Shown here: positions 1-44,418 of the stretch, one piece after another
How the letters are laid out: the number at the start of each line of letters is the position of its first letter
Numbering within the stretch: position 1 is the first letter of the stretch
From: Thiogranum sp.
GTDB lineage: Bacteria; Pseudomonadota; Gammaproteobacteria; DSM-19610
Length of the DNA stretch: 44,418 nucleotides
Reading direction: 5' to 3'
Assembly (NCBI GenBank): GCA_030148775.1
Contig: JASBST010000078.1
Location: 1 to 44,418, forward strand
Notes under the pieces: generated by a model
Databases searched by the model: none
What the model was told of the DNA's origin: nothing
Seen by the model: the letters and a program-made list of their open reading frames with translations, nothing else
Program-made: the position numbers and the translations under genes

Positions 1-896
1 AAAAGAACTACGATGCCTATTTGCAGGGGGGGCCGCGCAAGATCTCGCCCTTCTTCGTGCCCGCCAATATCATCAATATGATTTCCGGGAATCTGTCCAT
101 CATGTATGGATTGAAGGGGCCCAATATCGCCATGGTCACCGCCTGCACCACCGGCACGCACAGTATCGGCGAGGCGGCGCGGATTATTGCCTACGGCGAC
201 GCCGACGTCATGCTCGCAGGCGGTGCGGAGATGGCAACCACCCACACCGGCCTCGGCGGATTCGCGGCCGCCAAGGCGTTGTCGACCCGCAACGAGGATC
301 CGCAGGCGGCGAGCCGCCCCTGGGATCGTGATCGCGACGGTTTTGTGCTCGGCGACGGCGCCGGTGTAATGGTGCTGGAGGAATACGAGCATGCGCGCGC
401 GCGCGGTGCGAAGATCTACGCCGAACTGGCCGGTTATGGTATGAGTGGTGATGCCTACCACATGACCCAGCCGTCGCTCAACGGCGAGGGCGCGGCGCGT
501 TGTATGCGCAACGCTCTGCGCGACGCGGCGCTCAATAGCGACGCGGTCGACTATGTCAACGCCCACGGTACGTCGACGCCAGCCGGCGATATTGCCGAAG
601 TGAAAGCCATCAAGGCCGCACTGGGTGACCATGCCTTGCGTACGGCCGTGAGTTCCACCAAGTCGATGACGGGGCATCTGCTGGGCGCCGCGGGCGGTGT
701 CGAGGCGATTTTCACCGTGCTCGCCATCCGCGACCAGGTGGCGCCGCCCACCATCAACCAGTTCACTCCTGATCCGGAATGCGATCTGGATTTTGTTCCC
801 AATCAGGCGCGCGAAACGGAGATTCGTGTCGCCATGTCGAATTCTTTTGGCTTTGGCGGCACCAACGGCTGTCTCGTCTTCACCCGTCCGGACTAG
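1..896 (+). CDS. fabF: 3-oxoacyl-ACP synthase II FabF (5' end outside window)
   Basis: Condensing enzyme of fatty-acid elongation in the cytoplasm: it joins malonyl-ACP to an acyl-ACP. The open frame enters from the left edge (first full codon at 3), so about 115 N-terminal residues are missing compared with the usual length near 413. The visible 297 residues carry the thiolase-fold signature: the nucleophilic cysteine in VTACTTG, the first catalytic histidine in [11 protein letters not shown], the second in [10 protein letters not shown], and the C-terminal glycine-rich SFGFGGTN motif. It heads the fabF-pabB-pabC-mltG-tmk-holB run; acpP would be expected just upstream, outside the window. 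Assignment as FabF rather than FabB rests on sequence feel and on this neighbourhood. Confidence 0.95.
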
Positions 897-947
897 CCTT
901 GGCGCCGTCGAGGCGCGGCGGCCGAACCACACCCGGATGTCCTTCTG

Positions 948-2270
948 ATGCATCAGTCAGCCGCGGCCTCTGAATTCGATCTGCTTTCCCTGCATTGCCG
1001 CGATCCCTTGCGTTATCCCCATCTGCTGGAAAGCGCCGCCGTCGGCGGACAAGGACGCTACGACATACTGTTCGCCTTCCCCGGTGAGTCGCTGACATTG
1101 ACAGACGCCGGCGAGGCGGATTTTCTGCAGGCGTTGGACCGGCGTTGGGCGCGGGAGGCGGTCGGTCGTTCGCCCGCGGAGGGATTGCCGTTCCAGGGGG
1201 GGTGGTTTCTCTATTTGGGCTACGAGCTTGCCGGGCAGATAGAACCCCGCGTGGCGTTGCACCCGACGCGCTCGGACCTGCCGCTGGCCAGTGCCACACG
1301 TTTCCCCGCCGCGGTGATTCGTGATCACTTGCAGCAGCGCTGTTGGATCGTATCGGAACAGCCGCAGCTGCTGCGGGCCATAGAGACCGATATCCGGATG
1401 CTGACCACCCGCGGCACGGAACCCGCCGCATTCCCGATCGCCGGATCGGAAGAAGAGGAGGCCCAAAGCTATCTGGACGCCGTCAAGCGGATTCTGGGCT
1501 ACATTCGGGATGGCGATGTTTTTCAGGTGAATCTGTCCCGCCAGTGGCGCGGCGGCTGGCCCGCCGGAGCGACGTCGGCCGATCTGTACCGGCGGTTGCG
1601 GGCGGTCAACCCGGGACCGTTCAACGGTTTGGCCACCTGGGGGGACAGCGCGATCATTTCGTCCTCTCCTGAACGACTCGTCGCCGTTCGTGGCGACCAG
1701 GTGCAGACGCGGCCTATCGCCGGTACCCGCGGGCGCGGCGCAGGGGCGGACAGCGACCGGCGAGAATCCAGCGAGCTTCTGCATCACCCCAAGGAGCTGG
1801 CGGAACATATCATGCTGATCGACCTTGAACGCAACGACCTGGGGCGCATCGCGTGGCCGGGTTCGGTCAGGGTGAACGAACTCATGACGCTTGAATCCTA
1901 TGCCACAGTGCACCACATCGTTTCGAACGTCGAAGCGACGCTGCGCGCCGGTGTCAGTCCGGGCGAAGTCATCCGGGCCGTGTTCCCGGGCGGAACCATC
2001 ACGGGGTGCCCGAAAGTGCGTTGCATGCAGATTATCGCCGAATTGGAGCCCGCGGCTCGTGGCGCCTATACCGGCTCCATCGGCTACCTGAACCATGACG
2101 GCAGTATGGATCTGAATATTCTGATCCGAACCATGGTCAGGGATCGAGGCCAGCTCACGTTCCGGGCCGGCGCGGGAATCGTGTACGACTCCGACCCTGA
2201 TCGGGAGCTGGAGGAAACACGCATCAAGGCGGCGGGCATGCTGCGAGCATTGGGCGGGAGCGCACGATGA
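948..2270 (+). CDS. pabB: Aminodeoxychorismate synthase component I (PabB)
   Basis: A 440-residue chorismate-binding enzyme, likely making 4-amino-4-deoxychorismate for p-aminobenzoate and folate with a PabA glutaminase encoded elsewhere. Motifs seen: DGDVFQVNLSRQW (about 188-200), the PIAGTRGRG loop (256-264), ERNDLGR, FPGGTITGCPK, and the C-terminal GSIGYL, LNILIRTM and FRAGAGIV segments. Its stop overlaps the start of pabC by 4 bases (ATGA), which favours PabB over anthranilate synthase TrpE. Position 258 is Ala (codon 1719-1721) where E. coli PabB has the Lys nucleophile of PIKGT; PIAGT is the TrpE-like form, so substrate specificity rests on context. There is no fused glutaminase. It sits between fabF and pabC, which are usually adjacent. 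Confidence 0.85.
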   Translation: MHQSAAASEFDLLSLHCRDPLRYPHLLESAAVGGQGRYDILFAFPGESLTLTDAGEADFLQALDRRWAREAVGRSPAEGLPFQGGWFLYLGYELAGQIEPRVALHPTRSDLPLASATRFPAAVIRDHLQQRCWIVSEQPQLLRAIETDIRMLTTRGTEPAAFPIAGSEEEEAQSYLDAVKRILGYIRDGDVFQVNLSRQWRGGWPAGATSADLYRRLRAVNPGPFNGLATWGDSAIISSSPERLVAVRGDQVQTRPIAGTRGRGAGADSDRRESSELLHHPKELAEHIMLIDLERNDLGRIAWPGSVRVNELMTLESYATVHHIVSNVEATLRAGVSPGEVIRAVFPGGTITGCPKVRCMQIIAELEPAARGAYTGSIGYLNHDGSMDLNILIRTMVRDRGQLTFRAGAGIVYDSDPDRELEETRIKAAGMLRALGGSAR

Positions 2271-3112
2271 GCGCTAGCCATTGGATCAACGGCGTAAGCA
2301 GCAACGAGCTGGATCCAGCGGAGCGTGCGCTGCAATATGGTGACGGGGTCTTCGAGACGCTGTGCGTGCGCCATGGCTCGGTGGCGTATCTGCACCGGCA
2401 CTGGCAGCGACTACGCGCAGGCTGCGAGCGCCTGCAATTGCATTTCGCGGAATGGGACGGGTTGACGGCGGAGGTGCATCGGCTTGCCAGCGAGCTCGAC
2501 GACGGCGTCATCAAAGTCATTGTGGGGCGCGGCGCCGGTGGACGGGGGTATCGCTACGCCGCCAACGCCCCCTGTACCCGCATCGTCAGCGCGCATCCGC
2601 CGGCGCAGTGGCCGGCGGAACATGCGAGCGTCGGGGTGCGGTTGCGTCTTTGCCGGTTGCGTCTGGGTGTGCAACCGGCGCTTGCCGGTATCAAACATCT
2701 CAATCGACTGGAACAGGTGCTAGCACGCGCCGAGTGGGAGAACGAGTATGCCGAGGGGCTGCTGCTCGACTGTCACGAGCAGCTTATCGAAGGTACCATG
2801 AGCAATCTGTTTATCGTTCGCGACGGACAACTTTTGACCCCGCGACTCGATGACTGCGGTGTTGCAGGTATCCTGAGGTCGGTGCTGATCGATATCGCCC
2901 GGGAGCAGGGAGTGGAGGTAAGGCGATCGCGGCTGGAGCTGCCGGATTTTGAATCGGCGCAGGAGGTCTTTGTCTGCAACAGCGTAGTCGGCATATGGCC
3001 TGTCAGGGAGATCGACGGACGCTATCGGTTTGCGTCCCGCAAGGTAACGCAGAATTTGCAACAGGCGCTGGCGCGGCGGCAGGAGACAGAAGGTATCTGG
3101 TATGAAGAATAA
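2267..3112 (+). CDS. pabC: Aminodeoxychorismate lyase (PabC)
   Basis: PLP-dependent fold-type IV enzyme of 281 residues that cleaves aminodeoxychorismate to p-aminobenzoate and pyruvate. The PLP lysine is K143 in GIKHLNRLEQV, the family's most characteristic motif. The N-terminal LQYGDGVFETL and the cofactor-binding EGTMSNLF segments are also present. The ATG overlaps the pabB stop (ATGA), so the two are translationally coupled, and mltG follows 23 bases later, as in most gammaproteobacteria. Length is normal for the family (about 270). Confidence 0.95.
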   Translation: MSASHWINGVSSNELDPAERALQYGDGVFETLCVRHGSVAYLHRHWQRLRAGCERLQLHFAEWDGLTAEVHRLASELDDGVIKVIVGRGAGGRGYRYAANAPCTRIVSAHPPAQWPAEHASVGVRLRLCRLRLGVQPALAGIKHLNRLEQVLARAEWENEYAEGLLLDCHEQLIEGTMSNLFIVRDGQLLTPRLDDCGVAGILRSVLIDIAREQGVEVRRSRLELPDFESAQEVFVCNSVVGIWPVREIDGRYRFASRKVTQNLQQALARRQETEGIWYEE

Positions 3113-3135
3113 TTTATCGGCAAAGGGAGGGGAGC

Positions 3136-4152
3136 GTGCCGGAAGGTAAAGATCTCGGTTTTCGCGTCATGGGATTGTTGCTGCTCGGCGCCAGCTTTGC
3201 CGCCGCCTGGCTGATCATGGATTTCCAGGCGTTTCGCTCCAATCCGTTACGGTTGCCCGAGGCCGGCGAGATACTCGTCGTCGAGCCCGGTGACCACCTC
3301 AGACGGATCGCCGACGAACTGCAACGCAAAGGTGTTCTCGACAAACCGCTCTATCTGGTGGTGCTGGGGCGGTATCTGGGCCTGGATGCGCGGATAAAAA
3401 CCGGGGAGTTCCGTATCGAGCACGGTTCCACCCCTCAGCAGCTGTTGCAGAAGCTCAGCAGCGGGGAGGTGGTGCAGCACCGACTGACGCTGATCGAAGG
3501 GGAAACATTCAAACTCATGATGCGTCGGGTGATGGTCCACGAGGCGCTCCGCCATACGCTGGCCGACGCCAGCGAGGAGACGGTGATGGCGGCGCTCGGC
3601 CTGCCGGGTAAAAATCCCGAAGGGGAGTTCATGCCGGAGACCTATGCCTTTCCGCGAGGCACCACCGACGTGGTCTTTCTGCGCCGGGCTTATGACGCAA
3701 TGCAGAACTTTCTTCATCAAGCCTGGCAGGAACGGGACGACGATCTTCCCCTGCGTTCACCCTATGAGGCGCTGATTCTCGCCTCGATCGTCGAGAAGGA
3801 GACCGCGGTGGCTTCCGAACGCGCGCAAATCGCCGGTGTATTCATCCGTCGGTTGCGTAAGGGGATGAAGCTGCAGACCGATCCCACGGTGATCTATGGC
3901 CATGGAGAGCATTATGATGGCGACATCCGTTTTCGCGATCTGCGCAGCGACACGCCCTACAATACCTATACCCGTTTCGGCCTGCCGCCCACGCCTATCG
4001 CCATGCCGGGTAAGGAGGCCGTACTCGCGGTTCTTCATCCGGCCCAGGGAGACGCCTTGTATTTCGTTTCCCGCGGCGACGGGAGCCATCAGTTTTCCAG
4101 CACGCTGGCCGAGCATAATCGGGCCGTGGACAAATATCAGAGAAAACGTTGA
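3136..4152 (+). CDS. mltG: Endolytic murein transglycosylase MltG (YceG-like)
   Basis: Inner-membrane lytic transglycosylase that cuts nascent glycan strands and is thought to set glycan chain length. The 338-residue protein has one N-terminal transmembrane segment (about 10-30), a LysM-like region near 45-115, then the YceG catalytic domain. The catalytic Glu is E220 in ASIVEKET, matching E218 of E. coli MltG; GEFMPETY and the FGLPPTPIAMPG C-terminal motif are present. GTG at 3136 is chosen as start because a strong ribosome-binding site, AAGGGAGGGGA, lies just before it. tmk starts 3 bases after the stop. Confidence 0.95.
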   Translation: MPEGKDLGFRVMGLLLLGASFAAAWLIMDFQAFRSNPLRLPEAGEILVVEPGDHLRRIADELQRKGVLDKPLYLVVLGRYLGLDARIKTGEFRIEHGSTPQQLLQKLSSGEVVQHRLTLIEGETFKLMMRRVMVHEALRHTLADASEETVMAALGLPGKNPEGEFMPETYAFPRGTTDVVFLRRAYDAMQNFLHQAWQERDDDLPLRSPYEALILASIVEKETAVASERAQIAGVFIRRLRKGMKLQTDPTVIYGHGEHYDGDIRFRDLRSDTPYNTYTRFGLPPTPIAMPGKEAVLAVLHPAQGDALYFVSRGDGSHQFSSTLAEHNRAVDKYQRKR

Positions 4153-5795
<1,643 letters not shown>

Positions 5796-6153
5796 TGCAG
5801 GCGCGTCGCGTCTTTTTTTCGATGGGAACATAACGGGATGGATGCCGGTCCGATTGCTGCTAGCGCGATCTTGTTGAGGGGTCGAGCTGGCGCCGCAGGC
5901 CCTGTGTTGCAGATTGGAGAATTTGCGATAAAAGAGCGACTTGACGCCTAAATGCTGAAAACGGCTTAAATGTTGCAGGAGATTTCAGATTCGGTAGACT
6001 GTGATTAAATCACCGGATGCCGGGGCCGAAGACCCTATGACGGAGCTTGCGGATTCCTGTAGCAACCAGTTTGTGAGCGGAAATCTGTGTGGATAGCGCG
6101 GAAATGCCCGACAGAGCGTCGGTGTGTGCCAAAGGCAACTTGAAGATGACATT
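5796..6153. other. Intergenic stretch between holB and pilZ
   Basis: No convincing gene lies in these 358 bases. A run of seven T (5813-5819) follows GC-rich sequence just after the holB stop, but the possible stem is too short to call a terminator. A weak sigma-70-like pair, TTGACG (5941-5946) and TTAAAT (5966-5971) with a 19-base spacer, could serve pilZ. In Pseudomonas the two genes are close together, so the gap is longer than I would expect. Confidence 0.4.
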
Positions 6154-6513
6154 ATGAGCACAAAATCTGCTGGAGGCGCGCGACAGGGCATCTTGTCGCT
6201 GACCATCAAGGACAAAAGTGCCCTGTATGCGGCGTATATGCCGTTTATCAAGAACGGCGGCCTTTTCATTCCGACCAACAAAAGCTATCAGCTCGGCGAT
6301 GAGGTGTTCATGCTGCTCACACTGATGGACGAGCCGGAAAAAATCCCGGTCGCGGGCAAGATCATCTGGATAACGCCCAAAGGCGCGCAAGGTGCGCGCG
6401 CGGCCGGCATCGGCGTGCAATTCAGCGATCAGGACGGCGGCACCGCACAGAAAAAGATTGAAACCTATCTTGCCGGTGCACTGACCGCCGATCGTCCCAC
6501 TCATACCATGTGA
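6154..6513 (+). CDS. pilZ: Type IV pilus assembly protein PilZ
   Basis: A 119-residue PilZ-fold protein in the holB-pilZ-tatD position where Pseudomonas encodes the founding PilZ, needed for type IV pilus biogenesis. Visible motifs are GGLFIPTN, a central region GDEVFMLLTLMD, and GIGVQFSD. As in the Pseudomonas protein, the RxxxR and DxSxxG c-di-GMP-binding motifs are absent, so it probably acts through protein partners rather than by binding the nucleotide. ATG 6154 is preferred; an in-frame GTG at 6124 would add ten residues that do not resemble the family. Confidence 0.9.
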   Translation: MSTKSAGGARQGILSLTIKDKSALYAAYMPFIKNGGLFIPTNKSYQLGDEVFMLLTLMDEPEKIPVAGKIIWITPKGAQGARAAGIGVQFSDQDGGTAQKKIETYLAGALTADRPTHTM

Positions 6514-6541
6514 AACACCGGTCTTCCGGATACCTCGTCTT

Positions 6542-7330
6542 ATGTTAGTCGATTCTCATTGTCATCTGGATATGCTGTGTCAACAGCCCGGCGACCTGCC
6601 AGCGGTATTGGACGAAGCTCAAGCCAACGCGATTCAACACATGCTGTGTGTGTCGGTCAGCCTGGAGCGGTTTGCATCCATGATGGAGTTGATCGCCCCT
6701 TATGGGCAGATATCGGCATCGGTCGGTGTCCATCCCGATAACCGGGAGGTGGAAGATCCCGGTGTCGACCGCCTGTGCGAATTGGCCGATAGGTCCGCCA
6801 TCGTCGCGATCGGCGAAACCGGGCTCGACTATTATCGCGCGCAGGGGGATCTGGAGTGGCAGCGGCAGCGATTCCGCCGGCATATCCGGGCCGCGCGTGC
6901 CGTTAACAAGCCGCTCATCGTGCACACGCGGGCCGCCCGTGAGGATACCTTGAAGATCATGGCCGAAGAAAACGCGGCCGAGGCGGGCGGCGTGCTGCAC
7001 TGTTTCACCGAAGATTGGGAAATGGCGGAAGCGGCCATGGAGATGAACTTCTACATCTCATTTTCGGGTATCGTCACGTTTAAAAATGCCGTCGAGCTGC
7101 AAGAGGTTGCCCGCCGATTGCCTTTGGAGCGCATGCTGGTCGAGACCGATTCTCCCTATCTGGCCCCGGTGCCCAAGCGCGGTAAGACCAATCAGCCGGC
7201 TTACGTGCGCTACGTCGCGGAATTTATCGCCGAGCTGCGCGCAGAGACTTTTGCCTCGGTGGCGGAGACGACGACGGCGAACTTTTACCGGCTGTTTGCC
7301 GGTGCGCCGCGCGTGCATAAGGCGGGCTGA
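6542..7330 (+). CDS. TatD-family metal-dependent hydrolase (YcfH-like)
   Basis: A 262-residue TIM-barrel metalloenzyme of the TatD deoxyribonuclease family. Metal ligands are visible in order: DSHCHLD (H6, H8), GETGLDYY (Glu), IVHTR (His), LHCFT (His) and ETDSPYLAP (Asp). The family's substrates are DNA 3' ends or D-amino-acyl adducts. Position after holB-pilZ matches the YcfH branch. It starts 28 bases after pilZ, probably in the same transcript. Confidence 0.93.
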   Translation: MLVDSHCHLDMLCQQPGDLPAVLDEAQANAIQHMLCVSVSLERFASMMELIAPYGQISASVGVHPDNREVEDPGVDRLCELADRSAIVAIGETGLDYYRAQGDLEWQRQRFRRHIRAARAVNKPLIVHTRAAREDTLKIMAEENAAEAGGVLHCFTEDWEMAEAAMEMNFYISFSGIVTFKNAVELQEVARRLPLERMLVETDSPYLAPVPKRGKTNQPAYVRYVAEFIAELRAETFASVAETTTANFYRLFAGAPRVHKAG

Positions 7331-7417
7331 CGCCGACGACAGATATGTTCGAGCGAGTGGCAAGCGATTGCCCCGCGATGGATTGCGGCTTAAGACAACT
7401 GGAGAAGGAGTAAACGC

Positions 7418-8046
7418 ATGTTCAGTGCTGACAGGAGATTGGTTTCCCTGCTAATGGCGGTATTGCTGGCCTGGGTCAACGGTGCGATCGCGGCAAGCGA
7501 ATCGCCACAGGAAATGATCCGTTCGGTGACCGGCAATGTGCTCGATACCCTGCGCGAGCGTAATGCCGACAAAGCCATGAGTCAGCAGAAACTCGTGGCC
7601 TTGATCGAACAGCAGGTCGTGCCGTACTTCGATTTCAAATTGATGTCCGCCCAGGTGTTGGGCCGTTATTGGCGTGGCGCGAGCGAGTCCCAGCGCGAGC
7701 AATTCACCGCGGCGTTCCGCCAGCTGTTAACCAACACCTACGCGGCGGTATTCGGGCGTTATGAGGGTCAGACGGTCGAGGTGCTGGGCACGCACCCGTC
7801 GGGCAGTTCCGATCGGGTGCTGGTCTCGACCCTGGTGAAGAAACCCGGCAAACCGGAGATAAAGGTCGACTACCGTCTTTATCAGACCAAGGGGGGTGGA
7901 AAATCTACGACGTGGTGGCCGACGGCATCAGCCTGTTGATCAATTACCGCTCCGAATATGCCAATGCGCTTTCCCGCGGTACCCTGGATGAGCTGATCGC
8001 CAGGCTGCAGACAAAAAACACGGCCTTCGGCCGCAAGCAGCAGTAA
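7418..8046 (+). pseudogene. mlaC: MlaC-like phospholipid-binding protein, broken by one-base frameshift
   Basis: Periplasmic lipid-binding protein of the MlaC/Ttg2D family, which carries phospholipids between the outer membrane and an inner-membrane ABC transporter. A signal peptide (about 1-25) follows a good ribosome-binding site, GGAGAAGGAG. The family motif VVPYFDFKLMSAQVLGRYW is clear. After a run of six G at 7891-7896 the frame runs into a stop at 7937-7939, while the correct continuation (KIYDVVADGISLLINYRSEY) lies in frame 1 to a TAA at 8044-8046. One added G restores a normal protein of about 209 residues. Either a real mutation or a homopolymer sequencing error. No mlaABDEF genes are next to it, which is unusual. 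Confidence 0.85.
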
Positions 8047-8340
8047 TGCATTTTTGAGTTAAAAAAATTAAAAATATATTATTTATCATATGGTAATAAA
8101 TAATTATTAAAGTTTTGTCTGATATTATGCATTGTCCCGTTTCAAGTCCCCGTCACCGCGGCCGTTAGCGTCTCACCAGGACAAAGAATTCTGGTGTCGC
8201 CAGTCAACGCCATTGTTCCGGGACGGACCCCTGCAGTATTTGTTCGCTAAGCGGTCGGTGCGTGTCGGAACGAATAGTCCCTGTTTCGGCCTGCTTACGC
8301 GCTTGCGCGACCCCTCTTTCCCGTCGGCGGAGGCGCTACC
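8047..8340. other. Intergenic region with an AT-rich block
   Basis: The first 70 bases (about 8050-8120) are strongly AT-rich against a GC-rich background and contain runs of A and T; the remainder returns to normal composition and has no gene I can support. A candidate promoter is listed separately. The block could bend DNA or bind H-NS/MvaT-like proteins, but nothing beyond composition shows this. Confidence 0.5.
8054..8082 (+). promoter_or_regulatory. Candidate sigma-70 promoter upstream of PilZ-domain gene
   Basis: TTGAGT (8054-8059) and TATTAT (8077-8082) are separated by exactly 17 bases. It would drive the PilZ-domain gene at 8341, leaving a leader of about 250 bases. AT-rich sequence produces such matches by chance, so this is a candidate only. 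Confidence 0.35.
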
Positions 8341-8745
8341 GTGGAACGAAGACAACTCACCCGCAGGCAGATCGAGGTCGATGTCGAGATCGCGCAGCCC
8401 GGCAACGAACGCTGTTACGGCTTTGCGGCCGATATCAGTCGCCGCGGCGTCTCGGTGCAGCTATGGAAGGGGACGTTGCCGGCCCAGCAACGTTCAGTCA
8501 TCCTCAATTTCAGAATCTGGACCGGCCGGGAAACGCTGTATCGGAGAATGTACGCGCGAGTGATACATTCCGACGGTCAGAGCATCGGCCTCGAGTTCAC
8601 GGAACACGATTTTGTCGCTGAAGCCATTATCAATGACTTGATGCACTACCAGAAACATGAGCGCCGGCGACAGGCGCGCGGCGCGAACAGCGACGGCGAA
8701 GCGGGGGTGTCACGAGACCGAAACCTGGAGCAGCCACCGGCCTGA
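8341..8745 (+). CDS. PilZ-domain protein, predicted c-di-GMP binder
   Basis: A 134-residue single-domain PilZ protein. Unlike pilZ at 6154 it keeps both c-di-GMP-binding motifs: R4xxxR8 within ERRQLTRRQ at the N-terminus and DxSxxG in ADISRRGVSV. The C-terminal 30 residues are charged and probably disordered. GTG 8341 is the likely start because it places the RxxxR motif at the very N-terminus, as is usual. It lies between mlaC and the convergent acyl-CoA ligase (5 bases apart at the stops). Its output partner is unknown; the GGDEF-EAL enzyme at 38262 could affect the same signal. Confidence 0.85.
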   Translation: MERRQLTRRQIEVDVEIAQPGNERCYGFAADISRRGVSVQLWKGTLPAQQRSVILNFRIWTGRETLYRRMYARVIHSDGQSIGLEFTEHDFVAEAIINDLMHYQKHERRRQARGANSDGEAGVSRDRNLEQPPA

Positions 8746-8750
8746 ACCGA

Positions 8751-10562
8751 TCAGTGTCCGGCATATAGTTGTTCTATCACGTCCTGATAGCGCCGGTAGA
8801 TCTGTTCGCGTTTCAGTTTCAGGGTAGGCGTCATCAGGCCATCTTCAATCGACCAGGGTTGCAACTGGCAGTGAACGGCCCGGATCTGCGCATAGCCCGG
8901 AAAACTGCCGAGCCGTTTGGCGATGCGTTCGCGCACGATTTCGTTGATCTGTCGGTGTTGGCAGGCGTGAGGGTCGTCGGGATCCAGCCGCAGCCCGCTT
9001 GCCAGAGTGCGCCACTGTTCCGGATTGAGTACCGCCAGGGCGCTTAAATAGGGCCGGTTGTCGCCGATGACCATGACCTGTTCGAACAGACTGTCCATGC
9101 AAATGGCCATTTCCATGTCCGCCGGCGGTACTTTCTCGCCGTTGGCCAGTACCAGTATTTCCTTCAGCCGGCCGGTAATATAAATGTGGCCGTCGCGCAG
9201 GCAACCCTTGTCGCCGGTATGTAGCCAGCCGTCGCTATCGATCATGTCCAGGGTGGCACTGTCGTTGTTCCAGTAGCCGAGCATCACGCCCGGACTGCGT
9301 ACCAGCAGTTCGTCCTGTTCGCCGATACGCACTTCGACATCCTGCAGCAGGCAACCCGCGCTGGCCGGGTCGTTGTCCTCGATCCGATTGACGCTGATGA
9401 CCGGACCGGTTTCGGTCAGGCCGTAACCCTGAATCAACGGCAGCCCGAGACCGAGAAACAGGCGTGCCACGCCGCCAGGCAGCGGTGCGCCGCCGACTAC
9501 GGCGATGTGCAGTCTTCCGCCCAGTTTCGCTACCACCTTCCCGGCCACGAGCGCTTTGAGCAGGGGCCATAACAGCAACCTCGGGTGCCAGCGGCCGCGC
9601 CCCTGCTGGTAAAGAAAACGCGTCCAGCCCACTTCCACCGCCAGCGCGAATAACTTTCTGGCTAACGGAGATTTGTCCTCCAGACCGAGCTGAATTTTGT
9701 TGTAGACCCGTTCGAAAATGCGCGGTACAGAAATGATAATACTGGGGCGAATCACCAGCAGGTCTTCCGCCAACTGGGGGATGGAACGATTATAGGCCAC
9801 CGTGGCGCCAAGAATGATCGGCAGATAGTATCCGGCGGTGCGCTCCAGCATGTGAGACAACGGCAGAAAAGATAAAAACACTTCATCGTCGCCGCACTTG
9901 ACCATCTGCAGGCTGCGCGCGGCGTTCCAGAGGATATTGGTGTGGCTGAGCATCACGCCTTTGGGGCGGCCGGTGGTTCCGGACGTGTAGACAATCGTGG
10001 CGAGCGTGTCCGGTTCGATACGGGAGCGCTGCAACTGCGCGTCATCGGGGAGCCAGGCGCCTGCGCTGACAAGCGGGGGGTCCAGATCGCCGACCGTGTC
10101 CACGTGTTCGAGTGTGACGATGCGTTTGATGAAGCCGAGCTGCGCGTGCACCGGTTGCAAAGCGTCCCAATGCTCCTGTCCACCCAGCAGCAGTAGTTTT
10201 ACGTTCGCGTCTTTGAGAATGTAGGCGACGTTCTCGGCCCTGTCCTGGGTATACAGCGGTACCACGACCAGGCCATTGGCCAGTGCCGCTTGATCGAACA
10301 TGACCCATTCCGGGCAGTTCTGCAGCATCAACGCCACCCGGTCACCGGGCTGGAGCTTTTCGCCTGCCAGCGCCGCCTGCCAGCGCGCCGCCAGGTTGCC
10401 GGCCTCGCGCCAACTGAGTGTCTCCCAGTTTTCGCGGGCTGCGTCGTAGTAGCGGTAAGCCGGGCGATCGGGCGTTCGTTGAACACGTTCAAAGAACAGT
10501 CCCGAGAGGTTTTCCGCCTCTGCCGGCGTGATATGTGTTTCCGGGCGTGATTTGCCTAGCAT
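8751..10562 (-). CDS. AMP-dependent long-chain acyl-CoA ligase (FAA1-type)
   Basis: A 603-residue adenylate-forming enzyme that probably activates fatty acids to acyl-CoA for the beta-oxidation enzymes encoded just upstream. Motifs in order: P-loop-like YTSGTTGRPKGVMLSHTN, YGLTETGP, GWLHTGDKG, and the hinge GRLKEILVLANGEKVPP. The pattern fits the FAA1/COG1022 long-chain branch more than E. coli FadD. ATG 10562 is one base after the fadB-like stop (TGAcATG), marking it as last gene of the operon; a longer frame reaching 10694 would overlap fadB by over 100 bases and is unlikely. Confidence 0.88.
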   Translation of the reverse strand: MLGKSRPETHITPAEAENLSGLFFERVQRTPDRPAYRYYDAARENWETLSWREAGNLAARWQAALAGEKLQPGDRVALMLQNCPEWVMFDQAALANGLVVVPLYTQDRAENVAYILKDANVKLLLLGGQEHWDALQPVHAQLGFIKRIVTLEHVDTVGDLDPPLVSAGAWLPDDAQLQRSRIEPDTLATIVYTSGTTGRPKGVMLSHTNILWNAARSLQMVKCGDDEVFLSFLPLSHMLERTAGYYLPIILGATVAYNRSIPQLAEDLLVIRPSIIISVPRIFERVYNKIQLGLEDKSPLARKLFALAVEVGWTRFLYQQGRGRWHPRLLLWPLLKALVAGKVVAKLGGRLHIAVVGGAPLPGGVARLFLGLGLPLIQGYGLTETGPVISVNRIEDNDPASAGCLLQDVEVRIGEQDELLVRSPGVMLGYWNNDSATLDMIDSDGWLHTGDKGCLRDGHIYITGRLKEILVLANGEKVPPADMEMAICMDSLFEQVMVIGDNRPYLSALAVLNPEQWRTLASGLRLDPDDPHACQHRQINEIVRERIAKRLGSFPGYAQIRAVHCQLQPWSIEDGLMTPTLKLKREQIYRRYQDVIEQLYAGH

Positions 10563-10563
10563 G

Positions 10564-12633
10564 TCAGTGTTCGGTTTCCTCGTCCGCTGGTGTAAATCCG
10601 GCCATTTCGTCCCAGCCGGCGTCAGGTCTGAAGCGTGCGCCGTGGCTTTGTTCCAACGCTTGCAGCTTCTGATAGAGGATATCCGCGCCGACACTGCGAA
10701 TATAATGGCATGGACCGCCGCGGAATGGCGCGAAACCGGTGCCGTATATCATGCCCGCGTCCAGCCGGTCGGTGTCTGTGACCACGCCTTCGCGCAAACA
10801 GGCCACCGCCTCGTTGAGCATGCGCAACAGCATCCGATCCATAATCGCAGCATCGCTCTGATAGCTGCGCGGTATTTTCTGTTTGACCATTTTCCCTTTG
10901 TTATAGCGATAAAATCCGTGCCCGCTTTTGCGCCCCAAGCGTCCGCGGGCGACCAGATCACGCAGACGTTGCGGAACGGTGCTGTCCAGATGGGTGGCCA
11001 GTATTTCGGCCACATGCAAACAAATGTCCAGACCGACGGTATCGGCGAGTTCGATCGGTCCCATGGGCATACCGAAGGCCAGGGCCTGGCGATCGATTTC
11101 GCTGGTCGGTACCCCTTCGGTCTCCAATTCCACGGCCTCCAGCAGATAGGGCATGAGAATCCGGTTGATGAGAAAGCCGGGTGTGCTGCGTACCGGCAGC
11201 GGGAGGCGGTCTATGAGGCGGGTGAAGCCGATGGCCCGTTTGACGCAGGTTTCGTCGGTGTTTTCATCGCGAACGATCTCGACCAGCTGCATTTTGGCCA
11301 CCGGATTGAAAAAGTGCAGCCCCACCAGACGGTCGGGGCGTTGCAGTACTTCGCGCAGCTCCTGCAATGGCAGACTCGAGGTATTGGTGGCCAGCACCGC
11401 GTGTTCCTGCATCCGGGGCTCCAGGTGACGGTAGAGTTCACGTTTCGCACCGGCGTCCTCGAAGATGGCTTCGATGACCACGTCGGCGTAGGCGACACCC
11501 AGTCCGCGATGATCGGGCATCAGCCGATCCATGGCGGCCTGAACCGCCTGCGGGCGTTTTAGCTTGGCTTTGAACAGCGCCGCGGCGCGTTTCACGGCCG
11601 GCGCAATACGTTCGGGGGACTGATCGGCGAGCGTGACGCGCAACCCGCGCAGGGCGCACCAGGCGGCGATGTCGCCGCCCATGATTCCGGCACCCACCAC
11701 ATGCACGTGCCGGGGACGAAACCGGCTGTCGCGTCCGAGCGATTTGAGCGTCTCCTGCAACTGGAAGGCGCGGATCAGGTTCTGCGCGGTCGGGCTGACA
11801 ATCAGGTCGGCGACTGACGCTGCTTCGGCGTGCATCATGGCGCGCGGATCGTCGCCGTGCTCGCGCCACAAATCGATCAAGGCATAGGGCGCGGGATAGT
11901 GTTCCGGGCGTGCCTTTTTGGCTACCTGCCGACGAAACAGGCCGGCCAGCGCCGGGCGGATCCAGGCATGATTGCTCAGTCGTTGCAGGTGCGTGGCCCG
12001 GTGGGGAAACGGCGGATCCAGGATCAGCTGGCGCGCAGCGTCTTTTAGATGTCTTTCGGGCAGGACGTAGTCGACGATACCCCGGCGCTTGGCCGCACGC
12101 CCATCGATACTGCGACCGCTCAGCATCAGATCCATGGCGTGGGGCGCGCCCACCAGCGGGACCAGGCGGGCCGATCCGCCAAAACCCGGATGTATACCCA
12201 GACGGACCTCCGGCAGGCCGAGACGGGTGGATGCATCGTCGCGGGCGATGCGGTAACGGCAGGCCAACGCCATTTCCAGACCGCCGCCGAGACAGAAACC
12301 GTGAATCAACGCGACGCTCGGAAACGGCAAAGCGGCCAGTCGATCGAACACTTCCTGGCCGCGCTGGATGGCGGCCAGCGCCTGATCGTGGTTTTCCAGC
12401 CGGGCGAATTCGTGCACATCGGCGCCGGCGATAAAGCCGTTGGCTTTGTCGGACAACAGCACCAGGCCCCGCGGCGACAATTCCACCAGTCGCAACAACT
12501 CCGCGTAGAAGGTTTCCAGAATCTCAGCCGACAGGACATTAGTGCTGGAGTCGCGTTTGTTGAAGTGCAACCAGGCGACATTGTCGGCATCAATGACCGA
12601 ATACAGGTCGGCATCTTTGCTTTGCTCGTCCAT
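10564..12633 (-). CDS. Fatty-acid oxidation complex alpha subunit (FadB/FadJ-like)
   Basis: Bifunctional 689-residue protein. The N-terminal crotonase domain (about 10-190) has the oxyanion-hole segments GFIAGADV and FCLGGGLEMALACRYRI, and GLPEVRLGIHPGFGG carries the expected catalytic Glu. The central NAD-binding domain begins at VGAGIMGGDIAAW, followed by ATNTSSLPL and the dehydrogenase HFFNPVAKMQLVEIV with catalytic His. The C-terminal 3-hydroxyacyl-CoA dehydrogenase helical domain follows. It hydrates enoyl-CoA and oxidises the 3-hydroxyacyl-CoA. The start at 12633 overlaps the thiolase stop (TGATG), so the pair is coupled. Whether it is the aerobic FadB or the FadJ type cannot be settled by eye. 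Confidence 0.93.
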   Translation of the reverse strand: MDEQSKDADLYSVIDADNVAWLHFNKRDSSTNVLSAEILETFYAELLRLVELSPRGLVLLSDKANGFIAGADVHEFARLENHDQALAAIQRGQEVFDRLAALPFPSVALIHGFCLGGGLEMALACRYRIARDDASTRLGLPEVRLGIHPGFGGSARLVPLVGAPHAMDLMLSGRSIDGRAAKRRGIVDYVLPERHLKDAARQLILDPPFPHRATHLQRLSNHAWIRPALAGLFRRQVAKKARPEHYPAPYALIDLWREHGDDPRAMMHAEAASVADLIVSPTAQNLIRAFQLQETLKSLGRDSRFRPRHVHVVGAGIMGGDIAAWCALRGLRVTLADQSPERIAPAVKRAAALFKAKLKRPQAVQAAMDRLMPDHRGLGVAYADVVIEAIFEDAGAKRELYRHLEPRMQEHAVLATNTSSLPLQELREVLQRPDRLVGLHFFNPVAKMQLVEIVRDENTDETCVKRAIGFTRLIDRLPLPVRSTPGFLINRILMPYLLEAVELETEGVPTSEIDRQALAFGMPMGPIELADTVGLDICLHVAEILATHLDSTVPQRLRDLVARGRLGRKSGHGFYRYNKGKMVKQKIPRSYQSDAAIMDRMLLRMLNEAVACLREGVVTDTDRLDAGMIYGTGFAPFRGGPCHYIRSVGADILYQKLQALEQSHGARFRPDAGWDEMAGFTPADEETEH

Positions 12634-13943
12634 CAGCTGACGCCCTCGATCAGCATCGCACCGCCCTGGCCGCCGCCGATACAAAGGCTGGCCAGCCCGC
12701 GCCGTGCGCCCGAGCGTTTAAGTGTATTGGCCAGATGCAGCACAATGCGCGCGCCACTGGCACCTACCGGGTGCCCCAAAGAAATGCCGCCGCCGTCCAC
12801 GTTCAGGCGCTGTTCGTCGATCGGCGCGAACGCCTGCGCCAGTCCGAGTTCCTGGCGGCAGTAATCCGCGTCGGCCCAGGCGCACAGACAGGCCTGCACT
12901 TGGGCGGCAAAGGCTTCGTTGATTTCCCAGAAGTCGATGTCCCCACTGTCGAGCCGGTTGCGCGCCATCAACGGCGCCATGGCATGCACCGGACCCAGGC
13001 CCATTTGACGGGGATCGACGCCCGCCCACTGGCTGTCGCACACACGCGCAAGTACCTTGAGGCCGTGGCGCTCGACGGCGCTCTCACTGGCGAGAATCAG
13101 CCAGGCGGCGCCGTCGGTAATCTGCGCGCTGTTGCCCGCCGTGACCTTGCCGAAAGGTTTGTCAAACACCGGCTTCAGACGGGCCAGCTTTTCCATGGTT
13201 GTGTCCCTGCGCAGGCCGTCGTCGGCCGTGTAGTAACCGCCCTTATCGTCATAAACAGGTTCTATTTCGTCAAGTCGACCGCCGTCATGGGCGGCGGCAA
13301 GTCGCTGGTGGCTGCGCAGGGCGAAGCTGTCCATGTGTTCCCGGGCGATGCCGAAGCGGTGCGCCAGGACTTCGGCGGTCTGGCCCATGTTCAGACCGAC
13401 CACCGGATCGGTGAGCCCGCGCAGCAAGGCGATAACCGGTTGCAGAAGTGCCGGACGGAACGCCAGCAGGCTTTTGACTCTGGCCGCGCTACCGCGCGCC
13501 TGATTGAATTTTCCCAACCAGCGTGCCATCGCTTCGCTGAACAACAGCGGCGCATGGCTCATCGCCTCGACCCCGCCGGCCAGCACCAACTCGCTACGGC
13601 CACTGGCGATCTCCTGCGCGGCGCTGTCTAGCGCCTGCAGGCCCGAGGCGCAGTTGCGCTGTACCGTCCAGGCCGGGGTCTGCTCGCCACAGCCAAGTCG
13701 CAACGCCACGACACGGGCGATGTTCGCCTCGTCGGCGCCCGGCATGACACAACCAAGGATGACCTGATCGAATGCGTCTGCCGCGAACGGCTGTTGATAG
13801 AGGAGCGCGCGCGCAGCCTGCAGGGCGAGGTCGGCCGCGTGAAACGGTCCGGGAACGCCGCGGGCGCGCAAAAAAGGCGTGCGCCGGCCGTCTACGAGAT
13901 AGACTGGCTGACCTGTGGCGAGTGGGTTGATGCTCTCTGCCAT
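12633..13943 (-). CDS. Acetyl-CoA C-acyltransferase (thiolase, FadA/FadI-like)
   Basis: A 436-residue thiolase performing the last beta-oxidation step, splitting 3-ketoacyl-CoA to acetyl-CoA and a shortened acyl-CoA. The nucleophile is C98 in VQRNCASGLQALD; the catalytic His lies in GHPVGASGARI and the second Cys in CIGGGQGGAML. A length near 436 is closer to FadI than FadA (about 390). The ATG has an excellent ribosome-binding site, GGAGGAGC, 6 bases upstream, although this lies inside the end of fadE: the two genes overlap by 52 bases. Confidence 0.93.
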   Translation of the reverse strand: MAESINPLATGQPVYLVDGRRTPFLRARGVPGPFHAADLALQAARALLYQQPFAADAFDQVILGCVMPGADEANIARVVALRLGCGEQTPAWTVQRNCASGLQALDSAAQEIASGRSELVLAGGVEAMSHAPLLFSEAMARWLGKFNQARGSAARVKSLLAFRPALLQPVIALLRGLTDPVVGLNMGQTAEVLAHRFGIAREHMDSFALRSHQRLAAAHDGGRLDEIEPVYDDKGGYYTADDGLRRDTTMEKLARLKPVFDKPFGKVTAGNSAQITDGAAWLILASESAVERHGLKVLARVCDSQWAGVDPRQMGLGPVHAMAPLMARNRLDSGDIDFWEINEAFAAQVQACLCAWADADYCRQELGLAQAFAPIDEQRLNVDGGGISLGHPVGASGARIVLHLANTLKRSGARRGLASLCIGGGQGGAMLIEGVS

Positions 13944-16369
13944 GAAGCTTGCTCCTCCTTCCGATAGTTCGCCGGGAAATCGTCCACACCGATTACAGAC
14001 TGTCTGGCGACGATTGCCGACCTCACCTGGCCGGCCGCGCGTTCGTCGATTATATCTTTCTCCACGGCTTCGACCAGTCGTTCCTCGGGGTCTCCCGCTT
14101 GCAGCCGTCCGTCGCGCATGGCGCGGCGTATTGTTCGCAGCACCGGCTGCGCCGCGGTGGTTTTTTCAAAGGCGGTCTCCAGTTGCGCCAGCGGGTCATC
14201 GGCGTCGGCCGTGACGTAAAGCCCGTCGGTCAGTCGGTCGCGCGCCGCCCCCCAGCGCAGGATGACGTTGGCCGCGCGTTGCAGCACCTTGTCACTCGGA
14301 GCACGATACACAGGTCCGAACGGGAACAGTAGGGTCTTGAGCATTCGCCCGTGCCAGGCGCTGGGAAGGTTGGCGTAGACTTCGAACAACCGGGACTGGA
14401 TGCTGTTCAGGCAATCGCGCACGGCCCATTCCAACAGCGGCCGATCGGCGGTCTGCCGGCCCTGATCGGAAAAGCGTTTCAGTACCGCGGACGCCAGATA
14501 GAGGTGACTGAGTACGTCGCCCAGTCTGGCCGACAGCGATTCGCGGCGTTTCAGACTGCCGCCGAGCGACAGCAGCGCCACTTCGGCGGTGACCGCGAAT
14601 GCCGCCGACAGGCGGGTTAACTGACGGTAGTAATCGGATTCCTCACGTGGTGCCGGCGCACGGGCGAAACGCGCGCCGCTAAGACCGTGCCAGACAGCGC
14701 GGGCAGCATTGCTGAGCAACAGGCGCACATGGCCAAACAGGGCATGATCAAATTGGTTGATATCGCCGCGCTGCGCACTTTGCACTTCGCGCAGCAGATA
14801 AGGGTGACAGCGTAGCGCGCCCTGGCCGAAAATGATCAGACTGCGAGTGAGTATATTGGCTCCCTCGACGGTAATGCTGATCGGGATGGCCTGGTAGACG
14901 CGCCCCAGGTAATTGCTCGGGCCCATGCAAATGCCGCGGCCGCCGTGGATGTCCATGGCGTCGTCGATGACTTTTCGCATGCGTTCGGTCAGATGGTACT
15001 TGACGATAGCCGAGGCGACCGAAGGCTTTTCGTGCCGATCCACAGCCAGTGTGGTCAGGCCGCGCGCGGCATCCATCAGGTAGGCGTTGCCGGCGATGCG
15101 CCCCAGGACTTCGGCGACGCCCTCGAACTGGCCGATCGGCGTTTTGAATTGTTTGCGCACCGCGGCGTAGGCGCCGCTGGCGCGCGCCGCGAGCTTGCCG
15201 GCGCCGGTGCTCAGGGCGGGCAGCGATATCGAACGCCCGTCGGCCAGACATTCCATCAGCATGCGCCAGCCCTGGCCGATCCGGTCCCGGCCGCCGATAA
15301 TCCATTCCAGCGGGATAACGACATCGCGGCCACGGTTGGGGCCGTTCATGAACGCCTGGTTGAGCGGCAGATGACGGCGGCCGATTTCTATTCCCGGCGT
15401 ATCGGTGGGGATCAGCGCCAGCGTGATGCCAAGGTCGGTGGCGCCGCCCAGCAGGTGTTCCGGGTCATACAGTTTGAAGGCCAGACCCAATACCGTGGCC
15501 ACCGGACCCAGCGTGATATAGCGCTTTTCCCAGTTCAGGCGGATGCACAGTCGCTGCTCGCCATCGACGAGCTGTCGACAGACCACGCCGCGGTCGGGCA
15601 TGGCCGCGGCGTCGCTGCCGGCTTCCGGGCCGGTCAGGGCGAAACAGGGGATTTCGTCGCCGTTCGCCAGGCGCGGCAGATAGTGATTTTTTTGTTCTTC
15701 GGTGCCGTAATTCAGCAGTAGCTGGGCCGGTCCGAGAGAATTGGGCACCATGGTCGTCACCGCGGCGGTAATGCTGCGCCCGGCGATTTTCATCACCACG
15801 CTGGAATGTCCGTGCGCGCTGAATTCAAGGCCGCCGTAACGTTTGGGAATGATCATGCCAAAAAAGCGCTGTTGCTTCAGATATTGCCAGACCTCCTCCG
15901 GCAGATCGTGCAACTGTTCGGTGATCTGCCAGTCGTTGATCATGGCACACAGGGTTTCCACCGGCCCGTCGAGAAACCGCTGTTCTTCGTCGCTCAGGCG
16001 CGGAGGTGGATAGTCGAGTAACTGAGTCCAGTCGGGGTTGCCGCCAAACAGCTGCGCTTCCCACCAGACCGTGCCGGCCTCCAGCGCTTCGCGTTCCGTG
16101 TCGGACATCGATGGCATCAGGGTGCGATAGCGCTGGAGCAGGGGGGCCGAAACCAGTGCCCGGCGAACGCGCGGGATACCGAGGATCGACGCCAACGGCA
16201 GGAACACCAGCCACAGCGGCAGCAGCGCCCAGATCCCGCTGGTATGCCACAGCGGCCAGGCAAGCAGGTAGACGGCAACGGCGACGATCCAGGCCCAACC
16301 GGGCACCCGGGCCGCCGCCAGCAGCCATATGGCCGCGGTCAACAGCATCAATTCAATCAGAATCGCCAT
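13892..16369 (-). CDS. fadE: Acyl-CoA dehydrogenase FadE
   Basis: First oxidation step of beta-oxidation, making trans-2-enoyl-CoA. At 825 residues it has the long FadE form (E. coli 814): two hydrophobic N-terminal segments (about 5-40 and 48-65), then the flavin-binding acyl-CoA dehydrogenase core (about 100-480) with CFALTGPEAGSDAAAMPD and the HGGRGICMGP and TVEGANILTRSL motifs, then the FadE-specific C-terminal domain. The start has a good ribosome-binding site, GGGAGG, overlapping the stop of the preceding gene (TAAGGGAGG). The last 17 codons overlap the thiolase gene. Confidence 0.95.
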   Translation of the reverse strand: MAILIELMLLTAAIWLLAAARVPGWAWIVAVAVYLLAWPLWHTSGIWALLPLWLVFLPLASILGIPRVRRALVSAPLLQRYRTLMPSMSDTEREALEAGTVWWEAQLFGGNPDWTQLLDYPPPRLSDEEQRFLDGPVETLCAMINDWQITEQLHDLPEEVWQYLKQQRFFGMIIPKRYGGLEFSAHGHSSVVMKIAGRSITAAVTTMVPNSLGPAQLLLNYGTEEQKNHYLPRLANGDEIPCFALTGPEAGSDAAAMPDRGVVCRQLVDGEQRLCIRLNWEKRYITLGPVATVLGLAFKLYDPEHLLGGATDLGITLALIPTDTPGIEIGRRHLPLNQAFMNGPNRGRDVVIPLEWIIGGRDRIGQGWRMLMECLADGRSISLPALSTGAGKLAARASGAYAAVRKQFKTPIGQFEGVAEVLGRIAGNAYLMDAARGLTTLAVDRHEKPSVASAIVKYHLTERMRKVIDDAMDIHGGRGICMGPSNYLGRVYQAIPISITVEGANILTRSLIIFGQGALRCHPYLLREVQSAQRGDINQFDHALFGHVRLLLSNAARAVWHGLSGARFARAPAPREESDYYRQLTRLSAAFAVTAEVALLSLGGSLKRRESLSARLGDVLSHLYLASAVLKRFSDQGRQTADRPLLEWAVRDCLNSIQSRLFEVYANLPSAWHGRMLKTLLFPFGPVYRAPSDKVLQRAANVILRWGAARDRLTDGLYVTADADDPLAQLETAFEKTTAAQPVLRTIRRAMRDGRLQAGDPEERLVEAVEKDIIDERAAGQVRSAIVARQSVIGVDDFPANYRKEEQASWQRASTHSPQVSQSIS

Positions 16370-16380
16370 GTACGCCTCCC

Positions 16381-17313
16381 TTAGGACGTCTCCGCCTTGT
16401 CAGTGTCGACCGGGTCGGTCACAGGTGCGGCCTCCAAATCCGGCGTCGCAATCTGTCCGAGCGACTCATCGGCGCCCGGCTCTGCACCCCGGACCTCGAT
16501 ATAGCAATCACCTTCGGTATTGCAAATCCGCCCGTCGAGCGCCCAGGGCAGCTCGCGGTAGGAGGAATATTTGCTGAAATCCAGCAATGGACATTTGATG
16601 ATGTCGAAGTAGGGCGAGTAGTCGAAATCCCGCGGCGTGAACAGGCGCGTATTACGGGGAACCATGCGCAGCCGACCGAGATGGTCCCGTTCCAGTATCG
16701 GTAACAGGGGGAACTTTACCGAGGCGAATGCTGCTGCGATCATTGAGGAGCAAACCGAACGGGTCGGAGAGCCGGCATTGTGCTGGAACAGGCTCGAGCG
16801 CCAGCGCCGGGGAACGAAACTGTAAGGAAACAGAAAGCGCGCCAGGTCGAGCAGTTGTCTCAGGTCGTAATCGAATCCCAGGTGCTGCAGCGCAAACTTT
16901 AGTACGTGTTGGGCGTCCTGGCGCGACAAGCCCACCGGCCGGCACACGCGCAGGGAGTCTTCGCGATATTTGCTCAGTGGATTGACCACGGTGCCTTCGC
17001 CCAGCCACGCCTCGATCAGCAACTGCTCGTTGGGGTCGCCGGTATAAAACGACAGTACTCGCTCGCGCAGCTCCTCGTCGTCTATGTCGTGGATGCGTCC
17101 GATGTACAGCGCCGAGTGGGACCAGGGACTCTGGGTGATGGTGCGAATGATTTCGGAAATACGGCTACGGCCCTCGACCAACAATACGTCACAGGGGCGT
17201 ATCTCGTAACGGATACGGTCAAAATCGCACATCGGTGACGAGGCGCGGTAGCGCTCGTTCGTCAGCCACGCGACGATTTTCTTGCCCAGCCAGGCTGCGG
17301 GATTCAGCCCCAT
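16381..17313 (-). CDS. Permuted NlpC/P60-like (YiiX/YebB-type) papain-fold hydrolase
   Basis: A 310-residue protein of the circularly permuted papain-like group. The expected order His-then-Cys is visible: H66 in QSPWSHSALYIG, an acidic E101 in LLIEAWLG, and C188 in TRSVCSSMIAAAF. Some members of this fold cleave amides in peptidoglycan, others are lipid acyltransferases or hydrolases (LRAT/HRAS-like). No signal peptide is obvious, suggesting a cytoplasmic or membrane-associated enzyme. It is the first gene of the fad operon and its TAA stop overlaps the fadE ribosome-binding site, so a role in releasing acyl chains is a reasonable guess, not shown. The C-terminal 40 residues are acidic and low complexity. 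Confidence 0.75.
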   Translation of the reverse strand: MGLNPAAWLGKKIVAWLTNERYRASSPMCDFDRIRYEIRPCDVLLVEGRSRISEIIRTITQSPWSHSALYIGRIHDIDDEELRERVLSFYTGDPNEQLLIEAWLGEGTVVNPLSKYREDSLRVCRPVGLSRQDAQHVLKFALQHLGFDYDLRQLLDLARFLFPYSFVPRRWRSSLFQHNAGSPTRSVCSSMIAAAFASVKFPLLPILERDHLGRLRMVPRNTRLFTPRDFDYSPYFDIIKCPLLDFSKYSSYRELPWALDGRICNTEGDCYIEVRGAEPGADESLGQIATPDLEAAPVTDPVDTDKAETS

Positions 17314-17475
17314 ACAACCTCCGTGCCGGTGGAAGCCGGTATTTATACGGCCTGTTTCTTAGACTCCGACAATGTCGTTGTGTTGTCCGGTTGAAGCCTC
17401 AGGTCAGGTATATTTAAAGATAGCGGCATTTTTCGTATAGGGCTGAACCGATTAGAAAATTATTTTCCAAACCAA
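17314..17475. other. Intergenic region upstream of the fad operon
   Basis: 162 bases between the aminotransferase stop and the first fad-operon gene, both on the minus strand. It is AT-rich compared with the flanks. On the minus strand TTGTCG and TATAAA occur with a 19-base spacer near 17340-17375, a weak promoter candidate. I see no clear FadR or PsrA operator and no hairpin with a T-run. Confidence 0.35.
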
Positions 17476-18597
17476 TCAGTTGAAATCCAGGGCCAGACCG
17501 AGCGCGCGGTCCAGTGCGGCCTCGGGCGTATAGAAATGGGGTGAAAGGCGCACGCCGCCGCCGCGTAGTGCGCAGACGACGCCCTGGTGTTGAAGATGTT
17601 GATACAAGGCTAGGGAATCGATGCCGGGGCGTGTGAAAGTGACGATGCCCGCGCGCCGTTCCGGCTGCGTTTCCGATAGAATGACGGCGCCGTTATCCTT
17701 CAGGTTATCAATTAAATAACCAACATTCCTTGAAATATTATCAAGTACGGTCGAGATCCCTGTTTCGAGCAGCAGGCTGAGACTGGCCCGCAACGCATGA
17801 ATGCCCAGCATATTGGGGCTGCCGCACTCGAACCGGCGCGCACTGTCTGCCGGCGCCCAGTCGCGGGCCTCGAAGTCGCCCATGGACGCCACCATGTGCC
17901 AACCGTACTGACGCAGTGTCAGCCGCGGCAGCCAATCGCGACGACAATAAAACAAAGCCAGTCCCTCCGGGCCCAACATCCATTTATGGCCGTCGGCCAT
18001 GACGAAGTCCGCGTGACACGCCTGCACGTCGAAGGGGCGGGCACCGATGCTTTGAATGGCGTCGACACAAAATGCGATGTCGCGCGCGCGACACGCCGTC
18101 CCCAGTGTCGGAAGATCGAGTGCGAGCCCGGAGCTGTACTGCACCGCGCTGACGGAAACCAGTCGCGTACGCGCGCTCATTGCCCCGATGATCGCGTCCT
18201 CGGCCCGGTCACGATCGCCGATGTCGGCTTCGATCACCCGTATCCCCAGGCCGCGCAGCGACTCCCAGACGATGCGGTTGGAAGGAAACTCCTCGTTGGT
18301 GATCACCACCTCGTCGCCGGCGTGCCAATCGAGCCCCCAGGCGACCACGGACAGGGCTTCGGAGGTACTCTTCAACAGGGCGATCTCGTCATCGCCGCGG
18401 GCGTTGACGAGCGTACGTAACTGGGCGCGCAGTTCCTGTTCCACGGCCAGCCAGTGGGGATAGTGGCGTGATCCCATGAAACCGTTTTCCTGCGCGAACG
18501 CCGCCACCGCGCGCACGGTCCGCTGTGGCCAGGGTGACACCGCGGCGTGGTTCAGGTAGCAGAGCCCCGCGTCCAGGGGAAACTCCGTGTCGTTCAT
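17476..18597 (-). CDS. Class V aminotransferase (PLP-dependent, cysteine-desulfurase fold)
   Basis: A 373-residue fold-type I PLP enzyme. The Schiff-base lysine is in MADGHKWMLGPEG, with the PLP-binding Asp in FCVDAIQS and phosphate-binding STSEAL near residue 90. The N-terminal YLNHAAVSPWP is typical of the isopenicillin-N-epimerase/cysteine-desulfurase-like branch. No conserved catalytic Cys loop of NifS/IscS is evident, so the reaction and substrate are unknown. ATG 18597 lies 8 bases after the gltA stop, so it is probably cotranscribed with citrate synthase. The frame can be read to 18708 but this would overlap gltA. Confidence 0.85.
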   Translation of the reverse strand: MNDTEFPLDAGLCYLNHAAVSPWPQRTVRAVAAFAQENGFMGSRHYPHWLAVEQELRAQLRTLVNARGDDEIALLKSTSEALSVVAWGLDWHAGDEVVITNEEFPSNRIVWESLRGLGIRVIEADIGDRDRAEDAIIGAMSARTRLVSVSAVQYSSGLALDLPTLGTACRARDIAFCVDAIQSIGARPFDVQACHADFVMADGHKWMLGPEGLALFYCRRDWLPRLTLRQYGWHMVASMGDFEARDWAPADSARRFECGSPNMLGIHALRASLSLLLETGISTVLDNISRNVGYLIDNLKDNGAVILSETQPERRAGIVTFTRPGIDSLALYQHLQHQGVVCALRGGGVRLSPHFYTPEAALDRALGLALDFN

Positions 18598-18605
18598 GGC
18601 GCGCG

Positions 18606-19901
18606 TCACCGTTCGTCGATTGCTACATAGTCGCGTTGGCCGGGGCCGACGTAGAGCTGCCGTGGGCGGCCGATGCGCTGATTGGTCTCGGCGATCATCT
18701 CCATCCACTGGGCCACCCAGCCAACGGTGCGGGCGATGGCAAACATCACGGTAAACATGTTGCGCGGTATACCCAGCGCCTTGTAGATGACGCCCGAATA
18801 AAAGTCCACGTTGGGATACAGATTACGTTCGACGAAATAGTCGTCCTGCAGTGCAATCTCCTCGAGACGCAAGGCGAGTTCAAAGGCGGGGTCGTCGGCG
18901 TCGCCCAGCTGTTCCAGTACCTGGTGGCACATGGCGCGAATGATACGCGCACGAGGATCGTAATTTTTATACACCCGATGACCGAAACCCATCAGTCGAA
19001 AGGGGTCGCTCTTATCCTTGGCGCGGGCCAGGAAAGCGGGAATATTCCTGCTGTCGCCGATATTCTCCAACATATCCAGCACCGCCTCGTTTGCACCACC
19101 GTGGGCCGGTCCCCATAGCGCGGCAATACCTGAAGCGATGCAGGCGAATGGGTTGGCGCCGGAACTGCCCGCCAGCCGTACTGTGGAAGTACTGGCGTTC
19201 TGCTCGTGATCGATATGCAATATAAAGATCAGATCCAACGCCTTTTCCGCGATCGGGTTGATCACATAAGGTTCGCAAGGAACCGAGAACATCATATTGA
19301 GCAGATTGCCGGTATAGCTGAGCCTGTTGTCGGGGTATACCTGCGGTTCGCCCACTGAGTGTTTATAGCAGGCCGCGGCGATGCTGGGCATCTTGGCGAT
19401 CAGGCGATGAGCGGCGATCTCGCGGTGCCGTTCGTTGCCGATATCCGTGGAGTCGTGATAAAAGGCCGACAAGGAGCCGACCACACCCACCATGATCGCC
19501 ATCGGATGGGCGTCGTGATAAAACCCGTGGTAGAAGCTCTTCAGGGCTTCGTTGAGCATGCTGTGGTGGGTGATGATGTCGTTGAACTCGTCGAGCTGGC
19601 GAGGCCGCGGAAGTTCGCCGTACAGCATGAGGTAGGCCACCTCGAGAAAATTGCTATGTTCGGCCAGTTGCTCGATGGGGTAACCCCGATATTGAAGAAT
19701 CCCCTGACCGCCGTCCAGATAGGTTAGGGCGCTGTTGCAGCTTGCGGTGGAGAGAAAACCCGGATCGTAGGTAAAATATCCGAGTTCGCGAAAAAAACGG
19801 CCGATGTCGATCGCATCTGGGCCTTGGGTAGCCGACAGTATCGGCAGTTCCACGCTGTGTCCGCTGCGATTATCGGTAATGGTGACAGTATCCTTGCTCA
19901 T
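18606..19901 (-). CDS. gltA: Citrate synthase
   Basis: Type II hexameric-style citrate synthase of 431 residues, condensing acetyl-CoA and oxaloacetate at the entry to the TCA cycle. Catalytic and binding segments are visible: [23 protein letters not shown] with catalytic His, and [14 protein letters not shown] with the second His. The N-terminal domain typical of the allosteric bacterial enzyme is present ([24 protein letters not shown]). The start has GGAG spaced 9 bases upstream. It lies between a phospholipase D gene and an aminotransferase, an unusual setting; sdh genes are not adjacent. Acetyl-CoA from the fad operon downstream would feed it. Confidence 0.97.
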
Positions 19902-19970
19902 GGCGATTTTCTCCGCTCGCTGGTTTTCAGGATTATGTCAGGTCGAGCCGCCGCTTGGATAGCTTTTGCG

Positions 19971-21086
19971 CTATAGCCAGCGGCGCACCAGCCAGCCGGT
20001 CCATTCGAGCACCCGCTGGCTGCGTGGACGTCGGGCCCAGGTCGCGGCATTGATCTCACGGCTGTTGTCCAGGTCGTGGTGGAACTGGCGCACCAGTTGT
20101 TCGCACAACCGCCGGTCGCGCGTGAACAGGTTGAGTTCGTAATTGAGCAGAAAACTGCGGTAGTCCAGATTGGCGGTGCCGACCGTCGCGTAATTGTTGT
20201 CCACGACGATGGTCTTGGCATGCAGCAGTCGCGGTTGGTATTCATAGATCCGCACACCGTCCGCCAGCAGCTTGTCGTATACCGCCCGCGCGGCCCACTG
20301 GGCCAGGCGAACGTCACTGATACCGGGAATCAGCAGGCGCACGTCGACACCGCGCGTCGCCGCGGCGACGATTTGTCGCCGGATACGACGCTCCGGTACG
20401 AAGTAGGGCGTGGTGATGAGAATCGATTCGCGGGCGTGCGAGAGCATGCTGGCGAAGGTGCCGTTGAGCAGACGGCGCGCGCCGAGCATGTAATTGGTCA
20501 TCAGCAGGTCACCACCAGCGGTCGGCTGGACGTGCGGGCGCTTGCGCCGAACCCAAAAACGCATGAACAGATGACGCGCCTCGCTGGCGAGATAACCGTC
20601 AAAGCGGATATGGGTGTCGCGCCAGCACTGATCCCCAAATGCCCGGCGTGAACTCTGGCGGTGAATATTGAAGCCGCCGAGAAAGGCGCAGCGCCCATCT
20701 ACTACCAGCAGTTTGCGATGGTCGCGACGGTTGTAACGCCAGGGACGTCGCCAGTCCCAGCGATGAAACCATTTCAACTGCACGCCGCTCTGTCGTAGCT
20801 GCCTGGACAAGCGACGCGATTGCCAGAACAGCGACCCGGCCGCGTCCAGTTGCACCCGCACCGTGATACCTTGCGCGGCTTTGGCGCGCAGAGCGGCGAC
20901 GAATCGCTGGCCGACTTCGTCCAAACTGAAGATGTAGCACTCCAGCAGGATTTCCTCTCGCGCCGCGGCAATCGATCTCAACATGGCGTCGTAGAGGCTA
21001 TCGCCGTCGGTATACAGTTCGAATGTGACGGCCGTCAAATCGCTGCGCCGAAGTGAGAGAGCGTGGCTGTCGAACAGCTCCTGCAA
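19971..21086 (-). CDS. Phospholipase D-family cardiolipin synthase (ClsB-like)
   Basis: A 371-residue protein with two HKD motifs: DHRKLLVVDGRCAFLGGFN at about 140-158 and LHAKTIVVDNNYATVGTANLD at about 288-308. Two HKD motifs without N-terminal transmembrane segments resemble ClsB/ClsC cardiolipin synthases, which make cardiolipin from phosphatidylglycerol or with phosphatidylethanolamine. The start is uncertain: the first in-frame start after the upstream stop is TTG at 21086, with no clear ribosome-binding site. It follows the host-attachment-family gene by 54 bases on the same strand. Confidence 0.87.
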   Translation of the reverse strand: MQELFDSHALSLRRSDLTAVTFELYTDGDSLYDAMLRSIAAAREEILLECYIFSLDEVGQRFVAALRAKAAQGITVRVQLDAAGSLFWQSRRLSRQLRQSGVQLKWFHRWDWRRPWRYNRRDHRKLLVVDGRCAFLGGFNIHRQSSRRAFGDQCWRDTHIRFDGYLASEARHLFMRFWVRRKRPHVQPTAGGDLLMTNYMLGARRLLNGTFASMLSHARESILITTPYFVPERRIRRQIVAAATRGVDVRLLIPGISDVRLAQWAARAVYDKLLADGVRIYEYQPRLLHAKTIVVDNNYATVGTANLDYRSFLLNYELNLFTRDRRLCEQLVRQFHHDLDNSREINAATWARRPRSQRVLEWTGWLVRRWL

Positions 21087-21140
21087 ATTACGTAGCCGCG
21101 CTCTGTCAGAACGGCGGAAGAGTCCGCATCCGACATGCTC

Positions 21141-21566
21141 CTACAGATAGCTGCGCACTACCTCTGGTGCTTTCTGCACCAGATTCTTGTCCACCTGACG
21201 TGAAACCAAGGACATGACCTCTTTGCTCAGGGTGTGCCGCAGATTGCCGAGAAAAGCCGGAGGCGCGATCAACACCAACCGGTCAAAGTTGCTGCTGGTA
21301 CGGGCGCTCTCCAGGTAACTGGCCAGCTCGCGGGCGAACTCCAGTGACTCGTGATCCTTGGCACTGACTTTGTTTTCCAGAACATGGCGGCCCTGGCCGA
21401 CACTGCCACCATCGCTGCCGGCGCTGTCGGTTACCAGGTCGCCCTCGTGCATGCGGCATTCCGGATGCACCAGCGCGTCGATTTCCGTAATCGGTGCGCG
21501 ACGTCCGTTGGCCTTGTAAACCTTCGCTCTGCTGCTTTCTGCCACGAGAATCCACGTCTTAGACAT
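21141..21566 (-). CDS. Host attachment protein family (PF10116-like)
   Basis: A 141-residue protein resembling the family named after an Agrobacterium protein required for attachment to host cells; the fold is related to the eRF1 domain-1/baeRF group. Seen: N-terminal WILVAESSRAKVY, a middle stretch with FARELASYLESA, and LVLIAPPAFLGNLR. No signal peptide, so it is probably cytoplasmic; the family name may mislead as to function. ATG 21566 has AAGGAG 6 bases upstream. A TATACT -10 element lies at 21611-21616 on the same strand. Confidence 0.8.
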   Translation of the reverse strand: MSKTWILVAESSRAKVYKANGRRAPITEIDALVHPECRMHEGDLVTDSAGSDGGSVGQGRHVLENKVSAKDHESLEFARELASYLESARTSSNFDRLVLIAPPAFLGNLRHTLSKEVMSLVSRQVDKNLVQKAPEVVRSYL

Positions 21567-21610
21567 AAACCAACTCCTTTTTGCGCGACTACAGTAACTC
21601 TCAGTATGGA

Positions 21611-21616
21611 AGTATA
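21611..21616 (-). promoter_or_regulatory. Candidate -10 element upstream of host attachment gene
   Basis: On the minus strand this reads TATACT, a good sigma-70 -10, about 45 bases before the start codon at 21566. The -35 position holds only a T-rich hexamer, so an activator may be needed or the match is chance. Confidence 0.35.
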
Positions 21617-21773
21617 GACTGCCTTTTGCAGCTTAAAAAACCGGCGACGGCGATACAATGCGCGACACGACCTGACGCGCGCAGGACATCTCCCACGTGT
21701 TCAGGCCGGTTTTTCAGCCGGACGCGGGCTTTTCGAGCCACATCAGCCACATCGGGTTGAGACTGCCGCGCCG

Positions 21774-24700
21774 TCATGCGCTACCCCCGTGGGCACGCCG
21801 CAGGCTTCTTTGTCGCCACAGGAGATAGGTCGCCGGGATGACCATCAGCGTAAGCCCGGTGGCGCTCAGCATGCCGCCTACCATCGGTGCGGCGATACGG
21901 CGCATGACCTCCGAACCGGTACCCTGTCCGAGCATGATGGGCAGCAGGCCGGCGATAATGGCGGCTACTGTCATCATGATGGGACGTACGCGCATTAACG
22001 CGCCCTCTATGATCGCAGCACGCAGGTGTTCGCGGTTCATCGGCCGATTTTCCGCCAGCGCAAGCTGGCGGTGGCGACGAAATGCCTGGTTGAGATAAAC
22101 CAGCATGACTACGCCAATTTCCACCGACACGCCGGCCAGGGCGATGAAGCCAACGCCTACCGCAACTGAGAGGTCGTAATGGAGCCAGAACAATAGCCAG
22201 ATGCCGCCGACCAGAGCCAGCGGCAGTGTGGCCAGAATGATCAATACCTCGGCCATGCGGCGGAAGTTCAGGTAAAGCAAGAGCACGATGATCGCCAGGG
22301 TCACGGGAATAACGGTGGAAAGCCGCTCCTTGGCGCGTTCCATGTATTCGTACTGGCCAGACCAGCTGAGCGAGTACCCTGCGGGCAGATCGACCTGCTC
22401 GGCGACCACTTGTTTGGCCTCCTTGACATATGACCCCAGATCGCGGTCCTGGATATCGATATAAATCCAGCCGTTAAGACGGGCATTTTCACTTTTGATC
22501 ATGCCGGGTCCGTCGACAATGCTGACTTTGGCGACATCGCCCAGGGCGATTTGCGCACCAACCGGTGTCTGGATAGGTAGCTCGGCGAGTTTGGCCTGGG
22601 AATCGCGCAGGGCCCGGGGGTAGCGCAGATTGACCGGATAGCGTTCCAGCCCCTCAATGCTCTCGGTCACATTCATACCGCCAACGGCGGTGCGGACGAT
22701 TTCCTGGACGTCGGCGATGTTCAGGCCATAGCGCGAAGCCGCGCCGCGGTCGATATCCACCAGCACGTAACGTCCGCCGACCACCCTTTCGGAAAATACC
22801 GAGACTGTGCCCCGCACCGGTTTCAACACCCGTTCGATGTCTTCGCCGATTTTCTGAATCACTTTCAGATCCGGGCCGGTGACCTTGACGCCGACGGGCG
22901 TCTTGATGCCGGTTGCCAGCATGTCGATGCGGTTTTTGATCGGCATGACCCATGCGTTACTCATGCCGGGGATCTGCACCAGCGCGTCGAGTTCGCGGCG
23001 CAGTTTGTCCGGGGTCATGCCTGCTCGCCACTGATCGCGCGGTTTCAACTGGATGGTGGTTTCGACCATGGTCAGCGGTGCCGGGTCGGTGGCGGATTCG
23101 GCACGCCCCATTTTGCCGAACACCCGCGCGACCTCTGGTACCGTCTTGATCAGCCGGTCGGTCTGTTGCAGGATCTGCTGTGCCTTGCCGATGGAAACCG
23201 CGGGAAAGGCGCTGGGCATATAGAGCAAATCGCCTTCGTCCAGATCGGGCATGAATTCCGATCCCAGGCTGCTTTGCAGGGGCCACCAGCCGGCGAGCGG
23301 CCACAGCATCGAGGCGGCGGTCAATGCCGATACCAGCAGCACCGTCTTAGGCGCGCGCAATATCCAGTTGATAAGCGGCCTGTAGAGCGCGATCAGCAGG
23401 CGGTTGAGCGGATTTTTATCCTCGGCGATGATTTTCCCGCGGATGAAATAGCCCATCAGCACGGGCACCAAGGTGATGGACAGACCGGCGGCGCCCGCCA
23501 TGGCGTAGGTCTTGGTAAAGGCCAGCGGCGAAAACAGGCGCCCCTCCTGGGCTTCCAGAGTAAACACCGGGAGGAAACTCAGGGTAATGATCAGCAACGA
23601 GAAAAACAGCGCCGGACCGACTTCGGCCGAGGCTTCAGCAATGATTTGCCATCGGTTTTTGCCGTCGACAGGATTGTGTTCCAGATGCTTGTGCACATTT
23701 TCTATCATGACGATGGCGGCGTCGACCATTGCGCCGATGGCGATGGCGATGCCGCCCAGCGACATGATATTCGCATTGATACCCTGGGCGTGCATGATGA
23801 TAAATGCCACCAATATGCCGACCGGCAGACTGATAATCACGACCAGTGCCGAGCGCATGTGAAACAAGAATACCGCGCACACCAGCACCACGACGATAAA
23901 CTCCTCGATCAGTTTTTCCTGCAGCGTATCGATGGCGCGCGTGATCAGGCCTGAACGATCGTACGTGGGCACTATCTCCACGCCGTCGGGCAGACTGCGG
24001 GAGAGCTCGGCAAGTTTTTCCTTGACGCCCTCGATCGTGCTCAGGGCGTTTTCACCCCAACGCATGATCACCACGCCGCCGACCACCTCCCCCTCGCCAT
24101 CGAGTTCAGCCAGGCCGCGACGCATCTGAGGCCCCACCCGCACTTCGGCGATGTCGCCCAGGACGATGGGTGTGCCGTTGGCATTGATGCCAATGGGTAT
24201 CTGCCGCAGTTGTTCAACGCCTTTGATATAGCCGGTGGCGCGTACCATATACTCCGCCTCGGCCATTTCGATGACCGAACCGCCGACTTCCTGATTGCCC
24301 TGCTGGATGGCGTTTTTGACTTTCGACAGCGGAATCCCATAGGCGCGCAGGCGGTCCGGGTCGACGACCACCTGGTACTGCTTGACCATGCCGCCGATGG
24401 TCGCCACTTCGGAGACGCCCTGCACCGTCTGCAACTCGAACTTCAGGAACCAGTCCTGCAAACTGCGGAGTTGGGAAATATCATGCTTGCCGCTGCGGTC
24501 GACCAGCGCGTACTCGTAGACCCAGCCGACTCCGGTCGCATCCGGGCCCAGCGCCGGCGTGGCGGCGGCCGGGAGGCGGCTCTGTACCTGACTGAGGTAC
24601 TCGAGCACCCGCGAGCGGGCCCAGTAGAGGTCGGTTCCGTCTTCGAACAGCACATAGACATAGGAGTCGCCGAAGAAGGAGTAGCCGCGCACCGTGGTCG

Positions 24701-24935
24701 CCTTGGGTACGGACAGCATGGTGGTGGTCAGCGGATAGGTTACCTGATCCTCCACTACCTGCGGGGCTTGTCCGGGGTAGCTGGTCTTAATGATCACCTG
24801 GACATCGGACAGATCGGGGATCGCGTCCAGGGGCGTATTTTTGATCGAATAAATGCCCCACCCGATGAGGATCGCCGTGAGCAGTAAAACCAGAAACCGG
24901 TTGTTGACCGACCAGCGAATGATCTCGGCAATCAT
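21774..24935 (-). CDS. cusA: CusA-type heavy-metal RND efflux pump (Cu/Ag)
   Basis: Inner-membrane RND transporter, 1053 residues, that uses the proton gradient to push Cu(I)/Ag(I) out through a tripartite channel. Twelve transmembrane segments are recognisable in the usual 1+5 and 1+5 pattern around two large periplasmic loops. The family signature [19 protein letters not shown] contains the proton-relay Asp in TM4. Met-rich stretches such as [11 protein letters not shown] match the copper-specific CusA branch rather than CzcA. The ATG overlaps the cusB-F stop by 4 bases. It is the last gene of the operon. Confidence 0.93.
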
Positions 24936-26383
24936 TGCCGTGTCTCCGCTTTATCCGCTTGCACAGAGTTGATGACATAGCGCTCATCGGCATCGCGCTC
25001 GAGCGTGAAGTGGACCGACTCGCCGGCTTTCAAGGCGGAAAGATCGACCGTTTCGGCGACAGGGAAGTCCATGGTCATTTGCGGCCAGCCGAGCGCCGCG
25101 ATCGGTTGATGGGTAAGATTCAGCTTGCGCTCGGTCGGAAAGACTTCGTTGATCACACCCGTACCCATGATAGCCTGGTCGCCCTGCGCCGGCTTCTTCG
25201 GGGTGTTGTTTTCCTCGGGCTCCATGCGGCTGAAACTTGCCCTCAGGCTGGCTTCGGAGTCGATCAGGAACTGCGCGGAGGTCACGACCCGGTCGCCTTC
25301 CCTGACACCGGATTTGATCTCGACAAAATCGCCGCTCTCCATACCGGCGCTGACCTGCACCGCTTTGAATTTTCCGTCGCCCAGATCGAGCACCACCCGA
25401 TCGCCGTTGCCCGTTCTGATCAACGCCTCGCGCGGAATGCTGAGAACGTTCTTTTTCGGCCCGGCGAATATATGGACTTTGGCGTACATGTCCGGCTTGA
25501 GCGTTTCGTCGGGATTGTCGAATACCAGCCTGGCCTGCAGGGTGCGCGTTTTGGGATCGATGGTAGGGTAGACGAACTCCACCTTACCCTCCCAGACGCG
25601 ACCGGGAAGATAGCCGAGTTCGACTTCGGCGGGTTGCCCGGGCGCCACCCATTCGGACTGACGTTCGAAGATGTCCACTAATAGCCACACGCTGGACAGA
25701 TCGGCCAGCGCCATGACTTCGGTCGCCGGCTTCACGTACATGCCTTCGCGCACGTTCAGGCTGTCGACGATGCCGTCCTGACTGGCGTGCACACGAACGC
25801 GCTGTGCCGCGCGACGCTTGCGGGTGATCTCGCGGATCTGCTCCCGGCTGATACCCAGCGCGACCAGGCGGTCGTGCGAGGCGTTCTTCAAATGGGTGTT
25901 TCCGGCGCGCAGCGCCTGTATGTATTCTTCCTGTGCATTGACGAGGTCCGGTGAATACAGCTCGAACAGAATGTCGCCTTTACGCACCCGTTCGCCATTG
26001 GATTTCACATACAGTTTTTCCACCCAGCCATCGGTGCGCAAATGCAGATGACTGATTTTGCGTTCGTCAAAGGCGACGTAACCGACGGTGCTGATGCGCC
26101 GCCAGAGCGGTCCGCGCTCGACCCGAGCGGAACGCACGCCCAGATTCTGGACCATGGCGGGATCGATACGGACCACGTCGGCATCGCCGCCGGCCTGGTC
26201 CGCGTACACGGGTACAAGGTCCATTCCCATGGGCGATTTTCCGGGCTTGTCGCGGCGATAGTTGGGATCCATCGGCGCGACCCAGTAAAGAATCTCGGGT
26301 TCTTCGGCGGCATGTGCGACGCCGGGCAGATGGCTTAGTGCCTGGAGGAAGAGGATCAGCAGCACGGAGCGACGGACGTTCAT
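24932..26383 (-). CDS. CusB-like RND adaptor fused to a C-terminal CusF copper-binding domain
   Basis: Periplasmic membrane-fusion protein of 483 residues. Signal peptide 1-25; N-terminal metal-binding segment (about 31-62) with Met-containing [10 protein letters not shown] and [13 protein letters not shown], as in CusB; then hairpin, lipoyl, beta-barrel and membrane-proximal domains to about 395. From about 406 the protein becomes a CusF-like domain: H425, W433, M436 and M438 are spaced exactly as CusF H36, W44, M47 and M49. The fusion would place the copper chaperone permanently on the adaptor. ATG overlaps the stop of the outer-membrane gene by 4 bases. Confidence 0.92.
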
Positions 26384-27687
26384 GGTTTTTCTCCCAACTC
26401 GGGCCAGGAGGTGGCAGCCGATTGCGGTAATAAATAGAGAAGGCGGGCGCGGGTCTTCTCCCGGTCTATACGGATGCGCAGATCCTGCAGGCGAATCTCC
26501 AATTCGGTGATGCGTGCCCGCATCAAGGTGTTGAACTCGTTGATGCCACTCTGATAGGCATTGACGGCCGCCTCGGCGTTGGCGGTCGCTTCGCGCAACA
26601 GCTGGCTGCTATAGAGATCGGCCTGTTGACCCAGTCTGTCCCACTGCGCATATTGCGCCGCCAGCGAACGTTGCAGTTCGCGCAAAACCGTCTCCCGTGT
26701 CTGCAAGGCGGCGCCGGCCATCTGCTGACTTGCCGCCAGCTGCCTGTCCTGGCGCTTGTCGGTAAACAGGGGAATATCCATGGTGATCATGGCGGTGGCC
26801 ATGTCGGGTCGGTCGCGTCCGTTGTCGAACTCGCCGAAGCGCTTGTTGTAGTCGAGCCCGAGGTCGAAGCCGGGTTTGTATTGTTCGCGCGCCATATTGA
26901 CTTCCTGCTGCGTGGCCTCGACGCGCGCGCTGGCCGCGCGGACCGCCGGATGTTCGGGTAACGCAGCCAGCAGCCTGGCCTGGGAAGGAAGAGCGGGCAG
27001 TCGCGGCAGGCCCGGCGACAGGGGCTGCCACGCAGCGGCGCCAATCCAGCGCGAGAGCACGGCGCGCTGGACATCGCCCTGCTTTTGAATCTGGGTGCTC
27101 TTGTCGTCCAGGCGCGAGACTTCCAGTTGAGCCTGCAGGACGTCCTGCTGGCTGACACGTCCGGAGGCATAGTGCGCACGTGTTATCTCGACGAGTTGTT
27201 AGAACAGGCCGCGGGTTTTGGCAGCAATAGCGTCAGCCTGCTCCTGATAATACAACTCCAGAAACGCTTCACGGACATCCCGTTGTATGGTTTTTACGGT
27301 GTTCTGTACCAGTGCGCTTTCGGCGCTGCTCAGCCACTGTGTGCGTTTCTGTTTGTAAAACAGGCTGCGGCCGCGGGGAAAGGACTGGCGTATACCGGCG
27401 ACCGCCTGCGACATCCCTTCGCGTTTCATGCTGAAATCATCGAGCGGAACATTTCGCAGGCTGAGGAATAGCTTCTGATCCGGCAGCTGGCCGTCGGCCA
27501 CCGCCTGCTCGTCGAGCGCCTGGGCGCGAGCCTGGCCGGCGAGCACCGCCGGGTCCGCCTGCAGTGCCAGTTGCTCGGCGGTTTCCAGTGTCAGGGCGGC
27601 GTGAACCGCCGCATAGGGGGCGAGGCCTGCAATCAGACAGGCGACATGCCACGTACGCCGCACGGCGGACGAAGAAAAATACATCAT
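26380..27687 (-). pseudogene. CusC/TolC-like outer-membrane efflux protein interrupted by an in-frame TAA
   Basis: Outer-membrane channel component of the Cus system. Signal peptide 1-30, then coiled-coil outer-membrane-efflux-protein repeats. Codon 163 (27199-27201) is TAA, yet the same frame continues without change to the real end at 26380: QLVEITRAHYASGRVSQQDVL directly follows and is typical TolC-family helix. Total length would be 435 codons, normal for the family. CAA or GAA would restore the gene by one base change. TAA rules out selenocysteine or pyrrolysine recoding. An ATG-start part-length frame at 27060 is unlikely to give a working channel. It overlaps cusB-F by 4 bases. Confidence 0.88.
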
Positions 27688-27770
27688 GACCGATCTCCGG
27701 TAAATCGACGACGACCCGGCAGGTAACTGCCGTGGTCAGCGGATAGGGCGCGTCGCCCCGATTTCGCAGA

Positions 27771-28148
27771 TCAGACCGGCGGTCGGTAGAGCGGCGGTGC
27801 GGGGACGGAGACCCACCGCTGGCTATAGGCGGGGTAAGGAACGAAAACAGGTTGGTCGACCGCCAGCATCGGAACCAGGGCGACGTTCAGCTGCATTTGC
27901 AGATTGCTACAGACCTTGGTTTTGCACTGGCCGCTGTCACAGTGGGTGTGCTGGCAATGCGTACATGGAGCCTGCGCGCCGGGGGCAGGGTCCATGATGT
28001 TTTTTGAGTGCCCGTGGGACTCGTTGGCGCTCATCGGGCAACTGCTCTGCCCGATAGGCCCGAGCGGCGCCAGCTGCGCCTGTAACGGGGCCACGAGCAG
28101 ACTTAGCAGCAACCAGGCGAGGAACAGCTTGTGGGCTAACTTATGCAT
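27771..28148 (-). CDS. Small Cys/His-rich periplasmic protein, putative metal binder
   Basis: A 125-residue protein of unknown function, first gene of the Cus operon. ATG 28148 begins a clear signal peptide (about 1-24, LFLAWLLLSLLVAPLQA). The mature part has one Cys/His cluster, including PCTHCQHTHCDSGQCKTKVC, with 8 His or Cys in that stretch plus SHGHSK before it; this suits Cu(I)/Ag(I) or Zn binding. The C-terminus is Pro/Tyr-rich. It may be a periplasmic metal buffer or sensor for the efflux genes. The frame extends to 28238 but those 30 residues are not signal-like. I did not recognise a named family. Confidence 0.7.
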   Translation of the reverse strand: MHKLAHKLFLAWLLLSLLVAPLQAQLAPLGPIGQSSCPMSANESHGHSKNIMDPAPGAQAPCTHCQHTHCDSGQCKTKVCSNLQMQLNVALVPMLAVDQPVFVPYPAYSQRWVSVPAPPLYRPPV

Positions 28149-28161
28149 ACGATTCGCAAGG

Positions 28162-28190
28162 ATAATAAGAGGGTAGCGACGCAAACTCAA
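28162..28190 (-). promoter_or_regulatory. Candidate sigma-70 promoter of the Cus operon
   Basis: On the minus strand TTGAGT (28185-28190) and TATTAT (28162-28167) with a 17-base spacer. Transcription would begin about 7 bases before the ATG at 28148, leaving no room for a normal ribosome-binding site; either the mRNA is nearly leaderless or the real start or promoter differs. No CueR dyad or CusR box is obvious. Confidence 0.5.
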
Positions 28191-28326
28191 GCGACTTGAC
28201 CCGCCCGCCGTCTGCCGGGGCGGCAACGCGGCGTGCAAGTGGCTGGGGATCTTGGAGATTGCTGCAACGCGCCGGGCGGTGTCCGCGGTCGCTACCGCTG
28301 TATTTTTTCACTCAAGCCGCGCATTC

Positions 28327-28362
28327 TTGAGCTTAACAGTTTCTTCATCTATGTGCTGATAA
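28327..28362 (+). promoter_or_regulatory. Weak candidate promoter for the SulP operon
   Basis: Two overlapping possibilities: TTGAGC (28327-28332) with TATGTG after 17 bases, and TTAACA (28333-28338) with TGATAA (28357-28362) after 18. Both are poor matches; the position, 45-80 bases before the ATG, is right. Confidence 0.3.
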
Positions 28363-28404
28363 GGTCCTGCGTCGCACACCGATCATCACGGAGCAGGCTA
28401 TTCG

Positions 28405-30177
28405 ATGGGCACCCGCTCAGACATATTGACCCGTTTTTTCCCATTTCTCATCTGGTGGCCGAGGCTCGACCGCGGCACCGTCAAAGGCGATCTGCTCGCC
28501 GGTCTCACCGGCGCCGTGGTGGTTCTGCCGCAAGGCGTGGCCTTCGCCACCATCGCCGGCATGCCGCCGGAATATGGGCTGTACGCGGGTATGGTACCGG
28601 CAATCATCGCCGCGCTGTTCGGTTCTTCCTGGCATCTGGTGTCGGGTCCGACGACCGCCGCGTCCATCGTTCTGTTCTCGTCGCTCAGTGTCTATGCCGA
28701 GCCCGGTTCGATGGACTATGTCACATTGGCGTTGACCATGACACTGATGGTGGGCGTGATCGAACTGGTGCTGGGACTGGCCCGTATGGGCGCGCTGGTC
28801 AACTTTATTTCTCACTCCGTGATTGTGGGCTTTACCGCCGGCGCGGCCATTTTGATCGCCAGTAAGCAGTTGAAGAATTTCTTTGGCGTGGACATTCCTC
28901 GCGGCGGGCATCTGCATGATATTCTGCTCAGCTTCTGGTATCAGATTCCGCACATCAACGGTTATGTCACGCTGGTGGCTCTGGTGACGCTGTTTTCCGG
29001 CATTGCGGTCAAGCGTTGGTGGCCGAAACTGCCGTATCTGATCGTGGCCATGGTCGCGGGCAGTCTGGTCTCGGTGGCGCTCACCGGCATGTTCGGTATC
29101 GAAACCACAGGCATCGCCACGGTGGGAGCGTTGCCCAGTTCGCTGCCGCCGCTGTCCGCACCAAGTTTTTCGCTCGACACCATAAAAAACCTGGCACCGG
29201 CCTCGCTGGCCGTGACCCTGTTCGCGTTGACCGAGGCGGTGTCGATCGGCCGTTCGCTGGGTGCTCGCAGCGGCCAGCGTATCGACGGTAACCAGGAATT
29301 CATCGGTCAGGGGTTGTCGAACATCGCCGGCAGTTTTTTCTCCGGCTACGTCGCCACCGGTTCGTTTAACCGCAGCGGCTTGAACTTCCAGGCCGGCGCC
29401 AAGACGCCGCTGGCGGCGATGTTTGCCGGTCTGTTCCTGATCGTGATCGTTTTGATGGTGGCACCGCTGGCCGCCTATCTGCCGAACGCAGCCATGGCCG
29501 GCATTCTGTTTTTGGTCGCCTGGGGGTTGATCGATTTTCACGAGATCGCCCACGTGCTCAAATCGAGCCGGCGCGAAACCGGCATCATGGGCGTGACCTT
29601 CTTCGGCGCGTTATTCCTGGAGCTGGAATTCGCGATCTTTGCCGGCGTGATACTGTCGCTGGTGTTATATCTGATGCGGGTATCGAAACCGCGGATTATC
29701 TCGCGCGTTCCAGATCCGCGTTTGCCGGGGCGCAAGTTCAATACTGACCCGGGTCTGCCGATGTGTCCACAGCTGCACATCCTGCGCATCGATGGTTCGC
29801 TGTTTTTCGGTTCCATCAATCACGTGCAGGAAGCTTTCGCCGATCTGGAGGAACAACATCCGGAGCAAAAGCACCTCGCCATCGTCGCCGACGGCATCAA
29901 CTTTGCCGATATCACGGGTGGGGCGGTCATGGTCGAGGAGGCGCGCAAACGCCGCGCCCGCGGCGGCGGGTTCTATCTGATGAAGGTGAAAAAAGGCCTG
30001 TGGGAATCGCTGGAAAGCTGTAGTTGTCTAGATGCCATCGGCCCCAATAATGTTTTTCAGTCGAAAACCGCAGCGGTCACCGGTATATTCCAGAAACTGG
30101 ATAAAGATGTGTGCCGGCGCTGTGACAAACGCATATTCCGCGAATGTGCATCCGTCCCACGTGAAGTTTCCAACTAA
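28405..30177 (+). CDS. SulP-family anion permease with STAS domain
   Basis: Inner-membrane SLC26/SulP transporter of 590 residues for sulfate, bicarbonate or similar anions. About 12-14 hydrophobic helices run to about residue 430 with the SulP signatures PEYGLYAGMVPAI, VSGPTTAASI and GSFNRSGLN. A cytoplasmic STAS domain follows (about 450-550). The C-terminus ends in a cysteine cluster, C570, C573 and C581, not typical of the family as I know it. GGAG is 11 bases before the ATG. A response regulator starts 13 bases after the stop, suggesting that transporter and two-component system share a transcript. Substrate is not predictable by eye. Confidence 0.92.
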   Translation: MGTRSDILTRFFPFLIWWPRLDRGTVKGDLLAGLTGAVVVLPQGVAFATIAGMPPEYGLYAGMVPAIIAALFGSSWHLVSGPTTAASIVLFSSLSVYAEPGSMDYVTLALTMTLMVGVIELVLGLARMGALVNFISHSVIVGFTAGAAILIASKQLKNFFGVDIPRGGHLHDILLSFWYQIPHINGYVTLVALVTLFSGIAVKRWWPKLPYLIVAMVAGSLVSVALTGMFGIETTGIATVGALPSSLPPLSAPSFSLDTIKNLAPASLAVTLFALTEAVSIGRSLGARSGQRIDGNQEFIGQGLSNIAGSFFSGYVATGSFNRSGLNFQAGAKTPLAAMFAGLFLIVIVLMVAPLAAYLPNAAMAGILFLVAWGLIDFHEIAHVLKSSRRETGIMGVTFFGALFLELEFAIFAGVILSLVLYLMRVSKPRIISRVPDPRLPGRKFNTDPGLPMCPQLHILRIDGSLFFGSINHVQEAFADLEEQHPEQKHLAIVADGINFADITGGAVMVEEARKRRARGGGFYLMKVKKGLWESLESCSCLDAIGPNNVFQSKTAAVTGIFQKLDKDVCRRCDKRIFRECASVPREVSN

Positions 30178-30190
30178 GCAGGTGACACGT

Positions 30191-30877
30191 ATGTATGCTC
30201 TAGTAATCGAGGACAATCCCGACCTGGTCGCCAACCTATACGATTTTTTGGAACCCAAGGGCTACGTGCTCGACGCCGCCTACGACGCCCGTACCGGTTA
30301 CCAGTATGCCCAGGACAAGGAATACGACATCATTATTCTCGATCTGACCCTTCCCGGCATGGACGGGCTCGAGCTGTGCCGGCGACTGCGCGATTCAGGC
30401 AATATCACGCCGGTGTTGATTCTCACCGCGCGCGATACGCTCAACGCCAAGCTCGACGGGTTCGCCGCCGGTTCGGACGATTATCTGATCAAGCCGTTCG
30501 CGCTGCAGGAACTCGACGCGCGCATTCGCGCGCTGGTGCGGCGTGCACGCTGCGAGCAGCGGCGTGAGCCGTTGCGGGTATCCGACCTGGTTTTCGACCC
30601 GGACACGCTCAAGGTGGAGCGGGGCGGCAAGCATATCACCCTGCCGCCGATTCCTCTCAAAATGCTGGCGCTGTTGATTCGTCAGTCGCCGCGCGTGGTG
30701 CCCAAGCGGGAGCTGGAACGGCGCATCTGGGGCAACGAACGTCCCGACAGCGACGCCCTGCGCACCCATCTGCACGTGCTGCGCAGCGCCATCGACAAGC
30801 CCTTCGAGACCCACCTGCTGCGCACCGTACACGGTATGGGCTACCAGCTCGCGGCGCCCGATGAAGTTCAGGACTAG
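30191..30877 (+). CDS. OmpR/PhoB-type response regulator
   Basis: A 228-residue DNA-binding response regulator. The receiver domain has the acidic pair in VIEDN, phosphoacceptor D51 in IIILDLTLPGMDG, the Thr in LILTARD and the Lys in LIKPFALQEL. The C-terminal winged helix (about 130-225) ends with the typical LRTVHGMGYQL. ATG 30191 with AGGTGA upstream is the start; the frame extends back into sulP to 30032 but this is shadow. It overlaps the kinase gene by 17 bases. Target genes are unknown; sulP and the SLC13 carrier are the nearest candidates. Confidence 0.93.
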   Translation: MYALVIEDNPDLVANLYDFLEPKGYVLDAAYDARTGYQYAQDKEYDIIILDLTLPGMDGLELCRRLRDSGNITPVLILTARDTLNAKLDGFAAGSDDYLIKPFALQELDARIRALVRRARCEQRREPLRVSDLVFDPDTLKVERGGKHITLPPIPLKMLALLIRQSPRVVPKRELERRIWGNERPDSDALRTHLHVLRSAIDKPFETHLLRTVHGMGYQLAAPDEVQD

Positions 30878-32165
30878 CCTTCGCTATCGCGTTACTTTCG
30901 CTTTTACGCTGCTGGGGGCGTTCATCAGTATAACCCTGGCGATGCTGCTCTATCGGGAAACGGTGTCGGCGGAAATGCGCCTGGTCGCCGACACGCTGAC
31001 GATGGAGATCGGCGACTATCTGCAGCGTTCGTTGCACGACCCCGACACCCGTCTGCCCTCCAGTACCGTCATGCGTACCTATTTGATCGAGCCCGGGCGG
31101 ACCACCGATGTACCGCCGCAGATCTTATCGCTCAAACCCGGCCTGCACCGCTTGCAGCTCGAAGGCTCGACCTTCTACGTCGAAGTGGTGAAAGACGCCG
31201 ACCGGCGCATTGCCGTGCTCTACAACGATCTTCAGCTGCGTCATCGCGAACAGCAATACAAGGTGTTTCTGACCACGTCGGTATTGATCATGACCCTGCT
31301 CTCGGCCGCGCTGGGATACTGGCTCGCCGGACGGGTGGTGTCGCCGGTGGCCGAGTTGGCGCGGCGGGTGCGACGCATGGTACCGGGAAGCCCCCAGATC
31401 AAGCTGGCGGGGCGGTTCTCCGACGACGAGGTCGGTCTGCTGGCGCGCAGTTTCGACGATTATCAGGCGCGCTTGCAGGCATTTATTCAGCGTGAACAGG
31501 CGTTTACCGCCGATGTCAGTCATGAGCTGCGCACCCCGCTGGCGGTGATCGAAGGCGCGGCCGAAGTCCTGCAGGAGGACGAGCGACTGGGGGAGGATCA
31601 GCGTCGACGCATTCGGCGCATTATGCGCGCCGCTCAGGAAATGGCGGAAACCACCGCCGCCTTGCTTGAACTGGCTCGCGAACAGGCCACCGGCCAGACC
31701 TCCAGCGGCTGTCGTGTGTCGGGCGTACTGCAGGAAGTGGTCGAGACCCATCGCTATGTGCTCGATCGCAAGCAGGTGGAGGTGCTGGTGGATATCAACG
31801 ACTGCCCCGAGTTGCCGGTGGACTGCGCGTTGTTGCGCATCGTCGTCGGCAATCTGATCCGCAACGCCTTTTCCTATACCCGGGAAGGTTGTGTGAGCAT
31901 CGCCCTGGATGCCACCGGTATTCGGGTGAGCGATACCGGCGTGGGCATCGCCGATCATCACCTGAACGAAATCTTCAAACCCTTTTTCAGCGAGCAGGGG
32001 GGCGAGGGCATCGGCCTGTCCCTGGTGAAGCGGATCTGCATGCGTTATGGCTGGGCGCTTGAAGTCAGCAGCGAACTGGGTGCCGGTACCTGCTTCAGTC
32101 TGCTGTTCGAAGCCATGCCTGTTGCGGTTTCCAATGGCATAGAATCTAACGAAAACTTAACATAG
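30861..32165 (+). CDS. Sensor histidine kinase
   Basis: A 434-residue inner-membrane kinase, partner of the preceding regulator. Two transmembrane segments (about 12-31 and 136-156) enclose a periplasmic sensor of about 100 residues; a HAMP domain follows (160-210), then the dimerisation helix with phosphoacceptor H221 in FTADVSHELRTPL, and the ATPase domain with N-box VGNLIRNAFSYT, VSDTGVGI and GGEGIGLSLVKRI. The periplasmic domain carries no motif I recognise. Start ATG 30861 lies inside the regulator gene, implying coupled translation. Confidence 0.92.
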   Translation: MKFRTSLRYRVTFAFTLLGAFISITLAMLLYRETVSAEMRLVADTLTMEIGDYLQRSLHDPDTRLPSSTVMRTYLIEPGRTTDVPPQILSLKPGLHRLQLEGSTFYVEVVKDADRRIAVLYNDLQLRHREQQYKVFLTTSVLIMTLLSAALGYWLAGRVVSPVAELARRVRRMVPGSPQIKLAGRFSDDEVGLLARSFDDYQARLQAFIQREQAFTADVSHELRTPLAVIEGAAEVLQEDERLGEDQRRRIRRIMRAAQEMAETTAALLELAREQATGQTSSGCRVSGVLQEVVETHRYVLDRKQVEVLVDINDCPELPVDCALLRIVVGNLIRNAFSYTREGCVSIALDATGIRVSDTGVGIADHHLNEIFKPFFSEQGGEGIGLSLVKRICMRYGWALEVSSELGAGTCFSLLFEAMPVAVSNGIESNENLT

Positions 32166-32261
32166 CTCTCAATATCATGACGGGCCATCCTCCAATCCGG
32201 CCCGGATGAACGTCAGTCGTCGGCTCGACGGCTGCGCCGATTGTTCAATCAGGAGTGCTTT

Positions 32262-34223
32262 GTGACCGCTACACCGCGAACAAAACTATATAAAAATCTT
32301 ATAGTTGCAATAATATTTCTCGGCTTGGGGCTATTTCTGGCCGGTCAGGTGCCAACGCTGCAGATCGCCTGGGTGTGCGGTCTGCTGCTGTTGACGATTT
32401 ATTTGTTCGCGTTTGAGATCGTTGGTGTCGATGTCGCCGCGGTGTCTATCATGGTTCTGCTGGGCCTGACGTCGCTGCTGGCGCCGCTGATGGGTTTGGA
32501 GCAGGGTTTGGTGTCCAATCAGGACCTGTTCAACGGCTTTTCCAGTAATGCGGTGATGTCGATTATCGCCGTCATGATCATCGGCGCAGGCCTGGATAAA
32601 ACCGGTCTGATGGGGCAGGTGGCGGCGTTTATATTGCGTACTGGCGGCAGCACCGAGAAGCGTATCATCCCGATCATTTCCGGTACGGTGGCGATTATTT
32701 CCAGCTTCATGCAGAACGTAGGCGCCGCGGCGTTGTTCCTGCCGGTGGTCTCGCGCATTTCCGCGCGCACCGGTTTGCCGATGTCGCGTCTGCTGATGCC
32801 GATGGGTTTTTGTGCCATTCTCGGCGGCACGGTGACCATGGTGGGTTCGAGCCCGTTGATCCTGCTCAATGATCTGATCCTAACTTCCAATACCGCCTTG
32901 CCGCCCGACAAACAGATGCAGACCTGGTCATTGTTCTCGGTCACGCCGATCGGCCTGGCGCTGGTGGCTACCGGCGTGATTTATTTCGTCGTCGCCGGTC
33001 GTTTCGTGCTGCCGGTGACCAAGACCGAAGGCAGCACCGGCGGGGATATCATGAGTTATTTCCGCGACACCTACGGCATGGATTATGTTCTGCGCGAAAT
33101 GCGCCTGCCTTCGTCGAGCGACCTGGTGGGTAAACCCCTGGAGGATATCGAGCATAGCGAACAGTTACGGGTGATCGCGGTGATTCGCAACGCCAAAGAC
33201 AAGGATATCGCCATCGGCGCCGGCGGTGTGGCGCGCGATACGGTGCTCGAGGCAGGCGCTGTACTGGGTGTACTCGGATCGGCGAACAATCTGGAGGCCT
33301 TCGCGCACCGCCATGGGATGGTGGTGTTGCCGGCGCTGGATAATTTCGCCGAGGCGCTGTCGCCGGCCAAGGCCGGTATCGCCGAAGTGGTCATTCCGCC
33401 CGGGTCGCAACTGATCGGCAAGTCGGCGCGCGACATCTGGTTGCGCAAGAGCTATGGCTTGTCCTTGATGGCGATGCACCGGGTGGGTAAGACTCACTTC
33501 GCCGGTGAAGGCGTCCGTGACATGCCATTCCAGGCCGGCGACACACTGGTGGTGCACACTACCTGGCTGGGGTTGACGCGACTGCGCAAGGACCGCAATT
33601 TCGTCGTCGTCACCACTGAGTATCCGCACGAGGAATTAAGACCGCAGAAGGTCGCCTATGCGCTGGTGTTTTTTCTTATCGCCTTGTCGCTGGTCCTGTT
33701 TTCCGACTTGCGTCTGTCGGTGTCGTTGTTGACCGGCGCTATCGGCATGATTCTCTCCGGCGTGCTCACTATCGAGGAGGCCTATGAAGCGGTGAGCTGG
33801 AAAACGGTTTTTCTGCTCGCCAGTCTGATACCGCTCGGTCTGGCGGTTGAAACCACCGGCACGGCGGCCTGGATTGCGGAGCGGACGCTGAGTTTGCTGG
33901 GTGACGTGCCGATTTGGGGTTTGCAGCTGGCGATCGCAGTGTTGGCGACCTTCTTCACGCTGGTGATGTCGAATGTGGGCGCGACCGTGCTGTTGGTGCC
34001 GTTGGCGGTCAACATCGCCGTAGGCGCCGGAGCCGATCCGGCCCTGTTTGCGTTGACGGTGGCCATTGCCACTTCGAATTCGTTCCTCATACCCACCCAC
34101 CAGGTCAATGCGCTGATCATGGGTCCGGCCGGCTACCGGGTACCGGATTTCATGCGCGCCGGTGGGGTCATGACACTGCTGTTCATTCTGGTGATGATGT
34201 TGATGTTGAACCTGGTTTTCTAG
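32262..34223 (+). CDS. SLC13/DASS-family anion transporter with two TrkA-C domains
   Basis: A 653-residue membrane carrier of the divalent-anion:Na+ symporter superfamily (sulfate, dicarboxylates or similar). Two blocks of about six helices (10-225 and 465-653) are separated by a cytoplasmic segment with two tandem TrkA-C/RCK-C domains (about 265-345 and 370-450); IPPGSQLIGKSARD and MPFQAGDTLVVH are typical. GTG 32262 is chosen since AGGAG lies 6 bases upstream; a TTG at 32241 would place that site inside the gene. It follows the sensor kinase after 96 bases. Convergent with nhaD, 11 bases apart. Confidence 0.88.
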   Translation: MTATPRTKLYKNLIVAIIFLGLGLFLAGQVPTLQIAWVCGLLLLTIYLFAFEIVGVDVAAVSIMVLLGLTSLLAPLMGLEQGLVSNQDLFNGFSSNAVMSIIAVMIIGAGLDKTGLMGQVAAFILRTGGSTEKRIIPIISGTVAIISSFMQNVGAAALFLPVVSRISARTGLPMSRLLMPMGFCAILGGTVTMVGSSPLILLNDLILTSNTALPPDKQMQTWSLFSVTPIGLALVATGVIYFVVAGRFVLPVTKTEGSTGGDIMSYFRDTYGMDYVLREMRLPSSSDLVGKPLEDIEHSEQLRVIAVIRNAKDKDIAIGAGGVARDTVLEAGAVLGVLGSANNLEAFAHRHGMVVLPALDNFAEALSPAKAGIAEVVIPPGSQLIGKSARDIWLRKSYGLSLMAMHRVGKTHFAGEGVRDMPFQAGDTLVVHTTWLGLTRLRKDRNFVVVTTEYPHEELRPQKVAYALVFFLIALSLVLFSDLRLSVSLLTGAIGMILSGVLTIEEAYEAVSWKTVFLLASLIPLGLAVETTGTAAWIAERTLSLLGDVPIWGLQLAIAVLATFFTLVMSNVGATVLLVPLAVNIAVGAGADPALFALTVAIATSNSFLIPTHQVNALIMGPAGYRVPDFMRAGGVMTLLFILVMMLMLNLVF

Positions 34224-34234
34224 CGGGCGACGCC

Positions 34235-35614
34235 TCAGAACAATCCGGCGTTGAGCCACAGATGCACCCAGATGCTGGCGCCATAGCCCGCCGCCACCGC
34301 CGGCGCCCACTTGAGATGGCCGAAAAAGGTGTAACGACCGTGAGCCTGGCCCATCAGCGCCACGCCCGCCGCCGAGCCGATGGACAACAGCGAACCGCCG
34401 ACACCGGCGGTCAGCGTCACTAACAGCCACTGCCCGGTCGACATATCGGGCTGCATCGACAATACCGCGAACATCACCGGAATATTGTCAATGACCGAGG
34501 ACATCAGACCGATACTGATATTGGCATAGGTCGCGCCCCAGTCCGTGTACAGGAGTTGCGAGACTATCGACAGGTAACCAAGAAATCCCAGGCCGCCGAC
34601 GCACATTACCACGCCGTAGAAAAACAGCAACGTGTCCCACTCGGCGTTGGCGATACTGCGGAACACGTCGAAAGCCGCCACATCGCCGACATGCCCGTTA
34701 CCGTGGCGCTGATGATGCTTTTGCAGATAAAAGCCGAACAATTGCAGATAACCCAGACCCGTGAGCATTCCGATAACCGGCGGCAGATCGAGAAAGTTGT
34801 GAAAGGCCACCGCGGTGAAGATGGTGGCGAGAAAGAGACCCACGATGACCAGTCCGCCGGGACGCAACCGCACGCGCTCGGTATCGCCCGCCGGTGCCAG
34901 CCGGGGTATCGCTAGGTGCATCAACAGTGCGGGAACCAGAAAATTGACCAACGCGGGGACAAACAGGTCGAAGAACTGCCAGAATTCGACCACGCCTTTT
35001 TGCCACACCATCAGGGTGGTGATATCACCAAAAGGACTGAAGGCGCCGCCCGCGTTGGCGGCGACGACGATATTGATGCAGGCCAGCAACACGAAACGAT
35101 GGTTGTCGCCCGCCACCGCCAGGACCACCGCGCACATGAGCAAAGCGGTGGTGAGATTGTCCGCGATGGGCGAGATGAAAAACGCCAGGAATCCGGTCAA
35201 CCAGAACAGGGCGCGGAAACTATAACCTTTGCGGATCAGCCAGGCGCGCAGGGCGTCGAACACCCGTCGTTCCTGCATGGAATTGATATAGGTCATCGCG
35301 ACCAGAAGGAACAGTAGCAGCTCGGCATATTCCAGCAGATCGTGACGGACCGCGGCCTCGGCGGCTCCGGGGAAACCCTGGTTATGATAGACCCAGGCGA
35401 TCAGCGCCCAGATCATGCCGGCGGCGAGAATGACCGGTTTGGACTTGCGCAGGCCGGTGAATTCTTCGGTGATCACCAGGACATAGGCGAGCACAAAAAC
35501 CGCCAACGCCGTGTAGCCGGACCAATGATCGGTCAGCGGCAGGGCGCCGGGGGAGGCGGCCAGGGCGATGAACGGAAAAGCCAATAAAACGACGAGAAGA
35601 AAGATAATACGCAC
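34235..35614 (-). CDS. nhaD: NhaD-type Na+/H+ antiporter
   Basis: Inner-membrane sodium/proton antiporter of the Ion Transporter superfamily, 459 residues from the chosen start. The NhaD hallmarks are present: SPIADNLTTALLMCAVVLAVAGD and GGAFSPFGDITTLMVWQ, plus a second repeat ending with MSSVIDNIPVMFAV. There is an N-terminal hydrophobic, signal-like segment ending in ALAASPG. GTG 35614 is preferred as start because the longer frame begins with a TTG at 35650 and adds 12 residues of poor character; neither has a strong ribosome-binding site. It would expel Na+ brought in by Na+-coupled carriers such as the SLC13 protein next to it. Confidence 0.9.
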   Translation of the reverse strand: MRIIFLLVVLLAFPFIALAASPGALPLTDHWSGYTALAVFVLAYVLVITEEFTGLRKSKPVILAAGMIWALIAWVYHNQGFPGAAEAAVRHDLLEYAELLLFLLVAMTYINSMQERRVFDALRAWLIRKGYSFRALFWLTGFLAFFISPIADNLTTALLMCAVVLAVAGDNHRFVLLACINIVVAANAGGAFSPFGDITTLMVWQKGVVEFWQFFDLFVPALVNFLVPALLMHLAIPRLAPAGDTERVRLRPGGLVIVGLFLATIFTAVAFHNFLDLPPVIGMLTGLGYLQLFGFYLQKHHQRHGNGHVGDVAAFDVFRSIANAEWDTLLFFYGVVMCVGGLGFLGYLSIVSQLLYTDWGATYANISIGLMSSVIDNIPVMFAVLSMQPDMSTGQWLLVTLTAGVGGSLLSIGSAAGVALMGQAHGRYTFFGHLKWAPAVAAGYGASIWVHLWLNAGLF

Positions 35615-35756
35615 GAGATAACCGCTTCGGTGTCCGCTGACATGCCACAATGCCCGGCGCCATACTAGCTAAAAGCGTCGACGCTGAACAGACCGTTACA
35701 GCATCGACCCGATAACGTATCATGGCGGCGTGGAACCAGCGAGGAGACCGAAGTCG

Positions 35757-36155
35757 ATGCGCATTAGCACGCTGTTGATTCTGATCGGGCTGACGACGGG
35801 GCTTGCCCGCGCGGCGCCATTGCCGCTGGAGGTTGTCGAATACGTCGATCACTATCGTGTGGTTTTGTATCTCGACAAGGACCAGTTGCAGGCCATTCCG
35901 GCCTGGCGGCCGGGCGAGGGCGATCCGCCGATGTCGCTCGGCGCGGCGGTGTCGCGCACCCTGGTCTGGGTGGAGAAAAGTTCGTTGTTGAAAGGTGCCC
36001 GGATTCACGAGCTCAGTTTTAAACCCGTGCACAATTTTGAAGCGCAGAATCGCTGGTATTACCTGGTTGAGTTACGCCAGTCGGGAAAAAAACATTTTCT
36101 GGCGGTATTGCCCGATGGCGACGTCGTGCCGGCGATCCGGGAGTCGGGACGCTAA
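35757..36155 (+). CDS. Small secreted protein of unknown function
   Basis: A 132-residue protein with a signal peptide (1-20, ending LARAAP), so probably periplasmic. The mature part is short with beta-rich character (VVEYVDHYRVVLYLD, WYYLVELRQ, HFLAVLPDGDVVPAI). No cysteines or metal motifs. GAGGAG sits 10 bases before ATG 35757; an in-frame GTG at 35730 would add nine residues ahead of the signal peptide. It is divergent from nhaD and convergent with the TSUP gene (3 bases between stops). I do not recognise a family. Confidence 0.75.
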   Translation: MRISTLLILIGLTTGLARAAPLPLEVVEYVDHYRVVLYLDKDQLQAIPAWRPGEGDPPMSLGAAVSRTLVWVEKSSLLKGARIHELSFKPVHNFEAQNRWYYLVELRQSGKKHFLAVLPDGDVVPAIRESGR

Positions 36156-36158
36156 AGG

Positions 36159-36986
36159 TCAGGAGAATGGATGTGAAATTTTCGTTGCTGTCGTGGCCGA
36201 TGGATGCCACGACTGTTCGTAGACATTCCAGCCGATCTTGATTGCCGTGGCGAATATCACAATGGCGAGAATCCGGCGTAACACGGTGCGCGGTGTCCGT
36301 TGACTGAGAATACTGCCCAGTTGTGCGCCGATTATGACGCCAACTACCAGAATAATGGACCACTGCCAGGGTATCTGGCCGCTGCCCAGGCGCCCCAGCA
36401 GCACGGCACCGGAAGACAGAATCCCCACGGCCAGTGCACTGCCGATGCTGATGCGTGTCGGTATATGCAGCAGATAGAGCATCGCCGGAATATAAAGAAA
36501 TGCGCCACCCTGACCGATCACCCCCGCCGCGGCGCCGATGATGCAACCGATTGCCACCGCCAGCGGCACGTTGACGCTGACTTCCGTCAACTGGGCTTCC
36601 CGCGCCGCTTCACGTTTCGGTAACAGCATCAGCAGGGACGCCGCCAACGCCATGATGGCGAAAACCAGCAGCATAAGATGTTCGGAGACGTAGACCGACA
36701 GCCGTGAGCCGATGAAGCTGGCGACCGTCATCGGCAGCCCGAGCGCGGCCACCAAAGGCCAATGGATGCGTTTGAAACGCTGGTGACCGAAAGCGCCGGA
36801 CAAGGTGCCGGCGAAACTCTGTACCGTCGTCATACCCGCCACCACTTTCATGCCCAGGGGTGCGAAACCCAGCACCGGCGGGATATAAAGTAACAGCGGC
36901 ACCATCACGATGCCGCCGCCAATACCCAGGAGTCCGGACAGCCCGCCGCCGAGCAGCCCGAGGACGAACAACAGCGTTTCGAACAT
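36159..36986 (-). CDS. TSUP (TauE/SafE) family membrane transporter
   Basis: A 275-residue membrane protein with eight predicted helices. Two repeated glycine-rich motifs define the family: LLGIGGGIVMVPLLL near residue 20 and GAAAGVIGQGGAFLYIPAML in the second half. Members export sulfite, sulfonates or other small anions. It starts 2 bases after the selD stop, so it is very likely cotranscribed and may serve sulfur or selenium oxyanion traffic; the substrate is inference only. Confidence 0.85.
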   Translation of the reverse strand: MFETLLFVLGLLGGGLSGLLGIGGGIVMVPLLLYIPPVLGFAPLGMKVVAGMTTVQSFAGTLSGAFGHQRFKRIHWPLVAALGLPMTVASFIGSRLSVYVSEHLMLLVFAIMALAASLLMLLPKREAAREAQLTEVSVNVPLAVAIGCIIGAAAGVIGQGGAFLYIPAMLYLLHIPTRISIGSALAVGILSSGAVLLGRLGSGQIPWQWSIILVVGVIIGAQLGSILSQRTPRTVLRRILAIVIFATAIKIGWNVYEQSWHPSATTATKISHPFS

Positions 36987-36988
36987 TT

Positions 36989-38107
36989 CTAACGGAACAG
37001 AACGCGTTCCTGGTAGTCGCCGTCCTCGTCCAGCACCTCGCCGATCACGGTGGCTTGTTCGCAGCCGAATTCGTGCAGTCGCTGCAGAATATCGTCGGTC
37101 GCTGCCGCCGCGACCGTGATCAGGAGGCCGCCATTGGTCTGCGGATCCGTGTAGATGAGCTGACGGTCGATATCCCAGTCGTCTCCGAATGACAGCCGGC
37201 TGTCGTAAGCTTCCATATTGCGATAAGCGCCACCCGGAAAGACGCCTTCGCGGGCCAGTTCCTCGGCCGCCGCGTACATGGGCACCTTGGCGGAGTGGAC
37301 CAGCATGCGCAGGCGCGCGCCCTCGGCCATTTCTACCAGATGGCCGCCGAGACCAAAGCCGGTGATATCGGTCAGCGCATGCACTTCGGGCAGGTCGCCG
37401 AGCCAGGCGCCGGCGGTATTCACTTCGGTCAGTGCATCGATGAATATCTGGTACTCACTTTCGCGCAGCTGATCGATACGATAGGCACTGGCCATGACGC
37501 CGATGCCCAGCGGCTTGGTGAGAATGATTTTATCTCCCGGCCGTGAGGCGGCATTGGTCTTTATTTTCTTCGGGTGTACCGTGCCGACCACCGCCAGTCC
37601 AAAGATCGGCTGCGGATTTTCAATGGTGTGCCCGCCGGCCAGGGGTACCCCCGCGCGGGTACAGACGTCGACCCCGCCACGCATGATTTCCTGCAGCTTT
37701 TCCGTATCGACTTCGTTGACCGGAAAGCCGGCGATCGCCGTGGCTATGATCGGTGTTCCGCCCATGGCATACACATCGCTCAGTGCATTGGCGGCCGACG
37801 CACAGCCGAAAATATAAGGGTCGTCCACCAGCGGCGTTTGAAAATCGTTGGTGAAGACCAGCGCCTGCTCGTCGTTCAGTTGATAGACGGCGGCGTCGTC
37901 GCTGTTTTCAACGCCGACCAGCAGTCTGGGATGCGGGGAGAGGGTGGGGACCCGCTCCAGGATGCGCTTTAGCTCCGCCGGCTCGACCTTGCAGCCGCAA
38001 CCGCCGCCATGGGCGAAACCTGTCAGTCGGCGTGCCTGGCGTTGAGGTACGGAGGGCACAAGCTCGCTCTGGAGCGCCGTTTGGAAGGCGCCAAGTTGTG
38101 ATTCCAT
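36989..38107 (-). CDS. selD: Selenide, water dikinase (selenophosphate synthase)
   Basis: Makes selenophosphate from selenide and ATP, the selenium donor for selenocysteine and 2-selenouridine. In 372 residues the N-terminal active-site motif HGGGCGCK gives C37 and K40, matching Cys17 and Lys20 of E. coli SelD; the codon for position 37 is TGC, so this is the Cys, not Sec, form. Other motifs: NSDDAAVYQL, AMGGTP, LAGGHTIE, TDITGFGLGGHL and TDPQTNGGLL. ATG 38107 fits the ribosome-binding site GGGGAG 8 bases upstream better than the GTG at 38113. No selA, selB or mnmH (selU) is in this window. Confidence 0.95.
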   Translation of the reverse strand: MESQLGAFQTALQSELVPSVPQRQARRLTGFAHGGGCGCKVEPAELKRILERVPTLSPHPRLLVGVENSDDAAVYQLNDEQALVFTNDFQTPLVDDPYIFGCASAANALSDVYAMGGTPIIATAIAGFPVNEVDTEKLQEIMRGGVDVCTRAGVPLAGGHTIENPQPIFGLAVVGTVHPKKIKTNAASRPGDKIILTKPLGIGVMASAYRIDQLRESEYQIFIDALTEVNTAGAWLGDLPEVHALTDITGFGLGGHLVEMAEGARLRMLVHSAKVPMYAAAEELAREGVFPGGAYRNMEAYDSRLSFGDDWDIDRQLIYTDPQTNGGLLITVAAAATDDILQRLHEFGCEQATVIGEVLDEDGDYQERVLFR

Positions 38108-38188
38108 AAACACTTCTCCCCAAATTCTAATTATGAAACGGCCTGCCGCGATGCCTTGCAGTAGCGGGAATAGTCCGTGGAAAGTGTT

Positions 38189-38218
38189 TCTATATCACAG
38201 AATTAGTTCTTTAATCAA
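38189..38218 (-). promoter_or_regulatory. Candidate sigma-70 promoter of selD
   Basis: Minus strand TTGATT (38213-38218) and TATAGA (38189-38194), spacer 18. It lies in the 154-base AT-richer gap between the GGDEF-EAL stop and selD, about 80 bases upstream of the start, suggesting selD has its own promoter. Confidence 0.45.
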
Positions 38219-38261
38219 GAAAAGTGGTGAAATGGTGTCACAAAATGGTAACAAAATTGTA

Positions 38262-40967
38262 TTAATGGACCGTCATATTGCCGGCGCGTTGGGACACCCC
38301 CGCCGTCGACAACGATGCCAGTTTCCACTTCGCCTGATGCACCCATTCGACGAAGCGTGCTGCGGGCAGCGGTCGGGAAATATAATAGCCTTGGGCGATG
38401 TCACAACCCATCATGCGCAGCTCGTTCAGGGAGGCTTCGCTTTCGACCCCATCGGCGATCGCGCCCAGGCAGATGCCGTGCGCCAGGTCGATGGTCGACT
38501 GCACGATGACATGGTCGTTGGCGTCGTTATCCATTTCCATGACGAAGGATTTGTCGATTTTCAGGCTGCGCACCGGAAACTTCTTCAGGTAGGCGAGGGA
38601 GGAAAAGCCGGTGCCGAAGTCGTCCACCGACAGCGCGTGCCCCATGCCGGCGAGCTGCGACAGGGTGGCGATGGTGCGCTCGGGGTCGGACATCATGGCG
38701 CTTTCGGTGATCTCGAATTCCAGATGACGCGGCGTACGATACCAGCGTTCGGCTTCTTTCGCGACGTAGGCGGCGAAATTCGGGTCCTGAAGATCCCAGA
38801 TGCTGAGATTGACAGAAATCGGCAAATCGATCTGCAACCGCGTCGACCAGTGATGCGAGGTCTGTAACGCCTGGCGAATCACCCAGCGTGTCAGCGGTCG
38901 GATAAGGCCGGTTTTTTCCGCCAGCTTGATCAGTTCTTCGACATTCACCTGGCCGAATTCCGGATCCTGCCAACGCAGCAGCGCCTCGGCGCCGACAATG
39001 CGCTCGCGGCGCAGATCGATTTTGGGCTGGAAGTACAACTCCAGGGCGTCACGATCGATGGCCAGTCGCAGCCGCGTCTCCAGTTCCAGCGAGCGCATGG
39101 TATTGGCATCCTGCTCCGCGGAGTACATGGAAATACCGCCGGTTTCTTTTTTGGCGTCGTACATTGCCACGTCGGCGTGTTGTAACAACGCTTCGGCGTT
39201 GTCGCCGTGTTCCGGGTAGACCGCGATACCGATACTGCCACTGATAATGAGATGGTTTTCGTTGACATTAAAATAGCGTTTCATGGCGATGCCGACTTTT
39301 TTTGCCACATGGCCGGCCTGGGTCGCATCGATACAGGGTAGTAGCAGGGCGAACTCGTCGCCGCCGAGACGGCAGACCGTGTCGGTTTCGCGCAGCACCG
39401 CGACCAGACGCTTGCCGACCAGTTGGATCAGTTTGTCGCCAGTGCTATGACCCAGGGTGTCGTTGATCTGTTTGAAGCGGTCCAGATCGATCATCAGCAG
39501 GGCGAACGATTCGTCGCGGCGCTGGCTGCTTATGATGGTCTGGGTCAGACGATCGAACAACAGCGACCGGTTGGGCAGATCCGTGAGCGGGTCGTGCAGC
39601 GCGCGGTAGCGGATTTCTTCCTGTTGCTGGTGGATATGCGACGAGTCGGTCACCGAGCCGGCCATGCGGATCATGTTCCCGCTGTTGTCGCGCAGCGCCT
39701 TGCCGCGCAGCCGGATCCAACGTTCTCCCTCGTGCGTGTGGATGCGGAATTCGGTATCCAGATAGGTTTCCGAGGAATTTTCGCGGAAAAGCGCAAAACT
39801 GTGTTGGAACGGCGCGGCGTCGGACGGCAGCATGATGCCTTCGAGCAGGGCGATGAGATCGCTGGCCTCCTGTGTGATGCCCAGCAGATGGCAGGTACGC
39901 TGCGCCAGATAAAGCTCGCGTCCGGCGATATCCCAGTCCCAGATGCCGTCGTTGGTGCCCGAAACGGCCAGGGTGAATCGGGCCTGCTGAGCGCGGCGCT
40001 CACGCTCCAGCCGGCGGGTCTTGATATGGAGAATACTGAGCAGAATGAACAGCGCCACGATCAGACCGAGGAACAACGTCAGGTAGAACATCCGCTGTTT
40101 CTGCCGCGCCACTTCGCGATGTGCCTGGGCGACCTGCAGCCCCGGATCCAGGTGCGCGGCGGCGGTGAAAATACGTGTCTTGTACGTGTCCAGGCCGAAT
40201 TCTTCGATATAGTTCTGCGTGTCGTTGCTGATCAGGAAGTCGAGAAACTGCTGCGCCAGGCGCGCATTGGTGCCCTGTATCCGCGCCGGATTGACGACGA
40301 TGTAGTTGTAGAAATTCTGCAGCGCCTTGTGATCGCGATACAGTGGACTGATGGTCTCGGAAATCTTGCTGCGCAGCGAGAAATAGGTGCCTAGATCGGC
40401 AAAGGCATAGGCGCTGAACTGGGCGGCCGCCAGCACCGTAGTGCGCGAACTTGACTGCATCGACTGGTATCCCAGCCAACCGGGAGCGACGTTCGCGACC
40501 TTGAGCAATTCGGCCAGGCGCTGATAGGTGCCGGACTGCGTGCCCTGGACGAAGAAATCGACCTGATTGTCCGAAAGCGTTTGAAAGACTTTTGCCAGCT
40601 CATCCTCGCCGGAAATCCCCAATGGGTCGTCCTTCGGACCAAGAATCGCGAATTGGTTGTACATGATCAGCGTGCGCGACAGGCCCAGTCCGTCGTCCAT
40701 GAACAGACGCTCGCTGGCGGGATGATGAGTCAGCACGGCGTCGGCCTTGCCCTGACGCGCGCGCGTCAGCGCCGACACGGCGCCGACCGAGGTGATTTCG
40801 ACCTGGTGTGCTGGATAGCGCTCGTGAAACCGTTTGGCCAGCGCCGAGATTAGACCCTGTTCATTGGCGGTTGAAGCGATTGAAAGCCTGAGCGTGTCGG
40901 CGTGCAGCTCGCCACTCAGAAGCATCAGCAGAAATATGTGAAAAAGCGCCGCAGCCTGTCTACGCAT
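38262..40967 (-). CDS. Receptor c-di-GMP enzyme: TupA/WtpA-like binding domain, TM, PAS, GGDEF, EAL
   Basis: A 901-residue inner-membrane protein that could make or break c-di-GMP. Signal peptide 1-23; periplasmic binding-protein domain 24-290 resembling tungstate/molybdate-binding TupA (IASTANEQGLISAL, MYNQFAILGPKDDP, VQGTQSGTYQRL, NPARIQGTNARL); transmembrane helix 293-313; PAS about 330-445; GGDEF about 455-620 with intact GGDEF (535-539) and I-site RETD (526-529) at the correct 5-residue distance; EAL about 640-890 with E661, N720, E752, D782, D783, K803 and Q859. The conserved AEGVE Glu is Asp839 (ADGVES). Start uncertain: ATG 40967 gives the neatest signal peptide; 40982 and 41018 are alternatives. 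Confidence 0.88.
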   Translation of the reverse strand: MRRQAAALFHIFLLMLLSGELHADTLRLSIASTANEQGLISALAKRFHERYPAHQVEITSVGAVSALTRARQGKADAVLTHHPASERLFMDDGLGLSRTLIMYNQFAILGPKDDPLGISGEDELAKVFQTLSDNQVDFFVQGTQSGTYQRLAELLKVANVAPGWLGYQSMQSSSRTTVLAAAQFSAYAFADLGTYFSLRSKISETISPLYRDHKALQNFYNYIVVNPARIQGTNARLAQQFLDFLISNDTQNYIEEFGLDTYKTRIFTAAAHLDPGLQVAQAHREVARQKQRMFYLTLFLGLIVALFILLSILHIKTRRLERERRAQQARFTLAVSGTNDGIWDWDIAGRELYLAQRTCHLLGITQEASDLIALLEGIMLPSDAAPFQHSFALFRENSSETYLDTEFRIHTHEGERWIRLRGKALRDNSGNMIRMAGSVTDSSHIHQQQEEIRYRALHDPLTDLPNRSLLFDRLTQTIISSQRRDESFALLMIDLDRFKQINDTLGHSTGDKLIQLVGKRLVAVLRETDTVCRLGGDEFALLLPCIDATQAGHVAKKVGIAMKRYFNVNENHLIISGSIGIAVYPEHGDNAEALLQHADVAMYDAKKETGGISMYSAEQDANTMRSLELETRLRLAIDRDALELYFQPKIDLRRERIVGAEALLRWQDPEFGQVNVEELIKLAEKTGLIRPLTRWVIRQALQTSHHWSTRLQIDLPISVNLSIWDLQDPNFAAYVAKEAERWYRTPRHLEFEITESAMMSDPERTIATLSQLAGMGHALSVDDFGTGFSSLAYLKKFPVRSLKIDKSFVMEMDNDANDHVIVQSTIDLAHGICLGAIADGVESEASLNELRMMGCDIAQGYYISRPLPAARFVEWVHQAKWKLASLSTAGVSQRAGNMTVH

Positions 40968-41122
40968 TTGCGTCCCGCACATTTTTTGGGCCTGAGGGGT
41001 GTGCAAACCAGCAGGCAACTAATTGGGTATATGCTTGATGTACGTCATCGGCAGCCTGCGGGAAATACTTAGACAAAAGGTATTGAACGTATAGGAACTT
41101 TATCCTACATAGATGCGTATAA

Positions 41123-41152
41123 TGTATATTATGTTAAATAATATATTGTCAG
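41123..41152 (-). promoter_or_regulatory. Candidate promoter of the GGDEF-EAL gene
   Basis: Minus strand CTGACA (41147-41152) and TATACA (41123-41128), spacer 18, inside an AT-rich patch (41100-41150). The remaining 286-base gap between the epimerase stop and this gene holds no supportable gene or terminator. Confidence 0.4.
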
Positions 41153-41253
41153 GAAAGCCGCTGCCTGAGTCGGGATCCAACTGTGGCGAATCGATCCAGA
41201 GCTTTACCGTTTGTATTTCTAGGCAGGTTTTTCCTGGTGACGTGAAACAGCCG

Positions 41254-42279
41254 TCATAACTGTTGTAACCGTGGCCAGGGAAAACCTTCGCTGGCCAGAT
41301 CAGACAGGTGTTCGTCGACGGCGGTTTCCCAGGATTTTTGCGGAACATATCCCAGTTTTTCCCGAGCATAAGTGTTGGGACACAGCCAGTCTTCACACAA
41401 ATGCACAATGGAACGCGTTAAAAACGGAGAACTGCCCGGCAGCGACGGATGGAGGGTTTCCATCAACCAGCCGAAGGCATAGCCAGCGGGATACGGAACG
41501 CTGTATAGCGGTTCGGGGACGCCGGCGCGTTGTGCGATGTAGCTCACCACCTCGCGTAATGTGGGAAAGGATGGCCCGCAGATGTTGAAAGATTCGTAGT
41601 CGTCCAATTCGCCGGCAAGGACGGTGCTTCTGAAGGCCGCACCGAGATCGGTGTCGGCCACCAGCGGCAAATGTTTACGGCCGCCTCCCAGCCAAGGCAC
41701 CAGGTAGGTCTGCAGACGTGGCACAAGCGCGGGCACCAGTCCCAGGCGATTGCCCCGGCCGACGAAATGCCCCAGTCTGAGTGTGACCATTTGGGTGCCG
41801 CGGTGCGATTGGGCCTGCATCTCGTCGTCGAGGTCGACGAGGTAATCGAGGTGTGGCCAGAATCCCGTGTGGGCCTTCGCACAGCGGTCGTCGTGCGTTT
41901 GTCCCTTTGAGTTCACCGAGCCGATAGCCACGCTGCTGGCCATGATGAAGCGTTGCACTCCTTGGTCAATGGCCTGCTCGATGAGATCTGTGGTCGGCCT
42001 GTAGAAACGTTCATATTCCTGCTTCCGATGACCCCACATCGACGCGCCGGTGCCCGCATGGCAGACGACATCCACGTCGCGCATCAGCGCCTGACGATAG
42101 TCGGCATCGAGCAGATCCCCGACACGGACTTCGTCAGCGAGCCCCTGCTTCAGCATGCGCGGATCGCGGCAGGCTGCGATGATCGTCACGCCGGGGTCTT
42201 GGGCCAGGGACTCGAGAATGTTTCCGCCGAGGAAACCGGTCGCGCCGGTAATGAGAACACGTGTGTCAGGTCGGGCCAT
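41254..42279 (-). CDS. NAD-dependent epimerase/dehydratase (extended SDR)
   Basis: A 341-residue extended short-chain dehydrogenase/reductase. The Rossmann glycine motif is VLITGATGFLGGNI at residues 6-19; VGDLLDAD is the acidic cofactor segment; the usual catalytic YxxxK is replaced in position by a HLDYLVDLD stretch, with no obvious YxxxK, and FIMASSVAIGS supplies the Ser region. This resembles sugar-nucleotide or steroid/ flavonol-type SDRs with altered active sites; the substrate is unknown. ATG 42279 has GGGAGA 9 bases upstream; the longer frame to 42378 only reads through the operator region. Divergent from a tetR gene, which probably controls it. Confidence 0.8.
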   Translation of the reverse strand: MARPDTRVLITGATGFLGGNILESLAQDPGVTIIAACRDPRMLKQGLADEVRVGDLLDADYRQALMRDVDVVCHAGTGASMWGHRKQEYERFYRPTTDLIEQAIDQGVQRFIMASSVAIGSVNSKGQTHDDRCAKAHTGFWPHLDYLVDLDDEMQAQSHRGTQMVTLRLGHFVGRGNRLGLVPALVPRLQTYLVPWLGGGRKHLPLVADTDLGAAFRSTVLAGELDDYESFNICGPSFPTLREVVSYIAQRAGVPEPLYSVPYPAGYAFGWLMETLHPSLPGSSPFLTRSIVHLCEDWLCPNTYAREKLGYVPQKSWETAVDEHLSDLASEGFPWPRLQQL

Positions 42280-42334
42280 GCTGGATGTCTCCCGGCAGGT
42301 GCAAAGACTCGTGATCCCACGAGACCGGACGATA

Positions 42335-42376
42335 GGTATTATTATACCGATTGGTATTAAATATACCGACTGGTAC
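42335..42376. promoter_or_regulatory. Operator array (inverted repeats) between epimerase and tetR
   Basis: Two near-identical dyads, ATACCGATTGGTAT (42344-42357) and ATACCGACTGGTAC (42363-42376), are spaced 19 bases centre to centre, about two helical turns. A further GGTAT half-site at 42335-42339 pairs with ATACC at 42344-42348, giving alternating GGTAT/ATACC half-sites across the stretch. They overlap both divergent promoters. Best reading: binding sites for the adjacent TetR-family protein, repressing both genes. Confidence 0.8.
42341..42346 (-). promoter_or_regulatory. Consensus -10 (TATAAT) of the epimerase promoter
   Basis: Minus strand reads TATAAT, a perfect -10, overlapping an operator half-site. 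The -35 region 17 bases upstream (TCGGTA) is poor. It lies 62 bases before the epimerase ATG. Confidence 0.5.
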
Positions 42377-42379
42377 AAT
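42351..42379 (+). promoter_or_regulatory. Promoter of the tetR gene
   Basis: TTGGTA (42351-42356) and TACAAT (42374-42379) with a 17-base spacer. The second operator dyad fills the spacer, so bound repressor would block RNA polymerase, consistent with autoregulation. Confidence 0.55.
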
Positions 42380-42417
42380 ATCTGTCAATCCGGCGTGAGT
42401 GGAGGCTTGGGATTCTG

Positions 42418-43026
42418 TTGCAAAGAGGTCGGCCGCGTACATTCGACAAGACAACCGCGCTGGAAGCGGCGCTGGCGGTCTTTTGGCGTAATGGCTACCA
42501 TGCCACGTCTTTGGCGCAGTTGACCCGGGCCACGGGGCTGGCAAAGCCCAGCCTGTATGCCGCCTTCGGCAACAAGGAACAGCTGTATCTTGCCGCGTTG
42601 CAACGTTATCGCGAACAACAGCTTGATCGGCATGCCGAAGCGCTGTATTCCGACCCGGATCCAGTCAACGCCCTACGCCTTTTCCTGAGATCCGTGGCCA
42701 CCATGCTGACGGCCGAAGAGTTGCCGGGTGGGTGCATGGTGGTCAATACCGCCACGGGGTGTGATGTCGGTGCGCTCCCCTCCGGGATCGTGGCGGCCAT
42801 CGACGCGACTGTCAATCAGTCTACTTTCGAGCTATTGAAAACCCGTCTACGCGAGGCATTCAAGCAACGCCCCCTGCCCGCTCATCTATCCGTCGAACAA
42901 TTGGCCGACTTTTTCACCGCGATCATGTCCGGCATGGCGGTGATGGCCAAAATCGGCGTATCGAAGTCCCGCCTGTATGACACCATCGAGCAGGCTTTGC
43001 GGGTATTGCCCGATAGCGCCGCTTGA
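42418..43026 (+). CDS. TetR/AcrR-family transcriptional regulator
   Basis: A 202-residue repressor. N-terminal helix-turn-helix: GRPRTFDKTTALEAAL then GYHATSLAQLTRATGLAKPSLYAAFGNKEQLY, the classic TetR pattern; the C-terminal ligand-binding domain (60-200) has the ELPGGCMVVNTAT stretch typical of the TetR_C/YxaF-like group, with a Cys. Start TTG 42418 is the only candidate at the correct place; GGAGG lies 12 bases upstream. It is divergent from the epimerase and both promoters overlap a dyad array. The inducer is unknown. Confidence 0.9.
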   Translation: MQRGRPRTFDKTTALEAALAVFWRNGYHATSLAQLTRATGLAKPSLYAAFGNKEQLYLAALQRYREQQLDRHAEALYSDPDPVNALRLFLRSVATMLTAEELPGGCMVVNTATGCDVGALPSGIVAAIDATVNQSTFELLKTRLREAFKQRPLPAHLSVEQLADFFTAIMSGMAVMAKIGVSKSRLYDTIEQALRVLPDSAA

Positions 43027-43038
43027 GGCGCAGTACGT

Positions 43039-44418
43039 TCACGGATTGGTGGTCGCTCCCTCAAGCGGCTGCACAAACGCCGCCTCGGGCCACTGCGGAA
43101 AGTCACTGCTGTCGTCGATACTGCGACGGGCCTGGTCGACCCGTTGACCGCTCAGATAAGTGGTGAACAGATCGACCGCCGTCAGCGGTTCCCCGGTTGC
43201 CGGGTTGGTGATCAATTGAATGTTGCTGAAGCCGGCATAGCTGCACAGCAGACCGCGGAGTTGATCGCCGGGGCGGACACAGCCCGCGGCGGTCAAGGTG
43301 TCGGCGTCGGCGATCTCCAGACCGTTGTCGGTACTGCGTAGCGACTGTATGCGTGAGCCGTCGGCGGCCGTCAGGTCGAGTGTGGTATCGAATCCGCTGA
43401 AGCCGGGCATCCAACCGCCGGCCTGGCGGAACACGTCGGTCGAGAAAACGCTGCTCAGCGTTCCCTCCAGAATCCCTTTCAGCGTCGCGCCGCTGAGTTC
43501 GCCCGTGGCGACTTTGAATTCGACGGGAAAAAACCGATAAACGTCTTCCAGCGTGATCGCGCCATCGGCGATGGTGTTGTCCTCGATGGCGGCGCCGGCG
43601 GCGGGTATCACTGCATCAAAACGGAAGCCCGGTGTGATGGCGATATCAGTACCGAACTGGGCGCGCAGAATATCCGTATAGGCGTCGTTGAAGGTGTTCT
43701 CCAGCGCATTGCGCCGATCCAGCGGCACGTCGCTGTACCCGACCACGGTGTCGATCGGCAGTTGCAGGTGCTGGACCGAGGTCGGCAGCGGTATGGTCAT
43801 GTCCGGTGTGGCCACCAGAAACGGCGCGCGCGCTGTGTCGACCAGAGCGCGCATCGGTGCGTCCTCGGCGATGCTCTTGTCCAGGCTCAGCAACTGCCAG
43901 TCACGGGCAGTTACCTTGCCGCCTTCGACGGTAATGTCCATGCGGCCGAGATAGCCGTCGTTGCCGGCTTCCACCACCAGCGCGCCGCTGGCCGAAGTCA
44001 GCGGCTGGAAAGTCGTTTCGTGGGTATGGGCGGAAAAAATCACGTCGACGGCGTCGCTGTCGATCACCTGGGCGAGCCGGTAATCCTTCTGGATGCCGAG
44101 TTCGCTCATCACTACGACGATATCCGCGCCCTGCTCGCGCAGCGCCGCGGCGTGCTGATTGATCAGATCGCGATAGGCCGTTTCGCCGGAGAGAAAGCTC
44201 AGACCCAGGGCCAGTCCTTCATACATCAACGGCACGATATCGGAGGAAATCCCGATCATGCCCACGCCTACACCGCCCCGCTCCAACAGGGTCGTGGCCG
44301 GGAGAAACGGCTGTCCGGCGTTCGGGTCCGGCGGCGCCAGCGTGATGTTGGCGGCCAGGTTGGGATAGTCGGGACGGCGTATTTCGATACCCGGGTCGGC
44401 GAAACGGAACGCCGGCAG
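43039..44418 (-). CDS. 5'-nucleotidase/SoxB-like metallophosphoesterase (5' end outside window)
   Basis: C-terminal 459 residues of a calcineurin-like phosphoesterase plus 5'-nucleotidase C-terminal domain; the frame is open to the right edge. Visible: NLAANIT (conserved Asn region), GMIGISSD, AHTHETTF (metal-binding histidines), then the C-terminal domain with ITPGFRFD, GAITLEDVYRFFPV and ELSGATLKGILEG. The usual SHxG metal-ligand motif reads SELG, with Glu in place of His (codon 44101-44103). UshA-type nucleotidase and SoxB-type thiosulfohydrolase belong to this superfamily; the visible part does not settle which. Probably periplasmic. Convergent with the tetR gene (12 bases apart). Confidence 0.82.
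   Translation of the reverse strand: MPAFRFADPGIEIRRPDYPNLAANITLAPPDPNAGQPFLPATTLLERGGVGVGMIGISSDIVPLMYEGLALGLSFLSGETAYRDLINQHAAALREQGADIVVVMSELGIQKDYRLAQVIDSDAVDVIFSAHTHETTFQPLTSASGALVVEAGNDGYLGRMDITVEGGKVTARDWQLLSLDKSIAEDAPMRALVDTARAPFLVATPDMTIPLPTSVQHLQLPIDTVVGYSDVPLDRRNALENTFNDAYTDILRAQFGTDIAITPGFRFDAVIPAAGAAIEDNTIADGAITLEDVYRFFPVEFKVATGELSGATLKGILEGTLSSVFSTDVFRQAGGWMPGFSGFDTTLDLTAADGSRIQSLRSTDNGLEIADADTLTAAGCVRPGDQLRGLLCSYAGFSNIQLITNPATGEPLTAVDLFTTYLSGQRVDQARRSIDDSSDFPQWPEAAFVQPLEGATTNP

Follow-up and report, generated by a model that had tools for sequence, protein, structure and literature searches.

A TupA-related sensor domain with a remodelled ligand site on c-di-GMP enzymes and its recurrent selD-TSUP neighbourhood

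The window analysed here, a stretch of 44,418 nucleotides from Thiogranum sp. (contig JASBST010000078.1), carries a gene that places a domain of the periplasmic-binding-protein (PBP) fold, a transmembrane (TM) segment and c-di-GMP output domains all on one chain. The PBP-fold domain is homologous to TupA and belongs to a clade of sensors that have replaced arginine 118 of the TupA ligand site and that often stand beside selD and a TSUP permease gene. We tentatively interpret the protein as a re-specified Venus-flytrap receptor-enzyme for selenium or closely related sulfur species, a reading in which our confidence falls somewhat short of even and in which the ligand is deduced from the surroundings of the gene. 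The gene and its domains are:

38262..40967, minus strand: sensor gene, 901 aa, TupA-like domain - TM - PAS - GGDEF - EAL
40191..40895, minus strand: TupA-like domain, about residues 25-259, putatively periplasmic
40008..40097, minus strand: TM stretch, about residues 291-320, strongly hydrophobic
39654..39914, minus strand: PAS domain (Pfam PAS_3, residues 352-438, 6.9e-07)
39144..39602, minus strand: GGDEF domain (Pfam, residues 456-608, 2.6e-48)
38370..39074, minus strand: EAL domain (Pfam, residues 632-866, 8.8e-69)

The 901 residues are counted from an ATG, and the open frame gives 918 aa if read from a TTG. Pfam and hydrophobicity return the order that the first-pass annotation had read, with TM, PAS, GGDEF and EAL following the periplasmic part. 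A second hydrophobic stretch (residues 5-23) is weak, and the full-length structure model (pLDDT 59.6, pTM 0.37), which was used solely for this purpose, has one helix at residues 279-335 at low confidence. In the GGDEF domain the active-site motif (RLGGDEF) is present with an RxxD motif (RETD) upstream (RETDTVCRLGGDEF), and the EAL domain contains EALLRW, EITES, DDFGTG and KIDKSF. Both catalytic domains thus show motifs typical of active enzymes, in the EAL domain most of them; a pattern for the NLS motif matched none of the 13 sequences compared and was not counted. The window has DGVE at the position where 12 compared relatives (13 sequences in all) have EG(V/I)E, the Glu of which we take to be catalytic; this change may weaken the phosphodiesterase of the window's protein, or it may be an assembly error. 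No RNA element scored above its gathering score in the window.

The kinship of the sensor domain with TupA is supported by both sequence and fold. Pfam PBP_like_2 covers residues 25-248 (1.1e-23), and the NCBIfam TupA model NF041772 matches residues 14-261 (4e-32, 111.6 bits), a score that falls short of the equivalog cut-off of that model (400 bits). Identity to TupA is about 30% over the domain. By sequence, the solved structures closest to it are 3muq, 5my5, 3lr1 and 3kn3 (4.3e-31 to 4.7e-21), all of which are placed in the TupA group (PMC5517513, in the part available), and PstS was reached only at an E value of 0.06 in the same comparison. Using a domain model of moderate quality (AlphaFold2 from six sequences, pLDDT 64.5, pTM 0.62), Foldseek returned the same four TupA or TupA-like entries in its top six rows (E 1.9e-14 to 3.2e-12), with low query TM-scores of 0.44-0.52. 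The first-pass annotation had described the periplasmic part as TupA-like rather than as one of the usual sensory folds and had called for a structure prediction against families of binding proteins; sequence and fold agree with that description far beyond chance, and the best fold matches are indeed the TupA and TupA-like entries. We infer that the domain descends from TupA or has a common ancestor with it.

The residues of the TupA site are T9-T11, S12, H59, R118, T124 and D170, and in Desulfovibrio alaskensis TupA the R118Q exchange lowers the affinity for tungstate from 6.3 pM to 90 nM and eliminates molybdate binding (PMC5517513, in the part available). The equivalent positions in the window's sensor, together with one conserved arginine that sets the sensors apart, are:

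40869..40880, minus strand: I30-A31-S32-T33, at the position of the TupA TTTS motif
40725..40727, minus strand: H81, equivalent of TupA H59, kept in 16/17 sensor rows
40545..40547, minus strand: Q141, equivalent of TupA R118, Arg in 0/17 sensor rows
40527..40529, minus strand: T147, equivalent of TupA T124, kept in 16/17 sensor rows
40395..40397, minus strand: D191, equivalent of TupA D170, kept in 16/17 sensor rows
40335..40337, minus strand: R211, Arg in 16/17 sensor rows and 1/52 TupA rows

These counts come from an alignment of 17 sensor rows, which share 27-95% domain identity with the window, and 52 rows that include 5my5. As some of the latter are fused or extended, we name them transport-type rather than stand-alone. 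Among the non-sensor matches of the class-wide search with frames of at least 378 aa (L038, L045, L054, L057 and 11 more), none has a signalling output; L038 and L128 run on into an ABC permease and the remaining long frames are open frame upstream of TupA. Two rows were left out, a distant TupA with the arginine (L028) and a truncated sensor-like sequence from G171 with proline at 118 (L042). The 17 sensor rows stem from 16 genomes and include four close Thiogranum relatives, and therefore do not amount to 17 independent events.

R118, D120 and E128 are each found in 52/52 transport-type rows and R171 in 50/52, and all four are absent from the 17 sensors, where residue 118 is Pro in nine, Gln in five, Ala in two and Ser in one. 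Read by eye, Arg118 is also present in all 11 additional TupA matches with long frames, of which two are near-identical. H59, T124 and D170 are found in every transport-type row (52/52) and are kept in all but one sensor row each. The position of R211, which lies a few residues ahead of the second lobe crossing, is mostly Glu or Gln in TupA rows, and P208 (17/17) and W164 (16/17) are further features specific to the sensors. The loss of R118, the retention of H59, T124 and D170 and the new R211 together suggest that the cleft is under constraint but changed, that is, re-specified. Sensors with and without a linked selD are not told apart by the cleft residues compared.

The first-pass annotation had suggested that, if the oxyanion pocket is kept, the protein would be a receptor for tungstate, molybdate or another oxyanion, and that loss of the pocket residues would speak against this. 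The residues give a divided answer, with H59, T124 and D170 kept, R118 replaced by Gln and TTTS changed to IAST, and by that measure the tungstate or molybdate form of the proposal fails in part. A kept tungstate/molybdate pocket was rejected as stated, as R118 is gone in 17/17 rows and TTTS has become IAST in the window's sensor. These changes count against a TupA-type receptor for either ion without identifying the ligand.

Fused sensors of this kind are rare and their outputs vary. A branch supported at 100/100 splits the 17 sensors from the remainder of a 70-domain tree, and their branch from TupA is long. The window and G112 have GGDEF-EAL as output, G327 has GGDEF alone, and G150 and G817 have a histidine kinase; the other compared sensors have GGDEF and EAL as read by motif, with altered GGDEF motifs and no RxxD in G798b and G797 (SGGDSF and LGGDTY, respectively). 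In 369 genomes of the class, 96 had a match, and fused sensors were recognised in four of these (G000, G112, G327 and G150), with a truncated candidate in G171. Across 398 genomes of the phylum, 12 had a match at E <=1e-42 and only G000 had a frame longer than 310 aa. The sensor was found in 5/17 genomes of the genus and in 8/57 of the order to which G327 belongs. The fused protein is the sole match to the domain query at E <=0.01 in the window's own genome, an assembly of 111 contigs rated 86.7% complete. A scan of named genomes yielded 157 pattern matches and five confirmed loci, which are four relatives used in this analysis and one distant actinobacterial TupA; the nearest named records are three Thiogranum MAGs (77-95% domain identity) and one gammaproteobacterial MAG (53%). 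Presence of TupA is not associated with presence of the sensor, either in the genus (2/5 versus 2/12, p 0.54) or in G327's order (2/8 versus 7/49, p 0.60), and a tie to tungsten uptake was rejected on this ground.

On one flank of the sensor stands an SDR-type gene. On the other, selD and then a TSUP gene follow on the same strand, and the features on this side are:

38189..38218, minus strand: conserved block between sensor and selD, TTGATT-18-TATAGA by eye, in four Thiogranum genomes
36989..38113, minus strand: selD, Cys form (GGCGCK), TIGR00476
36159..36986, minus strand: TSUP (TauE/SafE) permease, 2 bases after selD
34238-35650: carrier-like gene, an NhaD antiporter

The window's SelD scores 376 bits against TIGR00476 (cut-off 125) and has the active-site Cys and Lys of GGCGCK, presumably the catalytic residues of SelD. 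That a selD/TSUP pair adjoins the sensor had been pointed out from the window, and comparison shows a neighbourhood more strongly conserved than one sequence could reveal. A close selD subtype (at least 53% identity) was found in nine of 72 genomes searched with the window's SelD (G000, G001, G003, G005, G012, G788, G803, G804 and G805), and in all nine, which span two orders, sensor, selD and TSUP are consecutive on one strand. Of the 17 clustered loci, eight show this order; five of them belong to the genus and three to G327's order. A thioredoxin-like gene is next to the trio in all four linked genomes of G327's order, and a thioredoxin-like and a propeller-like gene precede the sensor in one locus (L025) and follow TSUP in three loci of the other order, which points to one gene cluster that has been re-arranged. 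In the genus, sensor and close selD occur in the same 5/17 genomes (Fisher 1.6e-4, kinship ignored). The search for the close selD covered 45 of the 57 genomes of G327's order and found it in 4/8 sensor genomes and 0/37 others (Fisher 4.7e-4, kinship ignored).

The sensor does not need the close selD, as eight of the 17 sensor rows come from genomes, many of the compared genomes being incomplete MAGs, in which it was not found (G112, G150, G817, G786, G797, G798 with two copies, and G327, where only a SelD-like stretch of 35% identity inside a 748-aa frame was found). The selD-linked sensors were rejected as one clade; the sensor tree requires four changes of linkage, and well-supported branches force at least two of these. 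In the eight loci measured, some 100-400 bases lie between sensor and selD. This gap and the promoter-like block within it suggest that the two genes may not be co-transcribed, and a separate promoter may serve selD-TSUP; an automatic promoter and terminator scan of 38000-41300, with results near those of the shuffles, did not list the block. SulP and SLC13 carriers, which had been noted nearby, are both in the window but neither is a conserved neighbour of the sensor: among the 17 clustered loci, a relative of the window's SulP occurs only in L094, near the histidine kinase of G150, and a relative of the DASS-type carrier only in L025.

The linked SelDs cluster with one another (93/94 support, below the star threshold), apart from those encoded next to selA. 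The other SelDs in the set have 35-44% identity to that of the window, and their 4-kb loci yielded neither a sensor nor a TSUP relative; selA is found about 2 kb away from those of G800, G802 and G815 (the 44% copy) and from the second SelD of G805. SelA was found in four of the 30 genomes given, of which only G805 is among the nine linked, and there it lies near the second selD, on another contig than the sensor-linked one. It was not found in the other eight sensor-selD genomes, and because the nine are 71-99% complete, single misses mean little. A place for the sensor in the selenocysteine pathway was rejected, since SelA turned up in only one of the nine linked genomes, close to a second selD.

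We propose an inner-membrane receptor-enzyme whose two-lobed Venus-flytrap domain would lie in the periplasm and close upon a small ligand. Closure would shift the single TM helix and its long continuation and, through the PAS domain, alter the balance between synthesis by GGDEF and hydrolysis by EAL and with it, presumably, the direction of the c-di-GMP response. Because the sensor-selD-TSUP neighbourhood is conserved, the likeliest ligand would be selenium or a closely related sulfur species, e.g., selenite, selenate or sulfite, which TSUP would move, with SelD activating selenide. We thus regard selenium or sulfur compounds as better guesses than tungstate for the sensed ligand. It should be noted that adjacency is an association and not evidence of a selenium ligand.

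Somewhat unlikely, in our estimate, is a cleft ligand unrelated to oxyanions (a small organic acid, an amino acid or a cation), with the selD neighbourhood inherited without functional meaning. The loss of R118 and R171 would be in keeping with such a ligand, as it removes positive charge in or near the cleft, as would the eight of 17 sensor rows that live without a close selD and the possible separate promoter of selD; however, the neighbourhood is conserved across two orders with its genes re-arranged, and R211 is a new conserved Arg, both of which speak against this reading. An improbable alternative is that the protein is still a tungstate receptor (molybdate being less likely) with weaker binding, the Gln at Arg118 placing its affinity in the sensing range. 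TupA R118Q does still bind tungstate at 90 nM (PMC5517513, in the part available) and H59, T124 and D170 are kept, so that weak tungstate binding at reduced affinity is possible, but R118, D120 and R171 are absent together in 17/17 sensor rows, residue 118 is more often Pro (nine) than Gln (five), TTTS is changed as well, TupA and the sensor are not associated in either group (p 0.54 and p 0.60) and no molybdenum or tungsten transport is named among the neighbour genes scanned (window, L096 and L094). Quite improbable is a domain that binds no small ligand and serves as a structural or protein-docking module, e.g., for a separate periplasmic binding protein as in NspS-MbaA, as the long branch from TupA and the loss of an Arg that matters for TupA ligands might suggest, since H59, T124 and D170, each kept in 16/17 rows over 27-95% identity, would be needless in a dead cleft.

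The re-specified receptor that we favour resembles known proteins on two sides. With TupA (5my5, 3lr1; NF041772) it has in common the fold, the sequence identity and the equivalents of H59, T124 and D170; it differs in lacking R118, TTTS and R171, in its fusion to TM-PAS-GGDEF-EAL, in having no TupB or TupC beside the gene and in scoring below the TupA model cut-off. The other side is that of the RmcA and CdgH types of enzyme, of which RmcA also has EAL. Both share with the sensor a periplasmic Venus-flytrap, a TM segment and a cytosolic GGDEF domain, but RmcA senses arginine with an SBP_bac_3 domain and CdgH binds amino acids with tandem PBPb domains, whereas the sensor is of the PBP_like_2/TupA type (PMC8846402, PMC5431781, in the parts available). 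PBP-clan domains on c-di-GMP enzymes are therefore an already known kind (PMC8846402, PMC5431781); what would be new here is a TupA-derived clade, its remodelled site and its selD-TSUP neighbourhood. No tungstate, molybdate or selenium receptor for c-di-GMP appeared by title among the literature matches listed, and no description of a TupA-derived sensor clade with a remodelled site and selD-TSUP was found among the matches listed, as far as their available text extends. The response of Pseudomonas aeruginosa to tellurite, which raises c-di-GMP via SadC and SiaD, is a loose parallel only (PMC4438720, in the part available).

The candidate selenium genes YedE, YedF, DUF3343 and LysR_Se were likewise found by the genomic context of selD and other known selenium genes, and the words TauE, sulfite exporter, GGDEF and EAL are absent from the available main text of that study (PMC5322559). 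According to the available part of a 2026 review, prokaryotes have yet to yield a specific high-affinity transport system for selenium (PMC13188914). We speculate, and consider it doubtful, that sensor, selD and TSUP form a selenium sensing-and-acquisition cassette independent of selenocysteine, in which a selenium-oxyanion receptor would set c-di-GMP, TSUP would carry selenite and a dedicated SelD subtype would take part. If this is true, the cassette would include a dedicated bacterial selenium receptor and connect c-di-GMP with a trace element.

The Arg of TupA that was mutated in the laboratory is the same residue that has been replaced in nature, and the sensors provide a natural comparison for TupA. 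Although c-di-GMP proteins often contain domains of the PBP clan, only SBP_bac_3 among these had been studied within c-di-GMP networks as of a 2022 review (PMC8846402, in the part available). These sensors offer one domain and one named neighbourhood for asking which signal a flytrap of the TupA type relays to c-di-GMP, and they bear on whether TSUP and this receptor handle selenium.

The EAL domain of the window's sensor (38370-39074) carries DGVE at the position where 12 other sensors compared carry EG(V/I)E. Judged from this motif, the domain may be a weak phosphodiesterase, or the change may reflect an assembly error. Elsewhere in the window lie a SufS-like gene, a SoxB-like gene and a Cus-type metal efflux set:

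17479-18708, SufS-like class-V aminotransferase, ~18 kb from selD
21777-24935, RND pump of the efflux set
24935-26383, adaptor of the set, with a CusF domain
26383-27060 and 27202-27687, outer-membrane part of the set, apparently in two pieces
43042-44286, C-terminal portion of a protein resembling SoxB, close to the contig end

The SoxB-like match scores 122.6 bits, far under the 550 bits set as the cut-off for SoxB; the window probably comes from a sulfur-oxidising host. The aminotransferase (139.7 bits, under the SufS cut-off of 475.1) is a possible cysteine desulfurase by sequence, an enzyme type also able to supply selenium. The outer-membrane piece at 27202-27687 clusters with a single 439-residue gene in locus L105.

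TupA with TTTS and Arg118 of the tungstate site intact is found in four loci of related genomes (L018 in G007, L019 in G006, L020 in G003 and L021 in G001), where neighbours read from sequence include an adjoining ABC ATPase in every case and an FdhD-like gene in three of the four. In L038 (G252) and L128 (G137), an ABC permease apparently shares a single chain with a TupA-type binding protein, in frames of 528 and 514 aa, respectively, both keeping Arg118. SelD-like domains also occupy the C-terminal side of open frames of 733-792 residues in L118-L123 (G811, G813, G814, G327, G805:C22 and G815:C140, in that order), which are possibly oxidoreductase/SelD fusions.

Thioredoxin-like proteins with an apparent signal peptide (motif CGFC in L096, CGYC in L025) are each partnered by a propeller-like protein to which no known family was assigned:

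L096 3436-5193, thioredoxin-like and propeller-like gene pair, downstream of TSUP
L025 1166-2841, the same type of pair, upstream of the sensor

In L095 (G804), L096 (G803) and L097 (G805), the sensor is directly flanked by a chemotaxis gene set and by selD-TSUP-thioredoxin-like-propeller genes. The L096 set comprises a CheA-type kinase, an MCP, CheD and CheB by Pfam, together with CheW- and CheR-like genes recognised by sequence. This position of the sensor, between the chemotaxis set and the selD-TSUP genes, hints that the cue it receives may also feed motility.
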